DNA of 64,000 nucleotides. Source: Botryosphaeria dothidea (taxonomy: Eukaryota > Ascomycota > Dothideomycetes > Botryosphaeriales > Botryosphaeriaceae). The notes beneath the pieces were generated by a model. It saw only the letters and a list, made by a program, of their open reading frames with translations, was not told the DNA's origin and did no database searches. Positions 1 through 64,000 of the stretch are shown here, piece by piece. Numbering within the stretch: position 1 is the first letter of the stretch; each line of letters starts with the position of its first letter. A program made the translations under genes and the position numbers. The stretch spans positions 2,046,001 to 2,110,000 of the forward strand of contig WWBZ02000051.1 of assembly GCA_011503125.2 (NCBI GenBank), written 5' to 3'.

Positions 1-2
1 AT

Positions 3-809
3 TCCAAGTCGTCGCCCGTTGCTGCCGATCCCAATGAGTATTCCCAGCTGCAGAGCCCGCTGTTTGGGAAGTTGCCGGCCGAGCTGCGTCTCCTTGTTTG
101 GGAGCACGCCCTGACCCCGAAGGAGGGCATCGACAGGCCAACCGTCGCCGTGTCCCTGCTGGAGACCTGCCGCCGCGCGTACGACGAGACTAACATGATG
201 CTCTTCCAGCAAAACCAAGTTCGCGCCCATCTTCTCAGGTCTCCGCTCCCGGGAACCAAGGAGCATTGGACCCGTCTCCTCTCACCGGCCAAGCAGGCGG
301 CTACGCACCTGAACTTGTACGTCCAGCCCGGGGCTTCCACCTCTTGGGGCTGGAACCTCCTCCGCTGGACCAAGCTGGCCGACTTCCGCCCGGCCACGCT
401 GCAGCTGACCATCTGGTTCACCTCCGGCATTGGCTGGTGGAACCACTACAGCAAAGACATCCTCAAGAGCGTGACTGCCATGCGCGGCATCCAGAACTGC
501 ATCCTCGAGTTCCGCACTGAGCGTGACCGTTTCCCCGAATTTGACAAGCGCATCCAGGAGCTCCAGGAAAAAGTGATCAAGCTCGCCGACAAGACTACCC
601 TTGTCTGGGATGGTCATCCGCCGGAGTACCTTGAGGGCAGTCGCGTTATGATGGCCAACGCCTTCGGCCGCCCGGACAGCCTGCCGGAGAAGCAGCAGCC
701 GCGCTGGATTTCCTGCCAAGATCCGGAGAAGGACGGCGAACGCGAGATGCTTGCAATCATTCTGAGGTGGCAAGCTGCGCCTGCGGTTCTTGATGGTCCG
801 TCTCCGTGA
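3..809 (+). CDS. F-box-like / DUF7730-type protein, 5' partial
   Basis: The frame is open from the first bases of the window, so the start codon lies upstream. At about residues 19-40 the protein reads SPLFGKLPAELRLLVWEHAL, the LPxELRxxIxxxAL signature of the F-box-like or DUF7730/2EXR proteins common in Pezizomycotina. A second piece of that fold follows (LLETCRRAYDETNMMLF). The remainder, ending at a TGA at 807-809, resembles the variable C-terminal part of the family. These are mostly uncharacterised single-copy-per-locus proteins; an SCF adaptor role is possible but unproven. No intron is needed in the visible part. Confidence 0.7.
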   Translation, partial: SKSSPVAADPNEYSQLQSPLFGKLPAELRLLVWEHALTPKEGIDRPTVAVSLLETCRRAYDETNMMLFQQNQVRAHLLRSPLPGTKEHWTRLLSPAKQAATHLNLYVQPGASTSWGWNLLRWTKLADFRPATLQLTIWFTSGIGWWNHYSKDILKSVTAMRGIQNCILEFRTERDRFPEFDKRIQELQEKVIKLADKTTLVWDGHPPEYLEGSRVMMANAFGRPDSLPEKQQPRWISCQDPEKDGEREMLAIILRWQAAPAVLDGPSP

Positions 810-1494
810 TCTCCCTGAGGACCGGGCTTTTTCTTTGTATGATTACGAGCGGCATAAGGCGTTTCGGGCATGGAGCCCTGCGTCACCATGGCGTCGGTTT
901 GGAAAGGGGAAAGCAACAAGCGATGACATGTGGCGCATGGCAATTTTTTAACTTTTGGGGAGCGATTGGTGTTGATGGGAAGGGCTGACGATCGAGCAGT
1001 AACACAACCGGTCATGTGAACAATAAGATGGTGAGGCAGTGAGGGGAAGGCTAACAGAAGGAGACGAATGGTATTGCAAGAGAAGAAAAGTTGACTCTTG
1101 AATTGATGAGACTTAACTGGCCATTGCTTTCAAAAAGCAAGGCGTCTGGATTTCCTATCCAGATGTCGGTGCCAACCGCATTTTACAGTTTTGCTGCATA
1201 GCGGCTCTGATTCCAGATTGCTTCAATCCCACATTAGCTAGCGCATGATACCCAATCGAATACGGTACCTGCCTGAATGCTTTCGGTTGCTCAAGCGTGA
1301 TGCTTCGTCGGGATTCGTAGTCCCGAAGCCTGGCGTATACCAGCTATTCATAAGCCAGATGGTACCCTGTTCTCGCAGCTATATGATTTCCTCTTCCTGA
1401 CAGCCGGAGACCATGCGTCTCTTCAGCTGAGCTCCGTAGGTCGTGCTTGCGCTTCGTAGTCTCTTTTGCGTTTGTTCGGCCAATTCATCCAACC
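810..1494. other. Intergenic, no gene seen
   Basis: This 685 nt stretch lies between two convergent genes. Only short open frames without family signal are present. It presumably holds both 3' UTRs. Confidence 0.6.
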
Positions 1495-2040
1495 TCAATC
1501 CACGTCCTCATACAGCGGCTCCGTCAATGTATTCTCAAACCACCCCATCTCCCTCAACGGCAGCACCCTCGCAACGACCTTCCCCCTCACAAGCGCCAAC
1601 GGCACCGGCCCATGCAACCGCGAATCACGCGAATGCGCCTGATTATCACCAGCGACCCAGCAATGGCCTTCAGGTACCTGCACCATCCAGCCCTCGGAGT
1701 TCTCGGCGCCAGGTGTATCCCTCAACACGAAGTCGCCGGGCATGCCGACGACGCGCTTGATGACGCCGGAGCCGCGCTTGAACGGGTTCTCGTAGTTGAC
1801 GAGGTCACCGACGGCGATGTTGCGGCCGCGGCGGTGCAGCTTGCTGATGAGCACGAGGTCGCCAATGGTCGCGATGGTGGGCACCATCGAGGCGCCGTAG
1901 GTGGGCTTGATGACGAAGCCGTAGCTGAAGACGAGGTGCGTGAGGAGCCCGCCGCAGATGGTGTGGAAGACGACCTGACCCGCCGTGAGAGGGAGGCCGC
2001 CGAAGCGTGGAAGGCGCGAGCGGAGGCGCTTGAGGGCCAT
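1495..2040 (-). CDS. imp1: Mitochondrial inner membrane protease subunit 1
   Basis: Single-exon 181-aa protein of the S26 signal peptidase family. Near the N terminus is a membrane segment (VFHTICGGLLTHLVFSYGFV), followed by box B with the catalytic serine (GASMVPT), box D with the catalytic lysine (VIKRVVGMPGD) and box E (GDNQAHSRDSR). IMP1 cleaves sorting signals of proteins delivered to the intermembrane space. The start was placed at the ATG at 2040 (MALKRLRSRLP) because it gives the usual length; an in-frame ATG at 2157 would add 39 atypical residues. It is divergent from the JmjC gene, sharing about 330 nt of upstream DNA. Confidence 0.9.
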   Translation of the reverse strand: MALKRLRSRLPRFGGLPLTAGQVVFHTICGGLLTHLVFSYGFVIKPTYGASMVPTIATIGDLVLISKLHRRGRNIAVGDLVNYENPFKRGSGVIKRVVGMPGDFVLRDTPGAENSEGWMVQVPEGHCWVAGDNQAHSRDSRLHGPVPLALVRGKVVARVLPLREMGWFENTLTEPLYEDVD

Positions 2041-2373
2041 CGTTCGTTGGGGAGCGGTGGGATTGGTGAGTGGTAAAGTCCACCGGGACGCGCCAGATGG
2101 ATTTGCGATGACGCGCCTGTCCCCGGGTGAATGCCGGAGCACGAACAGAGATCTCACCCGACACCTACAAGCCCATCTTTTACCTGTGCGATTTGATGGG
2201 TCAAGAACACTTTATTCTTTATTTGCGGATGGCACGTTGCTTGGTACTTGCAAGGTAGCACGCACGTGGTTCAGGCGCAGAGAGCAGACCTGCTTGTTTG
2301 ATCCTAAGATTTGCTCTTCGAACAGCTTGTTTCTCACCGAATACCCTTCTAAGCCGCGTCTCAAACTTTCTGA

Positions 2374-3665
2374 ATGGGCTCGGAAAACAAACGAGTCTCT
2401 GATTCAGTCAGAGGTGAGAATTGTCTTGCAAACTTTCTCTATGTTGCTCTTTTTGATGATGTCATGTCACTGATCAAGACGCAGGCCTCATTACTTCCTA
2501 TCATGAGCTAAACCCACAATGCGTCGACGAACTCCATGAGGAACCCAGCCCCTTGGGATTCATGAGATATGTCGCTACAAACCGCCCATTTGTCGTCCGA
2601 GGCGCAGCATCTTCCTGGGAATCCAACAAGGCTTGGAACGCCGAATACTTGAGTGAAGTCATGGCCGGCCAGCACGTAAACGTCGCCATCACAAATCAGG
2701 GCAATGCTGACGCCATTGTCGAAACTGAAGACGGAAAACTTACCTTTGTCGAGCCTTATGAAAGGGAAGAGCTCTTCTCCGACGTGATCACCAAGATCCA
2801 ACAACAAGAGCTCGGGGAAGCAGATCCGAAAGTCATCAGATATGCTCAAACCCGTAAGTCACATTATCCAAGACATTTCAACGCATCATGCCGATAATCG
2901 AGAGAAAACGACAACCTCCGCAACGAGTATGAGAGCCTCTTCGAAGACGTGCCTAAGGACATCCCTTTTGCCCGCATTGCCCTCCAACAGAGTCCAGACG
3001 CCATAAACTTCTGGCTCGGTAGCTCGCGCAGCACCACTTCTCTGCACAAGGATAACTACGAGAACATCTACGTCCAAGTCCTTGGGAAGAAGCACTTTAC
3101 CCTCATGCCGCCTGTCGAAGCCGCTTGTGTCAACGAGAGAGCTGTCCCAGCAGCAAAGTATGCCCCGCGAAAGGGGGATTTCGGCGATCTTCAGGAAGAG
3201 TATCTTCATGACTTGGAAATGCAGATAGATGAGCCAGCTAGGACGATCAACTGGGCGCTTTGGGACCCTGATGAACCGGATGTCCGGCCAACAGAGTTTT
3301 CAACTCTTTCGAAGCCAGTCAAGGTAACATTAGAACCGGGCGATATGCTTTATCTTCCGGCAATGTGGTGAGTCTCCTTCGTCTTGACGCTGTATGTTCG
3401 ACGTATTCTGGTGGAACTAAGTCATCGTGGTAGGTATCATAAGGTAGCCCAGAGCTGTTCTGAGGAAGGCATCTGTTGCGCGGTCAACTACTGGTAGGCC
3501 GAAAGCATTCGATTCACTTTCAAAACGCATATACTGAACACTGCCAGGTATGACATGGACTTTGGTGGTCCTTTTTGGCCACTTTGTGCATTCGCAAGAA
3601 GTATGGGTGGTGTTGCCAACGGATATCCTCTAGATCAAGGAGTCAGCCAAGACAATGGATCTTGA
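2374..3665 (+). CDS. JmjC-domain 2-oxoglutarate hydroxylase, JMJD7-like
   Basis: Five exons: 2374-2413, 2485-2853, 2905-3367, 3434-3493, 3548-3665 (349 aa). All junctions keep frame with GT-AG introns of 51-80 nt. The cupin-8/JmjC domain fills the protein: an N-terminal block (ELNPQCVDEL, FMRYVATNRPFVVRGAA), the iron-binding HxD in SLHKDNYENIY, the distal histidine in LPAMWYHKVAQS (split by an intron) and a closing NYWYDMDFGG block. This architecture matches JMJD7, which in animals hydroxylates lysine in DRG GTPases; that substrate is inferred by family only. It lies head to head with imp1. The last codons after the domain are less certain. Confidence 0.85.
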
Positions 3666-4077
3666 TCCAGAGGCGGAAAAGGCATCAGAGATTCCAAAAT
3701 ACCAAGTCAGTGCCATGGCTTTCCTGCGGGTGACAGGCCCTTTCTACGCTTCAGAACTCATTATGAAACCTCTACCGGCAGTCATAACCCTTGGACGGTA
3801 TCTACAACCTTTGAGGGGATATAAATTTCAACGAACATCACGATCACTACGTAAATTCGTACGAAGTCAAGCCCTGCCTAAGAAAATAATCACGTTTATC
3901 CCAGACTTCCCAAATTTCTATTTGAAACGTACCGAACTCATTTATATCCTCTTTCTCTTCAGTAATTATTTCCTAAACAATTTCTACTGTTCGCTAATTT
4001 TACTTCTTCCCCCTTGAGCTTCAAGTTAAAACTATCGGACCTTTTTCTTTCTCTTTCTACTCAGGCAGTCACTCCAG
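3666..4077. other. Intergenic between convergent genes
   Basis: About 410 nt with a 120-codon open frame (3655-4017) that overlaps the end of the JmjC gene and turns AT-rich and hydrophobic without family signal. I read it as 3' UTR of the two convergent genes. Confidence 0.5.
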
Positions 4078-5267
4078 TCAAACGTCCAGCTTCAATATTC
4101 TTGCCGCGTTTCCACCCAAAACAGCCTCAGCAGCGTCCGCGTCTCCGTCAAAAGCCTGCTTGATGGCCGCGTAATTGGTCTTGACGCTCAACCACTCCGT
4201 CTCCTCTCCATCCAATGGCGGAAAAAATGGGTGATCGGTACCTGTGCTCTGCCATCAGCTTGGATTCACTTCAACTCGTAAAGCCCCGTCAATCACGAAA
4301 AAGGCGGGAAGTTGTGGAGAGACGACAGTCATCACCTACCGAACATGATCCTGTCCTTTCCGCTCGCCTCGACCGCCGCCCTCAGTCCAACCTCGGAATA
4401 CACCACCGCATCCAAGTAAACATTCTTCTTCAACACCTCCCACACGCTCCTCATCTTCTCCGCCCGCCCCTCCTTCTTCAAATGCCCATCATGCGCAATG
4501 CAACTCTCGATCCTCCCCGCCAGAAACGGCAGCGTCCCGCCCGAATGCGCGATCAGCACCTCCAGCCCCGCCCAGCGCTCCCACACGCCGCTCAGCAGCA
4601 TCCGCGTCACCGCGATCGTCGTCTCGATCGGGAACCCGATGGCCAGCGGCAACACGTGCCCGTACTCGCCCTTCCGCGGCCCGTACACCTCGCCGGGCAG
4701 CCCGTAGTGCGGGTGCAGGAACACCAGCAGCCGCTGCTCCTCCAGCGCCTGCCAGATGGGATCGAGCGCCGCGTCGTCGAGGCCGCGGCCCAGGCCGCTC
4801 GTCCCCATGATGACGCCGCGGCACATGGGGAGCGTCCCGAGGCGCGCGGCCTCGGCGCGCACGGCGTCGACCGGCGCGGACAGCGGGAGCGTGGCGAAGA
4901 AGTAGAGGCGCTTGGGGTGCTGGGCGCAGAGGGACTGCAGCTCGTCGTTGAGGGCGGCGGCGGCGGCAGGGGAGTCTTCCGGGGCGAGGAAGTCGAGCCA
5001 GGGGTTGGCGAGCGAGATGACGGAGGCGGCGATGCCGTGGACGTCCATGAAGGCGATCTTCTGCGAGATGTCGAAGTACTCGGGGCCGATGGGCCGGCCG
5101 CGCGAGGTGCTGGGCGTGCTGGGCGAGTCTTCGCCGGGGAGGATGATCAGGCGGGTCGAGTCGGGGGCGTCGGGGAAGTTGCGGACGTAGGGGACGGTGG
5201 TGCGGTCCCGCAGGAGGGACATGTAGGATGGTGGGTAGACATGGGTGTGGACGTCGATGGTAGGCAT
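4078..5267 (-). CDS. Amidohydrolase-2 family decarboxylase, ACMSD-like
   Basis: Two exons, 5267-4340 and 4241-4078, joined across a 98 nt GT-AG intron (363 aa). The N terminus has the metal-binding HxH of the amidohydrolase TIM barrel (IDVHTHVYPP). Further ligands are H in LVFLHPHYG and LIAHSGGTLPF, and the terminal aspartate sits in DRIMFGTDHPFFPP, which spans the splice junction and confirms it. This is the layout of aminocarboxymuconate-semialdehyde decarboxylase and gamma-resorcylate decarboxylase, metal-dependent non-oxidative decarboxylases. Which acid is used cannot be told from sequence; no kynurenine or aromatic catabolic genes lie beside it. Confidence 0.88.
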
Positions 5268-5435
5268 GGCGGCGGTAGGTGGTGGTGATAGATGGGGGAA
5301 GAGGGTTAGTGGAGGCAGGGGTTGAAGTCTGTTTTTCTCTCCCTTTGCAGTCTTCAGCAGTGATTTTTGGTGAGGAACAGAGTTTGGGAGAGTTGACGTT
5401 GAAAATGAGGGAAAAGACGAGCAATCAGGTGTCGA

Positions 5436-5747
5436 TCATGTAGCTTGTATAGGAAGGCGAAGAATATCGTCGGGCCAGTCCGCATCCAATTCCACCATCG
5501 TATCGGCACAAGAGTTAGCGAGCCGCAACAGCCCATGCCGCCGACGGCGCGATCCTCCACTCTCGTGTGGTTGGATGTTTGCCGTACCTGCATGCATAAG
5601 CGGTAGCGACCCCTCCTCTCTAGCCTCCACGATAAGCCCCGCATCCTTATCGCTCCACCATCTCTCCTCTTCCCTGTTTCGGAACAACCGCGGCGGGCCC
5701 CGATAGAATTGTGCAAGCTGTTGAAGCTTGTCTCTATCGCCTGGCAT
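5436..5747 (-). CDS. Doubtful small open frame
   Basis: A 103-codon frame (from MPGDRDKLQQ) with a plausible helical, charged first half (FRNREEERWWSDKDAG) and an Arg-rich second half that looks non-coding. The frame can be extended to an ATG at 5894. It lies inside the promoter region of the 2OG oxygenase gene on the other strand. A GT beginning near 5590 could end an exon at that point, but I found no convincing acceptor. No family recognised. Confidence 0.2.
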   Translation of the reverse strand: MPGDRDKLQQLAQFYRGPPRLFRNREEERWWSDKDAGLIVEAREEGSLPLMHAGTANIQPHESGGSRRRRHGLLRLANSCADTMVELDADWPDDILRLPIQAT

Positions 5748-5930
5748 GATCTTTTTGACTTTCCAATGCGGCGCCTGTGCTTGCTGATACGACCGCAGCC
5801 GCGCCGTCCGCGGGTGCTGAGCGCTGCTATCAGCTCTATTCGCCCTTATATCCCGCGGTGCACCGCTGCCGATCTCACCTCTCTGCAACGCCATCGGCTC
5901 TCATACACGAGAAGAGCGCCTCTCGCTACC

Positions 5931-7122
5931 ATGGCATCTATCAAAGTCGACTCCGCCGTCGAAAAGGATGACCTTTTCATCCCCGTCCGTCTCCCCCAGC
6001 TCTTCCCACACCACCACTAAAAGAACACATACTCACTGACCACCCCCAGCTCATCGACTTCTCCCAATACACCACGGCCCCCGACCCCACCACGCGCCTC
6101 GCCACCGCCACCGCCCTCCTCACCGGCTTCCAGCGCGCCGGCTTCGTCTACCTCAAGAACCACGGCATCGCGCCCTCGACCGTGCGCGCCGTCTTCGCGC
6201 ACAGCGCCTCCTTCTTCGCGCGCCCGCAGCCGCAAAAGGACGCGCTGGCGTGGTACTCGCCGCGCGCCAACCGCGGCTACGTGACGCAAGGGCGCGAGAA
6301 GGTGACGCGCGCGGACTTCGCCGGCGACGTCGACGCGCTGCGCGCGAGCGTCCCCGATCTGAAGGAGTCGATGGAGATTGGCAGGGAGGGGGAGGACGGG
6401 TGTCCGAACATGTGGCCGGATGGGTTTGACGGGGAGGGCGTGGACTTCAGGGAGACGATGGCGGCGTTCCATGGGGAGTGCAAGGAGTTGCATCGGCGGG
6501 TGATGAGGGCGATTGCGTTGGGGATGGGGTTGGAGGAGGGGTGGTTTGATGGGTATACGGGGAAGGGCGACAATACGCTGAGGTTGCTGCATTATCCAGC
6601 GGTCGAGAGGGGCGTGTTTAAGAGGGAGGATGGGCTCGAGCAGGTTAGGGCGGGGGAGCATTCGGATTATGGTGGGTTTCCATTTCTGTCCTTTCAGGAG
6701 GGGTACTGGAATGTGACTGACGTTGAACAGGCTCTTTGACCTTGCTCTTCCAGGACGACCGTGGTGGTTTGCAGGTGCTGTCTCCGAAGGGCACGTTTGT
6801 CGATGCGACGCCCATCCCGGATACCATTGTCATCAATGCTGGTGATTTGCTGGAGCGATGGGCCAACGATACCATCAAGAGCACCAAGCACCGCGTAGTC
6901 GAGCCCCCGCCCAAGCCCGGTCAGGAGGAGCTCGACAAGTACCCGGCTAGGTACAGCGTTGCCTACTTCTGCAATCCAGACTTCGACAAATTCATCGAGG
7001 CCATTCCTGGGACATACGAGGAGGGAAAGCAGAAATATCCAGGAGTGCTGAGTGGAGATTATTTGGCCAAGAGATTGAGCGAAACGTATGGGGACTTGGA
7101 CAAGTATGAGAAGAAGGCGTAG
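5931..7122 (+). CDS. 2OG-Fe(II) oxygenase, isopenicillin N synthase-like
   Basis: Three exons, 5931-5984, 6050-6671 and 6731-7122 (355 aa), frame preserved across 65 and 59 nt introns. The N-terminal DIOX_N part is present (LIDFSQYT, GFVYLKNHGI). The double-stranded beta-helix core has the iron-binding HxD (EHSDYGSLTLLFQD, straddling intron 2), a distal H (STKHRVVEPP) and the 2OG-binding R (ARYSVAYFCNPD). Fungal members act in secondary metabolism, detoxification or gibberellin-like chemistry; substrate unknown. No biosynthetic cluster surrounds it, so a housekeeping or stand-alone role is more likely. Confidence 0.9.
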
Positions 7123-7680
7123 GCACAGAAGAAAGAATACCCAGACTTGAAGAAGCGCAGCATATTAGGAGCCAGGAAAAATGAATTTTGAGGGTGAAAA
7201 GAAATTAAAGATCAAACCTACAGCTGGTGCACAAACTTTCAGCAACAAGTGTTGTTTTCAGTACAAAATCGCTGCAGAGCTTTGTTCTGTTGTCATTGTA
7301 GATGGCGATGACGGAATCACGAGAACTCATTTGACTCAGATTAAACACCATGCCCCTTCAAGTCTTTCCACCCATCCAACATGACCGATGTAATAGTGTG
7401 TAGAGAGATGGTTGAAAGTCTTCGTGGGGTCTCGAGAGATTCGCCAACTCATCAGGGGCGGGCAATCTCGGGCCGAGAGCCACACTTCCAGCACATTTGC
7501 CCGCTCACCTAGCAAAATAGGGGCCAACAATGAGTTCTAACAATCATCAAAATTCATCAGTTGGTTCAGGAGTTTTCACCACCAGAAAAGGGTGAAAGAT
7601 TGTCCGGTAAAATTTCCATCGCATTTTGAATAGAGACATAACACATCTTGACGGACAGAGCCTTCATCAACCAAGTGATT
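7123..7680. other. Intergenic, no gene seen
   Basis: About 560 nt of moderately AT-rich sequence between the oxygenase gene and the first tRNA. No supported gene. Confidence 0.5.
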
Positions 7681-7816
7681 GGCGTTGTGGCGGAGTGTAA
7701 GATAACTTTGTCATCCTCGGTCTTCAAATTATGAAACTAATAATACCTCAGGGTTAACGCGACAGACTAGAAATCTGTTTCCTTCGGGAGCGCAGGTTCG
7801 AATCCTGCCGACGTCG
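7681..7816 (+). tRNA. tRNA-Ser(AGA) interrupted in the D-loop
   Basis: Acceptor strands ggcgttg (7681-7687) and cgacgtc (7809-7815) pair along all 7 positions, two as G-U. The anticodon arm is acaga-ctagaaa-tctgt with anticodon AGA; a UCC-UUCG-GGA variable arm and a perfect T arm (gcagg-ttcgaat-cctgc) follow. The D stem gcg/cgc closes only if 7697-7751 is removed, which also restores the invariant GG of the D loop and leaves an 81 nt tRNA. T runs at 7819-7822 and 7824-7829 look like a Pol III terminator. The interruption is not at the canonical 37/38 site. It is either functional after unusual splicing or a disrupted copy; the intact arms favour function. Confidence 0.8.
7697..7751 (+). other. 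Spliceosomal-type intron inside tRNA-Ser(AGA)
   Basis: The 55 nt insert starts GTAAGATAAC, has a branch-like ACTAATA about 12 nt before its end and finishes CCTCAG. These are the donor, branch and acceptor motifs of the protein-gene introns in this same window, and the length is in their range. Exact excision restores a canonical serine tRNA. Confidence 0.75.
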
Positions 7817-8547
7817 AGTTTTCTTTTTTCGCTCGTGAGACCTCCTATGGGAAGGGCAGAGGGGGGCATTCTCTTTTGCGGTGGGGCCCGGACACGACCC
7901 TCCAAACGTGGATATTTGGAATCGAGGAAGAAATTGGTTAAAGTTCCAAACGCACGAGCAGAAGTGGAACAGCGAAGCGATATTCCCGTTTTACCATACG
8001 GTTGACCGTCTTTCTCCATGTGCTCTAAGTATAGAAGAGTTCAGATGGGCTGATAATGGAAAGCTTATGTACGAACTATTGACATGTCCAGACCCGAGAT
8101 TGGAGTACGTATGCATGCAGGCAAATCAGAAAGTCACGGTGTCCTATCCTGCAATTCAAGGACGTTTTGATTTTGAGGATTGTAGAATTTCCATACCATG
8201 TCGAATGCAACCTACCATTGAAAGGGCAGGTGTATCCAATTTAACCGTAACGCAAATCCTTACTTCCTGCTCTCGCGGTTGCTTGAGAGCATAAAAATGT
8301 CTTACTTTACGCGCCGGCTAACAGGTGCTGCTATGGTCGATTGCTCGAGGACTAGAACCCCTCGGGCAGTCGCACACGCCCCCTGCCCCTCGCTTCCCTC
8401 CGAAAAAACAGCAACACACTATCTGCATGTGAAGAAGAGAAGGCATATGGGCCAGGGATTAGCGATGGCCACAAGATTTTACCCCGTACGCCGTAATAGC
8501 ACTTGATAGTCATTGCAAGCCACCGCTTTGTCATCAAATCAGCACAT
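7817..8547. other. Spacer between two tRNA-Ser genes
   Basis: About 730 nt. It begins with the likely Pol III terminator of the upstream tRNA. The open frames here (for example 7881-8294) carry no recognisable domain. Confidence 0.5.
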
Positions 8548-8663
8548 GGCGTGGTGCTAGAGTGGTTAATAGGTGAGACTCGAATCGTTCCTTCTCACGA
8601 AGGTTCGAAATAAGTCGACATCTCATGGCTTCGGCCGCGCAAGTTCGAATCTTGTCCACGTCG
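8548..8663 (+). tRNA. tRNA-Ser(CGA) with canonical intron
   Basis: Acceptor strands ggcgtgg and ccacgtc pair fully (one G-U), with discriminator G at 8663. The D stem is cta/tag; the anticodon stem tgaga/tctca encloses loop ct-CGA-a with anticodon at 8581-8583. A variable arm ggc-ttcg-gcc and T arm gcaag-ttcgaat-cttgt follow. A 35 nt intron (8585-8619) sits at the canonical position 37/38 and folds into a ccttc-tcac-gaagg hairpin. Intron-bearing tRNA-Ser(CGA) is common in fungi. T5 at 8679-8683 is a likely terminator. Confidence 0.9.
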
Positions 8664-9449
8664 CATAAGACCGATTTCTTTTTGTCTTCTTTGCCTCTTT
8701 CTCTCTGCAGCGTTGGGAGCGGACGCTACGAGACACTCCTTTTTCGCGGGTGGGCGGTGTGTTTGGTGTGGTGGGGCGGCAGATGTATGTGGGGCAAACA
8801 CGAGGAGCGAGATCATGATTCGTGCGACTGGGGGCACACCAAAAAACCTCTTTCCTTTGCCGCTTGTCCTCACCGGCTGCTGTGTCCACGTCTCGTAACC
8901 ACATGGTTGGAGCATTGTGGCTTCTGGACTTCCTCGTCGCGACGTCATGACTCAGTCTTGTGCACGAGTGGCTACGTGTGAGACATACAGAATACGGTGC
9001 ACTGCAGCTCGAGGAAGCAGCGGAGGAAGTGGGACGTTTGGAGAACAAAGTCAGTTTTCGGAGAGCATGAAGGGGCAATCGACCTCTCCAGACACGGGGG
9101 CGACAGAGCAAAAACAAACGTTCGAAAATGCTGACCATACCGGGGAAGCAGGGGGAAAGACGAAAAGGAACTGAAACAAGGGTGAGAAAAAGCACGTCTG
9201 GAAGAAGGATAAAACCCCATCATTTGGATATATAACCAGCCCTCGTCCTTGTCCCGCGGACAGAATCTCTTCTCTACGCAAAAACACACAAAGCAGCCAA
9301 AACCGCGCCACCAGATCCTCATGAAAAGAAGTTCGTTTCGTAAATGCTCAACAACCCGTCATCATCATCGTCACAGTAACTTCAAAGCCCAACGACAATC
9401 CAACCTTTATCCCCCCCCCCCTTTTTTTTTTTATGTGGAAGAGGAATAT
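8664..9449. other. Intergenic, no gene seen
   Basis: About 790 nt between the tRNA and the transporter's 3' end. Overlapping open frames exist on both strands without family signal. The right end carries the C11T11 tract described separately. Confidence 0.5.
9411..9432 (+). repeat. C11 T11 homopolymer junction
   Basis: Eleven C followed by eleven T, 17 nt beyond the transporter stop codon. On the transporter transcript it would read A11 G11 in the 3' UTR. Confidence 0.9.
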
Positions 9450-11329
9450 TTACAAGCTCTCGCTATCGATAGGCTCGACCTTGATAACATTGGCGTGCTC
9501 GTCCAGGGCGACCTTGCGCTTCTGGAGCGAGGCCTTGGCGGGGTTCTTCTGGTGAAAGATATCGTCGAGCTCCTCAAGGGTGCGGTTCTTGGTCTCAGGA
9601 ATGAAGAAGTAGATGACAATGGCCTGAATTGCATCCCAGATGGTGAAGATGATGTAAGTGCGCCAGCCAATCTTCTCCATGGAGACTGGCCAAGCGAATT
9701 GGTTGAGAAGCATGGCTATAGGGGCATTGTCAGTCTTGGATTGTCACAGAGAAAGAGCTGGAAGGAGAAAAAGAGAGGAGGAACGAAAAAAGAGCAGGGT
9801 TGCTTACCAGCATTGAGGGCGAAACTGGAGAAGGCCATTCCCTTAGCACGCATCTCGAAGCTGAGGACTTCGACAGGGTAAAGAGCCTGGAGAGGCGTGA
9901 TACCGAAAGAGAAAACGGCGCCAAAGAGGAAGATCATAGCGGTGGCGGCCTTTGATGCGGCGGGGCTATCGGTCTTGTCGAACTGAGAAGTGGCAATAGT
10001 CATTCCGACCCAGACGACCGAACATCCGATCATGGAGAAGAGCAGAAGAGGGCGACGGCCGAGCTTATCGACACAGAGGGCACCGCAGATGGCGATGATG
10101 AATTGCTCGCAAGAGTAGAAAAGGTTGATGTTGGCCTTGCTCTTTTGGCTGGTGTAGCCAGCAGAGCTCAGCAGGGACGCCATGTAGTATGACAAGACAG
10201 CTGTGACAGAACATTAGGAAAGAGAATTGGACATCAAGCAGCATAGGGAACATACCGTTACCAGCCCACTGGCCGAAGATGGAAATGACGATGTTGCAGG
10301 CGATACGGTACCTGGAGGCACGATCTCTGAACAGAGCACGGTAATCCCACCACCTCTTGTCGGAACCGTCCAACTCGAGATACTCCTCGTACTCGCGCAG
10401 CTGGAGGTTGACCCAGATGCTGTTCTCGTTGCCATGGCCATGGTACTTTGTGAGGATACGGCGGCACTCCTCACGCTTGCCGTTGACGTACAGCCAACGC
10501 GGCGATTCGGGCAGAAACCACACGAAAATGACGACGATGCCGGCGAAGAGAATCTGAAGCCAGATGGGAATGACCCAGGAGTGGGCAGCTTTGTCGTCAA
10601 GGGAACCGCGTACAGCACCAGCAGCGAGGATGGAACCGGTGAACCAGAAGGTGTTGTACAGAGCAGTGATAACTGAGAAGGAATTAGTTGCAGGTCAGAA
10701 TCAGCATTCAAGGGGGTATTACCTCCGCGGTGAGCCGGGTGGGTGACCTCAACGACGTACATAGGTCCAGCAGCCATGACGATAGAGACACCGAAACCAA
10801 GGATGAAACGACCGGCCTCGAACTGACCGATGCTGGCGGTGTAGTATGTGGTGGCATTGATGATGGCACCGATGACAACGGTGATGGCGCCAATGAACAT
10901 GCCACCCTTGCGGCCGAACTTGTCAATACAGGGACCAACGAAGGGCAGGGCAACGACAGAGCCGATCTGGTACATGGCAGTGACGATTCCTGCCCAGATA
11001 CCGTCCTCACTACCGCCGAAAAATTCCTTGAAGTCATCGCTGGCAAGCAGTCCGTTCAGCAGCGAACCGTCGTAGCCGTTCATGGTGGAGCAGCAGAAGC
11101 CGACCAAGCAGCAGAAGTAGAGGACGATGCTGTCTTTGTTGAAGGGCTGCGGAGGCTCCTTGAGCATAGCCTCGTTGAAGGCCTCATTGCCCTTGATTTC
11201 CTTGACGGCCGTGATATTGGCCTTCTCGTCGAGCTGTCAAGGACCTGTTAGCAAGAGAAAGCAGCGGGCAGTTTTGGTGGAGGGACGCACCGATTGCTCG
11301 CGATGGAGAGCAACGTCCTTGGTATCCAT
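9450..11329 (-). CDS. MFS sugar transporter (sugar porter family)
   Basis: Five exons: 11329-11291, 11233-10723, 10672-10256, 10200-9808, 9715-9450 (541 aa), introns 50-92 nt, all in frame. Sugar-porter signatures are present: DKFGRKGG after TM2, RFILGFGVS, PESPRWLYVNGK at the end of TM6, DKLGRRPLLLF in the second half, and PETKNRTLEELDDIF after TM12. Twelve membrane segments are expected. Fungal relatives import hexoses, pentoses, lactose or cellobiose by proton symport; the substrate cannot be assigned here. The long empty region upstream (11.3-14.9 kb) could hold regulatory DNA. Confidence 0.93.
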
Positions 11330-12126
11330 TGCGGGCGATTGTGGGTCGGGAGTGGTCTAGGGAGGGATGAGCTGGGATGCAGCAGGGGAGAATACACAGG
11401 ATATATGTATAAGCTGGGAGCATGGAGACGCCAAGGCTGGGTGGTGGGCTGCAGGTCAGCTCACGCTCCGGGGACGTTTTCTGTGGCGTGGACGACCGGG
11501 GGCGGGCCCGTTCTGATGGATGGAGGCGATTTGGTAGCTAGCGGCGTCTGGGCAGAGTCTATCGCCGCTGTGACACTGCACTCTCCCGGCAAGGGCTAGG
11601 GTCTGGACATGGTGAGACCGGCCCTCCGAACAGCCATGTCGGGTAAATTGAGCACGCGCAATTTGTATGCGGCGCGGCGACATGCAGGCGAGGGGAGGGA
11701 TCGAAGAGCATCTGCTGGCAAGTCGTGGCCGCAGGAGCCGCGGTGTGTGACGCTGAGGGTGAGTGGTGAAGCAGCGGCGGCGGCGGTGCCTGGCGCGAGC
11801 AGAGCACGATGGCTTGGGCGCGGAAGGCAGGATGGCGTAAGGCACTTTGCTGCGAGAAACGCGGAGGGCCAGCATCCGGCAACACGAGCCCGTCTGCTGC
11901 GCATCATGGTGCCTCCCGTTGCCCGTGCCCGTCAATGGCTCCATGGCTCCATGGCTCCAAGTCCCATGCCTCGCATCCCCACCAGCGGGAACTCCCCGAT
12001 TCTGGGGTCAGCTTCGCTCAAAACAGGCCGCCGGAGCTGCCGTCCCCGACTAATTCTCTCGTCCGGACCCTCGACGCTTCCTGTTGCTCTGCCTCTTTTT
12101 CGAGCTCACCAACGCCTCAGCAGCAT

Positions 12127-12249
12127 CATGATGGCTTCCATCGTGTTTAGAGCCAGCCGCGTCGCGCCCCATCGCACGCTGGCGCCTCGCTGGTTGGCCC
12201 CAGCTAAAACCTTCGTGCATCGGCCTCCCTCGCTCCGCGACGCAGCTTG
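12127..12249 (+). CDS. 40-codon frame resembling a mitochondrial presequence
   Basis: Encodes MMASIVFRASRVAPHRTLAP and 20 further residues ending SLRDAA before TGA. It is rich in Arg, Ala and Ser, lacks acidic residues until the end and could form an amphipathic helix, as in matrix-targeting sequences. The preceding leader (ctcaccaacgcctcagcagc) also looks like a fungal 5' UTR. No downstream exon was recognised, so it may be a relic, a duplicated first exon or chance. Confidence 0.2.
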
Positions 12250-13156
12250 AATCTTATCGAGTCAAGCACCCGCCTCGGCAAGCCGACCACCCAGCCCGGC
12301 TTTCAGCACTCTCCAATGCCCTCTCTCCTTCGCCTTCCCCACGGGGCGGCACGCGACTGTGACACGTCGGGTATGCAGTCGAAAAAGACTAGAACGAGGG
12401 AATCCTCCGCTCCCAATTTGCCCGCCAACCAGAGCTCGCCCGCGGCAGAGCAACTCATGAGTCTCACCCATCCTTCCTCAGCCATCCATCTCTCCATGTC
12501 GCGATCATGATCTGGCCCAGCCGTCCCGTGAGTGCAGCGTTGGCGTTGATGCGTCCTACTGTCAGCGTTGAGCCCTGATGGTCTGCAGGATCAGAATTGT
12601 GCCTGCGAACGTGCAGTTGTCACCGGACTCAGAGAGCATGAACATCTATGCTCAAAACGCCAGTGCAGATGTTTCACGACGAGATCCACTACCTTGCACC
12701 TGGGATACCTTCCATATTACGTGCACATTCCCAACCTACGAAGTAGCCTAATTGTTGTTCATGCGCGAAACAATGAGTTCCAAACAAATAGCAAAATTTC
12801 GAGGACCGCAACAATCAAAAATGCTTGACCTATTCTTACCTGCTTACCGCACTCATCGCGCGCCCAAAAATGGACACGACCATCGGAATATACCTCGTCC
12901 GCCAAATCAAGCCAGCTCACAAAACGCGCGAAATCGGCCCTGGCGAAGCGCAACTACACGCCATCTACAGGAATGTCGGCCCTCAACTCCGGCGAACCCC
13001 AGCGCCAGACGACGCCTCCTTTCGGGTGCGGCGCCGAGCGAAAGCTTTTTCACATACAATCCGCCTCCGGAGGCGCTTGGCCATGCTGGATTGACGAGCC
13101 GGGGCATCCAGCGCCGCATGTAGGCGAGAAAACCGCAGGGCGCCACGGTCCCATTT

Positions 13157-13178
13157 GTGTGTGTGTGTGTGTGTGTGT
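13157..13178 (+). repeat. (GT)11 microsatellite
   Basis: Eleven uninterrupted GT units in the intergenic region. Confidence 0.95.
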
Positions 13179-14883
13179 TCTGTACGGGCATGCGCCACGT
13201 GCCGTCTACCGGTCATTTGCTTCCTTTTTGATTTTCGGTGCCCGTGGGCGCCATGTGTCACGTCCATTCTCGCCACCAGCGAGACATTTTTCTCTCTCGC
13301 GTTGTTCCTTTGCTCCTTCTGTCGTACGTTCGGTGTTGTGGCTGGTCCCGCCCTCTCTGTCTGTGATCCATCTCTTGACCGTCGCCGTTGAGCGCATTGG
13401 AAGGAGCGGTGATGGGGAGAGGGGGCGCTCTCGCGTGCTCAAACTCAAACTCATTCCTTCGCGACCGTCGGCGCGAGAGCAACAACTGATCACATTTGTC
13501 TTTGTTTGATCATCCGGGGAAATGTGGGAACCCAGGTGTTGATCCCTACCTGCAATCGGCAGGACCATGGGCCATGCTACTGCTGCAGCAATATCTCTAT
13601 ATGTACATTCGGAACCACGCTCCGAATATGCAAGGTACGGGAAAGGAAGCACGAAGGCGGATCTCTTAGTTTGAGAAGTGAGCGCTGCATGTTCGCTGAA
13701 AAGCTCCTGATCCACGAGCAAGGCTCAATGATGAAGTGGACCCTTCTTTCCGTAGTCTTTGTGTTACCGACCATGGATCTCTGACTTTTCCCCTCCTGCA
13801 CGTGGTCCTCGTGGCCGAAATTGAGAAAAAGAAACATTAACAGGGAGCGCTTCCCTCTCCAGCTCACTATTCTCCGTCGGTTTCACAGAACGACCCCTCC
13901 AAGAAGGAAGACAGCGACCTCGATTCTTGCTTACGGGACATGAGCGCCCTCACAACGAGAAGTGTCAGGCTCTCATGCTCCCAGATGAGTATCTCCCCAC
14001 CACATCGTCGTCTTCCCTGCCTCCGAATCAACAAGAAAGCTCACATGCTCATGCCCACACTCTTAGCTACCTATTGCCGTCCTCAACACCTGTGTCATCC
14101 GAAAAACGTCCTCGTAGCTCCTCCTTCCAACAAGCGCTCCCGATTCCTCTGCATCTGCGTCACGCATGCGAAATTCGGCGTGACAGCTGTGATCTCCATA
14201 TCTCTGAATAGCCTCCTCACCTCGCACACCGAACCTCGCGCGCCCTTGGAGAAGCCGTTGATACCGCCGCCTCGCGGAATTGTCGCATGATGATCAAAGC
14301 AGATCTATCTGGCCCTCGAGGTCGTAGAATGTCTCATACCCGATGAGGTAGGCGGCATCACAGCAATCGAACCACCGCTTCATGGATTTGACGGGTTTTG
14401 TTCCACACCGAAGAGTTTGGGCTTGTGATATTCCATAATAGGGACCCTTCTTTGGGATGTTGAATCAGAGTCACGGAATGATAATGAGTCATGCAGGGCA
14501 GTTGTAGTGAAAAGATATTTCTGCGTCATCTATCGAGTTCTAGTATATCCATTCAGCTCAGAGAACAAGGGATACTAATGATTATCTTCTGGCAGTTGGA
14601 TCAATCCGCCTTGTCATTTACGAACATACCTCTGCCGATACGCTTTATCCCTTTTAACCATGAAACTGATTGATAAATATATTATCTGCACAATTCTGAC
14701 TCTGATCGAGACGCATTCGTGGGCTATCATCCTTTAACTCTCAAAACAGATTACATCCTGGAGCCGGTAGAAAGGTACCCGAAGAGTCACGACATGGATT
14801 TGCACATACCTAATCTATGCCGTCGACTGGAAGAAAAGAAGAGCATTAGATGTTGAAGTTCTCGTCAGCAGAAACATCACATC

Positions 14884-16784
14884 CTATCTCATATCCAGAA
14901 CCGCCTGCCAGCCCACCAAATCCCACGCTTTCTCAACAAACCATGACTTGACGTCCTCTTGCTCAACCTTCTGCGGCGGCTCCATCAAAGCCTGTTTCAC
15001 CGGCATTGTCAGACACTCCATCATCTCATCTCTACCTGTCTCATCCCCGAAGATAGCGTGTGCAAGGCTCTGCTCCAACTTCTTCCTTGCTGCCAGACTC
15101 ATGCCGGACTTGAGTGACTCCAAGGAAGATTTTGCCCCCGACTTGACTTGAAAAGCCTTGTTCTGTTTGTGCGGTGGTGTCGTGCCGAGTGGTGCGATCT
15201 GGTGTTGTGCAACAGCCAGTCCACGCTCAAGCAAGGTGATCAGTATGGGCAACTCAAGGTTTAAGGCTGTTTCGTCGATTCGCTTCTGCATGTCCGGAGG
15301 CGCATTTCTGGCTTCTGCGGGGTCGGACCATGCTGATATATCATCCTCGACCTCATCGCATTTCTGATGACCGAAAGTGCAAAGATAGATGCGATTTCCG
15401 AGGCGGCGGAAAAGGACAAAAAGAAATCCCTCCAGAAGTTCCTGATGTTGCTGCCCACTTTCTGTTGGCACGGTGAGAACATTCGTAAGGAAATTCGACA
15501 GCAGACGAATCACTAGAGATGCTGGCTGAGCGTTGGTGTTGATCTTTTGAGAGCGGCGTGTTACCATTTGTCTCTCAGAGTTCGAAATATGTATTGCTGC
15601 GGCCTCATAGGAAGCCTGGTTTGATGTTACCTCACTGACTGCGTCAAGGACGCGGCTGAACATGCCGACGAAGCTGTGAACTACGGCACCGTAATCTTCC
15701 GGGATCGCCTTTTCCAAGTTGAGTCTCTTCAAGCCGTAGAGAAGGGACATGAATATGCGAGCTGTAGCTTCAAACGTCGAGAGGAGCTCATTGTCATAGC
15801 TCGCGAGGACTGGTGCCGGAATAGATTCCTTCGATTTAGCTGTCCCGTTTGGGCAGAGAGGAGCTGTTCCAGTACGTTGTTGATGTCTGTGGCATACAGA
15901 AGTTATAACAGACGCCAAACAATCGGATGCCTGAGAGATGTGATAGGCCAGAGAGCGATCTGCTTGAGCGTGTTCCTTGTATAGTTTATGTGCCTGGTAC
16001 AAATGCTGTACCAGCTTAGCGCCATCTGGAGTCGATCAGTGACCCGCACATACGTTGCCCTTGTAGAGTGCGTACCTGCGCTCACTGCACTCAATAAGTC
16101 CGTGTCTTCAGGAAGCGTATTATCGACTGTCTCCACCGATGGCGCGTCGGAAACATCATGTTCCAGTCTAGGCCTCTTCCGCGTGCGTGAGGATGATGGT
16201 GCGTCTTTGCGTCTCCTTGTCGTCGGCGTGACCCGAATAGTCCGGGCACCTTTCTCTACGCGAAGCTCAGATCTGAGGCGTTCGATCTCTCTCTCATATT
16301 CTGTGACCTTTGCTTCGAGCTCTACTTGAGCGGCTTTGCTCTCCTCATATTTCTGGGCCCAGTAGCCTGCAGGATCGAGGCGCTTGCCTCGGCTGTCGTC
16401 ATTATGCATCTGTCTTCCTGACAGCACATGCTCTCGTAGGCGAAGGATATAATCTGTTAGGGTTTAGTAAGGTATCATAGAAGAATTATATGGCGTATAG
16501 GGAACTGGGGTAGCTGATGGATGTGATTTGTAGGGCTTACCTTCGACTGTGAGCTCGGCAGGCTTCGACTGCACAACAGCTATCGCTAGTGCAAGATGGA
16601 GCTTCGATGGGACGACTCTCGTAGCTTCTGGAGCTGCTGCCTTTGCTGGTAGAGGCATTGACGCTGACGAAGCCGGGTGATCGATCGGATGTGAGGGCCT
16701 GAGCCCATTTTGGAAACCACGGTGAATAGATGTATCCAGGGGTTCAAGATCACCGAAGTCGTAATTCCCTACACTGTTCATCAT
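14884..16784 (-). CDS. mei4: Mei4/Rec24-like meiotic recombination protein
   Basis: Three exons, 16784-16541, 16453-16076 and 16025-14884 (587 aa), with 87 and 50 nt introns. After a low-complexity N terminus, residues about 61-78 read KLHLALAIAVVQSKPAEL, closely resembling the conserved N-terminal motif of animal MEI4 (KLALALAIIRSKPA). A coiled coil follows (QVELEAKVTEYEREIERLRS), then a basic tract (RRRKDAPSSSRTRKRPR), then an alpha-helical body. Mei4/Rec24 partners Rec114/Rec7 and is needed for Spo11-dependent double-strand breaks. The assignment rests mainly on this motif plus domain order. Splice 2 uses the acceptor at 16026, which alone keeps frame. A weak GT...AG pair inside exon 3 was ignored because reading through is open. 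Confidence 0.6.
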
Positions 16785-17230
16785 GGATGTTTTCACGTCT
16801 TGCGGTTGTGGTAAATGGAAGGTGGGAAGTTCTGAGATTGTGGGCCGGCAGGGAAGCGAAACCAGCCTGGGAAGGAACGACGCTGGCAAGAGCCAACAAG
16901 GTCCTACGCCTTCCGAAAGCACAACCGAAAGTATGCAGCGGACACGGATTGATCCCTTTGGAGAGGTCTGAGACACTTACTTATCAACACCCACATAAAT
17001 TTAGGCTGCACGACTTTCCTTTCTCGAGTCCTCATGTCCGCTACTGGCAGTTGCAGCAAACCCCCCACCCCCCTCAAATTGACCCTACATGCCAAGCAGA
17101 AAGCGATGCTGATTGCCAGGCAAAACTTTGAATAAAGAGTCGTTGATTTGATACCTTTGCCACATCCCGACCCGGATTCCACCAAATGCGATCATACATA
17201 TGTTACAGTCCTCATCCTAAAAGCGCTAGC
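16785..17230. other. Upstream region of the Mei4-like gene
   Basis: About 450 nt between two genes on the minus strand. The Mei4-like frame stays open upstream to 16976 but the added residues look like UTR. Confidence 0.5.
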
Positions 17231-18542
17231 TTATCTGTACCTCGCACCGTCCTTCTTCTTGTACGGCAGCTTCTCCGGCTTCTTGTTCTTGAACTCAATA
17301 TCCGTGCCCTCAATGCCAGCCCTCTTCATTACGTCATCCGTATTCTCATCCCACACCATTCTGAACATGTTGATACCGACGGGATTCAGCTCGTACTTGT
17401 CAACGAAGCTGCGTAAGACAAACCCGTCTCGCTCGACGTTGCCCTTGATGTCTGCAACATTAAGAGTCTTGCCGGCCGGCTGCTCAAGAACAAAGACCGA
17501 GTAGCGGTGGTACGGGCTACCCTTCTGAGCGAATGGCGGGAGCCAGGGGAGGACAACCTGGGAATCCTGAGAAAGCTTCTCCAAGGAAAGATGTGTCTTC
17601 GTCGGCGCGATAGGGATATTGGCGGCGACGTAATGGCAGCGATAGTCGAAACCATCCTTCGCAACGTTCGGCACGTCCGAGTCGATGACTGCAATGGTCA
17701 CCAATCTCTCACCCTTGTTGAAAACCTGCACCTTGAGTGTTGCGGGCACCTCACTGACACTCGAGGCCACGAAGTCTCCAGGCTGAACGTTGCGTCTACC
17801 GAATGCTATGCTGACATCTGCCTTTTGCTCGATCGCAGGAAGGACGTCGGGAATGACGTTCATCTGGGTGACACGCTGCTGGACCAGCTTGTGCTTGTAT
17901 TCGCGCCATTTCCTCTCAGCCAGCAGGCGGTAGATAGGCTTGTTCATATCGCCTGTCACCAATTAGTCTCTGTCCAGCCCCAGACATCCAATTGAGATGT
18001 TTCTCACCTTTCCCATCCTCGAACCTCTTCTTGACAATGGGGTCGTTGATGTCCGCCAGAATCTTCAACTCCTCCAGATGATTCCGCATGCTTGTCAACC
18101 GCACACTCTTCTGGCTCTCTCCACCTGACACAGCTGGGTCCTGCGCCTCCACCCGCGCTATCCGCTCACGCTGCTGCTGGATCTGCTGCAGCTTCTCCTC
18201 CCGATCCGCCTTGAGTATCTTGCGGGCCTCCTGGAAGCATTGGTACGGCAGCTGCTCGAAAGGAATGTTCTGCGACTGCTGCAGCGCCGCGCGGCGTCTG
18301 CGCGAGCCAATGGGGAAGACGCCGGACTTGATCAACTTCTTCTCATCGCGGCGGGTGATGACGGTGTTCGGATCGAGTTTTGCGGCCTCCGTGGCGGGCT
18401 TGGACGACGACTGCGGCTTCTGGGCCTGGGCCTCTTCGGACGACACGGCGGTGCTGGTGAAGCCGCGTGCTTGCACCGCAGGAGTCCGCGCGCAGCGGAT
18501 GCAGGCCTGGAGCGGGCGCGCAGCCTGCTTTGTGGCGGGCAT
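17231..18542 (-). CDS. MRPL35: Mitochondrial large-subunit ribosomal protein mL38 (MRPL35)
   Basis: Two exons, 18542-18008 and 17952-17231 (418 aa), joined over a 55 nt intron. The first 35 residues form a mitochondrial presequence (MPATKQAARPLQACIRCART). The C-terminal half is a PEBP-like fold with FDYRCHYVAANIPI, LPWLPPFAQKGSPYHRYSVF and FVDKYELNPVGINMFRM, as in fungal 54S protein L35/mL38. It is a structural protein of the mitoribosomal central protuberance with a degenerate lipid-binding fold. Divergent from mitochondrial IF3 with only 249 nt between start codons; two ATTGG (CCAAT) motifs lie close to this start. Confidence 0.88.
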
Positions 18543-18791
18543 GATTGGAGACGGATTGGTGGGGGAGGCGTGGTTGTGGGTTGTCGAGAAGGCGGTCGTC
18601 GCGCGCGGGTGATGATCCACGTCCCGAGATTTTTGTGGCCCGCCGCGGCGAAGCTTCACACCCAAGCTCCAAGCACACGACATGAGCGCCAACTGCCGCC
18701 AGGACTTGTCATCCTCACCATCACATGCCAAAGCGCCTCAATTGATCGAAATCTTCTTTCTCGTTTCTCTCCGACCCACCAAGGATCCAAG
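18543..18791. promoter_or_regulatory. Shared promoter of mL38 and mitochondrial IF3
   Basis: A 249 nt gap between divergent start codons of two mitochondrial translation genes must hold both promoters. ATTGG occurs at 18544 and 18555, compatible with but not proof of CCAAT-binding (Hap) control. Confidence 0.5.
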
Positions 18792-19691
18792 ATGGCGTAC
18801 GCACGGCACGTATCCTCGTCAGCGCAAGCTCTCTACCGCGTCTTCATCCAACCCAATATCTCCGCCTCCGCTCTCCGCGCTACATCAGCCTCCCCTCTTC
18901 GGCCGGCAGTTTCTATCACGTCATCCTTCGTCCAACTTCCTCCCCAACGCCGCACCGCCGTGAAATACCGTCCTCCAGTCCGGCGCGAAACGCCATACGA
19001 CGAGGAGATTGGGTCGCGGCTGATCAACCTGGTCGACAGCGATGGCGTCTTCCAACCACGCGTCCGCCTGGACCATGCCCTACGGCGTCTCGACCGCATC
19101 ACAGACCATCTGGTGCAGATCAGCGTCGCGCCCGAAGAGTCAGAGCACCCGTACCCGATCTGCAAGGTTATATCCAAGGACACGCTGCGCAAGCAGGAGC
19201 GCGCCAAGGCGAAGCTGAAGAACAAGAAGAGCGCGGAGGACTTGACGAAGACGATAGAGATCAATTGGGCGGTCGACACAAACGATCTGAGTCATTGGCT
19301 GAAGCGACTGAAAGAGTTTCTAGAGGATGGAAGGAGAGTCGAGGTGGTGTTCGGTCCAAAGAAGAGGGGGAGGAAAGCTACTAGAGAGGAAGCTCACCAG
19401 GTACTGGAAAGTATGAAGGCAGCGGTCGAAGAAGTTAATGGCGCGAAAGAAAGGGTCCCGGCGGAGGGTGAACTCGGTGGTATCATGACTTTCTTTTATG
19501 AAGGACCTGCGAAGCCCAAGGAGAAGGAAGTGAAAGAGAAGAAGCAGGAGGATGGAGAAGAGAACAAGCCCAAGGTTTCGAGGTGGAAGCTTAAGGAGGA
19601 GGAGAGGAGACAGCAGGCTGAGGCGGAGAGGAAGCAGAAGGAGAAGGAGGGAAGGTCTGGCTATAAAATGCGTTACACAAGTAGAAGGTAG
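18792..19691 (+). CDS. Mitochondrial translation initiation factor IF-3
   Basis: Intronless, 299 aa. An N-terminal presequence rich in Ser, Ala and Arg (MAYARHVSSSAQALYRVFIQ) is followed by IF3-N (YDEEIGSRLINLVDSDG) and IF3-C elements (KTIEINWAVDTNDLSHWLKRLKEFLEDGRRVEVVF written here in part; key block IEINWAVDTNDLSHW). The C-terminal 60 residues are a Lys/Glu-rich tail absent from bacterial IF3. It keeps mitoribosomal subunits apart and proofreads initiator tRNA. The ATG at 18792 is preceded by tccaag and directly begins the presequence. Yeast AIM23 is the functional counterpart. Confidence 0.85.
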   Translation: MAYARHVSSSAQALYRVFIQPNISASALRATSASPLRPAVSITSSFVQLPPQRRTAVKYRPPVRRETPYDEEIGSRLINLVDSDGVFQPRVRLDHALRRLDRITDHLVQISVAPEESEHPYPICKVISKDTLRKQERAKAKLKNKKSAEDLTKTIEINWAVDTNDLSHWLKRLKEFLEDGRRVEVVFGPKKRGRKATREEAHQVLESMKAAVEEVNGAKERVPAEGELGGIMTFFYEGPAKPKEKEVKEKKQEDGEENKPKVSRWKLKEEERRQQAEAERKQKEKEGRSGYKMRYTSRR

Positions 19692-20061
19692 ATACCTGCG
19701 CCTATATAGCACTATATGGACCACACCAGTCCATAAATAAAGTGAGATGCCAGCCTGATAGATGCTTGAAATTCAATGTAGGGACTAATGAGAAAGAGTT
19801 TAGAACGATGGCAAATCCTGTCTCTGGGTGCTTCATGGCGATCACTGACATGTACTCAATACATAAGCGCCATCCCTGCTATGTCCAGACTCCACAGACA
19901 ATCTTTTCATGCTCACCGAGCACATGGTTGTGCTGCGTATCAAGTACATAGTGTGAAACAAAAGCTCCAGTTGAGCCAGACACATCTTGTCCAAGTGCTC
20001 CCATATTTTACATCAGGTATTCTCATGATATCCGCCAGCAGCGTACAATACCCTTGACCCC
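19692..20061. other. Intergenic between convergent genes
   Basis: 370 nt serving as the two 3' UTRs. Nothing else seen. Confidence 0.6.
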
Positions 20062-21043
20062 TCATGCTTTTGCGACAACAGCCTTCGGCCTCTGCAGGTC
20101 ACTTTGATGATGCTCGAGAATCAGATCCAACGCACTCTTCTCCACGATCAACCGACCCATCTCCAACAAATTCTTGACATCTATATCTGTCCACGTCTTT
20201 ACCGCACCTTGCTCGCCCGCATCCTCAATCGCACTCCATAGATTCTTCCTCTGATCCTTCGTGATGACCAGACTCCTCCCGTCCACATTGCCCCACCCAT
20301 TCGCATTAAACACGCCACGCAGGTACTTCGGGTTCCCGCTCTCGAGCTCCGCACCATCCTCGACGACGATCAGCTCGCCGCGGCGGTAGCGGTACGACAG
20401 CGCGGTGCGCCACGCCAGGTCGTAAATCTTGCGCGGCAGGCCGGTCGCGAAGTTGCGCGGGTGCGGCCCGAACGCGACGCCTCCGCCGCGCAGCATGGGC
20501 GACTTCTTGTCGCCGAGACGCGCGCGACCGGTGCCCTTTTGCGGGCGCAGCTTGACCCCGCTGCCGTGCACGTCGTCGCGCCACTTGGTCGACGCGGTGC
20601 CCTGCCGCGTGGCATCGCCCTCGAAGACGATGGCCCGGTGCAGGATGTCGCGGCGCAGCGGGACCAGGAGGTGGGCGGACGGGTAGGTCTCGAAGCGTAG
20701 CGGCTCCATGGTCGGGAAGCGGTAGATGGTGGTGTGTACGGTCGATGGGCGGATGTGTTCGGGGATCGGCGGCGAGTAGAGGTTGGGGTTTGCGGACGGG
20801 ATGGAGGTGGAGGCGCTGGCGGTAGTGCTAGAGGCAGCGGAGGAGGTGGGGAGAGGGGCTTCCGTGGCCATTGATCGTGTTATCGAGGGTATCGACTACA
20901 TGGTGGGTGATTAGCTGTGCGGCCTGCTGAGAGCTGAGTTGAATAGGTTGGAGGCGTACGGCATTGTGGAAGCGTGGTAGGCTGCGACGGGCGGCGGAAT
21001 TGACAAGCCCTCTCAAAGGACCTGCTACTCCTCTGCTTGCCAT
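20062..21043 (-). CDS. MRPL4: Mitochondrial ribosomal protein uL4m
   Basis: Two exons, 21043-20960 and 20895-20062 (305 aa). Exon 1 is a 28-codon presequence (MASRGVAGPLRGLVNSAARR); the 64 nt intron has a GCTAATC branch-like motif and TAG acceptor. The L4 core is clear: RRDILHRAIVFEGD, GTASTKWRDDVHGSGVKLRP, QKGTGRARLGDKKSPMLRGG, GGVAFGPHPRNFATGLPRKI and a final EKSALDLILEH. uL4 lines the peptide exit tunnel. Convergent with IF3 and divergent from the DnaJ gene. Confidence 0.92.
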
Positions 21044-21426
21044 GGTGGATATGAGCTTCGCAGCGGACGGTGCTTCGGGTGTTGTAGAGAGCAGGCGCGG
21101 AGGTGCTTGGGAAATCTTCCCGCCCGGGATTGTGCCGATTGGAGGCACTAGATGATGTGCGGCTTCGAGTTTGTCGCTGATGCGACTACTGGACCAACTC
21201 TCCCCGCCGCTAGTCCTGTACATATTCTCAGGCCGCCGTCAATTATCTGGGCTTCATTACCGTGCCCCTCCTTGACCGACCCTGTAAAGCCTTTTCAATT
21301 TTCAGTTCTAAAAAGGTCCCCACGCACAAATCCCAACAGGCAGAAGTGAGCTCCATGAGAAACCTATTGCAGATTGCACGCCAGCAAGACAACGGGCGTT
21401 GACATTATTTAGTGGATAGCGCAGAC

Positions 21427-22902
21427 ATGAACAGCTCGGCGGAGGTCGACCTCTACGGTACGTCTCAAAATATATCCGTCGCATTCCTAATACGCCGCTG
21501 ATATGCAAAGAGGTCCTTGGCGTTGAGCGTGGTGCAACAAAGGCCGAAATCAAGAAAGCTTACCACAAGGTACGGTCGCGATGCTTTTCCTCTTCATGAG
21601 CCGCTTCGTCTAATAGCTTCTCCTCCAGGCTGCACTTTCCTCCCATCCCGACAAAGTTCCCGAGGGCGAACGCGAAGAAGCCGAAATCCGCTTCAAGGCC
21701 GTCTCGCAAGCCTACGAAATCCTATTCGACGATGAGAAGCGTGAGGTATACGACGTTCACGGCATGTCTGCCTTCGATGGCAGCAGGCCCGGTCCAGGCG
21801 GCATGGGCGGCGACGTAGATCTCGACGACCTGCTCTCGCAGATGTTCGGCATGAACATGGGCGGCGGCATGCCCGGCATGGGAGGTATGGGAGGCATGCC
21901 AGGCATGGGTGCTGGCGGTCCCCGCCGGCCGCGCAAGGGCAAGAATGAAGAGCAGGAGTATGAGGTCACACTGGAAGAGCTGTACAAAGGCAAGACGACG
22001 AGGTTCGCAAGCACCAAGAATGTGGTCTGCGAAACGTGCAACGGCTCTGGTGGCAAGGATAAGGCGAAGCCGCATGATTGCTCTGTTTGTGGTGGTAGAG
22101 GTGAGTGTATCTTCCGTAAACTGCACATTCCATTTCCACATATGCTAATACTGCCTTAGGACAAACGCTCCGGATCCAGACTATTGGTGGTATGCTCAGC
22201 CAGGTCACCACTCAGTGCGCCAATTGCAGCGGTTCCGGCCAAGTCTACAAGGACAAGGAAAAGTGTAAGAAGTGCAAGGGTAAGCGCGTCGTCGAGAAGC
22301 GCAAGATTCTGGAGCTTTACATCCCCCGCGGTGCGCGCGAGGGCGAGCGTATTGTTCTGGCTGGAGAGGCCGACCAGCAACCCGACCAAGAGCCAGGCGA
22401 TATCATCTTCGAGCTCGTCGAGAAGGAGCACCCAGTCTTCAGTCGCGCCGGTGCAGACCTGCAGGCCGACCTACACGTTACACTTTCTGAGGCCCTGACC
22501 GGTTTCCACCGCGTTGTCCTTACCCACCTGGATGGCCGTGGCATTTCTCTCAACGTTAAGCAACCCCAGGGCAGGATCCTTCGGCCCGGTGAGGTTCTCA
22601 AGGTGTCTGGAGAAGGTATGCCGATCAAGAAGAGCGACGCCCGGGGCGACTTGTACCTTATCGTGCACATCAAATTCCCTGAGGATGGTTACATTCGGGA
22701 CGAGGCTGCCATAAAGAAGATCAGGGATCTTCTGCCTGGCCCGGAGCCGGATATCAAGGCCGACGATGTCGAAGAAGTCGATTTTGAGACAGATGCGGAC
22801 CTAGACAACTTCGGTGCCAATTCTGACGATCCTCGTGCGGCTAACGCTTGGGAGGACGACGAGGATGATGTGGAAGGTGGACCGCAGTGCGCTACCCAGT
22901 AA
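21427..22902 (+). CDS. ydj1: Type I DnaJ chaperone (Ydj1/Mas5)
   Basis: Four exons, 21427-21457, 21511-21569, 21629-22100, 22160-22902 (434 aa). The J domain carries HPD (SSHPDKV) after intron 2, followed by a Gly/Met-rich linker (MGGGMPGMGGMGGMPGMG), four CxxCxGx-type zinc motifs (CETCNGSG, CSVCGGRG, CANCSGSG, CKKCKGKR), two C-terminal substrate domains and an acidic tail. The protein ends CATQ, a CaaX box as in yeast Ydj1 (CASQ), so farnesylation and membrane association are expected. It stimulates Hsp70 ATPase and helps deliver precursors to mitochondria and ER. Frame is preserved over all three introns. Confidence 0.95.
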
Positions 22903-23559
22903 ATGAACGATCCGTCTTTCAGAGAGGCATGATTGCCCAGCAAAGAAAAAAAAATTTAACAGCACGGTGTTGAGGAGCGAAGAAAAGACGGGGAGAATTC
23001 TAGCATTGCAGTGGCGTTCAGCGGTTCCGGACGGTTTAGATTCACTGGTTTCTTGAATGGGTTCAAAGGTTCTGGGGATACCATGTCCGGTGGATTGGAA
23101 ACAACGCATCTTCCTTGAAGGATGCGCGTCAAAGCTCTTCTCTCGACATTTTTGTGGTATGGGGATCTTCGGGCATGATACCATTCATTGCGGTTTGGTT
23201 GTTATGGTTAGTTGATTGTATAAGTGATCTCCATTCAACCAAGACGGAATCTTTGAGTGCAACGCTCAGAAGAAATGACATATTTTCATTATCAGGCGTT
23301 AGCACTTTCTTTAGAACCCAGCCCGATGTGACGCTATCGAGAGCCCAGCTTCTATGCTCATGGTTGGTGATTAACCGCGTATGTCTTGCCATCTATAGAC
23401 CGGAAGTCCTGATTGCAATATTGGAGAGGGTTGAAATGATTTTTTCTTGATAACAGAAAGTACCCATGTATGAGCATGCTCTATCCGCCGTGCCGCATTG
23501 CATTCATGGTCATTCTCTCTTCACAAGATACCGTTCTTCACTTCATCCAAGGCTGCCGT
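22903..23559. other. Intergenic between convergent genes
   Basis: About 660 nt between ydj1 and atg16 3' ends. No supported gene. Confidence 0.55.
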
Positions 23560-24275
23560 CTACTCCCACTTAGACATATCGTTCATCCTCTCAGCCTCCT
23601 CCCTCTTATACTTCATCCACCGGTCCACCAACTCCCGATTCTCCCTCTCTAGCTCCTCACTCTTCTGCTCCGCCATATTCAGCTGCAGGTTCACGCTCAC
23701 CAGCTCGTCCTGCACATCCTCCACCAGCCGCGCCTTCCCTTTGATCTCGCTCTCGCGGTCCCGCAGCTTACGCTCCAGCGACGCGGCCTGCCGCTTCAAG
23801 TCGGAGACGGCCTTCTCGTCGCGCGCCGCCCGCGTTTTGAGGGCGGTCAGCTCGGCCGTCACGCTGTTCAGCTGCGCCTGCAGCGCGGCGCGCGAGGTCG
23901 TCGACTGCGCGAGGTCGGCGCGCAGCCGCGAGAGGACGTCGTTGGCAGCAGGCTCGGGCTCGGGGATGACAGGGCTGGAGCGGCCGAAGCGGCTGCGCGA
24001 GGGGCTGGGTTTGTTCGCGGCGGGCTGCGGGGACGATGTGGTGGGTGGTGCGGCGGAGGCAGGCGGGGCGGCGGCGCGATCGGCTTCGAGGCGGGCGGTG
24101 CGGTCGGCGAGTTTGGTGTCTGCGCGTGCGGCGGTCAGAGGAATAACTGGTCGCTAGGCGGGAGAGGGAAATGTGCGAGCGTACAGGCGTTGATGTGAGC
24201 TTCCTGGGCTTTCTCACGCTGGTCCCGCGCTTGCAGGGCGGTGGTGTAATCGGAGAGCCAGGCGGCCGACGTCAT
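23560..24275 (-). CDS. atg16: Autophagy protein Atg16
   Basis: Two exons, 24275-24185 and 24119-23560 (216 aa), over a 65 nt intron. The N-terminal Atg5-binding helix reads WLSDYTTALQARDQREKAQE and continues across the junction as HINAYTKLADRTARLEADRA, the typical fungal Atg16 pattern, which fixes the splice. A disordered Pro/Ala/Ser linker leads to a long coiled coil (SDLKRQAASLERKLRDRESE, then DELVSVNLQLNMAEQKSEEL) for dimerisation. There are no WD repeats, as expected in fungi. It forms the Atg12-Atg5-Atg16 complex that directs Atg8 lipidation. Head to head with mse1. Confidence 0.9.
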
Positions 24276-24572
24276 GGCGGATGATGCGATTTGAGAGAGC
24301 GGATGGCAAGAACGCAGCTGTGGCGCGGCATAGGGAGGTGGATGCAAAGGAGGGGCTGATGTTGTGGCAAGCTCTTGTGTGTGGGATGATGCCGCAGGCG
24401 GTTCCGACAGCTTGTGACGCAGTGGGGTCGGACAAGGCGGCAAAGGAAGCTTCCCTTCGGAGGTGCCTGTCAGACGCCGCAAATCACGTCTGCCGGGGTT
24501 TAACCAGCGCTCCTCTCATCTTTTGCGACACTGCCTCACCCTCTTGACCGCGCCATTCGACCTACGTGAGAG

Positions 24573-26403
24573 ATGGTTTTGCTTCTATCTCTCGCGGCAC
24601 GGCGCGCAAATTTTGTATGTAGGTCATGCAGCTTGCAGCTATCGCACGCTACCATCAGACGTCAATCGAACCACGCGTCACCACAAAGGCCGCCCAAGAA
24701 GACGGAGCTTCCAGATGGCCCTGCCAGAACAAGATTCGCTCCTTCACCAACCGGATACTTACATCTGGGCTCCCTCCGCACGGCTCTATTCAACTATCTT
24801 CTCGCAAAGCGAACAGGCGGCCAGTTTCTGCTGAGAATAGAGGATACTGATCAGGTCCGTTGGAGCTAGGCGCAACATATCTCGAGAAGCAATTGACTGA
24901 CGGGAGAAGAAAAGAACCGTTTCGGATGCTGAGGCACGGCTACTGGAAGACTTGCGGTGGGCAGGACTGCAATGGGATGAAGGTAGGCAATGTCCACTTA
25001 GCCACGTCGGGCTCTTTTACTAACGAATATAGGCCCTGAAGTCGGAGGTCCATATGGACCCTACAGGCAGTCCGAACGAACAATTCTCTACCAAGAACAC
25101 GCAAGCAAGCTTCTAGAGACCGGCCACGCGTATCGCTGCTTCTGCACGCCAGAGAGACTGAATGACCTCGCCCAACAACGCGCTCAACTGGGCCTGCCAA
25201 CCGACTACGATCGTAGATGTGCACATATACCTAAAGAGGAGGCTGAAGATAGGGCGGCGAGGGGTGAAGCATATGTTGTACGACTACTCGTGCCGGATCA
25301 ATACCCACCCTTCTTTGATCTCGTCTATGGAAAGATCGGAAAGGGAACGAAGCCTGCTACCAAGAAGGTTGATGATGCCTACGATGACCCGATCCTTCTG
25401 AAGTCAGATGGCCTGCCAACGTACCATCTAGCAAATGTGGTCGACGACCATCATATGAAGATCACACACGTCATCAGAGGTACCGAATGGTTGCCTTCGA
25501 CACCGCGGCACATGGCAATGTATCAAGCGTTCGGATGGGAACCTCCGGCTTTCGCTCACGTCGGTTTGCTTGTCGATGAGGAAGGCAACAAGCTCAGCAA
25601 GCGGAATATGGATATCGACGTTGCTTCGTACCGCAAGAATGGTTTTTTGCCTGAAGCCGTGGATAACTTCGTTGCTTTGCTGGGCTGGTCTCACAGGAAT
25701 CGGAGTGATGTGATGTCTCTTCAAGAACTCAGCGACAGAGTATGTTTCTCACTTCTTCAATATGTGCTTCAAAGACTGACTCTATTTTAAGTTCACAATC
25801 AAGTTTACTAGGGGCAACACCACCGTGACCGAGGACAAGCTTAATTTTCTTCAACATCAGCACTCCCTGCGGCACCTTGTCCCTGGCGATCCCGTCTTCG
25901 ACAAGACTGTTGATGAACTCGTGATAAGGATCGAAAGCGGCGACCCCATCTCGTCTAGCCAGAGCGTCCTCGACCGAACGCAATTGCGCGACTATGTTTC
26001 AGAGGTGCTACGCATCGACGCCAAGAACTACACCACCCCTCACGATTTTCTTATCGAGCACGAGTACTTCTTCGCCGACTTTACCCCTTCTTTCAGTCCA
26101 CCCGAAGAAAGCAAAGAATTGCTGCAGCAGGTTTTCGAAAACTCTTTCATCACAGATGAATGGAATGCAGCAGCGGTTCATGAATGTATTGCGGACGGAG
26201 CGAACGTAATAGTGGAGACGCGCTTGGGGGAAGACCCTGACCAAACAAGACAATCGGCAGAGAAAAAGGCCAAGAAGGACTTGTACAAGCATCTAAGAAC
26301 GGCGCTCGCGGATGGAAAGCCCGGACCTGCTATTGCGGATATGATGGAGGTGCTCGGGAGGGATGAATGTGTACAGAGGATGATGAATTACGTCTCCGAC
26401 TAA
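24573..26403 (+). CDS. mse1: Mitochondrial glutamyl-tRNA synthetase
   Basis: Four exons: 24573-24854, 24910-24982, 25033-25739, 25792-26403 (557 aa). A mitochondrial leader ([20 protein letters not shown]) precedes the class I catalytic core: [19 protein letters not shown] (HIGH equivalent HLGS), [54 protein letters not shown], and the KMSKS equivalent GNKLSKR. The C-terminal half is an anticodon-binding domain. The acceptor of intron 1 is ambiguous by one codon (24906 or 24909). It charges mitochondrial tRNA-Glu and probably tRNA-Gln for later amidation. Confidence 0.93.
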
Positions 26404-26509
26404 TCATAGGGAGGTAGGAAGCTTTCAGAATATACCGCATGGAAGAATTGAACTGAACTCTCATTTCTCTAGAGCAAGCGTTTCAGAAATGGATTGATGG
26501 CCAAGATTA

Positions 26510-27064
26510 TCAAGTAGAGAATGCGTCAATGCCGCTCTGTATCGCATCATGGATATCCTTGACCACCTTGACGCCTTGCGCGGTCAAAGTCTCATTTGCC
26601 ATATATGCCTTGGCGGTCAAGGCAGCGCTGAAAGTATCATGGTCGTTCAAAAGCAGCTTCAAACTTCCAACAACAATGGATCCCATCCCTGAGCTCTCAA
26701 ATTGCTCCATTTTGCCCTTCAGCGTCTGCACGGCGGAGGGGATCGAGACTCCAACAGTATCGACTGTGTATTGGAAGATCCGAATGGTGTCGGGCTCGTT
26801 GATGGAAGGCGACAGATTGGCATCCAGGTAGCCCTTCCGGTTGGCGACATGGATGGCGCCGACGGTCACGAGAACGGGCGTGCCCTCGACTAGGGATGTG
26901 ACGAGATTGCCGCCTTGGTACGCGGCCGAGGCTTGCTGGTTGGCGAGGACGCCATTGTGGATGTTCGTGATGTCCTGGATCAAGACATCGGGAGTGACAA
27001 TGCGTTTCGATAAAGATGCTGCAGAAGCAACGGATGCCAACACGAGGATTGGTGCAAAAAGCAT
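26510..27064 (-). CDS. HsbA-family hydrophobic surface-binding protein
   Basis: Single exon, 184 aa. A signal peptide (MLFAPILVLASVASA) is followed by the alpha-helical HsbA pattern: short repeated amphipathic helices, a conserved single GG (AAYQGG) and no cysteine. An in-frame ATG at 27124 would hide the signal peptide, so the ATG at 27064 is preferred. Relatives in Aspergillus are secreted, adsorb to hydrophobic surfaces and help recruit cutinases; others are cell-wall antigens. Role here is inferred from family. Confidence 0.8.
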   Translation of the reverse strand: MLFAPILVLASVASAASLSKRIVTPDVLIQDITNIHNGVLANQQASAAYQGGNLVTSLVEGTPVLVTVGAIHVANRKGYLDANLSPSINEPDTIRIFQYTVDTVGVSIPSAVQTLKGKMEQFESSGMGSIVVGSLKLLLNDHDTFSAALTAKAYMANETLTAQGVKVVKDIHDAIQSGIDAFST

Positions 27065-28262
27065 GGCGAAAACTGGGGTTGCTCCACTCGGTAATTTAAT
27101 CAAAGTATGTATTGGCATTTCCAAAAGCGCAGTCCCCGCTCTCTTTTAAGTATCAATAGCGTCGACGTGCCTTGCTTCTACCTAGCAACGCCAGCCTCGG
27201 CAACTTGGGAGATCGACATGGAGAAGCCTGAACGATCTGGACCTCGAGGTCATTGTGGGGTTTGATGGCTGAAGCTAGCAATTAGAGCAGAGCTAGCGAG
27301 CCATCGAAGCCGAAGAGCTGGGAGGACGGAGCAAGGGACTGCCGGATGCCAATGTTGACGGCAGAGCACGAGGCAACCATATATTTGGAGCCCACGAAAG
27401 AGGAAACGCAATCGACCAGGGCCCGAGCGCCACACACGAGTCACGTCTTCCGGCTCATCAGCGATTCCGTGCTCGGGCATCCGTGGTTTCCTGACCGGAC
27501 ACGACGGCTGTCCACGTGCGAAGGCCGTCACTTGGCCTCTGCCAGCTGTGAAACACCAAGCAACGCCAACGAGCTATATGATTTTCCTTATACGCCTTCC
27601 AGACGGCTATGGTGCCGTCAGCCACAGCCCGCTGCAGCCTCCGCAGGGGCCAGTTAGCCACGGCTCGGCGGCTTGGGTCAATTTCAAACTCGCCTACCCT
27701 GAACGCGCCGCCCTCTTCCCGTGCCTTGCAGCAGTAATGATCAACCACCAACACAGCTCATTGCCCAGGCACCGCGCGGGATGGCGTGCCTGGGTGCCTG
27801 TGCCCAGCGGCAAGCAATCGCGATTACATCAACCTGCTGATCCGCTGATATCGGTGAAAGGAGGGATGTTCTCCTGATCCGCGAGCCTCCCACATGTAGT
27901 TAAGGGCCTGTGTGCACCGTCCAGAGGGAAGTCCACCGCCCACCGCCCCTCTCTCCTTCTTCACCGTATTGCGCGAATAGTCAAGGCCGCTGCCCCCTCG
28001 CTCGTCTCCCACTTCTTTTCTCTTCCCCTTCTCTCTCCCTTCTCCTAAATCTCTCATTTCCCGCCGCCAATCATTTTTCCACTTTCTCTTCCCATCCCGT
28101 CGAGAAGTCTGGGGAAGATTTCTTTAGCGTTGGAGATCCGCGCAACGCTTGGAGTCTATCCGTCTTTTCTTATGCTCCTGTGACCTCATTTCTGCCGCGC
28201 GTTTCAACTGCGACCATTGCCCATTTTCCATAAGCGTGGACGACGCAAAAACAAATCCCACC
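27065..28262. other. Intergenic, pyrimidine-rich leader on the right
   Basis: 1.2 kb between divergent genes, without a supported gene. From about 27935 to 28100 the plus strand is strongly CT-rich, as is common just upstream of fungal transcription starts, and probably belongs to the next gene's promoter and leader. Confidence 0.55.
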
Positions 28263-29626
28263 ATGAAGACCGCACAGATGAAGAAGAGCCCCATCATGAG
28301 GACTGCTGCCATGCTCCTTCTCGTCCTCTCCATTGCAGGCAGCACATCCGCCGCCGCAATCGACACCACCGATTCAACCCGTACGTCACATCCAATCATG
28401 TCATTTTCCTCCTATTCTTCTCCAGGACAGAGAAAGAAAGGGAAAACAGACTTGGGGGAAAAGAAGGCCTGACATTTTTTTTAAAGAAAAAAAAAACAAA
28501 CAAAGCTAACCCACGCCCAACAACAGGCCGCATCGAACCCCCAACCCAACCAAAAACCCCTCACTCCCCCCGCTCCCCCGTCCCTCCTCCTCCCTCCAAC
28601 GATACAGCAACCTTCTCCCCCCACCCCGCCGAAGCTTACCAACCCGACGACGACGACGACGACGACGACAACAACGACGACCCCATCCGCGCCGCCCAGA
28701 TCAAGTCCTCCAGCCGCCGCCGCCCCATGCCCTGGGGCGGCTGGGGCTCCCAGCACCCTCCTCGCGGCGTCGTCAAGCGCGCCAACGAAGACCTGGTCGA
28801 CGGCGTGGCATCGCGCCTCAACGGCGGCGGCGCTCCGCAGCAGAAGGAGGAAGCGTCCAGCGACGACGTCGAGGCGCGGCGGCGCATGGGGGGTTGGAAG
28901 AGGGGGGACGATGATGGCGAGACGGAGGTCGAGGTCGGGGACGACGTGGCGGAGCTGGAGCTGGAGGGTGGGAAGCTCGAGGCGGAGGTGGGCAAGGATA
29001 GGCGGGACGTCGTCGAGGCGGACGGGGACGAGACGGAGGTCGAGGTCGAGGACGTGGTCGAGGTGGAGGCGGAGAAGGGGGAGGGGGTTGAGGTGGAAGT
29101 TGGGGATACGCGGAGGAGGGGTCTGCCGGAGGCTGAGGTCGAGGTGCCGGGCCTGGCTGAGGTGGAGACGGAGGAGGGGGAGATCGAGGTTGAGATTGGA
29201 CAGCGGGAGGAGGAAGCTCGGCGCGAGAAGAGTATCAAGCGTGCGTCCGATGATATTGACGATGAAGATGACGATGGAGACCTCGACGGGGAGGATCCTC
29301 TGAGCGGTGACGACGACGATGAGGATGAGAATCCTTCCTATATGGGCATCACTATCTGGGCCGGTATTATCGCGGGTGCGTCTGTTGGCGCTGGTCTTCT
29401 GGCTGCCGGTATCTTCGCTATTGTCGTTAAGCGTAGGCGATCGCTGAGCAGCAGGGCGGAACGCCAGGCCTTGAATGCTCAAGCAAGGAAGGAGGACGAC
29501 CGTCGGGTATGGGAAGAGGATGACTGGCATGAGGATGGTGAGTGGGGAATGGGCAGTAGGAATGGAGGTGACGTTGAGAAAGGTGGATTGGTCGTGAAGG
29601 TGGAGGATTACAGGGGGAAGAGGTAA
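28263..29626 (+). CDS. Acidic repeat-rich type I membrane protein
   Basis: Two exons, 28263-28380 and 28527-29626 (405 aa), over a 146 nt intron. The first exon gives a signal peptide (MRTAAMLLLVLSIAGSTSAA). The ectodomain is low-complexity: Pro-rich, then an Asp8 run, then a long stretch of EVEV-type repeats (ETEVEVGDDVAELELEGG, ETEVEVEDVVEVEAEKGE). One membrane helix near residue 310-335 (WAGIIAGASVGAGLLAAGIF) is followed by KRRR and a charged cytosolic tail with a Trp/Glu cluster. No family recognised. The layout resembles fungal wall sensors or plasma-membrane glycoproteins in a general way only. Confidence 0.7.
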
Positions 29627-30606
29627 ACTCATTAATTGTAATGGTACATTCTGTGGAGAGGAAGATTGTAGATGGGATGTGGTGAAGGCTGAAGTCCAGG
29701 GGATAAGAAGGATTGGTGTAAGGAGAAAGCGAGGCGGAAGTGCTTGGGTGGCGGAGGTGAGAGAAGGGTTGATAGTAGAGGAGCGTTGGATGAGCGGGAG
29801 TATCTGTTCGGAGGACAGGAAGAAAGCTAAAATATGTGATGTCCAGGGCCATTTGGAGGGGAAAAAGACGGGCTGGCTGTAATGTCTTGACACTCTTTTG
29901 CATGCAAACAAAGATTCTTTGCAAAAAATTTCCTCCTTCATGCTGGCTGACAGAATATGATTTTTGTTTCTGTGATGATGTGCTGCGACTTATGTTGGAT
30001 CGCTGCACTTTTCCTGATGAGGTTGTTATGCTGAAGGTTCTCTAGGAGCCCTTTGCGTGAAAATCAAATGGAGTCCACAGAATAAACTCTTGAAGCTTCG
30101 AAATATACGCCAGAGACGCTATGTTAGCAGAGAGTAACATAGCGAGTTTAACTACAAGCCCCTTCGTGTCCTGACCATGGAAGGCATCAGCAACTACGAA
30201 AGGGAGCCAGACAGACGAAAATAAAATTCGCCGAATGCGTACTGTGAAAGAGCTCAAACATCCGCTCAAAACTCTATTGATCAAATGGTAATTTCTCATT
30301 TTGAGACGCGATTTTGTACCGTGCAAAGACAAGACGCATCATTGCGCATTTGAATCTTGCTGGTATCTATTCGTGAGAGGAAACGTCTGAGCACAGTAGT
30401 GGAATTTTCAGACACCCAAGCAACTTGATTCCTCTTGTAACCATTTTTGAAGGATATAAGCCTAAGTCCAGAAGGAAACCCCCCATCCCATCCATCTTCA
30501 ACGCCATGCCATGCCATGCAAAGCAAAGAAATCTTGCAACCGGAGTTTGTTCGTCCCTTCATAGTCATGAATATGTAAACCTTTTCACCACGCCTCCATT
30601 GCAACT
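29627..30606. other. Intergenic between convergent genes
   Basis: About 980 nt without a supported gene; the left part is probably 3' UTR of the membrane-protein gene. Confidence 0.55.
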
Positions 30607-31727
30607 CTATGCCTTCATCTCTGTATCGTCATCGCCCTGAACCACCGCAGGAGCGGCCGCAGCTGCCGGTGGCTTGACCGCGAAGACCTTCTCCTTGACT
30701 TCTGCCGCCAGCAACCCCGTCTTCTCCTCCTGCGCAATCTTGTAACCAGCCTTCGCCAGCTTCTCCAACCTCTCATCTTCCCCAGTATTCGCGCGTTCGC
30801 TCTTCAGCTTCCCTACCATGCCCATACCGAAGCCCGTCTTAGCCAGCTCCTCCTCGTTGATCTTGCGCGCCAGGTCGGCAATCTGGTTGGTGGTATAGTC
30901 GCGGTTGGTCAGCAGCGGCGAGCTCGACAGCGTGCCGACCCAGTACTTGTTCCACAGGCTCTCGAGAATGCGCGAGTCAAGTGTGCTCTTGTAGTGCGAC
31001 ACCTCCAGCGCGTAGTAGCGGTCCGAGTGGGCGCCAAAGTCCTCAATCTTGCCCAGCGGGATCGTCTGGAAGCCGTCGCCGCCCGCGCCGCTGGACTCGG
31101 GCTTGTAGCCCTCCGGGTAGGTGCGGAAGGCGCCGATCTCGACCTTGCCGGCCGACACGGTGCGGTCCGGGTCGATGACGACGGCGAGGAAGGGGTCGCC
31201 GAACGTCTGCTGCGTCGCCTGCGTGCTGACGTCGATGCCCGACAGCCAGCAGCCGTAGCCCGGGTGGCTGTGGTACCAGCCCACCGCGTTCTCCTGCTGG
31301 CCCGCCTCGCGCGACCGCTCCAGAAACTGCACCAGGTACTCGTTGGCCTCCTCCTGCGCATTGACCCGCGTCTCCGTGCCCTCAACCGGCAGCCGCATCG
31401 CGTCCGTCACCACGAACGTGTCGCCCCGCACGTAGCCCAGCATGATGCCCATCACCTCGATCGAACCGCCGGACCGCGCGTGCATCACCATCTTGAGCAT
31501 CGCTACAGCGCTGATGCGCACATGCTTGAAGTAGTTCGGATCCGCCTTCCACGGCCTTGCGTTGCCGATAGCCTTCTGAGCTTCCGGGTCGTAGTTGTAG
31601 AGGGCATCACGGGTGGGGTCGACAAGCTTGATGGAGTTTTCCAACTCTGTTGCATTGGGTCAGCGAGAGTTCGTGTAGGGCATTGTTCAGGAAACAGCTT
31701 GCCCCAGCTCTTCATAGCGTTCTCCAT
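30607..31727 (-). CDS. csn5: COP9 signalosome subunit 5 (deneddylase)
   Basis: Two exons, 31727-31703 and 31646-30607 (354 aa). Exon 1 encodes only MENAMKSW plus one base; the 56 nt intron has a GC donor (GCAAGC) and CAG acceptor, giving [20 protein letters not shown], the conserved CSN5 N terminus. The MPN+/JAMM centre is intact: glutamate in [11 protein letters not shown] and [18 protein letters not shown] (H-x-H-x10-D). CSN5 removes Nedd8 from cullins and in fungi links light and development. The C terminus is Ala/Pro-rich. Downstream of pol3 on the same strand. Confidence 0.94.
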
Positions 31728-32151
31728 GGTGAAGGTGTGGCGAAATTGTGGATTGTGGAGTGTGGAGGGAGGAGGTGGTGACGCTGCGGGACGCAATAGT
31801 AGCCTGGAGCTTTATCGCGCTTATCGCCGCGGTGCAAACGCGACAAACACGACGCTAAAGCTGTCCAATCACGGCACAGACTCTTGAAGCATCTCTCAAC
31901 CAGTTCAATCTGACAAGGAAATCATTGGCAATCAAAATAATCCATTACCCCTTTACGATGCCCGGTATCTCCATATACAGACCCACGAAAACATCTGTTG
32001 ACTAAAGAAACGCCACGATAAAGACCTCGAGTTCCTTGAAACTTGCTCCCATAACCCGTGCAGCTTTTCATGTATAAAAGACTGGCCATACATCAGACGC
32101 GCGTGAAAGCATACTGCTGACCAAAGCTCCTGTGCTCTCGGTGCAGCATCT
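31728..32151. other. Spacer between pol3 and csn5
   Basis: 424 nt holding the pol3 3' UTR and csn5 promoter; nothing else seen. Confidence 0.55.
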
Positions 32152-35100
32152 CTACCATACCACCGCATCCCTATCGAAGCGGACGAGCTCTTTGCCCACA
32201 TCTTCGACATCCTTCTTCGCTTTCATACGCATGTAGAAGATGGGACAATCTCGGCTGCTGCAGATGACCTCATTGTGCATGCTACCCTGGCAGCGCTGGC
32301 ACTGGGTCCAGAGTCTCGCAAATCGTACTTCAAGATCGCTGACCTTCGCCAGTGTCTTCTGGTACAGCTCCCCGAAACGCGGCCGACAGTTCTCGCAGAC
32401 CGCACCGTCACGCTCGGCAGCACTCGTCAAAGGCTTCTTGCAACCCATGCAGGTGGCCGTCTTCTTCGCAAACTTCATCAGGCCACCCATGGTAGGAGCC
32501 GCGACGGAGATACTTCGGGTGTGCTCGCCCGTTAGGAGCTGTGCTGCCTTCTTTTCTCCCAAGATAGGCTCGAAAATTCTGCCGAGAGGCTTCGCCAGCT
32601 GGTTGTCGAGGTAGTACTTGGTGTCGATCGGCAGGTTGTTCTCCAAGACGTAGATAGGGTCTTCTGATTTCTCGTAGTTCCTTGAATCAGCTGCTCCCTT
32701 AACGATGACGTACGCGACGCGGTCTCCCAATGCGGGCGCAGATCCCGCATCACGCTTCTTCATCCGCTCAGCGAGCTCAACGTGGGCCTGCTTCGCAGCG
32801 TAGTCTGACTTGGCCAAAGCTTTCGTGATCACGAGATTGGACATATCGATCCTGTTCTGCAACAGATCGGAGATTGTCTCCTTCACGAACCTAGAAACTG
32901 TTAGCGAAATCTCATGACTAGTTGCGGTGGGGCATCACTCACTCTTGTGCCCCATTGACGTCGCGGTCGATCAGCAGCATACGCAGCGATGTCTCGATAA
33001 CGGTTTGAACCAATCGACAATTGTCGCGGCGGACCGTCTCAATACCCTTTGTGTCCATCTTGTCCCACTTGTTCGGGTTCGTCCAGTACAAACCCGCGTA
33101 GCGCTTCTTGTTGATAAGCAGGTAAGGGAAATAGACCTTCTCGAACTCAAGCTTGATGGGCTTGGTAAAGTGCGATGAGACAAAGCCCGCAGCCTCTTCA
33201 CCCATCGCCATCGCCTTCTCCAGCTCCTTCGGACCAAACTTGACCATGACCGAATCTGTATCACCGTAAATGACCTGAGCGTCGTGAGAATATCCGTTGG
33301 CGATGGTGTAGTGCTCTTCCACAACTTCCTTGGTCTTCTCAATCATCTGACGACCGTAACTCGTTGTGCTACTGGCAATTGCCAAGCAAGGAAGCTTTCC
33401 ATTCGTGGCACCCGTCAGACCGTACACACTGTTAGCGCTGACCTTCAGCGCCAGTTGACGGCCGTTGAGTACGGCTTTCCTGAAGGGGTCTTTCTCCAGG
33501 CCCATCTCTTTCTTCGCCTGTTTTCTGGCACCAAGCAATTCCTCGAAGATCTGGGTCAAGAGACCCTTGCGGATCTTGGGAGTACAGAACAAATCACCGT
33601 TAGGGGTAACGATGTAGTCCTCGCCCTTCTTCAAGTTTAGCTTCTCAACAGAATTCTTGTTCAAAAGCGTCGTGTAGCAGAGGTTGTGGGCCTGAATAAC
33701 GCTGGGGTACAGCGAGGCGAAATCGAGTGTGGCAATGGGGACGTCGTAGTAACCGCGAGTGGGCTCAATGACAGTAGCCCCTTCATACTGGTCCTCGGTA
33801 CTCTCTGAGCGGAGATTAGGAATAACTAGTTGCTGCTCCAATGCCTTACGGTACAGCTGGCTGAGGAATTTGACCTGCTGGCCACGTGAAAGAAGGAAAC
33901 TGAATGGAACACCCGTGACTCTGGCCATTTCGGTGTAGTTGACCAGACACATGAGCTTGTCGAGTAATCTCATAGGGAGGTAGGCATCTTTCAAGCAGTA
34001 TACAGCCAGACGACGCCTTGAGTTTGAATCGCCGTTGAAGAGTTCAGTGATCATAGTGTGATGCACGTCTTCCTTCTGTTCGCCAAGGAAATGGGCGCAA
34101 ACGGAGTTCAGTGTATAGCTTCTCAAGTGATAGTCTCGCTGCACGAGCTGGAGCAGGTCAAGCTGAATGCGTCCGTTGGTGTTTGTGGCCTTGGTGTCGC
34201 GGTTTCCCATTTGCTTGCTGGAAAAGTTCGTTTCCTTGGCCTGTGACATCGTGTTCCTCAACCTTGACCAATACGGAAAGCGTCCACACTTGAGATGCTT
34301 GGCGCGGTCCAGTAGATACGGAAAATCGAAGTTGGCAATGTTGTAGCCGATGATAACGTCTGGATCTACCTCCTCGAGGAAGTCCCTCCATGCCATGAGC
34401 ATTTTCTCTTCTGCATCATACTCAAGAACCTGAGCGTTCACGATTAGGCTGCACGTGTCCAAGCAGAAGACATTTCGAACAAACGGCTTTTCAGCTCCGG
34501 CGATGTTGACGACGTTGGCGATTTGGATGACGGGGTCGACATTAGGTTCTGGGAAAATGCCTTTTCGACCAGCACACTCAATATCGAATGACAGGATACG
34601 CAGCGGTGCCATCTTGGCCCACTCTCCATCAGCTTGGTGCGCAATGAGGTCCCTGTAATGCACGTAGGCCTCAATTTGACATGTTGAGTGACGGTCTCTC
34701 TGAGGTATCATGTGGTATTTTCCAGCCTTCGCCTCGACCCACGACATGCCGGCAATCTGGAGGAGTCAGTACCAGCAGAAGAAATTGATCGAACAACATA
34801 CCTTGCAATCAACCATGAAGCGAAGCACGTATTGAAGATTGTCGAAGGTCAGAATGCTTCCATCCGCCACCTTCCATAGACCCTTGTAGTTGGCATTCCC
34901 AGATTCAATCGTTGTACGGAGCCTGTTGATGAACTTTGGATCCGTAACAGCGATCTTCAGATACGGGCTCTTTTGATTGCCCTGGAAACCATATATGTTC
35001 TCTCGCATGGTCATCTGCACGGAATGAATGGCTGGTTGGTGCTGGGCGATCTGAGTTTCCAAATATGCCTTGAAAGGCATGCAATCGGCCTGCGTAAAAG

Positions 35101-35603
35101 ACATCGGCGCGGCAACGTAAAGGTAGTGCATGAAGTCGGTAACATGGAGAAGAACGGAGTGACCATTCTGCGAGTATCGTGTTAGACACGAGTGAGAAAG
35201 GTAACACTGAAAACCGTACCTGAGTAACGCCAAATAACTTCACGGTGGCCTTGCCACCATGAAGTGTTCCCTCTTCCGCATCGATTTGTTGGAAGCACAA
35301 ATCATCACTCGCCGGATCAAAGTTGTCGAGAGGTGGACGCGCCCATTTCTGGTCCTTCTCGGCGTTGACGCCCTTCAAGCCGTTGATGTTTTCACCAAGT
35401 TTCTCCAATTCCTCCTCGAATTGGCTTTTGGGTTGGCTGGAGCCGATGAGGCTGCCTTTTGCATTCGCCGAGGAAGGTTTCAGCGGGGCTCCGTTGAGCT
35501 TACGCTTCTTTGCGGACTGCGGAGAGATGGCGATGTTGCGGCGAGCGCTTGTAGTTTCGGTCAAAACCCGCTTCATTGGGGTTGCAAGGCTTGCAGCAGG
35601 CAT
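32152..35603 (-). CDS. pol3: DNA polymerase delta catalytic subunit
   Basis: Four exons, 35603-35220, 35167-34802, 34756-32943, 32890-32152 (1100 aa), introns 45-52 nt. Family B signatures are complete: Exo I ([18 protein letters not shown], about residue 308), Exo II ([19 protein letters not shown]), motif A ([14 protein letters not shown], about 595), motif B ([14 protein letters not shown]) and motif C (YGDTDS, about 747). The C-terminal domain has CysA (CMGC...CENC) and the Fe-S-binding CysB (CQRC...C...C). An N-terminal basic segment (SAKKRKLNG) is a likely nuclear signal. It replicates the lagging strand with PCNA. Length is normal for the family. Confidence 0.97.
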
Positions 35604-37352
35604 AGTTGCGGGCTTTGGTCAGCCGCAGCTTGCATCTGGGGGCGGGCGTTGGTGGGGTTGTTGAAAGAGAGATGCGGAGCGTGTTTAGTCGCGAGAGCGT
35701 CGCGGTGACGCGCCTCAATCAACGAAACGCGTCTGGCTGTGGCTGAGTCAGCATGCCGCCGCATGACTCGGCGAACGCAGACGTCAGTCGCACGACAAAA
35801 AGGGAGTCATCGTCGGCAACGACAACAACCACTGTCAATGAAACTGCCCTTCTTGCAGATCACAAGTCCGCATATATGAGGTCGGTCAACATCATCGCAA
35901 TAGCAAGCGTAAACGCACAAGGACTGAAGTACTCGGCCGCATGATAATGCTCGGAAGAAATATTGACTTTCACAACTGGACGATTGCTTCAACTCCGTAC
36001 GGTCGTGGGAGACCGAGTTTATACCGAGCTCCATTCCAACACCGCTCTGCTTTCACGATGCAGGTTGAGCGCTTAAGCCGCCGTCAAGAGGACTAATACG
36101 AAGTCGCAAAAACAACCCAATGAAGAGCAAGATGATCAGCACGTCGGTCGCTTCATGCTCGAGTCCGACCAGCCAAGCGATCCACCGCAAGTCGCTCACT
36201 ACCCAGCGGGGAAGTCGCGAATAACTCTCTGGGAAGTTGTTTGTTGCGTTATATAGCAGGATCCCCCCTGCTCATAGCGTGAGCCGGGGGTCAGTGTTGA
36301 TGAACACTGACTTGCGTAGCATTGGTGGCCCAATTGCACCCATGGCGAAAGTCCAGACCAAGATCAGCCTCACTCTCTGGGCATCAAGAGGACGCCATGG
36401 GGAATTTTCTTTTCGATGGCATTGGTGCCGGAAATAACGGAGTTTTGGCCCTCGTCCCGAACGCCGACTTTGCTCCTGGACCTTGCGCACGCACGCCCGC
36501 ATCGCATCCACCGCCCTTGCTGCCAGAGGAAATCGCAGGCGCGTTTTTTTTTTCACGGTCTCTCGATGCCGATTCCCGAGGCCGCTGCGGACCCAAGATG
36601 GCGTTGAAAGGTCACACCACCCCATGCACGCGCACTGCGGCAATCTCGCTGTCGCCTCGGGCGAGCCGCACTCTCTCTGCGCGGGCAAGACGCCGGGGCC
36701 CGCGGTTTGCGATGCACAGACAGCCTCAGGCTTCGATGACGTGGGAGCAACAGGAGTCGGAAGCTTCGGAATACCATATGGCAGTCACCCAGCAGCGGTC
36801 TATCTCACCGAAGTACACCGAGTCTGCTTACCAAAGCCCAATCATAGTCCCCATACTGCTCGTTCTTATACCAATGCGGTAAGGCGCCGGCTACAGGCTC
36901 TGCGGCAAGCACACGCCAATGCTTGTTGCAGCATGGCTGCTTGACTCCGGCCATGTCCATCCTACCGATCACAGCGGCCGACGCCATGAGCAAATCTTTA
37001 TTGATCGCGCCTGCCTCCGCGGTGCTGTGGCCGATGCGCCGCCATCTTAAATCCACATGTGCCGCTCTCAGAATGCTCTTTTCTTTCCGCATGTTTATCC
37101 AGCTGCTCAGTGTTTTGCTTAACTCAACAGCCGTCAGCTTATCTGGTTATAGAGCTTGCCGCTTATCAAGGTAAGTTGCTGGGTATCCCGAGAAGTAGAC
37201 TTGAGACGACGCATTACCGACCTCAGAAGTGCTTCGGAACTCAATACTATAGTTTTCTGGTGGTTCTTGGCTGATCCAGATTCAGTTCGCTGTGAATTTA
37301 AATCTGTCCTACTTCCCTCAGCCTGAACCGATACCTCTGTCTCTGAAGCAAC
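35604..37352. other. 1.7 kb intergenic region
   Basis: No supported gene. Two adjacent hairpins lie at about 36264-36310, and a T9 run at about 36544. It contains the pol3 promoter on the left and the upstream region of the small membrane protein on the right. Confidence 0.5.
36264..36310. repeat. Two adjacent inverted repeats
   Basis: A C-rich/G-rich hairpin (ccccc..gctca / tgagc.ggggg) is followed at once by a perfect 8 bp stem tcagtgtt / aacactga with a 4 nt loop (36291-36310). Function unknown. Confidence 0.5.
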
Positions 37353-37745
37353 ATGGACTACTCTATGAAAGACAGCTGGATTATGGAACAGCCTCCCAAG
37401 CCTTCATACCGCACCACCTTCCTTGCTGTTGCCCGGGAGAACACAGCCGCCTTCATTTACCGATTCGAGGTTACCTATGGCCTTTACGTCATGGACTTCT
37501 GGGAGAAGGCCACTGTCTACGCCTTCCTCGGTCTTATCCTGTTCTTCTCCTTGTGGAAGGTCGTCCTCCCGCTCTCCTTCGCCTGCTTCCGCCTAGTCTC
37601 ATATCACTTCGCACTGGAGCCCAAAGGCCTCTACAGTGTCCTTGAGCGAGCAGCGCAAAAGGAATTCGCCGACATGCTCGTCGGGGGTGGAATCGAAAAC
37701 CTGAACGCAACTTTCAACGGTTCTTCTCATGTGATACAACTTTAA
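37353..37745 (+). CDS. Small membrane protein, serine palmitoyltransferase small-subunit-like
   Basis: Intronless, 130 aa. The central block YRFEVTYGLYVMDFWEKATV followed by a hydrophobic helix (FLGLILFFSLWKVVLPLSF) resembles the core of the small activating subunit of serine palmitoyltransferase (SPTSSA: Y-x-VT-x-LY-x(4)-WE-x, then one membrane span). Such subunits bind the LCB1/LCB2 dimer in the ER and raise its activity for ceramide synthesis. The soluble C-terminal 50 residues are not explained by that family. Identity rests on one motif and topology. Confidence 0.6.
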   Translation: MDYSMKDSWIMEQPPKPSYRTTFLAVARENTAAFIYRFEVTYGLYVMDFWEKATVYAFLGLILFFSLWKVVLPLSFACFRLVSYHFALEPKGLYSVLERAAQKEFADMLVGGGIENLNATFNGSSHVIQL

Positions 37746-40323
37746 TTATTTGACTACACGGACTGCGGTACCACCAGACGTGACCGGTATCGGTAGTGCC
37801 TTACTGAAAAGCACTGTCGGAGCTCTGTGAGTTCTTGGTAAGTTCTTCTTGATCACTGTTTGAGATAACTGCTGACGGAAAATACTTCTTCAGTGAAAAT
37901 CCTTTGATCCTCAGCATGACTTATACCCTTACTATGAGTCGACCTCTAGTATTATGATGAGACGACTTATTGGCGCATTGTTTATAATCAATCTCTGTCC
38001 TTGGTCGGGGAGAAGGAGCGGGCGAAAGACAAAGGAAAGCAGCCGGGCATGGGATCAACGCTCGCTACTGGCAAACGGACATTGCCACATTGCATGGAAT
38101 ATTGGATCACGATCACGGCCGTAATAGTAATGAAACTACGAACCTTCACGGCGCTGCTTCGGTGTCTTTGCAATGTGTGCAGTGCTTAGATTGGCGGTTT
38201 GTCAGGCCGAGATACAAGCGTCGTCTGCAATAATCCTTGCCAGCTACAGCTCGACGGACCAACCACAAGACAAGCGCGAACTTACCAACTTTTGTCGCGG
38301 CAATGAGGCTGCCACAGCTTAACCCCAGCCAAATTTCCACGAGCTGTGAGATGCCATGTGATACATGCATCTCTCACATAAGCTCTGCGGCCCTAATCCT
38401 AAAGTGCATGCAAAATCCCCAAACAGGCACGAAACATCCAATCTTCAAAAGGTTAGCGCAACTTTTTCACCTAGAGCAGACAGGACTTTCAGCCTTACGA
38501 AGGTCAATCTGGCCAAGAGCGTGCACATTAACGGGAAGTAACACCACACATACACCAACGCCTCCATCAAACAAGCGTTGCGGGATGGACGTCACATCAA
38601 CGTTTTTAGCGCATGCGCAACGCGAAAGGCCCACAGGCGGCCACCCGCAAATGATCACCTAATGACGTGCTTACGGGCGGTCCCGCAGGCCTTGTCCTGT
38701 GTGGAGGATCCAGGCAGTGACGCTTGCCAGCGAATCATTCTGGAGCAGCCGGGATGTCTGTTTTGCACAGCCTCACCGCGCGCTCCCGGCACGCCGGAGG
38801 TGGGCTCCCCACGAACATGCTTATATGGACCTCATAGGAAGACGCGGATCTTATCTGTTCCCCGGAGATGGCCGGAACACGGATTTTCTGGGAGCGTTTG
38901 AACTGTTTGTGGGTACGTCCACGAGGGATCGGCGGAAGTGCTCGGGTTGGTTGGACATTGGTACAGAAGAGAGGCTCGGAATGGTACCGAGATCTCCGGG
39001 ATGTATGGGTATGAATACAGTGCCTCTCAGGTTTGGCCTATGCGGATCATTGTCGCAAGTGTTTTCCTCAGCTACAGATGCAACACAGCAGTATTATAAA
39101 ATGCTATTGCCGTGAGCAGTGGAGAAATTCATCTGAATGTAAGCATAATTATTTTTACATGACGCTTGCGTCCGGATGAATGGTTCCATTCCTTGCTTCC
39201 ATGACAGCGTCTGAGGGAGCGCCAGATCTGCTTGCATACTTACACACATCGATCGCTGCACTCTTTTTTATACCTCTACACTGGCCTGTCATGAAATTGA
39301 CTGGATATCGACACTTGTATCCCTATCTTGGCGCACGAAGTGATATGCGCCATTGGTGTTTAACAAAAATTCCGTGTACATTTCCAGTTACAATTGAATT
39401 CATTGTTTAAGCAGAATTGAGAAGATTCAGCTCGCACTGCGTAAGTTGACGAAATTTTCGAGCGGGGCTCATTCCGCTTATTGAAGTATAATGAACCATT
39501 TAGAGGCAGTGTGTTCACTTTACAGGGGCAGATTTACTAATCAGTACAACGTGGCTGCTGCCGCTCAAGAGAACCTGAAAGGGCGAAATGATGGATCGCA
39601 CTTATTTTTCCCAGTATCACAGTGGAAATGAAAAGAGTTCAAAGTGTTTTTGATGTCTACCCGCTTTCAATTAATGCTTATCATCGCTACTTAGCATAAC
39701 GAGAAGCTCGAAACCGGTAGACATTTAGTAGTTTTAATCAAAGCCAAATGGGGTATCTTCCTTTCCCAGCACCGATGCTATGCGAACGCCATGCCATACC
39801 GTGAATGCGATGCCCGTCCGTCACCATGCAGTACCGGGACCCAAGCCAAATACCAGAAGCCGAAGTCAGGGGCAGTCATAAACCAAACCATGCGAGGGGC
39901 CCATTCCATCCTCATCTAAACCAATGCTCCTTCATAGGAAAATCAAAACCCGAACGCCATTGCCATGCAAGCTCATGATAGACCCATGTTCCAGCACTGA
40001 AAGCAAAAACCAGACCATGAAGAAGAAAAGACACCCCGTAAAAAAGAGAACCTCAGGTCCCGGGCTTCGCAACAGTCCATTCAGTGCCCGTCAGAAACCT
40101 CAGCGTAATCATCTTTTTGATGGACGATAGGAGAAGTCAACACCGAGGAGCGTGAGAGGTTCCGCCGTCGATATGGTGCAAATGGAAGCCGAGGAGGGGT
40201 ACCCGAGGTCATGAACGAGGTAGGCCAGAAGACGTAGAACAAGTAGGAAACTCCGAAGGTGAATGCGTAGGACCAGGATCTTGCGTGGATCAAGACCGAC
40301 CAAGGAGGTGAAGGGTGATGTGT
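37746..40323. other. 2.6 kb intergenic region
   Basis: No supported gene on either strand. A stretch near 39400-39750 is AT-rich. Short frames such as 38699-39115 have no family signal or credible splice context. Confidence 0.5.
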
Positions 40324-40902
40324 TTATTTTTTCCCCTTGCCCTTGCCCTTCGAGTTGTTGTTGCTCTGGTCGGTGTTCTGCGCAGCGGGCACGAAGGCAG
40401 CAGCGGGCTTCACGTTGGGAGGCTGGAAGTTCTTGCCCTGGCCAGTCTCGCCGGTGGTGTGGTTGCGCCAAGAGGCGTCACGCTCAATCTGCACGCAATA
40501 TGACTTAGGCTGGCCATTCTCCTTCTCTTGACAGTCCTTGCCAGCCATGAGGAGGCAGCCTTTGAAGGTCTGCGCGTCCGGCTGGCCATCGCAGTGGATC
40601 TTGAGTGAGCCGTAGACTGGGCCCTTGCTCCCGTCCTTGAGGTCCCCCCTCAAAGTCTTGCTCGTCGCAGCGCCGCCCTCCCTGTTGAGTTGAACGGCGA
40701 GTTGGTAGTAGTTGTCGTTAGGATTAGGACCCTCGGGATCCTTGGAGAACTTCTGAAGGTCCATGCGGAACGTGTCCTTCTTGAGATTGTTCTGGAAGAC
40801 GTTCTTGTGAGACTCACCATGAGCGTAGTTCTTCCAGTCGATCTTGCTGTCAGGGATGCTCTCGATGAACTCCTGGTAAGACTTCTGGACCATCGGCGCC
40901 AT
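40324..40902 (-). CDS. Orphan fungal protein with basic tail
   Basis: Intronless, 192 aa, clear ATG (MAPMVQKSYQEFIESIPDSK). The body is mixed alpha/beta with three close cysteines (KIHCDGQ, FKGCLLMAGKDC, SYCVQIE), a Pro/Ala segment, and a lysine-glycine tail (KGKGKGKK). There is no signal peptide or membrane span. Codon use and the clean open frame suggest a real gene, but I recognise no family. It sits alone between two long empty regions. Confidence 0.6.
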   Translation of the reverse strand: MAPMVQKSYQEFIESIPDSKIDWKNYAHGESHKNVFQNNLKKDTFRMDLQKFSKDPEGPNPNDNYYQLAVQLNREGGAATSKTLRGDLKDGSKGPVYGSLKIHCDGQPDAQTFKGCLLMAGKDCQEKENGQPKSYCVQIERDASWRNHTTGETGQGKNFQPPNVKPAAAFVPAAQNTDQSNNNSKGKGKGKK

Positions 40903-42407
40903 AATGGTAGGTGGTTGTTTTGAGAAAGTAAGTCTGTGAAGTGGAAGAGGTCGTCGAGGAAGTAGCAGGAGGAGTGAGGTGTTTTTTCTCGGAAGTTGTC
41001 AGTCAAGGTAGTGGAGGCAGTGGAAGTGTTAGAGGAGGATGGTGTAGAGTAAAGGAAGAGGAAGAGAACGTGTGGTGGATCTTTTAAGGTGCCCCAGGGG
41101 TGACTCCATGGTGTTAAAGATCCAGCAATGATGCCTGTACTATGTATGTGTTAAGTGGCTTTACGGTGAACGCGCGTAATTCGTGAATGGAGACTGTCTT
41201 AGGGGACCGCTTGTTGTGGTGAACGCGTCAAGGTGAAGCGTGGGTAAGGCGGCGCATGTTGCATTGTTCATGGATGGAGGTCGTAGCAGTCACAGAATTA
41301 AATTATACATACAAGACACGAGTAGCTGTGAGTGTTAGAAAGAGCTTCGAGTCTCAGGAGTGTTATGCACCGTATTAGCGTGTAGAAAGAATAAACTGTA
41401 GTCACATGCATAGGCCGTACGTCAATACTGGAGGCAAACACAGTGTATAAAACTTCACGTTGCTGTATTAGTACTGGTTTTTGTTCTCATGTGGGAACTG
41501 AAACTAATATTTAATGGCTCTTGAGTTTGCCTTCCCATCGTGTTTGTGTGGCTTGCCACCCCCGTGTGGTGCAATTCATGGAATACTCGCCGTCAGAACT
41601 CGCCCTTTCACTTCTGAAGTCCAGAACGCGCAGGGTTTACAAATTATTTTCTGGTCGCTCTTTTAAGAGTATTCTATGAAGCTGTTCTGTGCGCTGCTTA
41701 AATTTCGACAAGAAAGCAGCTGCTCATCTCCTTTGATTGTTTTGCAATGGGCACGAGTAACACAAAGGCAACCGCGAATGGAAGATTGAGGCTGGTAATC
41801 TGGCTAACTTCCGGTCTGCATTTCAGTTCTTCCTGACTGCCTTTGAATTCCTGTTTAATTCATGAGGAAGCTATTCACAAGAGTTATCACATCAATTTTG
41901 GTTTGCGAGATACAGATCTTCCGGATGTTAACATAGTCAAATGATTCCTCAACATCTTTAGTATTCTAGAGTGATTTAAGGCGGCAAAGATAGGATATAA
42001 TCATCTAAGAGTGGCTCAAAAACTAGCACGGGTTCGGCAAGGCTGGGCTCGCATCGAACTTAGCACACAAATGAACTTCAGATCGTATATGAATGCGGTG
42101 AAAAATAATCAATTCTGGGAAGTCGATTACTTCTAAGTGGAAGAAAAGGAGGTGAATTATGCTACCCTGTACAGGAACCAAAGGACTTATTGCTGAGCAA
42201 TATGCTGCATATCGGATTAGAAACGGCCGACCCAGGTGGTATGTCGCTTACGCAAAAAATCTCATAGCTAAGCTAAGACCATCCCTCATCAAAAATCCGG
42301 AGTATTACAAATTGAAAACCGCTTACCACCATCCATGATCGCAATAGTAAAGAAGAACAAAAGCGAATGTTAAAGCACAACCTGCCAAATCCATCTTACC
42401 CAGATAC
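40903..42407. other. 1.5 kb AT-rich intergenic region
   Basis: Upstream DNA of the orphan gene and downstream DNA of the kinase-like gene. AT-rich from about 41280 to 42320. No long open frame at all, and no RNA gene recognised. Confidence 0.55.
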
Positions 42408-45400
42408 TCAAAACAACTTCCGCTGTTCTTCCTGCATACGCTCGATGTAGGACCAATCTTCCAAACTGTCGAGCGCGGTGACGACCTCATTGAGTTCCTG
42501 CAGCACAGGGTCCTGATCGCAGCCGGTCTTAAGGTGCGGGGAAGCAAGCTCCTCCAGCCTCTTGTCAAACTCACGCTTGAGAAGTGTCTCCTCCCAGGCC
42601 AGCTCCTCCTCCAGACGGTCCTCATCCTTCTCTTCTTCAGGATCCCAAGGCTCCGGCTCCTCGACCTCCTCATCGATAATGAGGGGCGGGTAGCGCGGGA
42701 TCCTTGCCGGAATAGTGGCCCAGGAGATTTCCCAGTCAATGAGCGCAAGCGGATTGCCATTGTCGTCGACGAGGATGTTGCGCTTGGCGATGTCGAAGTG
42801 GTGGAGATGGGTGGAGCCGGGACCGAGCTGCTTACCCCTCAAGACAGTGGGGAGCACGCTTTGCAGAGCAACGCTCTGCTGAGGGATGCGATCAAGAGCC
42901 TTCAGTGTGAAGCGGGTCTCGGGAACCTCCTCTTCAATCTCCTCACCGGTAGCCTCCATCTCTTCCTGCTTGTTCCAAGCTTCAACGCGTTCCTTGTGCC
43001 GAGGGTCAAGAGCCTCACAAAGAATGACATGGATGTGAGAGTTGTAGTACTCCTCAAAGCTGGCAAAGGGGCCGCGGTTGATGGGATAGTCCAGGCGAAG
43101 ATCTGCGTCGAAGTCCGTTGTGTTGAGGGGACCAATCTTGTAGGAGGCTTTGTCAGAGAGAGGAAGGCTCCAGTTGTGGTAGAGGGCGCCAATCTTGTCG
43201 AAGTGGAGCCTCGAAAGTTCATCAATCCACTCAGCAGCTTGCCGATAGAGCCTAATTTTAGCATCAAAGCCCAGATCCTTCTCGACGTCTTCGTACATCT
43301 TGCCGTTGATCTTCTCCATCATCATCCACTCAAGGCCGAGAGCGTTCTCCATGGATGAATCAAAGACAAAGACCTTGGGAATTGGAATTTTGGTATTCCT
43401 GCGGACGAGTTCCATGGTTGCGACTTCGCTTTGTGTCTTGTACCAAGGAGCGCCAGGCAGGCTGCAGCGGAAGATGCACTCATGGGTGACCTTGGTGTCC
43501 TCATCGACGCTCGAAACAGTATACACCTTATTGAAGGAGCCCTCAGCGAGGAATTCGATATTTATCTTATCGTTCGTCAAGCCGCAGATCTTGTAGTAGT
43601 TCCGAGCGATTTCCTTGATGGCGCCAATGTCAGGGTCGGATTTCCACTTGGCGTCATAGCTCGAGGTCCAAGGGTCGTACTCCCAAACCATTTTACCCTC
43701 CAAGAGCTTGCATGATAGCTTCGGCGGGGCACTAGGTGTGACCTGGAAAGGAATGCTGCACACGTCGTCCTTGGAGAGGTAAGCTTCGTTGGGGCAGCGC
43801 TCCGAGAAGTGTTCGTCATTTTCAACATCATTCTCATGTTCGCTGCCATCGGTCATGCTGTCGTTGTCTGACCCCATTTCCGAACTGCCCAAGCGAAGAG
43901 GGGTATGAGGGGTACCATCGATGCTGGAGACCGAGCCAAAGCTGTTGCCGAGCTTCGCCTTGCCATTGTCGTCGGGCGATGAAAGAAGAAGAGCAGCGGA
44001 AGCGGAAGCGACCTGGTCCGAGCTCGGTAGATCGTCGTCCTCGTCCTCCGTCTCGGCTGCGCCTTCCACCTCACCCTCAACATCCTCAACCGCCGTGACG
44101 AACGACGCCGCCGTCGACAGCACCGAGATGACGCTGGTGCGCGTGGAGATGTTCGCATCCGGACCAGCCTCTCCCATCTCCTTCGCAGCCACGGCGGCGT
44201 CGACATGAGCGGGCGCTGCCGCCGTCGGGACAGTCGGGAAGTCGTCCAGGGAGACGGTCGCCGGGAAGGCGTTGCGGATCTGCTGCAGCCGCGCCTCGAG
44301 GACGCGCCCGTCCAGCTGCGGGTGGATGTACTGCAGGCCGAAGTGCGCGATCTGGCCGGAGGCGGCGCTGTTGGCGCGAGCGCGCGGAGCGGTCTCCTCG
44401 TTGTTGCCGGCGACGGCGATCGGGGTGTTGGAGGGAACCGGCCCGGAGGGCGTGGGAGGCAGCGGGCCGTAGATGGACTGGCGATCGGCTGGGAGAGGCC
44501 ACTGGGTGGAGGCGCGAGGCGTGTCGTCATTGTTTTCGCTCCTGGGCGGGGTCAGCAGGGTGGGAGTGGCCGTGCCGGATGTGAAGACGTCGTCGGCTGA
44601 GCGAGGCTGCTCTTGCGGGAGATGCGGGAGAGGCTTGTACAACGAAGAGGAGCTGTCGGTGGTCTTGCTGCTGACGACAGACTGCGCACCCATGGACTGG
44701 GGGCGCTCAGATGGCAGCTTGCGCGCCGGGCTCGGTGGGTTGCTGGCCCAGTTGTCGGAATCGTCATCGCGCTTGATCGCCGTCTTCGGGTCGAAGGGAA
44801 ACTCGTCGTTGTGCCTCAGACTGCTGCTGCGCGCCGGGAAGGTGGGCATGGTGCGAGAACGCCGGCGCTGGACACGCTGTGCTCTTTGACGGGCATTAGC
44901 AGCGCTGCGCGGAGAGAGATGGAAGGAGTTGTACGGTTGCACAGGCTTGCCAGTACGAGGATCAACGCGGTACATGGTCCGCACTGAGGCGTTGGGCGAG
45001 GCATTGGCGCTGTTGTCAGAGCTGGGTGTGACTGTGACCTCGGGTACGATCGAAGTGCGAAGAGGACGAGCGTCGGTTGGGGTTTCGCTCTCGATGGATG
45101 TGTCACTGGCCCCATCGCTGCTGCTGCTCGCCGTAGAAGAAGTCCAGAACTTGCGGAGCACAGTCTTGACCGGGTTGCGTCTCTTGGATTTGGGCGATGA
45201 GATCGATGACTGGCCGCTCTTGGTCGAATGGCTGGCAGTTATGTCAGTGCTGGCGGACGCCAACACGTCACTGCTAATCGAAGGCGAGGCCGTCATAATG
45301 CTGGAGTGAGAGGCGGGGGTGTTGATAGTGGTGATCGCGTCGGACAATGTGGTGTTTTGCTGAGCGCGGCGCTTGCAGGAGCTGTCGGATGAGCCAGCAG

Positions 45401-45539
45401 GGCTGCCACCACTGGTGTGGCGCTTGCGCTTTGGCATGCTGACGTTCGTAATGCGCTTGAAAGTGTACATGATTGTCCCTACGACAAAAGAACCCATATC
45501 GGTAGTAGCTTTCCGAAAAGAGCAGGACTTAGAGGACAT
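42408..45539 (-). CDS. APH-fold phosphotransferase with long disordered N terminus
   Basis: Intronless, about 1043 aa. The first 600 residues are Ser/Pro/Thr-rich and disordered, with acidic patches. The last 420 form an aminoglycoside-phosphotransferase/choline-kinase-like domain: nucleotide loop FLAEGSFNKVYTV, invariant region ECIFRCSLPG, catalytic loop HLHHFDIAKRNILVDDNG and metal site LALIDWEISW. An acidic insert (EEVEEPEPWDPEEEKDEDRL) follows. Fungal APH-fold proteins of this kind are numerous and mostly uncharacterised. The start is uncertain: ATG at 45539 is the first in frame, but a later Met such as MPKRKRHTS would suit equally. Confidence 0.8.
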   Translation of the reverse strand: MSSKSCSFRKATTDMGSFVVGTIMYTFKRITNVSMPKRKRHTSGGSPAGSSDSSCKRRAQQNTTLSDAITTINTPASHSSIMTASPSISSDVLASASTDITASHSTKSGQSSISSPKSKRRNPVKTVLRKFWTSSTASSSSDGASDTSIESETPTDARPLRTSIVPEVTVTPSSDNSANASPNASVRTMYRVDPRTGKPVQPYNSFHLSPRSAANARQRAQRVQRRRSRTMPTFPARSSSLRHNDEFPFDPKTAIKRDDDSDNWASNPPSPARKLPSERPQSMGAQSVVSSKTTDSSSSLYKPLPHLPQEQPRSADDVFTSGTATPTLLTPPRSENNDDTPRASTQWPLPADRQSIYGPLPPTPSGPVPSNTPIAVAGNNEETAPRARANSAASGQIAHFGLQYIHPQLDGRVLEARLQQIRNAFPATVSLDDFPTVPTAAAPAHVDAAVAAKEMGEAGPDANISTRTSVISVLSTAASFVTAVEDVEGEVEGAAETEDEDDDLPSSDQVASASAALLLSSPDDNGKAKLGNSFGSVSSIDGTPHTPLRLGSSEMGSDNDSMTDGSEHENDVENDEHFSERCPNEAYLSKDDVCSIPFQVTPSAPPKLSCKLLEGKMVWEYDPWTSSYDAKWKSDPDIGAIKEIARNYYKICGLTNDKINIEFLAEGSFNKVYTVSSVDEDTKVTHECIFRCSLPGAPWYKTQSEVATMELVRRNTKIPIPKVFVFDSSMENALGLEWMMMEKINGKMYEDVEKDLGFDAKIRLYRQAAEWIDELSRLHFDKIGALYHNWSLPLSDKASYKIGPLNTTDFDADLRLDYPINRGPFASFEEYYNSHIHVILCEALDPRHKERVEAWNKQEEMEATGEEIEEEVPETRFTLKALDRIPQQSVALQSVLPTVLRGKQLGPGSTHLHHFDIAKRNILVDDNGNPLALIDWEISWATIPARIPRYPPLIIDEEVEEPEPWDPEEEKDEDRLEEELAWEETLLKREFDKRLEELASPHLKTGCDQDPVLQELNEVVTALDSLEDWSYIERMQEEQRKLF

Positions 45540-46923
45540 TTTCAAGGTGGGGTGGTGTCAAGCTTACAAAGCGATGAAGAGAAGTTTAGAGCAAGAAGTG
45601 GTAGAGAAGTTATTTATGCCCCCCGAAAGTTGGAGGAGTGTTAGTCGAATTGTTCAACACCAATGACGCGTGCGCGTTAAGTGTGTCAAGGACGCGACGC
45701 GTCTCGAGGTTGAGAGGTGAATGAAGGTTCAGGCGGTGACGACTTCAGGAGCGTGTGCATGTTTGGTTACAGGAGATCTTGTTGGAGGACAATGTCCTCA
45801 GCGAAAAGGCGTCAGGGCCAGCGCTGGTTTGCGAAGCGGATGTGAAGATGTCAAGACGGAGGTGGTGGCCAAGATCTTCTGGATGGTGACGACGAGGGCG
45901 GCTGCTGACAACCCAGAAGCGGCGCCTGAGTGAAGCAGTGCTCCGTGGTTGGCAGCAGCGGATTCAGACCGTGTGGTACGTTGAATGCGGGCTGCGGAAG
46001 AGTTCGTCGTGGAGGGTGCGGAGGTGAAGAGGTGTGGAGCGGATGAAGCGCACAAAAAACTGATATGCAGCCACCCGCGCCAACAGGGTCAAAGCAGGCA
46101 GGCGTGTAGTCAGAACGGCCGCACGAATACTGCAGGGATGCGTCTGCCGCACATAGACGTCCAAGACCAGTTCTTGACTCGACGCGCCTGCGTCTTTCTC
46201 CGTCCACCTCGATGCTTCACTTACACTTCTTGGCCTACCATGTTTGACAGCTACGTAGTTCCTGAAGTAATTGCACACGTTAACCATCTGTGTCAGTCGG
46301 CCTGGAAGAATGACAGCTCGATCCTGGAAGATTTCGTTTGCTATAGTTGTGCCCAGCCAATGAGCTGTTGCGGCCTTCGATACTTGCGTTGTACAAGATC
46401 ATCGAAACCAATTTAGCGAGAGGGGCAATTGACTCGAGAACAATGTTTGGTTTACTCGTGCCACCAGCGGCGACTTCGATGAGAAGTAACGTTCCCATGA
46501 ACAATGTGGGATACGTCGGAGTAGATCGCCCGTAGCACGGCCACCAATAACGTCATCACCCCGTGGACTGACAAGACCCTTTGAATTGAACCTTTAAAAA
46601 TGATTGAATAAGGGCATGAGGGAGGGGATGTCTGGTCCAGCGCAAGCGCCGAGTCAGCATGCTCTACCGCGCCAATACCACACCATTGACTCACACAACA
46701 TCCAACAAATACTACTCTCCTGCGAGTTAAATGGCATTAATATCGTTTTTCATCTTCAACTCATCATACGTACTTACAACGTACACAAGCGCGCTTTATT
46801 CTACAAGTAGACTCCACCCTCTCCGCTCTACTGTTTTTCGTCTATCCAAGAGCAGACGACAAAAGACCACTCTCCTTCAAACTCCCTGCCCAAAAACAAA
46901 AGAAACACTTGAACCAATGCACC
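45540..46923. other. Intergenic, no gene seen
   Basis: 1.4 kb upstream of the kinase-like gene and downstream of the palmitoyltransferase. Short frames only. A weak tRNA-like pattern near 46600-46690 was rejected. Confidence 0.5.
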
Positions 46924-48847
46924 TCACTTAGGACCCCACTCCTGCCACTCCTCGTCCGCCTTCTTCTTTCTCGCTGCCGTCGGCCCTCTCCTCGTCTTCG
47001 ATCGATCCCTCGGCCTGCCCACCATCTCCGCCGGCAAATCGTTCCAATTCTCCGTCTTGATTTCCGGTACTGCTGCGGCGGCCGTGGCGGAAGATTGCGC
47101 TTTCGAAGTCGAAGAAGAAGCCGAATGCCCCGCGTTCCTGCGTCCCTTGGTGGCCTCCTCGCCTTCGTCGCTACTTTCATCGTAATCAGCGTCCTCGCCC
47201 TCATCATCATCGTCATCAAAGTCGTCTAGGTCGTCATACGAGGCGTGGTTCTTGCTTCTCCGGCTGGTCATGTACTGCATGGGAACGCCTGGCATGCCCG
47301 GATCGTCCGAGTACAGGCCCGGCGCGCGGCCGAGGATGGCATCGGCCTTGCCCGGGCTCCTGCGCCCTTCGCGCGGCACCGTAGCGACGCCGTTGCTCGT
47401 GGTGAGGAACCTGCTGTTTCGGTTGGACGGTTTCGGGGGCGGCGGTGCGCCGGCGGAGCGGCTGGTGTAGTACGTCGACGTGAAGCGCGGCGGGCTCGAC
47501 GGCAGCGGCGGCGAGTCAATACCCCAACCGGCGGCGCGTTCGCGGTCCTTCTGGCGCTGCATCTGCGTGAAGCGTTCCTCGGCGATGTGTTCGCGCGCTG
47601 CGACCCAGTCGGGACTGGCCTCCCAGCGCCAGCCGTCGCCAGTCGTGTTGCAGACAGGGATGCCCCACAGCCACGGATTCTCACCCATGACGTGCCTCAG
47701 GTTGCGTCGCCAGCCCAGATCGAACGCGTTGGGCAGCTTCTCGCTGTCCAGCTCGTCGAGGTATTCGTCGTAGCGCTCGCGCTCGCGCTGCGCCTCGATG
47801 TCGGCCCAGTTGCGCTGGAGCGAGCGCTGCGCCGGGGAGTCGGAGCGGTAATCCTCACCTTCCTCAGGCCGGGTCACACCAGGGAGCGCGTTCGCGTGGA
47901 TCTCGACAATCTGTTCGCCGATGCTGGGACGCCCGTCGGCGGTGTCAACATAGTGGCGCTGCCCTTGATTGTTGAAGTGCTGCTGCATGGACTTGCGCAG
48001 CGGGGACAGGTACCGTGTCTTCTCCAAGCTCTCGATTGTCGTTAAACCGCGCGCGGCCAGCATGACGTGCCAGGCTGTGAAACCGGTTATGACCAGGCCA
48101 ACGATTCCCGAGATAACAGCTAGCACGATGTAGTTGACGGGGGTCAAGCTCTCCATGTACTGATCGGTCGTGAACTCTTTCCAACACCAAGCTCCCGATA
48201 GCGCAAAGCAGACCCAACAGAACAACGAGAGATATACCAGAAATAGCATGAAGGGTTTATAGTTCCGTAGGCCGACACAGGTAGCAAGCCAAGGACAGTG
48301 GTGGTCCATCTTCAGTACACATCGCTTGCAGGTGGAGCAGTGATGTGCGCGATCCGGCTTTTTTGTCTGGCATTTTTTGCAGTATCGCAGATCTCCATTG
48401 GCTTTGACGGTGAAGGAAGTATAAGGGCGCGAGAACTCCTGGGTGGGCAGCGAATTATAGCCTCCTTGAGACTGTTCGACGGGCGAGCCGGGATCGGTGA
48501 AGACGGCGGTGGTGTAGCTCCAATTGAGCATGCAGTAGAGAATAATAGCCAGCCAGGCAAGGAAGAAGTCTGAACAGGCACAACAAGTTAGCAGATTGAG
48601 GAGTGGTTATGGCGTAATTCCCTGTCGAAGATCAAGGCTCACCTCGTCCTGAACTCTGCTTCTCCTGCACGCCAATCTTGTAGGATACCCACACAGCCCA
48701 ACTAGTGAGGCCATAGACAATGCACAGCGGAAAGTATGAAACGACGTTACAGCAGTAGCGCTCGCACCGACGGGCCCAGCTCTTTCGCCGCATGGTGAGC
48801 GACGGCGAGTGCGGAGGGGACGGAGCGAGTTCAGCGAGGGTGGCCAT
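46924..48847 (-). CDS. DHHC palmitoyltransferase, Pfa3-like
   Basis: Two exons, 48847-48643 and 48569-46924 (616 aa), over a 73 nt intron whose removal joins KQSSGR to DFFLAWLAII. Two membrane spans precede the cysteine-rich domain (YCKKCQTKKPDRAHHCSTCK, then CVLKMDHHCPWLATCVGLRN with the DHHC motif); two more follow (FMLFLVYLSLFCWVCF and NYIVLAVISGIVGLVITGF). The long cytosolic tail is Ser/Pro-rich and ends in an acidic block (DDFDDDDDEGEDADYDE). Pfa3 in yeast palmitoylates Vac8 for vacuole fusion. Subfamily choice is by CRD similarity and topology. Confidence 0.88.
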
Positions 48848-50677
48848 CGCGTGGCCGGTTAAGATGGAAATATCGATGCGGTCGTAGCAGGAAGAGTAAG
48901 ACAGGAGGAACGGGACGGAAGCGTAGGATCAGGAGGACGTGATGGATAGGAGTGGTACAGCTAGGAGCCTGGTCGGAGTTGAAGGCGCGGTGGTGGTAAA
49001 CGGAATGCACTCGGCGGTGTCTGGCTCAGCTATGGCGACATGGCGCAGGACGTCTCGTCTCTCTTGGGGGGCCTGGAGGCGACGCGCAAGAGTCAGGTAA
49101 AGCTCAGTGCCGGGGTGGACGAGAGAGGGAGTCCGGGGCTTGGGGGGGCGCGCGGGAGATGTCGCGGTAGCGTGTGAGACCAGCGGCTACGGGCATGCGA
49201 ATGGGAACTGGGCCGCACAGCCCGGCCATCGCGTCGCGTGCAGTGGCGCAAAGCAGCGCAAAGCCGCCACGTGATGAGTCAGGGATCAAGCTGCAGGTGC
49301 AGACATTCCCGACGCGATCGCAGCACAGAGTTCACTACGATTCCCGCCCGCTTCCTGCCCACTGGCGTCCCCTCCACGCCGCGCGCCCCGGCTGTCGGGT
49401 CCGCTGCCCCAAACCGAACGCTCCTCCCCTGCGAAACATATTTCCGCCACCAACCTCTGCGCCCTGAGTGCCAGCACGTGGCAGCTGCTCGATGGCCGCG
49501 CCCTCTTGCCCCAATAGCAATCGTCCTCGCAGCCCTCAGCCTTACCCGGAATCTGACGTATCAAAAACTCCATCGCTGAATCAAGCACCCACTGCGGCCC
49601 TCATTTCCGCAACTTGCCGTCTCCGCTATTCCCCTCACTCTCACCGCTTTCACATCCTGCACAAAAAAGGGGCTCGTCGCGGCAATGTCTTGTTTGTCCC
49701 TCCCCTGTAGCATGTTTCCCTCGACGACAATCGATTGCGGGATGTGCGAGCCAGACATCTTCTGCCAGCCTGTGCTCAGGAACTTTTCTTTTCCTCAAAG
49801 CCTGTGCGCGAGATCCCGACGGATGATCTCCGCGCTAGTTCGTCATCTCCGCATACTTGAATAATTGCTTCATTTATGACAATCTCATCCCTTCACGCCC
49901 GCCGCAAAAGATCACTCGATAATCTCAGCGGATCTTTCATCAAGCCTCTGTATCTACAGCCAAGCTCATTACGATGGAATCATTCTACATGCTTATAAAG
50001 TCCTGCACATGGAGTCCGACCACAATGCCATTTGTCATCGCCAGGGGCTTCATTGGCGGTATCAACATTAATTCTCACATCAACGGTCACAGAATGTGCA
50101 AAATCCTCGGGAGAGAAACTGTGTTGATTATTGACAAAGCTCAGATCTCCCCGTGTCTCCAGAGAAGAGACCTTTTTTAATACTCCAGTCTTGCAGCGGT
50201 AAAGCTTGAAAAGACCAAATTGCTTGACCAGAGTGAAAATATGAAAGCAAGCAGACCAAAAAGTACCGTCCGGCCTCGAGAATCCCAAGGGCATCTCCTC
50301 TACTCAAAAGAGGAACAAAAAATGATGTACTAAGGAAAGTAAAGAAAAGGGAGCTGAAGAGGTGTGGTGAGATAGCCGCCACACCTTGATGATTAAGAAA
50401 AATCCGAGTTGTCCCATCAGCAAGAAGAGAATACGAGTAAGTCTCCGTCCGTTTCTTCGACCATCGTCAAGTGTTCCACTGAGGAAGAAGAGGCGAGAGG
50501 AGTTGAGAAAAATAGTGGGCGATCACGGCACCCGCAGTAGTTCCATAGCGTCCAACGTCCAGACGAACGGTGAACACTTCACAACATCGCCGCCGGTGCA
50601 TCGCCGTCGATCCTCTCCTTCGTACTCATGCCGGGTGTCGACTTCTTTGGCGTGCGTTGGAGAGGATATATATCGAT
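48848..50677. other. 1.8 kb intergenic region
   Basis: Palmitoyltransferase promoter at left and 3' flank of the CaaX peptide gene at right. No supported gene in six frames. Confidence 0.5.
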
Positions 50678-50866
50678 TTACATGACGGAGCAGCCGACGC
50701 CGGTTCCGTTAGGCCAGTACTGGCCGTTCTTCTTCTGATCCTCGTCGACGAGCTCCTCGAACTCGACGCTCCTCTGCACGGTGTAGCCAACACCGGTGCC
50801 GTTGGGCCAGTACTGGCCCTTCTTCTTCTGGTCCTCGTTGACGGGAGCGAAGTTGGAGGAAATCAT
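50678..50866 (-). CDS. Duplicated CaaX peptide, candidate a-factor pheromone precursor
   Basis: Intronless, 62 aa. After MISSNFAPV come two near-identical units, EDQKKKGQYWPNGTGVGYTV and EDQKKNGQYWPNGTGVGCSV, separated by QRSVEFEELVD. The second ends the protein as CSVM, a CaaX box with Met, favouring farnesyltransferase. The units are also alike at the DNA level. There is no signal peptide, as expected for a-factor-type precursors, which are prenylated, trimmed, methylated and exported by an ABC transporter. The predicted mature peptide would end WPNGTGVGC. The first unit has Tyr in place of the Cys and cannot be prenylated itself. Alternatives are another small prenylated protein or an unrelated peptide; size, lack of other domains and repeat structure favour a pheromone. 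Confidence 0.65.
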   Translation of the reverse strand: MISSNFAPVNEDQKKKGQYWPNGTGVGYTVQRSVEFEELVDEDQKKNGQYWPNGTGVGCSVM

Positions 50867-51740
50867 TTTGATGAGTTGAAAAGACCTTTTGGGCTTGTCA
50901 GTTAATGGGTTGGGTTGAAGGTAGGCAAGTGTTGCTTACTTGTGAAAATGTCTTTGACAGTGAGTGTGATGATGGTAGTGGTGGATCTCATTTCGAAACC
51001 GCAGGACCATGACCTTTACAGTTGTCTCGGAGGTCTTCTGCTGCCATCTGCCGGTCCAGCCGGCCGTTGTCGATGACGATGTCTCCATGGCTTAGCAGAT
51101 AACGAATAAAAAAGATTTGGCTTGGGGGTTTCTTTCTTTCGCAATGGTTGGATGAAGAGTTTCGTTGTAAGGCTCGTGGCGTTGGTGTTCTGGCTCTGTT
51201 TGAGTGGTTACGTTTAAATCTTGGCGGTCGAGTTGATATTGTTCCCGTCGTTAGTATTGTTGTCTGCCACTGATATTGTCCCCTCTTTCCAATCACCTGG
51301 TTGGACACTCGGAACAAAAGAAGGGTCAAGCCTCTCTGAAGGTTGTTCTGATTGGTTGTATTCTTGTTGTTGCTGTTGGTTGTTGGAACAGCTCGTCGGC
51401 GAATGGATGCCGCTGGTTTGGGTCACTTCCCCACGTCACCCGCCATGGCGCCCACGTGGGACTCGCAAATAGCTCGAGTACTCCAACTGCTACAGAGGAC
51501 CATCGAGAAACAGTTCGCTATCATGTAGGCTTGTCTGCAAATGACGCAAAATGCTCAATAAGACCAGGCAAGTGAAGCAGCTTGCCACCAACAGCACGAT
51601 GGCAAGCAAAGTACAGCGGACCGGATACGATCGCAGACCATCACATGAGGCTTGAGGCAAGTAATGCTGAACGGAAAGCCTCCTAATTCATCCTGAGCAG
51701 ACGTCAGCATCAAGCAGTCCCAGCCCTCAACGCAAACCGT
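50867..51740. other. Upstream region of the CaaX peptide gene
   Basis: About 870 nt containing its promoter and probably a long 5' UTR. Open frames at 50988-51426 on both strands look non-coding. Confidence 0.5.
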
Positions 51741-52171
51741 TCACAAACCCCGAGATGCCTTGACCTTAGGAACCGTCGCTCTAAACAAACGACGGGAACC
51801 TCGGTTATGAGGCTGCAGCATCGTTCTAGCAGCTTCAAAGAGTTGTTTGGTATTGTTCCTCTCCACGGCCTTGATATTGTCTTTCACCGCCAAGACGCTA
51901 ACCAATTAGAGTAACTGTCCCAGTATCGCATCAAGGTATGCATACGAGAAGATCGCTGAATGTCCATATTTTGATCATCGACCCAGTTGGAGACCTCATC
52001 TGAGTACCGCGCAAGGTATGGGGCTAGGGGTTGGCAAAAATTTAGGGCACGAAGCCGTAGCATTTTCAATAGCTGGAAACAAAAGTCTCCAACCAATGTA
52101 AACAAGCTTATGTTTGTCGCACCTGCATAAACATAACGCAACTTATCAGGTACTACCGAGGAAGATTTCAA
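51741..52171 (-). CDS. Tentative two-exon small protein
   Basis: Two frames joined by a 65 nt intron (exons 52171-51946 and 51880-51741, 121 aa). The second exon encodes a convincing C terminus (KQLFEAARTMLQPHNRGSRR, then LFRATVPKVKASRGL and stop) that is not a shadow of another gene. The first exon has an ordinary composition (FCQPLAPYLARYSDEVSNWV). The acceptor at 51881 is the only one I found that keeps frame. The start could lie in a further upstream exon. No family recognised. Confidence 0.35.
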
Positions 52172-52336
52172 GAGTCATAATCGTCCATTTCTATTTATCC
52201 CAAGCCCCGAATTCCAGATCCAGGTTGCGTCGCATAACCCATCATCTACAAGTTTCATGATATATCTTCCCGTCGCTATGCCCACTGAATGGAAAATGAA
52301 AATCAACAACTGAGCTTTGTCGTCAACATTCACCGC

Positions 52337-55300
52337 TTAAGTGTAAACTTCCTCCGTGAAAGCGTTCAGCTGGACGCCGCTCTTGGCAACGTCCTCATCC
52401 TTTAAGAACAGCAGAGGCATCTCTACGAGAGTACCCCTGATCCTGCTCAGGATCTCCTTGACCTGCCTGGCGCCCTCCTCGCCAGGAGCGAAGTTCTCAG
52501 AGATGACGTGGCCACGCTTGTAGCGACGAGGCTTCCCCTCGTGGCCATCGTCCTCCTTGGCCTCCTCATCCTTCTCATCCTTCTCCTTCTTGTCCTCCTT
52601 GAAGTAGCGCTCGTAGTACTCGTCGTACTGGTCCCAAGTGCGGACGCCGTCGAACGGCACGGCGTGGAAGACCTCGCCAAAGGCATCCGTGTTGGTCTTG
52701 GCGGTAGTGTTCCAAAGAGACTGGAACTCATCAGAGATAGGGTCAGCGACAAGCTCATCCTCGCGGCTGCCCCAGTCGTAAACGTTAGGCGTGCCAGTGG
52801 GACGGAAGTTGTCGTCGGGGCGCTCCATGTCCTGCGGCTTGAGCAGACCAAGGTGCTTACGGGTAAGCTGGCGACGTAGACTGGCGGCAAACTTGGACGC
52901 GCGCCAGGACTGGCCATCCATGACAGACTCGACCGGAGTCGGGTCCTCAATGACGACAGCGATTTCTGAGTCGTGGTCACCCAACTGACTGCGGTCGTTG
53001 AGGTTGGCGGAACCGCAGATAACGACGCGGTCATCGGCAATGAGGAGCTTCGAGTGGATGTACAGCTCCTCCGTGACAAATGAGTCAATTTCGGGGTTGC
53101 TGCCGGTCCACGGGATATTCCTGATGTCCTCGCCACCAAGCATGTAGCACTCAGAAACGGAGTCCCAGCGACCACTGGCCAGACCCTTCTCAGAGCCGAG
53201 CTCGCGGGCGCCACGCTGGTAGTCGTCGTAGCTATCTTCGTTGCCGCGACGGGGGTAGCCGTCTTCCTCGCCCTCGCGCTCCTGGTAACGACCGCCATAT
53301 TCACGGTCGTGCTCCTCACGAGCCTCATCGTAAGAGACGCCAGCGTTTTCCTCAGCATCGGCGAGAGCACCGCTGATGTTGATTCGGTCGTAGTTGCGAA
53401 GGTTGTAAAAGCGGAGGTACTCCAGAGGGTTGATGCCCTCGGCAGCGATGGTCTCGTAGATACTCTTGCCATGGCCACGGTTGATCGACTTATATTGGAA
53501 CTCCATGATGGCACGAGTGCTGAGAGCCTCATCCGCCTTGAGATCGCCGGGGAAAGCAGGAACAGCAGGAATCATGATGATCGCCTTCCACTTCTCACCA
53601 TTCTTGTGCGCGCGGAGCACACGCTCAACGATGGCGGCGCCAATCATGTTCTTGATGGGCTTCTGGTCTTCACACGTTGCCGTAATGAAGAACTGGTTCT
53701 CAATGTAGATGAAGTGCTTACTGTTCTTGATGTTTTCGATGTAGGCGTTTTGGATGGAGTGCTAAAATGGGATTAGAATAATGTCTTGGAACAACTGATT
53801 TTGAGTACTTACTTCGACCTGGACACCATGGCTCCATTGGGCACAGCTACGAGTCAGCTGGATGGCAGCGGGGCCGCTGCCTGACCTGTCGTTGGAGCCG
53901 CCGTGCTGTTCCCGCTCAGGTTCGCGGTTGCCATAGCCGAGATGATGCTCGGCCCTCTCAAACTGGTGGTGTGCGTGATGCGAAAGGTTGGTGAGGGTCT
54001 TCCGGAAACCACCACCCTCGCCTTCGCCGTAGGCAAGATCATCATCTTCTCTTCTAGGCGGGGATGGATTCTTCTCGATTTTCAAGCGCTCAAACCTGCC
54101 ATCGTTCTTGATCTTGTACTTCTCGTGGAAGATGTAGTTCCATCGCTGGACGAAATGCTCCTGCAGATCTGCCACGACCGGACCGTTGATGTTGAGAGCC
54201 ACGTCGGACCAACCCATACGGGAGCTCTCCTGGCGGTCGAGCTTGTTGTTCTGCCAGTTGGCAACATCCTGGAAATCCATGATACGGGCGTTGTTGTAAT
54301 CCTGACCAGGAAAAACAATGCGGTTCAAGTCACCGGGGTGCACATCAGCAATTTGGTGCTGGTTGGTATCCCAACGGCCGTAGCAGAGATCCAGACCGCC
54401 CATGAAGGCGATCTCACCATCGACGATACACAACTTCTCGTGGTGGGCCCAGAAGAGAACAGTATCTTCATGTGAGCCGTAGATAGCCTTGAAAGCATCC
54501 CAAGGAGCAGTCGAAATCGACTTGGCGTTCAGGCTGAAGCCCTTGAACTGGTCGATGAAATCCTGTGCCAGGGTATTGTGGTCCACATAGTGGTCGGGGT
54601 GGCGCTCAACGGCGATGTTGGGATGCAGGGACTCGAGGTGGTGCTTGGTGTGTTTGGAGGAGACTGTAAGAGGCGGGGCAATCAGCGGGTCCGTTGCCTC
54701 AGAATAATCCAAAGATTTGAAGATGACGTCCAATCCGAGGTGGGTGAGCACGCCGGTAATTGGGTCGATAGGGCGGGGAAGGAGGGAACCAAGGTACCCG
54801 GACAGCAATGGGCTTATGTACTTACGGGTCAGGGCCTGCTCGACCTCCTTGTAGACGATAATTCTAACTTTGACGCCACGCTCAGCAGCAGCTTGCAACA
54901 TGCGGTCAATGCGGTACATCTGATTCTTCGCGGGAGGGCGACGCAGGTACAGCTCCGGGGAAAGCCACCCTAAGGCAGGTTAGTGCTGTGTATCGTAGTA
55001 CGGCAGCGGATGTCTCACAGTCGAGGATCCAGATGGACTCGCGTGCCTTCTCCAGGGCCTCAGACACGGCCCACATGTAGCCGCAGCCATCGACAAACCA
55101 CTTGATATCGTTGTCGTGGCGCTTGGGAGCGAAACTCAGGTAGCGGTGGTCGGCATACTTCTGAGCGCCCTCCTGGGCAGTCTGAGCAGCTACCTCGCTG
55201 ACCTGTTCGTGGGTGTTCTGGTTTTCCTCGTCTTCCTTTCCGGTGATAAGCTCGCCGATCTTGTTGAAGAAGGAAGCCATCTGGGGCGGTTTTTCGGTGG

Positions 55301-55624
55301 AGTAGGGCTCGTAATGGTCGGGCTGGCCTGGCGGCTGCTCTTGGTGGTGGGAGAACAGGTGGTGGGAGCCGGGGCGGCCGTGGTCAGTTATACCCTTCGA
55401 CAACGACAGATCAGCGGGGTTTACATGAAACAGCGTGGACTTGCGAGCTTGTCATGATCCACGCTGAGCTGCGGCGGTGCGGTACTCACAGACTGCTCAG
55501 CCTCAGGGTCCTTTCGCAGCAGACGGCGGCCGAAGTCGCCGATGAGGCCGCGCTCTCCACTTTCGTCGCTCGCACCGCCATGGTAGTCTCCATAGGCCAG
55601 GTGGTCGTCCTGATCATTGGACAT
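52337..55624 (-). CDS. Phospholipase D
   Basis: Four exons: 55624-55490, 55394-55019, 54969-53813, 53761-52337 (1030 aa), introns 49-95 nt. Splice 2 restores ESIWILDWWLSPELYLRRPP, a hallmark of fungal PLDs. Two HKD catalytic motifs are present: HHEKLCIVDGEIAFMGG at about residue 345 and IHSKLLIADDRVVICGSANL at about 790. There are no PX or PH domains of the Spo14 type; instead an N-terminal Gly/Asp-rich segment and an acidic, Tyr-rich insert before the second HKD. The enzyme hydrolyses phosphatidylcholine to phosphatidic acid. Head to head with cyanase. Confidence 0.95.
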
Positions 55625-56364
55625 TTTTGCTTCGGGGGCGGCCTGTGCGCGAGCTTTTCGGCGGGTCCAGCGGTGTGACAATCAACGGCTGTCCGGAAAG
55701 CGGTGACGCTCCCCACAACGGTAGGGCAGGCTCGTGAAGACTGAGTCGTGACGGAGTGCGCGGAAATCGGATCTTCGGACGCGTCCACAGCCGGAAGACG
55801 CGTTGATGCAGGAATTGATGCTGCTGGAGAGGCCACGATGGGCTCAGCTGAGCCAGGCGGATGGTGTTGCGCGACTTGCCTGATTTTGAGGGGGTGTAGG
55901 TACCCTGAGGGCGCCGTCAGCGGCCGCGACCAGTGGCCTTGCAACGACGAAACCCCACCCTGTCCTGATCCCTGCAACCGCCTGCAATCGAGCTGCCCCG
56001 AGCTGCCAGAGCTCCATTGGCCATCCAGCACACCACCAAAGTGTCGCTATCGCGATCAGCACTGTCGTGAGTTGCTCCGCGGACATGCCCCGCACCGCTG
56101 ACGGCCCCTCGCACCCAGCTAGCCCTTTTAGCAGCCCTGTGAGACTCGCGCGCGGCAGATTGCTTGGAAGCGGGCGAGCGGACCCTGGCGATCGCAACGA
56201 GAATGTGGAGATAAAGATGACAAAACAAACGTCAATTGCTTTCTGGAAAATGATGAAGTCATCGCTACGTGCCCGGGCTATACAACCTAGCTTGCTCCCC
56301 CTCTTTCCCCTCCCCATCTAAGATCCATTGAGCCGCATCCAGCATCAGTATTAATACCGTCATC
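55625..56364. promoter_or_regulatory. Shared upstream region of phospholipase D and cyanase
   Basis: 740 nt between divergent start codons. GC-rich frames here have no family signal. Confidence 0.45.
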
Positions 56365-57075
56365 ATGGCCTCCGCTTCTCTCTCCGCCCGCCTTGCACCC
56401 CGCGCTCTGCTACCCCTCTCTGCCCGAATTGCCCGCCCCGCTTTCGCCGCCGCCCAGCACCGGCTGTTCCATCAGTCGCCCAACATGGCCTCCCAGCACA
56501 AGATCACCACCCTTGATGTACGTGTTAGAATTTTGCCGGATCGAGCCAATTTTCTGACTTGCACAGACCTCCTTGATTCCTCGTCTTCCCGAGTCTTCCC
56601 CAACGCTGTTTGAGGCAAAGAAGGCAAAGAATCTCTCATTCGAGGCCATCGCAAAGAAGCTGGGCCGTGAGGAGGTCGCTGTTGCTGCGATTTTCTATGG
56701 CCAGGCAGCCGCAAATGAGGATGATGTCAAGAATCTGTCCGAGATCCTTGAGATTCCCGCCGATAAGCTTGCTGTCCAGCTTGCTGGCCACCCAGACCGT
56801 GGTCGCACCATGGAAATGCCTCCCAGGGAGCCTCTGATCTACCGCCTTTACGAGATCGTCCAGAACTACGGCTACGCTTACAAGGCTGTCCTCAATGAGA
56901 AATTTGGTGATGGCATCATGAGCGCCATCTCTTTCTCCACCTCAGTTAAGAAGGAGACGGACGAGAAGGGTGAATGGGCTGTTATTACTCTTCGTGGCAA
57001 GTGGTGGGTTGAATTCTGCCTACCCAATTGTTGCAAGCTGCTAATATATTCAGGTTGCCATACTCCCGTTTCTAA
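56365..57075 (+). CDS. cyn1: Cyanate hydratase (cyanase)
   Basis: Three exons, 56365-56517, 56567-57003 and 57054-57075 (203 aa). The last exon encodes only the tail LPYSRF, completing GKWLPYSRF, as in known cyanases. Helical N-terminal domain ([20 protein letters not shown]) and active-site residues are seen: R and E in [18 protein letters not shown], and S in [11 protein letters not shown]. It converts cyanate and bicarbonate to ammonia and CO2. Unlike most fungal cyanases (about 160 aa) it has a 40-residue Arg/Ala/Ser N-terminal extension resembling a mitochondrial presequence, with an in-frame second ATG at 56485 at the usual start. Confidence 0.95.
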
Positions 57076-57642
57076 GCGCAGCCCATCCGGGTTGCGTTCA
57101 TATCGTGTTTAGCATGTAATCCGTGTCTTGGAGAGTTGTAGATAATTCTTATCGATGTTTACGCATCCCTGTCTTCTGAGATCTGTTTTAGTGATTGTTT
57201 AGCGTGCTTGGTATCAAGCTTTCAACTCCCGCGTCTGGGGCAATATGGTACCGCACGCCAATACTATGCAGTATCCCCCCCACATGAGCCAACAGGATCC
57301 TTGTGTGGAGTGTAAGTTTCTGAGTGCGTGAAAAGCGGTCATCAGCTGATCTAAAGCTAGGTGTGACGACTACCGAATCACAATGGCAATATTCCCAAGA
57401 ATTTTTGAACAGCGAGGTTTGGGCAGACTTGCCATGATTCCCGTGATTTCTGTGCGGGTTGATTGTGACAGCAAGAGAGAGAATGGGAGAGTGAGGCAAG
57501 CACAGGTGTTCCTCCCTTTTGCGCACCTGCCCTTCCGTGACTTCTTCTTTTGACTACCGCCTCGACGCACAAAGCCCGCCCGACCGCCGTGAGCCTTCCA
57601 ACTCCACAACCTCAACCTCGCTGTTCATCTTGCGCAGCCACC
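57076..57642. other. Intergenic, no gene seen
   Basis: 567 nt: cyanase 3' UTR and promoter of the zinc-finger gene. Confidence 0.55.
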
Positions 57643-59643
57643 ATGTCGTTCGAATGCCCCCAACCCAGCTGCGATGAAGTCTTTCCGACCGAAAAAGCTC
57701 GCAAGAAGCACTGTGTCCTCGCCGAAGACCACGACTACTGCAAGAAGTGCGACTACCTGGCTAAAGACTGGGACGACCTCACGCACCACAAGGCCAATTC
57801 ACCCAAACTCCATCTCTGCTGCAAGTTCTGCGGTCACGACTTCAAGACCATCAGCGGCCGCGACCGTCACATCAAGCAGGTAAGCCATGTCGACGCACTC
57901 CAAGCATATTACGCTCATGCGATTGCTTCGTAGCTCCATCCAGTCGACCAAGATCTTCGCTGCATTGGATGCAATGAGCATTTCGTACGCGCCGCCGCCC
58001 TCATTGAACATCTCGAGTTCGACTACTGCCCCAAAATCTCAGCCCAGCAATTCAGGTCCAACATCCAACACAAACATATGGTCTCCAAAATACTGGACAA
58101 CCCGGAGTCCTTGGGCTCAAAACTCTTCGATTTCACCGTAAATGACACCGATTCTACTGGCGGTGTTGCTCTGGACAGCATTTTCGGAATTGGAGGCGAC
58201 TTGCTAGATGACGATGGAAACAAGGCCAAGGTTACCACGAATCCCTTGGAGAGTGAGGTTGGAGGATCTGTCATGGAACCATTGCAGCCGGACTTGAAGC
58301 CTCGACCTGCCAACGCACCTCGTCTGGGCGAACGCTGGCCCACTTTACCTACACACAAGAGAAAAACTTCTACCGCCACGGACCTGAGCAGCAGTTTGGG
58401 TGGTATCTCCATCTCTGGGTCAAGCGGAGGTGCCCATCTTCCAACTTCTGGGCCTCCATCCGCCAGGATTCCGTCACCGCCATCCGCCTCCACTTCGAAG
58501 CCTCCTCAGAACGGCTCCGCTACTGCTTCAACTCGTACGGGCTCAAATGCATGGGTGGAATCATCCACCGCCTCAGAGGTTCTGTTCAAGGGTGCGCAGA
58601 AGACCCCGATCACCAACGAATGGGAGGCCGCTTTGCGCGCTAAAGACCAAGAGTATGAGCGTGCCAACTCTAGCAATATGCTTATGCAGCGCTACTGGGA
58701 CCCGACTCACAAAGATTATGATCCTGAGCGCTTCTACAATCCAGTCATTGAGATGTACGTGTGCCCTCTGCCGCAGTGCGAGGAGAGCTATCCCGAGCCT
58801 TTTATGCTGGAGTATCACATCAACAACATCCATGGAATCTCTCAGCGCCGCTGCCCACACTGCCTGAAGCTGTTCAAGAGCGTCACTGCTCTCGTGGCAC
58901 ACTGCGAGGCCCCAACTTCGCAGTGTGGCATTTCCCGCTCGAATCGGTATGGTGAGGCAATCGATCAATTCTCTGGAGGCTTTTTGGGAGCAAAAGATGC
59001 CCGCCGCCCTGACATCACGGACGAAGAGCGTAAGGATAGGATGGGTGATGATGCGAAGGTGGTATCTGGCAGTGGTTACAAGATCAACATGATCAAATAT
59101 GAGTCCACTCTCCCCGTAGACTGGCCTGCCGACGGTTTCAGGGAGCACACAAAAGTGGGCCGCGAATGGGATGAAGGCGGTCGTGGCCCTAACCGTCACG
59201 GCAACATGAACCCGGCCGTTCCCTTGTCGAAGTCCCGCAAGCAGCACCACTCCACGATGAACATTTACCCCGAACCTTTCAAAGACTTTACGCCTGAGCT
59301 CAATCCGAAGATGTTTGCTCCGTCTCGCGAGGAGCGCAGCGAACGCCAAGCACAACAGGGAACAACGAATCCACCGTCGGAGAATGTTGTCACGCCCACT
59401 CCTACGCAGAGTAGAAAGAAAAAGAACCAGCGTCGCGAGAACGTCACAGCCCAGATCGTAGATAGCAACAAGTTCAAGGCAGTCAGGAAGGGAGCCTACG
59501 AACAGGAGATACCAGAGGAGCCAATGGTCCCAATGCGCCGTGAGGATGCGATTTATCTCTCTCGTCAGCAACCCGAATCTGATGCAGCTTCTGTGTCAGC
59601 ATCTTCCACTGCGGGTTCATCGGTCAGGAGTGCTTGGCAGTAA
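57643..59643 (+). CDS. C2H2 zinc-finger protein
   Basis: Two exons, 57643-57879 and 57934-59643 (648 aa), over a 54 nt intron. The ATG at 57643 has a strong gccaccatg context. Four zinc-finger-like units cluster at the N terminus (CPQPSCDEVFPTEKARKKHC, CKKCDYLAKDWDDLTHHK, CKFCGHDFKTISGRDRH, CIGCNEHFVRAAALIEHLE) and two at about residues 375-430 (CPLPQCEESYPEPFMLEYHI, CPHCLKLFKSVTALVAHC). The rest is Ser/Pro-rich and disordered with a basic stretch (QSRKKKNQRR). Similar proteins are widespread and poorly studied in Pezizomycotina. A nucleic-acid-binding role is likely; target unknown. Confidence 0.85.
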
Positions 59644-60185
59644 CGTATCCCAGCCGTAGCTGCTCATGCGAGCAACCGATATGGAACGACGACAGGATCA
59701 GAAGGGACGACCAATTTGCGAGGTTTCGGATTACTGGGTTCCAAAATTGAGGAGTGGATTTTTCTTGCAATTCTATAAATGAAATGCTCGTCCACGAAAA
59801 AGAAAACATGACCATGGGAGAATCTGGACGGGATGAAGGGGGAAGATTTCATGGGTGGGGACACGGTATTCTTTATTAGGACCATCGGAGATGTAGCGAG
59901 AAGCGAGCATCGATAAGGGTTGCAAAGGAAAACTTTCTCTCCGTGGATACTAACAGGAGTAAACTTCTGATTTTCACGGCAGCATTAGCTGGAAGCAGAT
60001 AGACACAAAATTACAACAATGCTGAATCTGATTACATGAGATGACGTGGAAATGCCAAAGACGTCGAAAACTTGTTGACTTGAGTCATTTATGATAGATA
60101 CATTAAACCTTCCTACGTCGACTGTGTGATGCTTGGTTGGAGCAAGAATAAATAGCAAGCTCTTCTCTGTTACCTAAATCCATTC
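59644..60185. other. Intergenic between convergent genes
   Basis: 542 nt of 3' flank; no gene seen. Confidence 0.6.
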
Positions 60186-63100
60186 TCACCGAGCGACAAA
60201 CCTTTCTTCGTCCAGCATCGTCTTTTCCTTCCAACTTTCCTCTATCCACTCTACTCCCACAATTCTCGGCACAGGGCCGTCCCTCCTCGAAATCTCCTCC
60301 CGTATTTCCTTTAGCATATCCTTGCTCAATCCCGATCCGACAACTACATGGGTGACGGTCCCACTTTCCTCGTCAAGCTTCCTCACCACCTCTCCTCCGG
60401 CAAATCGAACAATCTGTCTCGCAATATACAGACGCGTAGAGTCCGGACCATCATCGCTATAGGCTCTTGCCATTTCCGCGGCGTCATCGACGCCATCTAA
60501 AAACACCACCCTGCACCCTCTAAACAACCACCCTTTACTAACCTCTTCCCCCATTAACTCCACACCATGCTCCTCTAGCTGCCCCAAGAACCTCTCCTCA
60601 AACTCCTCATCCTCGACCTTCGGAACTGTCATCGCATCCACGATCCCCCTCATCTCCTTGATATCCGCGATGTCCCTCGCAAAGCTATCGCCCCACTGAT
60701 CCACGTTCCCATCCGCGGCAATCGCATCGTCATCGGTAGCATGGAAGAGGTGGCGCTTGCCCTCGTAAGGGAGGAGAGGTGGTCCCCTCTGGCCGCCGTG
60801 CTGCTTGTCGTCCCTCTGCGCCTGCTCGACGCAATCGAGCAGCCACGCCGGGCGCACGACGCTGCGGTCATTCTTCTTGATGACGCTCGCGACGGGGACG
60901 AGGCGACGGTCGGCGACGCAGAGGACGTGCGGGGCGGCGGAGGTGGAGTGGACGAGGGCGCCGCCGTGGGCCTTGACGAGGGCCTCGAGGTCGGCCTTGG
61001 ACTTCTTCGGGGCGAGGGAGTCGGTCATGACGTAGAAGGTCAGGCCGTCGAAGACCTTCGTCGCGGTCTGCGGGGCAGCGTAGGGTGTTGTTGTTGTTGT
61101 TGTTGTTGTTGTGGTGGTGGTGGCGGCATCCTCGACGCCGGCGATGGTCGTGGGGCGCTTCCTCGTGGTGCGCAGGCGCTTGCGGCGGCCGTCGTCGACC
61201 TTGAACTCCTTCTCCGCGTGCTGCTGCTCCGCGTTCTCCTTGAGCGCGAGGAACTCCTGGATCGACAGCGCCTCCCTCCAGCTCTTGTCGGAGCGCAGCT
61301 TCTTGAAGCGCGGGAACCGCAGCGTCAGACCCATACGGAACTGGTCGGTCGCGCCCACCGACGCCGCCTTGACCGACACCACGACGCTGTCGCACGGCTT
61401 GATCCACACGTCCGGCCGCTCGTGCTGGCGGTCACCGCCGGCGAGCTCGACGAACTCGGTCGGCGGGCGGCGCGCGTTCCAGTCCTGCCACCTGCCGTCC
61501 GTCTGGTGGCGGATGGCCGCGTAGTCTTGGGCCGTCATGCCGCCGCCCACCTTGAAGAAGGAGTAGCACTTCATGGGGTTGGCGCCGCGGTCGATCTGGT
61601 GCTGGTCCACGCGCAGGCCGCAGAGGAAGGACGACAGGTTCCCGCCGCGCTTGCCGGAGCCCCAATATCCGCCGATGACGACGCAGTCCAGCTCTTCGCC
61701 GAACTCGGTCATGTACTCGGGCTTCACTTTGATCCAGTCATCGTTGCGCTGGTTTAGGCGGTATGATGAGCGTGGGTTCTTGATGACCAGGCCTTCGGAG
61801 GCTTCGGCGACGACTTTGCGGAGCAGCGGCTCGATCTCGTTGGGGTTATGGGCGGGTGTGAAGGTATGGATTTCGAAGCGGCGGTGGATGGGGTGGACGC
61901 TGGCTTCGAGGGCTTTGCGGCGATCACGGAGTGTATATTGGGTCAGGGGCTCGTCATTAAGGTAGAGGCAATCGAATATTTTGTAAAGCGGGCGTTGGCC
62001 GGTAGAGAAGGGGTTCTTCTGCTCGGAGAGTGCTGCTGTCTTCAACGTGCCAAATGGAACCATGGCGTCTTGGTCCATGTCCCAGGTGATCATCTCGCCA
62101 TCAAGAATTATGTTGCGTACTCCGTCGTGGAAAGTGGTTTTGAGATGCCGTGTCAATGCACTATTGTCATCCTCAAATCCAGTTCCGTAGAGGTAGGTGT
62201 AGTCCTTAGCTTTGCGAGACCAGAAGCCGAAGCGCTTGCCGCCGGGGACACCTTCATCTTCGACCAGATGCAATTGCATACGCTCACCATCAAGCTTCTC
62301 CTCAATCCAGAATTCAGAATCGTCCTCAGTGGGTTTCATCCGCTGGACCATCTTCTCGAAAGAGTGCATCTGAAAAGCTGCGAGCTGTGGCTGAAAGCAC
62401 TGCATTAGCGTGACACCAGTATCATCACCGTCCAGTCGTATTGACGGATTATATAGCTCCCAACAAACTCGGCGCAGGCTGGAGGAGACGTTGAAGAGGC
62501 CCTCAGCATCTGGGTGCCAGATATCGAAGATAGTCCTCTCGGTTGCTCCGACCTTCATCTGACGGAGGATGACACGGATAAGCCACATCATCTCCTCAGC
62601 ATTCATGCGTTGGTAGAACTCTTGGAAAATAGGGAATTGGCCTTCCTCCTTCGAAATGATGGATAGCTTGTCTAGCCTCTCGTTCACCTCAGCTATAGTC
62701 ATGTTCCCCGGCTTTGTCCGAATAGGGCGCTTCAAGATGACGTCGAAACACCTGCCAGCGAAGTCTCCGGCCATGGCGACGGTGGACTTTTGGCCGGGAA
62801 GCTTCCAGTTGAGCAAGTTGAAGCCATCCTCGGAGTCCTTGTCTATGCGCAGGACGCGAACAAGTAGCTTGCCAATTGCCTTCTCCTTCAGACCGTACAT
62901 TGCACGGTCACGGTCTTTTTCGGGGATGATCAGGCGGAAGGCCGGGTAGATGTCGTTGCCCACTTCCTGGCGCCATCTGGAGATGAAGCGGTCGATGATG
63001 TTGCGGCGGATTTCATTGGGGGTCATGTGGGCCTGGCCATGAGGACCTTGCTTGCGGCGGGAGGCAGCCGGGCCGGTGGGCTTCTTTTTGTTGTCATTGA

Positions 63101-63358
63101 GGGGATTGAAGAGATCCTGGTAGAGAGTGTGGAATGGTAGTGTTTTGGAGTGATTATGAGGGCGATTGGGATATCTGAAATCGGTAAGTTCATCCGCCGG
63201 GCATGGCGATGAGAATTCATGAGTCGCAGGGTAGGGCGAAAGCGGTCTTGTGAAACGCACTTCTCGTTTAGCTCCTCTTCTGTCATGGCCCCATGGCCGT
63301 ACATATGCTGCTCTTCCTTGATAGCCTCCTGGCTCTGCATCGCGGCGTCTCTTGGCAT
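60186..63358 (-). CDS. lig4: DNA ligase IV
   Basis: Two exons, 63358-63261 and 63174-60186 (1028 aa), over an 86 nt intron. The DNA-binding domain (FHTLYQDLFNPLND, then IYPAFRLIIPEKDRDRAMYG) is followed by the adenylation site EEKLDGERMQLH, lysine at about residue 326, then the rest of the NTase and OB fold (GLVIKNPRSSYRLNQRNDDW, KVKPEYMTEFGEELDCVVIG). Two BRCT domains end the protein (FDGLTFYVMTDSL, RPAWLLDCVEQA; GVEWIEESWKEK). A Thr-rich linker precedes the BRCTs. It seals breaks in non-homologous end joining with the Xrcc4/Lif1 partner. Confidence 0.96.
61088..61132 (+). repeat. (TTG)n(TGG)n trinucleotide repeat in lig4
   Basis: In frame on the minus strand, it encodes a run of about 12 threonines in the linker between the ligase core and the first BRCT domain. 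Confidence 0.9.
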
Positions 63359-63894
63359 GGTGTTTTAGAAAGGTTGATCACGGCTGGCAGGCAGCTGGGC
63401 TGGTTGGTCAGCAGGGCGGGTGGTGGGCGGCTGCTGACGATCAAGGCCTGCAGCACAGCGTGTACGGAGACGGTAGCGTGGCTGGGCGAGCCTTCGGTCG
63501 CGCACGCTGATGTGCAAGAAGTTGTTGTAGATTCGTCTTCACATGGCGCGCGAGAGAGAGTAGAGTTGCCTTGGTGTAGCGACGCGAATCTTCAGGCAGC
63601 AGAGTGCAGATGGTGACGCGCAGGCACGTGTGGGCGGGAACGGGAGCGGGCGGTGATGAAACACTGAGCACAGATGGTTCTTGCCCGGGGCTTTCACTGC
63701 CACCGCCAGGCCCCAGGCCCCAGGCGGAAGGCCTCGCGGCCCTTGGCCTTTGACGGCCCTGCTCCATAAGCAACTCCTCCACCCGCCAGCATCCGTCTGT
63801 CCTCTCCCTCTCTCCTTCGTCGTCCAGATGCCCCGCCGGCACCACCGCGCCCTGTCGCAGCCCGCACCATCGAGAACGCCAGCCCGATGGCCGC
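63359..63894. promoter_or_regulatory. Upstream region of lig4 and of the right-edge gene
   Basis: About 540 nt of GC-rich DNA. The open frames in it (63441-63980 minus and overlaps) are compositional and lack family signal. Confidence 0.45.
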
Positions 63895-64000
63895 ATGAAC
63901 AACAGTCGCCCAGTCTCGCCGATGCCTCCGGCCGTCCAGCAGCAGCAGCTCGCTGATGCCTCATCCAACCCACCACACAACGCCCGCGATGCCGCCCTGA
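63895..64000 (+). CDS. Possible start of a gene running off the window
   Basis: An ATG at 63895 opens a frame that stays open to the last base: MNNSRPVSPMPPAVQQQQLA then DASSNPPHNARDAAL. Composition (Ser/Pro/Gln, then NPPHNARDAAL) is typical of fungal N termini, while the overlapping frame starting at 63828 stops before the end. No family assigned; 3' partial. Confidence 0.4.
   Translation, partial: MNNSRPVSPMPPAVQQQQLADASSNPPHNARDAAL

What the first reader, a model, noticed from the sequence alone, without database searches (positions are those of the whole stretch)
7681..7816. tRNA-Ser(AGA) gene with a spliceosomal-type intron in its D-loop
Removing 7697-7751 restores all arms of a serine tRNA, including the D stem gcg/cgc and the GG of the D loop. 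The removed 55 nt has a GTAAGA donor, an ACTAATA branch-like site about 12 nt from the end and a CAG acceptor, i.e. the grammar of the protein-gene introns here. Eukaryotic nuclear tRNA introns normally sit at 37/38 and are cut by the tRNA endonuclease; this one is elsewhere and has no such structure. U6 genes of some fungi carry mRNA-type introns, so a Pol III transcript being spliced by the spliceosome has a precedent; I know of none for a tRNA. It would also split box A.
Basis: partly seen in the sequence, partly recalled or inferred. Interest (0 to 1): 0.88.

Follow-up and report, generated by a model that had tools for sequence, protein, structure and literature searches.

The report
Spliceosome-type introns in tRNA genes
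A fungus related to Botryosphaeria dothidea carries short messenger-RNA-type introns inside many of its transfer-RNA genes, including every nuclear phenylalanine tRNA gene that was found, so its spliceosome probably has to cut these tRNAs before it can make protein.

Summary
Window 7681-7816 is a tRNA-Ser(AGA) gene interrupted in the D-loop by 55 nt (7697-7751: GTAAG, ACTAATA, CAG). The host is a Botryosphaeria close to B. dothidea. Its genome holds 27 such tRNA gene copies at about 25 loci, for ten tRNA kinds, at seven positions, all 5' of the anticodon. In the 23 copies read whole the introns are 51-62 nt with CTAAY 9-12 nt before exon 2, and removal restores a tRNA in 23 of 23. Among paralogues exons are 97% identical, splice signals 90%, intron cores 54% (shuffled 49%). 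All 5 nuclear Phe(GAA) genes found carry this intron plus a 37/38 intron, so decay of spare copies cannot explain it. No bulge-helix-bulge, group I features or, in three of four groups, conserved fold was found. Best reading: Pol III pre-tRNAs are spliced first by the spliceosome, then by the tRNA endonuclease. There is no RNA evidence here, no second species could be compared, and the tRNA census is incomplete. Ten library searches showed no precedent for tRNA; Pol III U6 and Pol I rRNA are precedents.

The parts
7681..7696 (+). tRNA-Ser(AGA) exon 1 (positions 1-16)
   Evidence: numbering by hand
7688..7698 (+). box A read through the exon/intron border, TGGCGGAGTGT, 10 of 11 to consensus
   Evidence: consensus recalled
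7697..7751 (+). 55-nt spliceosomal-type intron in the D-loop (between 16 and 18)
7697..7702 (+). 5' splice site GTAAGA
7736..7742 (+). branch site ACTAATA, branch A inferred at 7740
7749..7751 (+). 3' splice site CAG
7752..7816 (+). tRNA-Ser(AGA) exon 2, anticodon AGA at 7769-7771, discriminator G at 7816
7795..7805 (+). box B GGTTCGAATCC, intact
   Evidence: consensus recalled
7819..7829 (+). likely Pol III terminator TTTTCTTTTTT

Best explanation
These are U2-type spliceosomal introns in functional Pol III tRNA genes. TFIIIC and Pol III use box A and box B, which the introns leave essentially intact (inferred). The primary transcript is recognised by U1/U6 at GTAAG and by U2 at CTAAY, and the spliceosome removes about 55 nt in the nucleus (inferred). 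Only then can the D arm or anticodon stem fold. The separate 37/38 intron, present in most of these genes, is removed afterwards by the tRNA splicing endonuclease, which needs the folded tRNA body (inferred from the known enzyme). Shown here: the gene anatomy, its repetition at many loci and positions, selective conservation of splice signals, and that no nuclear Phe(GAA) gene without the intron was found.
For: 23 of 23 copies read whole are called as the expected tRNA by ARAGORN once the intron is removed. Of the first 20, none was called as its true tRNA unspliced: 9 gave no gene and 11 a wrong one. Introns 51-62 nt, mean 55.4; GTNNG 23 of 23; CTAAC/T 23 of 23 with 11 nt (16), 12 nt (6) or 9 nt (1) to exon 2; CAG 14, TAG 9. 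Protein-gene introns in the window have the same grammar, e.g. 32891-32942 (52 nt, GTGAGT, GCTAAC, CTAG) and 53762-53812 (51 nt, GTAAGT, TCTAAT, TTAG), both minus strand. In 20 paralogue pairs: exon pieces 97% identical, signals 90%, intron cores 54% (shuffled 49%), 5' flanks 54%, 3' flanks 64%. Phe(GAA): 5 places, 5 split after position 30 and again before 38. Ala(AGC): 3 of 3 genes with a 5' half. iMet: 3 of 4 places split at position 23 of the query. T runs of 4 or more lie within 60 nt downstream in 22 of 22 copies whose 3' flank was held. Precedents: S. pombe U6, a Pol III transcript with an mRNA-type intron (PMC8917221, passages); yeast removing a 57-bp spliceosomal intron from Pol I rRNA (PMC8527467, passages).
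Against: No RNA data were available, so splicing and lariats are inferred. Copies without the mRNA-type intron exist for Ser(AGA), iMet and Trp, Val(CAC) (L052) and, by length, Pro(AGG), so those interrupted copies could individually be dispensable. Some donors are weak (GTTCGT in L106, GTACGC in L132). The three U6 matches are full length, so without an intron: not every Pol III gene is affected. Pattern hits as such do not exceed their reversed controls. Leu introns gave a fold z of -2.6 (3 sequences). Search counts are lower bounds: many nuclear tRNA kinds did not show at all, so a divergent nuclear Phe gene without the intron could have been missed; a mitochondrial-type Phe(GAA) without an intron is on C14. 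No second species could be checked.
Confidence: 0.9

Rival explanations
1. The tRNA splicing endonuclease removes these introns too, through bulge-helix-bulge structures at non-canonical sites, as in red algae, nucleomorphs and archaea.
For: Non-canonical positions such as 25/26 and 30/31 in archaea, and tRNA genes with two or three introns, are known (PMC4090602, passages). Many of the same genes here have 37/38 introns.
Against: The four-pair central helix between exon 1 and intron end, tested in its simplest geometry, is complete in 0 of 22 copies. Three of four paralogue groups show no conserved intron fold, z from 0.39 to -0.77; Leu gives z -2.6 on 3 sequences. What is conserved is GTNNG, CTAAY and YAG, which that enzyme is not known to read.
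Confidence: 0.04
2. They are dead tRNA copies hit by insertions.
For: PMC4090602 says D- or T-arm insertions in eukaryotic tRNA genes are supposed to be mostly pseudogenes (passage). Copies without the intron exist for several kinds.
Against: 5 of 5 nuclear Phe genes found are interrupted. Exon pieces stay 97% identical while intron cores drift to 54%. L001 and L002/L004 differ by paired changes in the T stem. Terminators and boxes persist.
Confidence: 0.03
3. They are tiny degenerate group I introns helped by a protein.
For: Putative group I introns of 56-81 nt are described from fungal rRNA genes (PMC3160393, start of abstract in listing).
Against: Group I introns need U as last base of exon 1 (recalled); exon 1 ends in T in only 3 of 23. 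An mRNA-type branch site is present in 23 of 23, and no fold is shared in three of four groups.
Confidence: 0.01
4. The genes are transcribed by Pol II as part of longer RNAs, spliced there, and the tRNA is cut out later.
For: Spliceosomes normally act on Pol II transcripts (general knowledge).
Against: Box A scores unspliced within one base of its spliced score in 22 of 22 copies, and T runs follow 22 of 22. Transcription itself was not tested.
Confidence: 0.05

Closest known systems
mRNA-type intron of the U6 snRNA gene (S. pombe and others)
   Same: Short mRNA-type intron in a Pol III transcript, removed by the spliceosome (PMC8917221, passages)
   Different: One snRNA gene; here many tRNA genes and seven positions, while this genome's three U6 matches lack an intron
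Spliceosomal introns in lichen-fungus rDNA
   Same: A 57-bp spliceosomal intron in a non-Pol II, non-coding RNA; yeast removes it from Pol I rRNA (PMC8527467, passages)
   Different: rRNA and Pol I, not tRNA and Pol III
Non-canonical tRNA introns of nucleomorphs, Cyanidioschyzon and archaea
   Same: D-arm and anticodon-stem positions, several introns in one tRNA gene (PMC4090602, passages)
   Different: Those are read as endonuclease substrates (BHB) or are unexplained short ones; here mRNA-intron signals and no complete BHB helix
Canonical 37/38 tRNA introns
   Same: Occur in the same genes here, except Ser(AGA) and iMet
   Different: Different position and signals

Membership tests
U2-type spliceosomal intron | GT...AG ends with a donor fitting U1 | tested here: met
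   GT/AG 23 of 23; GTNNG 23 of 23; GTAAG 13 of 23
U2-type spliceosomal intron | branch site at a fixed short distance from the 3' splice site | tested here: met
   CTAAC/T in 23 of 23, 9-12 nt from exon 2. 17 of the 27 copies were first found with CTAAY in the search pattern; 10 were not (Ser 3; Phe 2 and iMet 1; Ala 2; iMet 2), and the 8 of those read whole have it too
U2-type spliceosomal intron | same size and signals as the host's protein-gene introns | tested here: met
   window introns such as 32891-32942 and 53762-53812 (a mechanical list of 42 rows, not every row a real intron)
U2-type spliceosomal intron | removed as a lariat by the spliceosome in vivo | not testable with these tools
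   no RNA data
tRNA endonuclease (BHB) intron | position 37/38 | tested here: not met
   positions 10/11, 16/18, 18/19, 19/20, 24/25, 25/26, 30/31, by hand numbering of sequences
tRNA endonuclease (BHB) intron | helix with bulges at both borders | tested here: not met
   0 of 22 with four pairs in the simplest geometry; maximum three, in L002 and L004
group I intron | U at exon 1 end, G at intron end, catalytic fold | tested here: not met
   T at exon end 3 of 23; no conserved fold in three of four groups
functional nuclear tRNA gene | all arms after splicing, box A/B, T-run terminator | tested here: met
functional nuclear tRNA gene | mature tRNA made and charged | not testable with these tools
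   no RNA data

The most novel reading that the evidence does not exclude
In this Botryosphaeria the spliceosome is an obligatory tRNA-maturation machine. All cytosolic tRNA-Phe, probably all tRNA-Ala(AGC), and a large share of several other tRNAs, including initiator tRNA, pass first through the spliceosome and then, where a 37/38 intron exists, through the tRNA endonuclease, so translation capacity is tied directly to splicing. Introns were gained repeatedly at sites that spare box A and box B.
Probability: 0.82. Interest if true: 0.96.

Novelty: categorically new. Interest (0 to 1): 0.93.

Why it matters
Spliceosomal and tRNA splicing are treated as separate systems; a passage of a 2026 review says tRNA splicing depends on protein enzymes instead of the spliceosome (PMC13149111). 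A fungus in which all nuclear tRNA-Phe genes found need spliceosomal splicing breaks that division. It adds tRNA to U6 as Pol III transcripts that the spliceosome can enter. It gives a natural system to ask how introns are gained and tolerated in tRNA genes, how two splicing machines are ordered on one RNA, and whether splicing sets translation rate. It also means that usual tRNA searches can miss these genes: the tRNA model matched none of the 27 copies whole and one as a sub-threshold fragment.

Tried and rejected
Relatives in other collections: a tRNA-Phe exon-donor pattern gave 1 viral-collection stretch and 10 prokaryote stretches, 11 of 11 uninterrupted tRNA genes of bacterial type. A Pro exon-donor pattern gave 2 viral-collection stretches, 2 of 2 without a recognisable tRNA. 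So no second species could be compared; the tool says this genome has no relatives held.

Pattern counts alone are not evidence: hits against reversed-pattern control were 44 vs 35, 52 vs 52, 42 vs 44, 31 vs 36. Only the tRNA structure of each hit counts. Of the 42 rows, 18 are interrupted tRNA genes; of 52, one (L109); of 31, three (Trp); of 44, the three Ser genes. I fetched 17 of 42, 3 of 52 and 1 of 31 rows after those calls (4 of the 42 were already held) and judged the other rows by their printed letters, some of which were cut short. Fetched and rejected: L100 and L110 (no clear tRNA), L111 (tRNA-Ile with only an anticodon-loop intron), L112 and L113 (protein-like). L117 is a 3' tRNA-Ala fragment; L056 is a damaged tRNA-Lys(CTT) and L057 an unclear weak hit.

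A U6 intron was looked for and not found. ARAGORN on both strands read two Leu genes as Gly(CCC) with another intron; on one strand they are Leu(CAG). Literature searches; no paper on spliceosomal introns in tRNA genes appeared in their listings, some of which were cut (for example 15 of 338, 15 of 434).

Full report
What is in the window. At 7681-7816 (+) lies a tRNA-Ser(AGA) gene in two pieces, 7681-7696 and 7752-7816, around 55 nt that begin GTAAGA, contain ACTAATA at 7736-7742 and end CTCAG. ARAGORN without introns and Rfam at gathering score see nothing there; ARAGORN allowed introns up to 3000 gives a spurious tRNA-Glu over 6325-7817. With 7697-7751 removed, ARAGORN calls tRNA-Ser(AGA). 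A T run follows at 7819-7829. The 11-base box A is 10 of 11 even unspliced (same bases scored in L002).

The host. The window is part of a 51.7 Mb, 78-contig genome. The window's DNA ligase 4 is 97% identical over 1003 residues to a Botryosphaeria dothidea protein, with scattered differences. So the host is B. dothidea or a close relative (inferred). C14 (146 kb) behaves as the mitochondrial genome, with tRNA-Trp(TCA) among its tRNAs (inferred). Some contigs repeat others at near-constant offsets (C3/C12, C36/C78, C14/C26), so I count loci and copies apart.

The same gene elsewhere. Four places match: L001 (this window), L002 and L004 with an intron of exactly 55 nt at the same site, and L003 without. 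L002 and L004 differ from L001 in the T stem by paired changes (GCAGG/CCTGC against ACAAG/CTTGT), as expected of working tRNAs.

Other tRNAs. ARAGORN on neighbouring loci showed mRNA-type introns in tRNA-Phe and initiator tRNA. Pattern searches for branch site, 3' splice site and box B and single-tRNA searches gave: Ser(AGA) 3, Phe(GAA) 5, iMet 3, Pro(AGG) 2, Pro(TGG) 2 at two different positions, Leu(CAG) 3, Val(CAC) 2 (one locus in duplicated contigs), Ala(AGC) 3, Glu(TTC) 1, Trp(CCA) 3 (two loci). That is 27 copies at about 25 loci. Of these, 23 were read whole. Two iMet copies are known only as exons split at the same position by about 54-57 nt, and two Trp copies by the printed branch-to-box-B stretch. 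Phe, Pro, Leu, Val, Ala, Glu and Trp also carry an intron at or next to 37/38, called by ARAGORN after removal of the first intron.

Positions. By hand numbering: 10/11 (Pro, L095), 16/18 (Ser), 18/19 (Pro), 19/20 (Ala), 24/25 (iMet, Trp, Val), 25/26 (Leu), 30/31 (Phe, Glu). All lie 5' of the anticodon. Box A scores unspliced within one base of its spliced score in 22 of 22 copies; in L095, where the intron falls inside it, the intron's last bases restore CAGTCTAGTGG, 10 of 11 (Phe scores 9 of 11 both ways because its box A is spaced differently). One search covered introns ending 10-40 nt before box B; among its 52 rows I saw no tRNA gene with an intron 3' of the anticodon loop (3 rows fetched, the rest judged by printed letters).

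Grammar. Over the 23 copies: length 51-62, mean 55.4; GTAAGT 9, GTAAGC 3, GTCAGT 3, GTGAGT 2, GTAGGT 2, four others 1 each; CTAAC/T 23 of 23; branch A 11 nt (16), 12 nt (6) or 9 nt (1) before exon 2; CAG 14, TAG 9. CTAAY and YAG were in the patterns that first found 17 of the 27 copies, so copies with other branch sites would have been missed there; the 8 whole-read copies found without a pattern (Ser 3, Phe 2, iMet 1, Ala 2) have CTAAY too. Protein-gene introns in the window look alike.

Chance and selection. Of 95 stretches of that grammar in 281,693 bases, only those in these genes yield a tRNA across the junction. The loci were partly chosen for tRNAs and overlap, so the figure is a specificity check, not a density. 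In 20 paralogue pairs: exon pieces (16 nt before the intron, last 36 nt of the gene) 1011/1044 identical, signals 233/260, intron cores 426/786 (0.54; shuffled 0.49), 5' flanks 0.54, 3' flanks 0.64. The introns have drifted almost to randomness except where the spliceosome reads. No fold is shared in Ser, Phe or Ala introns; Leu gives z -2.6 from three sequences. The exon-intron helix of a bulge-helix-bulge is complete in 0 of 22.

Necessity. Phe(GAA) is the only nuclear tRNA kind for phenylalanine codons (general knowledge). Five places match and 5 of 5 are split after 30 and before 38. The tRNA model search (a lower bound in which many kinds are missing) showed no nuclear Phe; its Phe hit on C14 is mitochondrial, and an equal-scoring one on C26, not fetched, lies at the same spacing in a contig that repeats C14. 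Ala(AGC): 4 places, 3 interrupted, the fourth a 3' fragment. iMet 3 of 4, Ser(AGA) 3 of 4. Pro(AGG) 2 of 3; the third matches over 87 nt, too short for a second such intron (letters not read). Leu(CAG): 2 of 2 places, plus the diverged L101. Trp genes without the mRNA-type intron (L045, L046) and a Val(CAC) with only an anticodon-loop intron (L052) also exist. Unless a divergent nuclear Phe gene was missed, these introns must be removed for the fungus to live.

Mechanism. Best supported: Pol III transcription from kept internal boxes, nuclear removal by the spliceosome, then the tRNA endonuclease at 37/38, since that enzyme measures the folded tRNA body. The order is inference. Spliceosomes act on non-Pol II RNA elsewhere: U6 in S. 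pombe (PMC8917221, passages) and a 57-bp intron in yeast Pol I rRNA (PMC8527467, passages).

Known or new. A 2014 review of tRNA introns does not contain the string 'spliceosom' in its main text and says D- or T-arm insertions in eukaryotes are supposed to be mostly pseudogenes, apart from nucleomorphs and a red alga (PMC4090602, passages). A 2026 review says in a passage that tRNA splicing depends on protein enzymes instead of the spliceosome (PMC13149111). A B. dothidea genome paper reports 137 tRNAs, without such a remark in the passages seen (PMC7325678). Ten library searches listed no paper on spliceosomal introns in tRNA genes. The library lacks most subscription papers and some listings were cut, so priority is not proved.

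Changes on re-check. I added the mitochondrial Phe genes and L056/L057, the spurious ARAGORN call, how each copy was first found, and the limits of the census.

Noticed in passing
window 8548-8664 (+): A second tRNA gene, Ser(CGA), with an ordinary anticodon-loop intron lies about 730 bases downstream of the Ser(AGA) gene.
   Followed up: partly
L094, L002, L105, L106, L108 and L107, L115, L116, 3' of the tRNA: The five Phe genes and three Ala genes have 33-48 nt between the tRNA and the T run, with an inverted repeat (e.g. ACCAGTCT..AGACTGG in Phe); in pairwise comparison 3' flanks are more alike than 5' flanks.
   Followed up: no
G000 contigs C3/C12, C36/C78, C14/C26: Near-constant offsets between matching genes suggest duplicated contigs or haplotypes in the 51.7 Mb assembly.
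   Followed up: partly
L098 and L109: The introns of a Pro(AGG) and a Glu(TTC) gene share the stretch ACAACTCATTCTAACAA near the branch site, perhaps intron copying between tRNA genes.
   Followed up: no
L117 1501-1531: A 3' fragment of tRNA-Ala with box B but no 5' half.
   Followed up: no
L056: A tRNA-Lys(CTT) copy that seems to lack part of its T arm, while intact Lys(CTT) genes exist elsewhere.
   Followed up: no
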